Positions 1 to 11,159 of a DNA stretch of 11,159 nt are shown here, piece by piece. The notes under the pieces are model-generated. The model did no database searches. It was not told where the DNA came from and was given only the letters and a program-made list of their open reading frames with translations. The position numbers and the translations under genes are program-made. Where the stretch lies: contig CAMCUE010000018.1 of the NCBI GenBank assembly GCA_945878705.1, positions 1-11,159 on the forward strand, written 5' to 3'. Source of the DNA: Ferrithrix thermotolerans DSM 19514. Lineage in GTDB: Bacteria > Actinomycetota > Acidimicrobiia > Acidimicrobiales > Ilumatobacteraceae. Each line of letters opens with the position of its first letter. Position 1 is the first letter of the stretch.

Positions 1-430
1 CCGAGAAGTATTAGTTGATGACTCGGTGCTAATAGTTACTGCAGATCACGGCCAAGTAATGGTGGGTACAAATACATTGCCACCAAACGCCGAAGTTCTG
101 GCAATGACTTCATACCAATCTGGAGAAGGTCGGTTTCGTTGGCTGCACGCCCGTAAAGGAACAGAAGTTGAATTATTGGCTCGTGCGCAACATCATCACA
201 GCGATGTTGCATGGGTGGTCAGCAAAAATCAAATTATTGACGAACAATGGCTTGGTCCAAGACTCGGTGCCGCAACTCGTAAACGACTCGGAGATGTCGC
301 GCTTGTGCCAAAAGAGCCAATTAGTTTTGACGATCCGGCTGACTCTGGTCCATATTTGTTGCAGTGTCGACATGGTGCTTTAACCGATGACGAACTTGAT
401 GTACCGTTGCTCGCTGTTACTAGAAACTGA
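1..430 (+). CDS. Alkaline-phosphatase-superfamily hydrolase, C-terminal part (5' end outside window)
   Basis: The reading frame is open from base 2 to a TGA at 428-430 with no start in the window that makes sense, so this is the C-terminal part (about 142 residues) of a longer protein. The segment LIVTADHGQ carries the Asp-His pair that binds metal in type I phosphodiesterase/nucleotide pyrophosphatase members of the alkaline phosphatase superfamily. The C-terminal CRHGALTDDELDVPLLAV matches the RHGG(L/A)T-x-x-E-x-x-VPLL ending typical of these enzymes, which hydrolyse phosphate mono- or diesters with two divalent metals. The substrate cannot be told from this end of the protein. The next gene, bpa, starts 18 bases after the stop, so the two are probably cotranscribed. 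The superfamily call is firm; any finer name would be a guess. Confidence 0.8.
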   Translation, partial: REVLVDDSVLIVTADHGQVMVGTNTLPPNAEVLAMTSYQSGEGRFRWLHARKGTEVELLARAQHHHSDVAWVVSKNQIIDEQWLGPRLGAATRKRLGDVALVPKEPISFDDPADSGPYLLQCRHGALTDDELDVPLLAVTRN

Positions 431-448
431 TAAGTTAGGCACCCCATC

Positions 449-916
449 ATGACTGAACTTGAACACGGCGAGATTATTGACGACAAGGCTATTGAAGGTG
501 GAGTTGTCGAACAAGAGACGGTTACGGCACCGGCAAAAGTCATGCGCATTGGTTCGATGATTAAGCAACTTCTTGACGAAGTGCGATCAATGACACTTGA
601 TAATCCTTCGCGCGAAAGACTTGCAGAAATTTATGAACGCTCAATCGCTGAACTGACTACCGCGCTTTCACCCGACTTACAACAAGAACTGCGCACACTT
701 GCGTTGCCATTCAAAGATGGTGAGATTCCGTCTGACGCAGAATTGCGAATTGCTAAAGCACAGCTCGTTGGTTGGCTTGAAGGTTTATTTCACGGAATTC
801 AAGCAACGATGTTCGCGCAACAACTCTCGATGCGTCAGCAGTCCGAACAGAAGCAGATTCAGTCGGGAGTGTCTCCAACTGCACAGCCAGGAGATCGCCC
901 CGGAACATATTTGTAA
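449..916 (+). CDS. bpa: Bacterial proteasome activator Bpa (DUF2587 family)
   Basis: This 155-aa protein resembles Bpa (also called PafE) of Mycobacterium tuberculosis along most of its length, from memory of that sequence. The conserved stretch begins at KVMRIGSMI (residues 30-38) and continues through a helical core with SRERLAEIYERSI (54-66), LPFKDGEIPSDAELRIA (86-102) and QLVGWLEGLFHGIQ (105-118). Family members form an ATP-independent ring that docks on the 20S proteasome and lets unfolded substrates in. Docking uses the C-terminal HbYX-like tail; the last four residues here are GTYL, with the penultimate Tyr in place, compared with GQYL in mycobacteria. Residues 1-28 and about 130-150 are polar and probably disordered, as in the family. 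No strong Shine-Dalgarno sequence precedes the ATG. The TAA stop overlaps the dnaE ATG by one base. The gene implies that the organism has a 20S proteasome, which is not in this window. Confidence 0.92.
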   Translation: MTELEHGEIIDDKAIEGGVVEQETVTAPAKVMRIGSMIKQLLDEVRSMTLDNPSRERLAEIYERSIAELTTALSPDLQQELRTLALPFKDGEIPSDAELRIAKAQLVGWLEGLFHGIQATMFAQQLSMRQQSEQKQIQSGVSPTAQPGDRPGTYL

Positions 917-1932
917 TGGGTGATTCGTTCACTCACCTCCATGTTCATACAGAATTTTCGATGCTTGACGGCGCGTCGCGGCTCGATGAACTCGTCGACT
1001 GCGCGGTCAACGACTCACAAATCGCACTTGGCATTACCGATCACGGAAATATGTATGGCGTCATTGACTTTTATAAAGAGTGCACGAAGCGCGGGATCAA
1101 ACCAATTATCGGCACCGAGGCTTACATGGCATATGAAACTCGAACCGAACGCCCGACACGGCGCGGAAAGATCGATGACAGTGGTGGCGATACAGAAGCA
1201 GGAAAGAAGCTTTACTACCACCTGACTTTGCTTGCAGAAAATAACACGGGCTATAAAAACTTGATCCAGTTGGCGAGTCTTGCATTTCTAGAGGGCTACT
1301 ACTACCAACCGCGTATGGATTGGGAGCTGCTCACGAAATATCACGAAGGATTGATTGCGACTTCGGGTTGTCTGGGCGGTCATGTGTTGCAAGCACTTAA
1401 GAATGGCAAAGAAGAAGAAGCGTTAAAGACTGCAGCCAGACTTCAAGACATTTTCGGCAAAGATAATTTTTTTATTGAACTTCAAGATCACGGAATCCCG
1501 TTACAGATTGAAACGAATCCAAAACTAATAGAGATCAGTAAGAAACTCGGCGCTCCGTTACTGGCAACCAATGATTGCCACTACACCCACCGTGAAGACA
1601 GCCATGCCCATGACGCTTTGTTGTGTGTTCAAACCGGGTGCACAATCGCTGATCCAAACCGTTTGAAGTTCGAGGGCCAAGAGCACTATTTGAAGTCAGC
1701 CAAAGAAATGCGTTGGTTATTTCGCGAACAACCAACTGCGTGTGACAACACACTTTGGATCGCCGAGCGAGCAAAAGTTGATATCGAATTCGGTGTGCCG
1801 GTGTTGCCGGATTTTCCAATTCCTGAAGGGTTCGCCGATGACCATGCTTATCTCGAACATTTGACATGGCTCGGCGCTCAAAAAAGATGGGGCGAGAAAC
1901 TCTCTGCTGGTGTGGTTGAGCGAGTTGCCTAA
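916..1932 (+). CDS. dnaE: DNA polymerase III alpha subunit, N-terminal part with PHP proofreading domain; ends at in-frame TAA
   Basis: These 338 residues are the N-terminal part of replicative polymerase DnaE (DnaE1 type). The PHP domain fills about residues 5-280. All nine expected metal ligands are visible: H9, H11, D18, H43, E68, H102, C153, D221 and H223. This is the same set, offset by five, that I recall for M. tuberculosis DnaE1, where the PHP site is the 3'-5' proofreading exonuclease. The site therefore looks active. Residues 281-338 (QEHYLKSAKEM, then VLPDFPIPEG) are the start of the palm and its linker. The ATG overlaps the bpa stop (TAATG), and a weak GGAA lies 10 bases upstream, so translation is probably coupled to bpa. 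The frame stops at TAA 1930-1932, where relatives continue with Tyr-Glu-Leu into the palm. This piece alone cannot polymerise DNA. Confidence 0.88.
   Translation: MGDSFTHLHVHTEFSMLDGASRLDELVDCAVNDSQIALGITDHGNMYGVIDFYKECTKRGIKPIIGTEAYMAYETRTERPTRRGKIDDSGGDTEAGKKLYYHLTLLAENNTGYKNLIQLASLAFLEGYYYQPRMDWELLTKYHEGLIATSGCLGGHVLQALKNGKEEEALKTAARLQDIFGKDNFFIELQDHGIPLQIETNPKLIEISKKLGAPLLATNDCHYTHREDSHAHDALLCVQTGCTIADPNRLKFEGQEHYLKSAKEMRWLFREQPTACDNTLWIAERAKVDIEFGVPVLPDFPIPEGFADDHAYLEHLTWLGAQKRWGEKLSAGVVERVA
1930..1932 (+). other. In-frame TAA interrupting dnaE (nonsense codon at codon 339)
   Basis: The codon lies in the same frame as both flanking dnaE parts. The text reads VVERVA, stop, ELLTIKTMGFSSYF, while actinobacterial DnaE proteins normally read approximately ERLEYEL...MGFxxYF here. 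The stop thus sits where Tyr (TAT or TAC) is expected, and one substitution explains it. No frame change, insertion, intein or homopolymer run is present. TAA also ends bpa, the downstream dnaE part, fabI, the peptidase and the 218-aa gene here, so it is not a reassigned codon. Confidence 0.9.
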
Positions 1933-1935
1933 GAG

Positions 1936-4443
1936 TTGTTGACGATCAAGACGATGGGTTTCAGTTCATATTTCTTGATCGTTTGGGATCTAGTGCGTTA
2001 CGCCAGGCAACAAGAAATTCGTGTTGGACCTGGTCGTGGGTCGGCTGCTGGGTGTGCTGTTGCATATTCGTTACAGATCACCGATCTTGACCCAATTCGC
2101 TACGACTTATTGTTCGAGAGATTCTTAAACCCTGGTCGTCGAAGCATGCCTGATATTGACATGGACTTTGACTCGCGCTACCGCGATGAGATGATTCGGT
2201 ATGCGTCAACAAAATATGGTCGAGATCATGTTGCACAGATAATCACATTCGGCACGATTAAGGCGCGTAACTCGGTGCGAGACGCCGCACGCGTTCTCGG
2301 ACTTCCATATGGGTTAGGCGACAAGATTGCAAAATTGATGCCTCCAGTTGTGATGGGTCGAGACACGCCACTTAAATATTGTTTTGAAGAAGACGAAAAA
2401 CATCTTGCTGGCTATAAAGCCGCAAGTGAGTTGCGCGCTCTTTATGATCTTGACCTTGATGTCAAGCGCGTTATCGATGTGGCTCGCGGTCTAGAAGGGC
2501 TAAAGCGCAATGTCGGTATTCACGCTGCGGCAGTTGTGATCACCAAAGAAAAACTTACTGAGTACCTGCCGATTCAACGCAAAGCCGAGTCAGGTCAAGA
2601 TGCCGAACTTGCACCGATTGTTACGCAATATGAAATGCATGCCGTAGAAGAGCTCGGTCTTTTAAAAATGGATATTTTGGGATTGCGAAACTTGGATGTG
2701 ATCACCGATGCGAACAAAATGATTCAGGAACTTCGTGATCCTGATTTTGATATTGACAATGTTTCGTTTGAAGATGAAAAGACTTTTGATTTATTGCGAC
2801 GTGGCGACACCATCGGTGTTTTCCAACTTGAGTCAACGAATATTCGAGCGTTGGTTCGAAGTCTTGTGCCGAGCACGCTAGATGATCTTGCAGCAATTGT
2901 TGCGTTGTACCGACCTGGACCAATGGCTGCGAATATGCACAATGATTTCGCCGACTATAAAAATGGGCGCAAACAACCAGAACTCTTTCACCCAGACGCG
3001 GCTGAACTGCTTGGAGATACCTATGGCTTGATGATTTATCAAGAGAGCATGATGCGCGTAGCCCAGAAGTTTGCGGGGTACAGCCTTGAAAAAGCAGACG
3101 ACCTTCGCAAGGCCTGTGGCAAAAAGAACCGTGAAGATATGGCCAAGCAGCGGGAAGTTTTTGAGAGTGGTTGTGTCGCGACTGGATACGGCGAAGAATT
3201 AGGCGAAAAACTTTTTGATGCGATTGAGCACTTCGCTGACTACGCATTCGGAAAGAGTCACGCATATGGCTATGGCTTTCTTGCGTATCAAACTGCTTAT
3301 CTCAAAGCTCACTATCCAGTTGAATATACGGCGTGTCTATTGACAAGTGTTAAAGCAAACTACGACCGTGCTGCGGTATTTCTTGCCGACGCCCGCTCGA
3401 ACGACATCATCGTGCGAACACCAGACATCAATACTTCGGGTGTTGATTTCGTGCCAATAATTGACGGCGATCAGCGGATAATTAGTTTCGGATTATCGGC
3501 GATTCGTAATGTTGGTGAAGCCCTCGTTGCAAACTTGGTTGAGTATCGTCGCAAAAATGAACTATTCACGTCGTTCTATGACTTTGCCGATCGAGCCCCG
3601 ATCTCAACGCTGAATAAACGAACAGTTGAGTCTTTGATTAAGGCAGGGGCTTTTGATTCGCTTGGTCACCCACGAAAAGGTTTGCTAGCAGTATTCGAGC
3701 CAATTATCGAAAACACACTTTCGCGACGCCGTGAGCGTGACCAAGGTGTGATGAGTTTGTTTGGTGACAATAATGATGGTGGGTCTGGCTTCTCCGAACG
3801 AATTGAGATTCCACAAATTAATTATGAGAAATCAGAACAATTGAAAATTGAGCGCGAGATGCTTGGTTTGTATGTCTCTGATCACCCTTTGCGCGGGGTT
3901 GAGGGTCAACTTCGCAGGCGTGTTGATTGTTCGCTCGTTGATCTTGAAGAAAAAGTTGACGGTGCCTTCTTGAAGTTGGGCGGTGTAATTACTTCAGTAG
4001 ATCGCAAGTTCACCCGCAAAGGTGCTCAGATGGCGATTGTTAAAATTGAAGATTTACAGGGGTCAATTGAGGTGACCGTCTTTCCAAAGACTTACGAGAA
4101 ATTTGGTCATCTAATAGCAGAGGACACAATCGTGATAGTGCGCGGTCGGCTCGATAAACGCGATGATTCGCTGGCCACGATCAACGCCCAAGAACTGACC
4201 ATTGTTGAACCATTGCGGGCGAGTGATATGAGCCTGCACATTGAACTATCAAGCAGTTCGCTTTCGCAAGAAGACATTTTCGAATTACAAGAACTGCTGC
4301 GAGAGCACACGGGCCACACTCCAGTACAATTGCATATCCCAGGTGGCAAGGCATTGCGATTGGGATCTGAGTTCAATGTTGACATTGATCGTGCAATGGG
4401 TCGTCTGCGTGCTTCTTACGGAGACTCTGTTTATATCGGCTAA
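1936..4443 (+). CDS. dnaE: DNA polymerase III alpha subunit, catalytic C-terminal part (palm, fingers, clamp-binding, OB)
   Basis: This 835-aa frame continues dnaE in register after the TAA. It has the palm motif PGRGSAAG (32-39), the catalytic aspartates D73 and D75 in MPDIDMDF, and the third, D246, in LLKMDILGLR. The fingers hold YRPGPMA (325-331) and YGFLAYQTAYLKAHYP. A helix-hairpin-helix region follows at about 515-580. A likely beta-clamp motif QGVMSLF lies at 603-609 and an OB fold at about 674-750. Joined to the upstream part, the gene has 1175 codons, normal for actinobacterial DnaE1. The listed start is a TTG three bases after the stop, with no good ribosome binding site; ATG 1954 (MGFSSYF) is an alternative. 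Either would depend on reinitiation. Codon use and conservation look intact throughout, so any inactivation would be recent. The polymerase identity is certain; whether it is made as a separate chain is unknown. Confidence 0.88.
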   Translation: MLTIKTMGFSSYFLIVWDLVRYARQQEIRVGPGRGSAAGCAVAYSLQITDLDPIRYDLLFERFLNPGRRSMPDIDMDFDSRYRDEMIRYASTKYGRDHVAQIITFGTIKARNSVRDAARVLGLPYGLGDKIAKLMPPVVMGRDTPLKYCFEEDEKHLAGYKAASELRALYDLDLDVKRVIDVARGLEGLKRNVGIHAAAVVITKEKLTEYLPIQRKAESGQDAELAPIVTQYEMHAVEELGLLKMDILGLRNLDVITDANKMIQELRDPDFDIDNVSFEDEKTFDLLRRGDTIGVFQLESTNIRALVRSLVPSTLDDLAAIVALYRPGPMAANMHNDFADYKNGRKQPELFHPDAAELLGDTYGLMIYQESMMRVAQKFAGYSLEKADDLRKACGKKNREDMAKQREVFESGCVATGYGEELGEKLFDAIEHFADYAFGKSHAYGYGFLAYQTAYLKAHYPVEYTACLLTSVKANYDRAAVFLADARSNDIIVRTPDINTSGVDFVPIIDGDQRIISFGLSAIRNVGEALVANLVEYRRKNELFTSFYDFADRAPISTLNKRTVESLIKAGAFDSLGHPRKGLLAVFEPIIENTLSRRRERDQGVMSLFGDNNDGGSGFSERIEIPQINYEKSEQLKIEREMLGLYVSDHPLRGVEGQLRRRVDCSLVDLEEKVDGAFLKLGGVITSVDRKFTRKGAQMAIVKIEDLQGSIEVTVFPKTYEKFGHLIAEDTIVIVRGRLDKRDDSLATINAQELTIVEPLRASDMSLHIELSSSSLSQEDIFELQELLREHTGHTPVQLHIPGGKALRLGSEFNVDIDRAMGRLRASYGDSVYIG

Positions 4444-4527
4444 GTAGTTTGTTTTTTATGTGCTTTGTGCATTTAATTTTCGTGCGCTATCGGAAATCAG
4501 GTTTTTTGCTGGCAGAATAGTAGTGCT

Positions 4528-5184
4528 ATGTCGCTTGTTGTTAAGACCAAAGATGCTTCTGCATTAATGGATACAGACCTTGATGAACTCGCCAGCATGG
4601 GTGGCTCGTTTGGAATCGGAGCAATTTCTAAAGCAAAAGAAGATTGGGTACTGTTTGCTAGTGCTCGACTCGAAAATAAATTGCATGGTTTCATGTTTTC
4701 GACTCTTGAACGAATCGGTGGCACACCATGCGTCTTATTGGGAATGCTGAGCGTCAAGAAAACTTCAAAACGCGATCAAATACTTAAAGGTTTAATGGCA
4801 GAGGCGTACCACCGTGCGCTAATGGCATTCCCAGACGAAGATGTTGTTGTTGGCTCTCGTTTTGTTGACTCAGACGCTCTTGAAGCATTTAAATCTCTCA
4901 CAGAGATGATCCCGCGCCCAGATCACCGAGCGGTCGGAGAAGAGCGGGCATGGGGTCGTCGTCTTGCCCGTCGATTCGGATGTGAATCAACATATGACGA
5001 GCAATCGTTCGTGATTAAGAGCAATGGCCAAAGTGGTTTCATGGATTATGAATCCCTTAAGCCTGGTAAGGCACCAGCAGAGATTAATGCGATGTTCAAA
5101 ACAGTTTCAGCCAAGAAAGCCGGTGTGTTAGTTGTGCACGGCTGGACGATGACTGAAAATCTTTTGAAGCTCGGCAAACACTAA
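4528..5184 (+). CDS. Conserved-looking hypothetical protein, 218 aa, possibly GNAT-like fold
   Basis: I do not recognise a named family. The protein is soluble, with no signal peptide or membrane segment. The N-terminal half alternates hydrophobic strands and helices: WVLFASARL (about 44-52), LHGFMFSTLERIGGTPCVLLGMLSV (about 57-81) and a helix at KGLMAEAYHRALMAF. This loosely resembles an acyl-CoA N-acyltransferase (GNAT) core, but the usual R/Q-x-x-G-x-G/A pyrophosphate loop is not evident. The C-terminal half has a charged segment, RPDHRAVGEERAWGRRLARRFG, starting near residue 130, and ends with VLVVHGWTM. The ATG at 4528 has no Shine-Dalgarno sequence. A weak -10-like CAGAAT lies 9 bases upstream, so a leaderless transcript is possible. 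The nitroreductase gene begins 19 bases after the stop and is probably in the same operon. A real gene is supported by long open frame, neighbour spacing and codon use like its neighbours. Confidence 0.75.
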   Translation: MSLVVKTKDASALMDTDLDELASMGGSFGIGAISKAKEDWVLFASARLENKLHGFMFSTLERIGGTPCVLLGMLSVKKTSKRDQILKGLMAEAYHRALMAFPDEDVVVGSRFVDSDALEAFKSLTEMIPRPDHRAVGEERAWGRRLARRFGCESTYDEQSFVIKSNGQSGFMDYESLKPGKAPAEINAMFKTVSAKKAGVLVVHGWTMTENLLKLGKH

Positions 5185-5203
5185 GAATATTTCGGAGATT
5201 GAC

Positions 5204-5809
5204 ATGCAGTTTGCGGACTGCGTTCGCTCACGCAAAATGGTGCGATCATTTCGCACTGATCCTGTTGCGCCTGAATTGCTTGAACGAGTAGTTGAACTTG
5301 CCTCATGGTCGCCCTCGGCTGGCAAAACGCAGGGCTGGCACTTTTTGGTTTTACAAGGAGCACAAACTGCGAAGTTTTGGGATGTGACATTACCGCTTGA
5401 GAAACGCTCATCGTTTAGATGGAAACATCTTGTTGATGCACCAATAATCGGATTAATGTTCGCCGATTCAAAAGCATATATCGAGCGTTACAGCGAATCT
5501 GATAAATCTTCAACCGGTTTAGGTGTTGATGAGTCAAATTGGCCAACTCCGTATTGGACAGTTGATGCATCATTCGCCACGATGTCGCTGTTACTAGCCG
5601 CACACGATGTCGGTTTGGGGGCATTATTTTTTGGGGTTTTTTCTGGCGAATCAAAATTGCGCGAATTGTTAAAAGTGTCTAAAGAGTTGCAACTAATTGG
5701 TGCAGTGGCGATGGGTTGGCCGCGCCATCAATCTGCAGGCGACCGTGGCGCGAGTGCAAAACGACTTCGTCGCAAACCAGCACAGATCATTCATTTAAAT
5801 GAGTGGTAG
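5204..5809 (+). CDS. Nitroreductase-family FMN-dependent oxidoreductase
   Basis: The 201-aa product has the layout of the nitroreductase/FMN-reductase superfamily, dimeric enzymes that use FMN and NAD(P)H to reduce nitro groups, quinones or flavins, or that do specialised flavin chemistry. The N-terminal RSRKMVRSFRTDPV (8-21) and SPSAGKTQGWHFLVL (36-50) are the usual FMN phosphate- and ring-binding segments. YWTVDASFATMSLLLAAHDVG (117-137) is the conserved dimer-interface helix, followed by GLGALFFG and the IGAVAMGWP strand-turn. The tail GASAKRLRRKPAQIIH matches the R-R-P-x-x-x-x-x-H ending common in actinobacterial members. ATG 5204 has a good Shine-Dalgarno sequence (GGAGA at 5194-5198). 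It follows the 218-aa gene by 19 bases and ends 8 bases from the stop of the convergent minus-strand unit. The substrate cannot be inferred. Confidence 0.88.
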   Translation: MQFADCVRSRKMVRSFRTDPVAPELLERVVELASWSPSAGKTQGWHFLVLQGAQTAKFWDVTLPLEKRSSFRWKHLVDAPIIGLMFADSKAYIERYSESDKSSTGLGVDESNWPTPYWTVDASFATMSLLLAAHDVGLGALFFGVFSGESKLRELLKVSKELQLIGAVAMGWPRHQSAGDRGASAKRLRRKPAQIIHLNEW

Positions 5810-5817
5810 AAACTGAG

Positions 5818-7812
5818 TTAACTTAGATTTGAACGCAACGCAGCGTTGAACTCGGCGATCGTGTTTGCCGGAGCGGCACACACATAGTTCTGGCAAACGA
5901 AAGCAAAACCTTGTGGGCGGTCTGTCCATAACGGCGATTCATATTTTTCACCCCAAGCAATTACTGCAGTTGGGAGCCATTGCCGTTGCACATATTCAAC
6001 AAGATCTGGGCGAGTACCAGTGATGGCAATCTCCGTGACGCCGATGCACTGTAGATGAACTGTATTTAGTAAATTGCCGAACGCGCTCGGTGCACTTGTG
6101 GCGAGTTTTGTGAATAACCGCAAAATGTCTAAGCCTGCAGAATTATATTTTGACGAGCCAGTTAACGCCGCTAGTCGCAACAACGAATTGGCAGCGACTG
6201 AGTTCGCAGAAGGCGTTGCGTTGTCAAGTAAATCTTTTTGGCGAACCACGAGTTGCTCCGCATCGTTGGCGATCGTGAATAATCCGAGGTTTGTGTTGTC
6301 CCAGTAGTTCGCCAGCAGTTGGTCGGCAACATCGCAGGCGTTCTTGATCCAGACTGCTTCGCCCGTTGCCTCACCAAGCCGAGTAAATGCATCAACCAGA
6401 TGCGCAAGATCAGTTGCAAGGGCGCGATGTCGTGCCTTGGGTTGACCCGCTTCCTGCCAACTGCGAAACCACTTACCCGATTGGTCACGTAGTTCACGCA
6501 ACAGAAACTCGCAGTTTCGTTTTGCGGCTACAAGCCAATCATCACGATCGAAAACAACCGCAGCCTCAATCAGCGAGGATGTCATCATTGCGTTCCATTC
6601 AGTTAAAACTTTGTCATCCAGCAGTGGCCAAGTGCGTTTTGAGCGAGCCGCTAAAAGTAGAGTACGAATTTCGTCGATTTTTTCAGTTCGTGCGAATTCG
6701 CCGCGATGGTTGAGACGGGTCGGAATATTCGATCCTTCAAAGTTTCCTTCGGCAGTGATCTCATACCATTCAAGTGCGTCGTCAACTAGTTCTGCTGGCA
6801 GAATTTCGCGAACTTGCGACGGCGTAAAAATATAGAAGTGTCCCTCATGTGAATGTCCGTTTTCATCAAGCGAGTCGGCATCTTGTGCACTGAAAAACCC
6901 GCCCTGGTGATGATGCAAATCGCGCAAAATGTATTGGATAGTTTCTTCAACTACTTGTTTCCAACGAGGCTCATTAAATGCGACTGCAGCATGTGTGTAA
7001 ACCCGCACAAGCAGAGCCTGGTCATAGAGCATCTTTTCGAAATGCGGAACAAGCCATTTCTCGTCGACGCTGTATCGCGAAAAGCCTCCGCCTAGATGGT
7101 CATACATTCCTCCAGAAGCCATTGCATCTAAAGTTGTTGTAACGATGTTGCGTGTAACTGGACTTTGATCATTCAAATAACTTCTAACTAGTAGATCAAG
7201 GTTCATCGTGCTCGGAAACTTCGGGGCGCTGTTAAAGCCACCCCAATTTGGATCAAAGGATTTGCTGAGATCGCTAACTGCTTGATGAAATAATTCGATC
7301 TTCGGCAAAGTTTCGTCGGGTGCAATTTGTGAGGTGCGACTAAGTGCTTCGACGAGTGAAGAAATATTGTTGTCAATATCTGCTCGGCGGTTATGCCACG
7401 CTTCGGTAATTGCATTCATCAATTGAATAAATGAGGGCTTTGGAAAATATGTTCCACCAAAAAATGGCAGACCATCTGGAGTCATAAACACCGTCATCGG
7501 CCAGCCTCCGCGACCAGACATTGCTTGAACCGCATCCATATAAAGTGCGTCAATATCTGGACGCTCTTCTCTGTCGACTTTGATATTTACGAACAGTTCG
7601 TTCATCAGAGCGGCAGTTTCTAGATCTTCGAAGCATTCGTGGGCCATTACATGGCACCAATGGCAAGCCGAGTATCCAACTGAAAGCAAAACCGGAACAT
7701 TGCGTTGTTTCGCTAAATCGAAGGCTTGTTCGCCCCAACTAAACCAGTCAACGGGATTGTCTTTATGTTGTCGAAGGTACGGACTTGTTTCGTTTGCTAG
7801 TTGATTTGGCAT
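5818..7812 (-). CDS. DUF255 / YyaL-type thioredoxin-domain protein
   Basis: The 664-aa protein belongs to the YyaL/SSP411 (spermatogenesis-associated protein 20-like) family. It combines an N-terminal thioredoxin-like domain with a large alpha/alpha toroid resembling N-acylglucosamine 2-epimerase and six-hairpin glycosidases. The start MPNQLANETSPYLRQH is the usual family N-terminus. An active-site-like C50-H-W-C53 follows in SACHWCHVMAHECF, with GGWPMTVF (102-109) at the cis-Pro region and GGTYFP at 119-124. Conserved toroid motifs are DPNWGGFNSAPKFP (187-200) and, near 235-270, YDHLGGGFSRY and PHFEKMLYDQALL. Length is normal. No signal peptide is seen, so it is probably cytoplasmic. The biochemical function of the family is not established. 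ATG 7812 is preferred over ATG 7839 because of the family N-terminus. Only one base separates it from the peptidase stop, so it is the last gene of the fabI unit. Confidence 0.92.
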   Translation of the reverse strand: MPNQLANETSPYLRQHKDNPVDWFSWGEQAFDLAKQRNVPVLLSVGYSACHWCHVMAHECFEDLETAALMNELFVNIKVDREERPDIDALYMDAVQAMSGRGGWPMTVFMTPDGLPFFGGTYFPKPSFIQLMNAITEAWHNRRADIDNNISSLVEALSRTSQIAPDETLPKIELFHQAVSDLSKSFDPNWGGFNSAPKFPSTMNLDLLVRSYLNDQSPVTRNIVTTTLDAMASGGMYDHLGGGFSRYSVDEKWLVPHFEKMLYDQALLVRVYTHAAVAFNEPRWKQVVEETIQYILRDLHHHQGGFFSAQDADSLDENGHSHEGHFYIFTPSQVREILPAELVDDALEWYEITAEGNFEGSNIPTRLNHRGEFARTEKIDEIRTLLLAARSKRTWPLLDDKVLTEWNAMMTSSLIEAAVVFDRDDWLVAAKRNCEFLLRELRDQSGKWFRSWQEAGQPKARHRALATDLAHLVDAFTRLGEATGEAVWIKNACDVADQLLANYWDNTNLGLFTIANDAEQLVVRQKDLLDNATPSANSVAANSLLRLAALTGSSKYNSAGLDILRLFTKLATSAPSAFGNLLNTVHLQCIGVTEIAITGTRPDLVEYVQRQWLPTAVIAWGEKYESPLWTDRPQGFAFVCQNYVCAAPANTIAEFNAALRSNLS

Positions 7813-7813
7813 T

Positions 7814-9415
7814 TTAAATCTTCGCCACTTCAACAACATCAACGATTACCGTGCTACCTAATTTTGGAAATTTAGCGGTTGAAGAGACGCTTATCCGCAG
7901 TTGGCATTTACCAACTTGTTTGAACATTATTACGGAACCTTTTTTTAGCTCGCAAGATCCAGAAACAATTCGCACACTAGGTTTGCCGCGCGAAGCACTT
8001 CTCACCAAGTCTTTCACGGCGATATTTGTGCCAGTTTCAATTGCTGAGGAAGATGTCCAAACCCCGACGACGCGCATTGTTGAAGATGAAAATCGAATTT
8101 GTGGTGTTCCGCCAAGCGTTACTAAATCTCCTAGGCGCAAAAATGAGCCGAGGTCATTTAGTGTTGGCGTATATTTAAGTTCTTGCGACTGAGCAATGGC
8201 GATGCATTCAGCAGGTACCGTCAGTGTTGCTTCGCCAGGAGAACTACATCGGTACCATTGCAATCTTTCTGATTTCGGTAATTGCAAAGTACTGGCAACA
8301 ATTTCGACACCAATTCGAGCCAAGGGTGAGAACGTCGGATACGTAGTTTCGTTCGCCAGATATCCAAGTGCTCTAAAAATTGCATACACATTTACTAGAC
8401 CCGCGCCGAAAACTTCATCTCGTCCTGGTTCGCCGATGTCGTAGGCGGTTGCCAGAATCACTTCGCGAACTTGAACAGCCGTTAGCGCAGGGTTAGCAGC
8501 AATGATCAATGCTGCTACGCCGCTGATAAATGCTGCAGCCATTGATGTGCCGCTCATTGTTATATATGGTTCTGTAGAACTGATGCAGGTGCGCGTCGAG
8601 TCAATACGTCCTCCAATTCTAATAGTGGAGCAAATTCCGGTGCCAGGTGCTGAAATGTCGATGTAACTTCCGCGTTGTGTAAATGATGGCGAAGTCATCG
8701 TTTGATCTACTGCGGTAACTGCGAGTGTTTGATCATTTCCTGCTGGATAAGTAGTCGCAGCGGTTGGGCCCGCGTTTCCTGCGGCTGCTACGACGAGAAC
8801 GTTTCTGTCAGCAGCGAATCGAATGGCGCTTTGCAATGTTTCTGATTGACCGATGCCGCCCAGTGAAAGGTTGATTACCCGTGCACCACTTTCAATGGCG
8901 AATCGAATCGCAAGCGCGACATCGCTCTCTGAACCGTCGCCATTGCTGTCGAGTACTCGAATCGGAAGAATCTTTGCGAGTGGAGCCACACCAGCGATGC
9001 CGATGTCATTGTTTGATTGTGCCGCAATGATTCCAGCAACATGTGTTCCGTGTCCGATTGAGTCGACATCGTTTCCGCCTTCAGAAAGTCGACCACGAAT
9101 TATTGAGCGGCCTGGCAAAATATTTTGCAGAAGATCGTTGTTCGGTCCAGAACCTGAATCAATTACGGCGACAATTACATTTGCGCCAGTTGAGACGCTC
9201 CAAACTTCGTTGGCGTGTATTATCTGCAGTCCCCATTGCGCTTCGTATCCTGCGTCGACGCCCATTGCCTCAACTTGCGCTGAAACTTGTGCATCTTGGT
9301 CAGTAGACGCTGTGATTGATGCCGATGTTGTCGCCAGTGCGGGCGAACTTGCGAAAAATAATGAAAATAAAGTTGTAGCGGCGATTAGAAGTTTCAATAA
9401 ACTATTTTTTTTCAA
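7814..9415 (-). CDS. Secreted subtilisin-like (S8) serine peptidase with C-terminal beta modules
   Basis: The 533-aa precursor starts with a signal peptide: MKKNSLLKLL, a hydrophobic core to about residue 22, and an ALA site near residue 28. The mature enzyme has the subtilase triad Asp86 (AVIDSGSG), His122 (GHGTHVAG) and Ser291 (MSGTSMAAA), plus oxyanion Asn214 (AAGNAGP). It should be an active, exported endopeptidase. There is almost no propeptide beyond about 40 residues. After the catalytic domain (to about 350) come two probable beta modules. One, at about 360-450, contains QWYRCSS...YTPTLNDLGSFLRL, an Ig-like repeat seen in actinobacterial surface proteins. The other, at about 475-530, has C488 and C504, which could form a disulfide. 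No LPXTG motif or membrane anchor is present. The start is TTG, directly abutting the fabI TAA; the codon upstream in frame is that stop, so no earlier start exists. Confidence 0.9.
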   Translation of the reverse strand: MKKNSLLKLLIAATTLFSLFFASSPALATTSASITASTDQDAQVSAQVEAMGVDAGYEAQWGLQIIHANEVWSVSTGANVIVAVIDSGSGPNNDLLQNILPGRSIIRGRLSEGGNDVDSIGHGTHVAGIIAAQSNNDIGIAGVAPLAKILPIRVLDSNGDGSESDVALAIRFAIESGARVINLSLGGIGQSETLQSAIRFAADRNVLVVAAAGNAGPTAATTYPAGNDQTLAVTAVDQTMTSPSFTQRGSYIDISAPGTGICSTIRIGGRIDSTRTCISSTEPYITMSGTSMAAAFISGVAALIIAANPALTAVQVREVILATAYDIGEPGRDEVFGAGLVNVYAIFRALGYLANETTYPTFSPLARIGVEIVASTLQLPKSERLQWYRCSSPGEATLTVPAECIAIAQSQELKYTPTLNDLGSFLRLGDLVTLGGTPQIRFSSSTMRVVGVWTSSSAIETGTNIAVKDLVRSASRGKPSVRIVSGSCELKKGSVIMFKQVGKCQLRISVSSTAKFPKLGSTVIVDVVEVAKI

Positions 9416-10183
9416 TTACGCACCCATCGCATGAAAGCCACCATCCACATGCACGATCTCCCCAGTTGTTGCAGGAAACCAGTCGCTAAGCATTGCGACG
9501 CAACTTCGAGCGACACAGTTTGAGTCGTTGACATCCCATCCAAGTGGTGCGCGCTCACCCCACACGTCTTCAAACGACCCGAAAGTCGGGATTGATTTCG
9601 CCGCCATTGTGCGAATTGGGCCAGCAGCAATCAGGTTGCAACGAATTTGTTTCGCTCCGAGAGCCTTGGCCAAGTAGCGGTTAGTGCTCTCAAGCGCCGA
9701 CTTCGCAACACCCATCCAGTTGTAAGCAGGCCAAGCAACAGTGTTGTCGAAGTCAAGACCAACGATTGAGCCACCATTTGTCATCAACGGAGTGAACGAC
9801 TCTGCGAGTGTCTTCAACGAGTATGCAGATATCTGCATCGCCACCGCGACATCAGCCCAACTGGCCGCCATAAAATCGTCGCCGAGACAAGCAGCCGGCG
9901 CAAAACCAATTGAATGCAACACGCCATCGACAACTCCGAGGTGTTGTTTGACTTCGTCACGAGCGCTTTGGGTATGTGCATCGACCGTCACATCAAATTC
10001 AACAACTGGTGCTGGTTTTTCTAACTTTCTAGCAGTGCGTTGTGTAATCGACAAGCCACGACCGGCACCAGTCAACACGATATTTGCCCCCTCGTGTTGT
10101 GCGAGTTGCGCGACACCGAAGGCCAATGAGGCATCAGTTAGCACTCCGGTTATAACAATATTTTTTCCATCGAGAATTCCCAT
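9416..10183 (-). CDS. fabI: Enoyl-[acyl-carrier-protein] reductase (NADH), InhA-like
   Basis: The 255-aa protein is a FabI/InhA enoyl-ACP reductase, which performs the last reduction of each fatty-acid elongation cycle in the cytoplasm. It has the SDR-like NAD-binding start GKNIVITGVLTDASLAFGVA. The catalytic signature is Y154-x-x-M157-x-x-x-K161 within WPAYNWMGVAKSALES, preceded by F145 in LDFDNT. This is the same arrangement as InhA F149/Y158/M161/K165. HSIGF (90-94) contains the equivalent of InhA Ser94, and AAGPIRT and VHVDGGFHAMG complete the family pattern. Length is slightly below InhA (269 aa). It is the first gene of the minus-strand unit, its TAA is immediately followed by the TTG start of the S8 peptidase, and its own ATG lies 7 bases from a TANNNT box, suggesting a leaderless mRNA. 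The InhA-like subtype is judged from motifs only. Confidence 0.94.
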   Translation of the reverse strand: MGILDGKNIVITGVLTDASLAFGVAQLAQHEGANIVLTGAGRGLSITQRTARKLEKPAPVVEFDVTVDAHTQSARDEVKQHLGVVDGVLHSIGFAPAACLGDDFMAASWADVAVAMQISAYSLKTLAESFTPLMTNGGSIVGLDFDNTVAWPAYNWMGVAKSALESTNRYLAKALGAKQIRCNLIAAGPIRTMAAKSIPTFGSFEDVWGERAPLGWDVNDSNCVARSCVAMLSDWFPATTGEIVHVDGGFHAMGA

Positions 10184-10190
10184 CAGTTAA

Positions 10191-10196
10191 ACGGTA
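10191..10196 (-). promoter_or_regulatory. Putative -10 box for fabI (leaderless)
   Basis: On the minus strand the hexamer TACCGT fits the actinobacterial TANNNT -10 pattern and ends 7 bases before the fabI ATG. This spacing would place the transcription start at or next to the ATG. No clear -35 and no Shine-Dalgarno sequence are seen. The motif is short and could be chance. Confidence 0.35.
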
Positions 10197-10261
10197 GTTG
10201 ATTGGCGAGCAGTTTCATTGAGCCTGTGCAATCAATCTTTAAAACACACGGCGCTTTTATG

Positions 10262-10279
10262 GTTCGCTAGCAAGCGAAC
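10262..10279. promoter_or_regulatory. Perfect inverted repeat in the fabI/npdG divergent region, possible operator
   Basis: GTTCGCT-AGCA-AGCGAAC is a perfect 7-bp inverted repeat with a 4-base centre. It lies in the only sizeable divergent intergenic region, 22 bases before the npdG ATG, where the -35 and spacer of an npdG promoter would be. It may be a repressor or activator site. A hairpin is possible, but no T-run follows on either strand, so a terminator is unlikely. Confidence 0.4.
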
Positions 10280-10287
10280 AATCTAGA

Positions 10288-10293
10288 TAGCGT
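10288..10293 (+). promoter_or_regulatory. Putative -10 box for npdG (leaderless)
   Basis: TAGCGT fits TANNNT and ends 8 bases before ATG 10302, the spacing expected for a leaderless transcript. There is no Shine-Dalgarno sequence before this ATG, which agrees with leaderless initiation. It mirrors the box proposed for fabI on the other strand. The evidence is positional and weak. Confidence 0.35.
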
Positions 10294-10301
10294 TGCGTGT
10301 C

Positions 10302-10973
10302 ATGCGGATTGGTATTCTCGGTGGAACTGGCCCCGCGGGAAGCGCCCTGGGTTTGCGATTGGCTTCAGTTGGCTACGAAGTTGTTCTCGGATCGCGAGAT
10401 CCACAGCGTGCTTCGTCGATCTGCGCTGATCTTGCGCGCAAGTGGCCAAATTTTGATTTGAATCTAAATGGTGGCGACAATCACACTGCAGCGAATAGCG
10501 AACTCATCGTGATTGCAACTCCGTGGGATTCAGCGGCAACGATAGTTAATGACCACACAAAAGAATTAGTCGGCAAAATAGTTGTGACAATGGCTAATGC
10601 TCTGGTTCGTGTTGGAAAAGAATTTCAACCACTTGTGCCGCCGCGCGGAAGCATCGCAGCACACATTCAAGCCGAGATTCCGTTGTCCCGTGTGGTTGCG
10701 GCATTTCAACATTTGCCAGCCACTGAACTCGGTAATTTGACGCATGAAGTTGATAGCGATGTTTTAATTTGCTCTGACGACCCGACTGCGACGGCTGTGA
10801 TCTGCGAAATGGTTGCAAAGATTCCTGGTTGTAGACCGCTTAATGCAGGCACTCTCTCAAATGCGTTAGCGATTGAAGCCTTCACCGCCGTGTTGTTGCA
10901 ATTAAATGTTCGTTATAAAACACGCGTTGCACCTCGACTCACTGGTATTCCTGATCGTGGTGATGCTGGGTGA
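10302..10973 (+). CDS. npdG: NADPH-dependent F420 reductase (F420H2:NADP oxidoreductase)
   Basis: The 223-aa protein matches the F420-dependent NADP reductase family, which moves hydride between coenzyme F420 and NADP in the cytoplasm. It begins with the Rossmann loop MRIGILGGTGPAG. Next comes VVLGSRD (27-33), where Ser-Arg is suited to holding the NADP 2'-phosphate. Later conserved segments are VIATPWD, VVTMANAL, PPRGSIAAHIQAEIP and VVAAFQHLPATEL, all typical of the family, and the length is normal. ATG 10302 is chosen because MRIGILGGTG is the usual N-terminus; an in-frame TTG at 10293 would add three residues. It is divergent from fabI and two bases from the mshC-like start, so it heads a cotranscribed pair. 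It implies that the organism makes F420. Confidence 0.88.
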   Translation: MRIGILGGTGPAGSALGLRLASVGYEVVLGSRDPQRASSICADLARKWPNFDLNLNGGDNHTAANSELIVIATPWDSAATIVNDHTKELVGKIVVTMANALVRVGKEFQPLVPPRGSIAAHIQAEIPLSRVVAAFQHLPATELGNLTHEVDSDVLICSDDPTATAVICEMVAKIPGCRPLNAGTLSNALAIEAFTAVLLQLNVRYKTRVAPRLTGIPDRGDAG

Positions 10974-10975
10974 CG

Positions 10976-11159
10976 ATGAAACTTTATGACACTGCGCAAC
11001 AATGTGTCATAGATTTTGCGCCAGGCAAAGAAGTCTTGATGTATACATGTGGCATCACGCCATATGATGCGACGCACATTGGCCATGCATTTACATTTAT
11101 TAGTTATGATATTTTGCAGCGTCATCTGATTGATAAAGGACACACCGTCAAATGTGTTC
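10976..11159 (+). CDS. mshC: MshC-like cysteine ligase (mycothiol synthesis) or cysteinyl-tRNA synthetase, N-terminal part
   Basis: Only the first 61 codons are in the window. The start MKLYDT, then C25-G-I-T-P-Y-D-A-T-H-I-G-H37, is the class I cysteine-activating fold, with the zinc-ligand Cys25 and the HIGH-type motif THIGH (33-37). The form CGITPYDATH is that of MshC, which joins cysteine to glucosaminyl-inositol in mycothiol synthesis. Bacterial CysS usually reads CGPTVYDxxHIGN, so MshC is favoured. I cannot see the KMSKS region or the rest of the zinc site, so cysteinyl-tRNA synthetase is not excluded. The ATG lies two bases after the npdG stop, so translation is probably coupled. Placing it next to an F420 reductase groups two actinobacterial redox-cofactor functions. 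Confidence 0.75.
   Translation, partial: MKLYDTAQQCVIDFAPGKEVLMYTCGITPYDATHIGHAFTFISYDILQRHLIDKGHTVKCV

Follow-up and report, generated by a model that had tools for sequence, protein, structure and literature searches.

The TAA at positions 1930-1932 is confirmed as a lone nonsense codon within an otherwise normal dnaE1 gene of 1175 codons, and it is very probably one incorrect base, standing alone in the consensus sequence of a fragmented draft assembly, that is, a sequencing or assembly error rather than a real mutation. The window (the whole stretch of DNA that was analysed, 11,159 bases) is an entire contig, C18, of the draft assembly G000, which comprises 205 contigs and 1.27 Mb, with a completeness of 70% and a contamination of 2%.

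The interrupted dnaE1 frame

The dnaE frame opens at ATG 916 and runs to TAA 4441-4443 with a single internal TAA, at 1930-1932. This triplet is codon 339, preceded by 338 codons and followed by 836 up to the terminal stop. The features concerned are as follows:

449..916, + strand: intact upstream neighbour of the bacterial proteasome activator family, terminated by TAA (PF10759, E 6.5e-56)
916..1929, + strand: 5' part of dnaE1, PHP domain up to codon 338 (PF02811, E 7.9e-60; NCBIfam DnaE models to profile position ~310-321)
1930..1932, + strand: in-frame TAA, codon 339, where 29 aligned relatives have Tyr or Phe (frame reading and alignment of the relatives)
1933..4443, + strand: 3' part of dnaE1, 836 codons and stop (PF07733, PF17657, PF14579 and PF01336; NCBIfam DnaE models from ~325-336)

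The two pieces were searched separately, and the 3' piece contains the DNA_pol3_alpha, finger, HHH, and OB domains. With the PHP domain of the 5' piece, all the domains expected of DnaE1 are present and in order, and they are the same as those of DnaE1, the DNA polymerase III alpha subunit, as represented by TIGR00594, NF005298, and NF004226; what the window gene lacks, because of TAA 1930-1932, is a single uninterrupted frame. Of the best-scoring DnaE models, the 5' piece covers the portion up to about position 310-321 and the 3' piece the portion from about 325-336 on. For NF005298, which had the top upstream score, the pieces end at 321 and begin at 325, leaving as a gap the residues around the stop alone. 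Since one DnaE profile is continuous across the stop, the TAA does not separate two genes but is a nonsense codon within one. In 18 of the 22 full-length loci of the genus, the match likewise spans 1175 codons. Counted on the alignment, the break falls near residue 327 of E. coli DnaE, N-terminal to a conserved block with MGF..YFLIV and GPGRGSAAG, in a region that we take to lie inside the palm domain.

Codon 339 in related genomes

A search of 61 genomes (G000 included) gave a match in 60 of them, and a search of the family matched 214 of 221; in both, among the matches listed, a stop inside the gene was present in G000 only. Besides the locus of G000 itself, 29 loci fetched from the first of these searches were aligned by codon, and codon 339 encodes Tyr in 27 of them and Phe in 2. 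Two sets of 120 listed proteins gave a similar picture at residue 339: the first contained 79 Y, 15 F, and 6 other residues, with a gap in 8 proteins and an earlier end in 12, and the second contained 88 Y, 16 F, and 1 H, with a gap in 1 protein and a later start in 14. The stop was found in none of the relatives read at this codon. Shorter open frames were inspected in four relatives (G063, G068, G215, and G213), and each of these frames breaks off close to the end of its contig.

In the sister genomes G020 and G024, dnaE1 is an unbroken frame of 1175 codons with Tyr at codon 339, equal to the window's gene in length and in gene order. G020 is the nearest, differing at 89 of 3525 dnaE bases (97.5% identity), 84 of which are third codon positions; the dnaE of G024 is 96.4% identical to that of the window. 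In the 167 bases at 1915-2081, a single base distinguishes the window from G020, and it lies in the TAA codon. Compared with both sisters, the window has 39 private synonymous codons and 3 other private codons, the stop being one of these 3. Of the 10,575 single substitutions possible in the dnaE of G020, 457 (4.3%) would produce a stop. One stray base therefore suffices, and a draft genome with a few of them can yield one such case; this finding was chosen because a stop is present.

Two related proteins end or diverge within DnaE. P0006, a family protein of 338 residues, ends at the same residue as the 5' piece of the window. Its source label is 'partial', a search with it revealed no internal stop among the matches listed, and its nearest relative among those matches, G150, is 94% identical and has an open frame of 1210 residues. 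We presume that P0006 ends at a contig edge and do not count it as a recurrent break. P0001, a metagenomic DnaE of 526 residues, is 97% identical to the N-terminal piece of the window and tracks DnaE to about residue 513, its last 13 residues being unrelated, as after a frameshift. Judged from the protein sequence only, it is perhaps another isolated dnaE lesion, in a different assembly and at a different position.

Condition of the window and of the assembly

Ten pieces of the window were compared with G020 and G024, corresponding to nine genes, with dnaE as two pieces and the first gene truncated where the contig begins. The dnaE pieces align to G020 without gaps, and all pieces align over their full length and ungapped to both sisters except the gene at 7817-9415, which has no counterpart in G020 for its first 10 residues and shows one gap relative to G024. 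The gene order of the whole window is the same in the two sisters. At the nucleotide level, BLASTN opened three gaps between the window and G020, and MAFFT, over 11,157 bases, gave a single indel column, at 4452, in intergenic DNA. This comparison with the sisters revealed no other lesion in the gene or in the window, and a search of phage records gave no match. The window diverges most from G020 at 8000-9999, with 63 and 60 substitutions/kb, against 17-38 substitutions/kb in the first 8 kb; this part is mostly the gene at 7817-9415, whose product looks like a secreted subtilisin-like protease.

These results uphold the reading given in the preliminary description. Frame reading and the domain and model searches agree that conserved DnaE flanks the TAA in one frame to a total of 1175 codons, the relatives justify the expectation of Tyr at the site, one substitution is enough to create the stop, and no other lesion was found in gene or window relative to the sisters.

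The error rate of the assembly was screened by scoring stops with coding signal on both sides in the window and 17 further contigs (254 kb, ~20% of the assembly). A first scoring kept 1 of 311 stops, the dnaE stop not being the one kept, and a second ranked 154. At 13 of ranks 1 to 15, the two sides belong to different families, and at the other 2 only one of the sides belongs to a family, which is complete up to a few residues from the stop; these 15 in-frame stops are likely ordinary gene boundaries. Rank 17 went to a gene boundary within the window, at 9416. The dnaE stop came only 18th of 154, so that the screen is weak and could miss similar lesions. All that it shows is that the assembly is not grossly damaged.

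Origin of the internal stop

We favor a consensus error because the relatives have Tyr or Phe at codon 339, the stop is a lone difference from G020, no other decay was found, and the assembly is fragmented and 70% complete. The living population would then most likely carry an intact dnaE1 with a Tyr codon at 339. PMC3919608 notes that errors of sequencing or assembly could account for some fragmented polymerase genes; the window's gene resembles them as an isolated lesion with intact close relatives, whereas the breaks described in that paper were usually frameshifts and that of the window is a substitution. What counts against a consensus error is that the 15 top-ranked stops of the screen look like ordinary boundaries, so that errors of this kind are not obviously abundant in the assembly.

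A genuine and very recent nonsense mutation, entering the consensus as a minority allele, from a dying lineage, or as an amplification product, is unlikely, yet it comes next after a consensus error and would be private and probably doomed. One substitution would be enough for it also, and the stop is indeed private with no other decay found. Against it, dnaE1 is essential, and a search of G000 with its own gene found no second dnaE1 in the 70% complete assembly, so that such an allele would not be expected to prevail in a population with enough depth for assembly. The preliminary description, which had named an error or a recent mutation as the most likely sources, is supported in this by the Tyr codons of the relatives, those of both sisters included; it had also proposed looking for a second dnaE1 and for a tRNA with a UUA anticodon, and neither was found in the 70% complete assembly. 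That the interrupted gene is a relic copy in a cell having another working dnaE1 is barely credible: the assembly is 30% incomplete, but the gene order of the window is that of G020 and G024 throughout, the private codons speak for purifying selection, and apart from it the one related gene found encodes an error-prone polymerase. This second gene, on contig C166, is 30% identical over the longer match and 44% over the shorter one, and it was ruled out as a second dnaE1 by passing the cut-off of NF004225, the error-prone polymerase model. It lies on a 3.7-kb contig (L002, L003), the end of which cuts off its N-terminal part and leaves an open frame of 703 residues. According to PMC3919608, every genetic study of dnaE2 so far has found it nonessential, and chromosome replication does not need it; the C166 polymerase should therefore not replace dnaE1.

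The other explanations would have cells live with the stop. TAA functions as a stop in G000: it terminates 64 of the 115 open frames with 300 codons or more in the 254-kb sample (the stop in question counted) and separates in-frame neighbours such as PheS/PheT, NuoH/NuoI, SufS/SufU, and GrpE/DnaJ. From this stop usage and these in-frame neighbours of different families, we rejected UAA as a sense codon. A suppressing tRNA or leaky reading of UAA that inserts an amino acid and yields full-length DnaE1 is very improbable on the same evidence, since strong suppression would fuse these neighbours. Had a suppressor arisen from the Tyr tRNA, it would put back the usual residue; neither a Tyr tRNA nor RF1 was found in the 70% complete assembly, so that they are not open to inspection. 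None of the 22 tRNA matches in that assembly, however, has a UUA anticodon; ARAGORN read 21 of them, and the 22nd, at the edge of contig C44, was assigned by eye to Ser with anticodon CGA. RF2 is present in G000, and RF1 scored above the cut-off in 20 of 29 genomes of the genus, both sisters included; its absence from G000 is therefore taken as missing data.

Equally hard to accept as the relic is a two-chain polymerase, in which the PHP and polymerase pieces would be made separately, with a restart at TTG 1936 or 1939 or at ATG 1954, and assemble without covalent joining. These start-like codons are no more than 25 bases from the stop, and a DnaE in two reading frames has a counterpart in the split DnaE of cyanobacteria, which is joined by inteins (PMC3919608). 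The window, in contrast, has neither an intein segment nor separated loci: its halves meet at a single codon, and the junction shows neither additional residues nor a gap relative to the sisters. There is also no new start signal, the stop being the sole change from G020 in the 167 bases around it, and together with the missing intein this makes a working two-chain polymerase unlikely. The break falls before the MGF..YFLIV and GPGRGSAAG block, presumably within the palm, and no relative has a stop there among the matches listed. We found no positive support for suppression or for a two-chain polymerase, and a natural replicase of either kind, in which cells live with DnaE1 broken before GPGRGSAAG by fragment complementation or through a suppressor tRNA absent from the assembly, is highly unlikely.

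Neither a consensus error nor a private mutation is new biology. If the stop is an artefact, it matters for annotation only, as gene callers would split dnaE into two truncated pieces. If the mutation is real, DnaE1 would be truncated after its PHP domain and the lineage would not last. Only if the stop were both real and fixed would it mean a bacterial replicase that works in two pieces or by way of stop suppression, which would be surprising.
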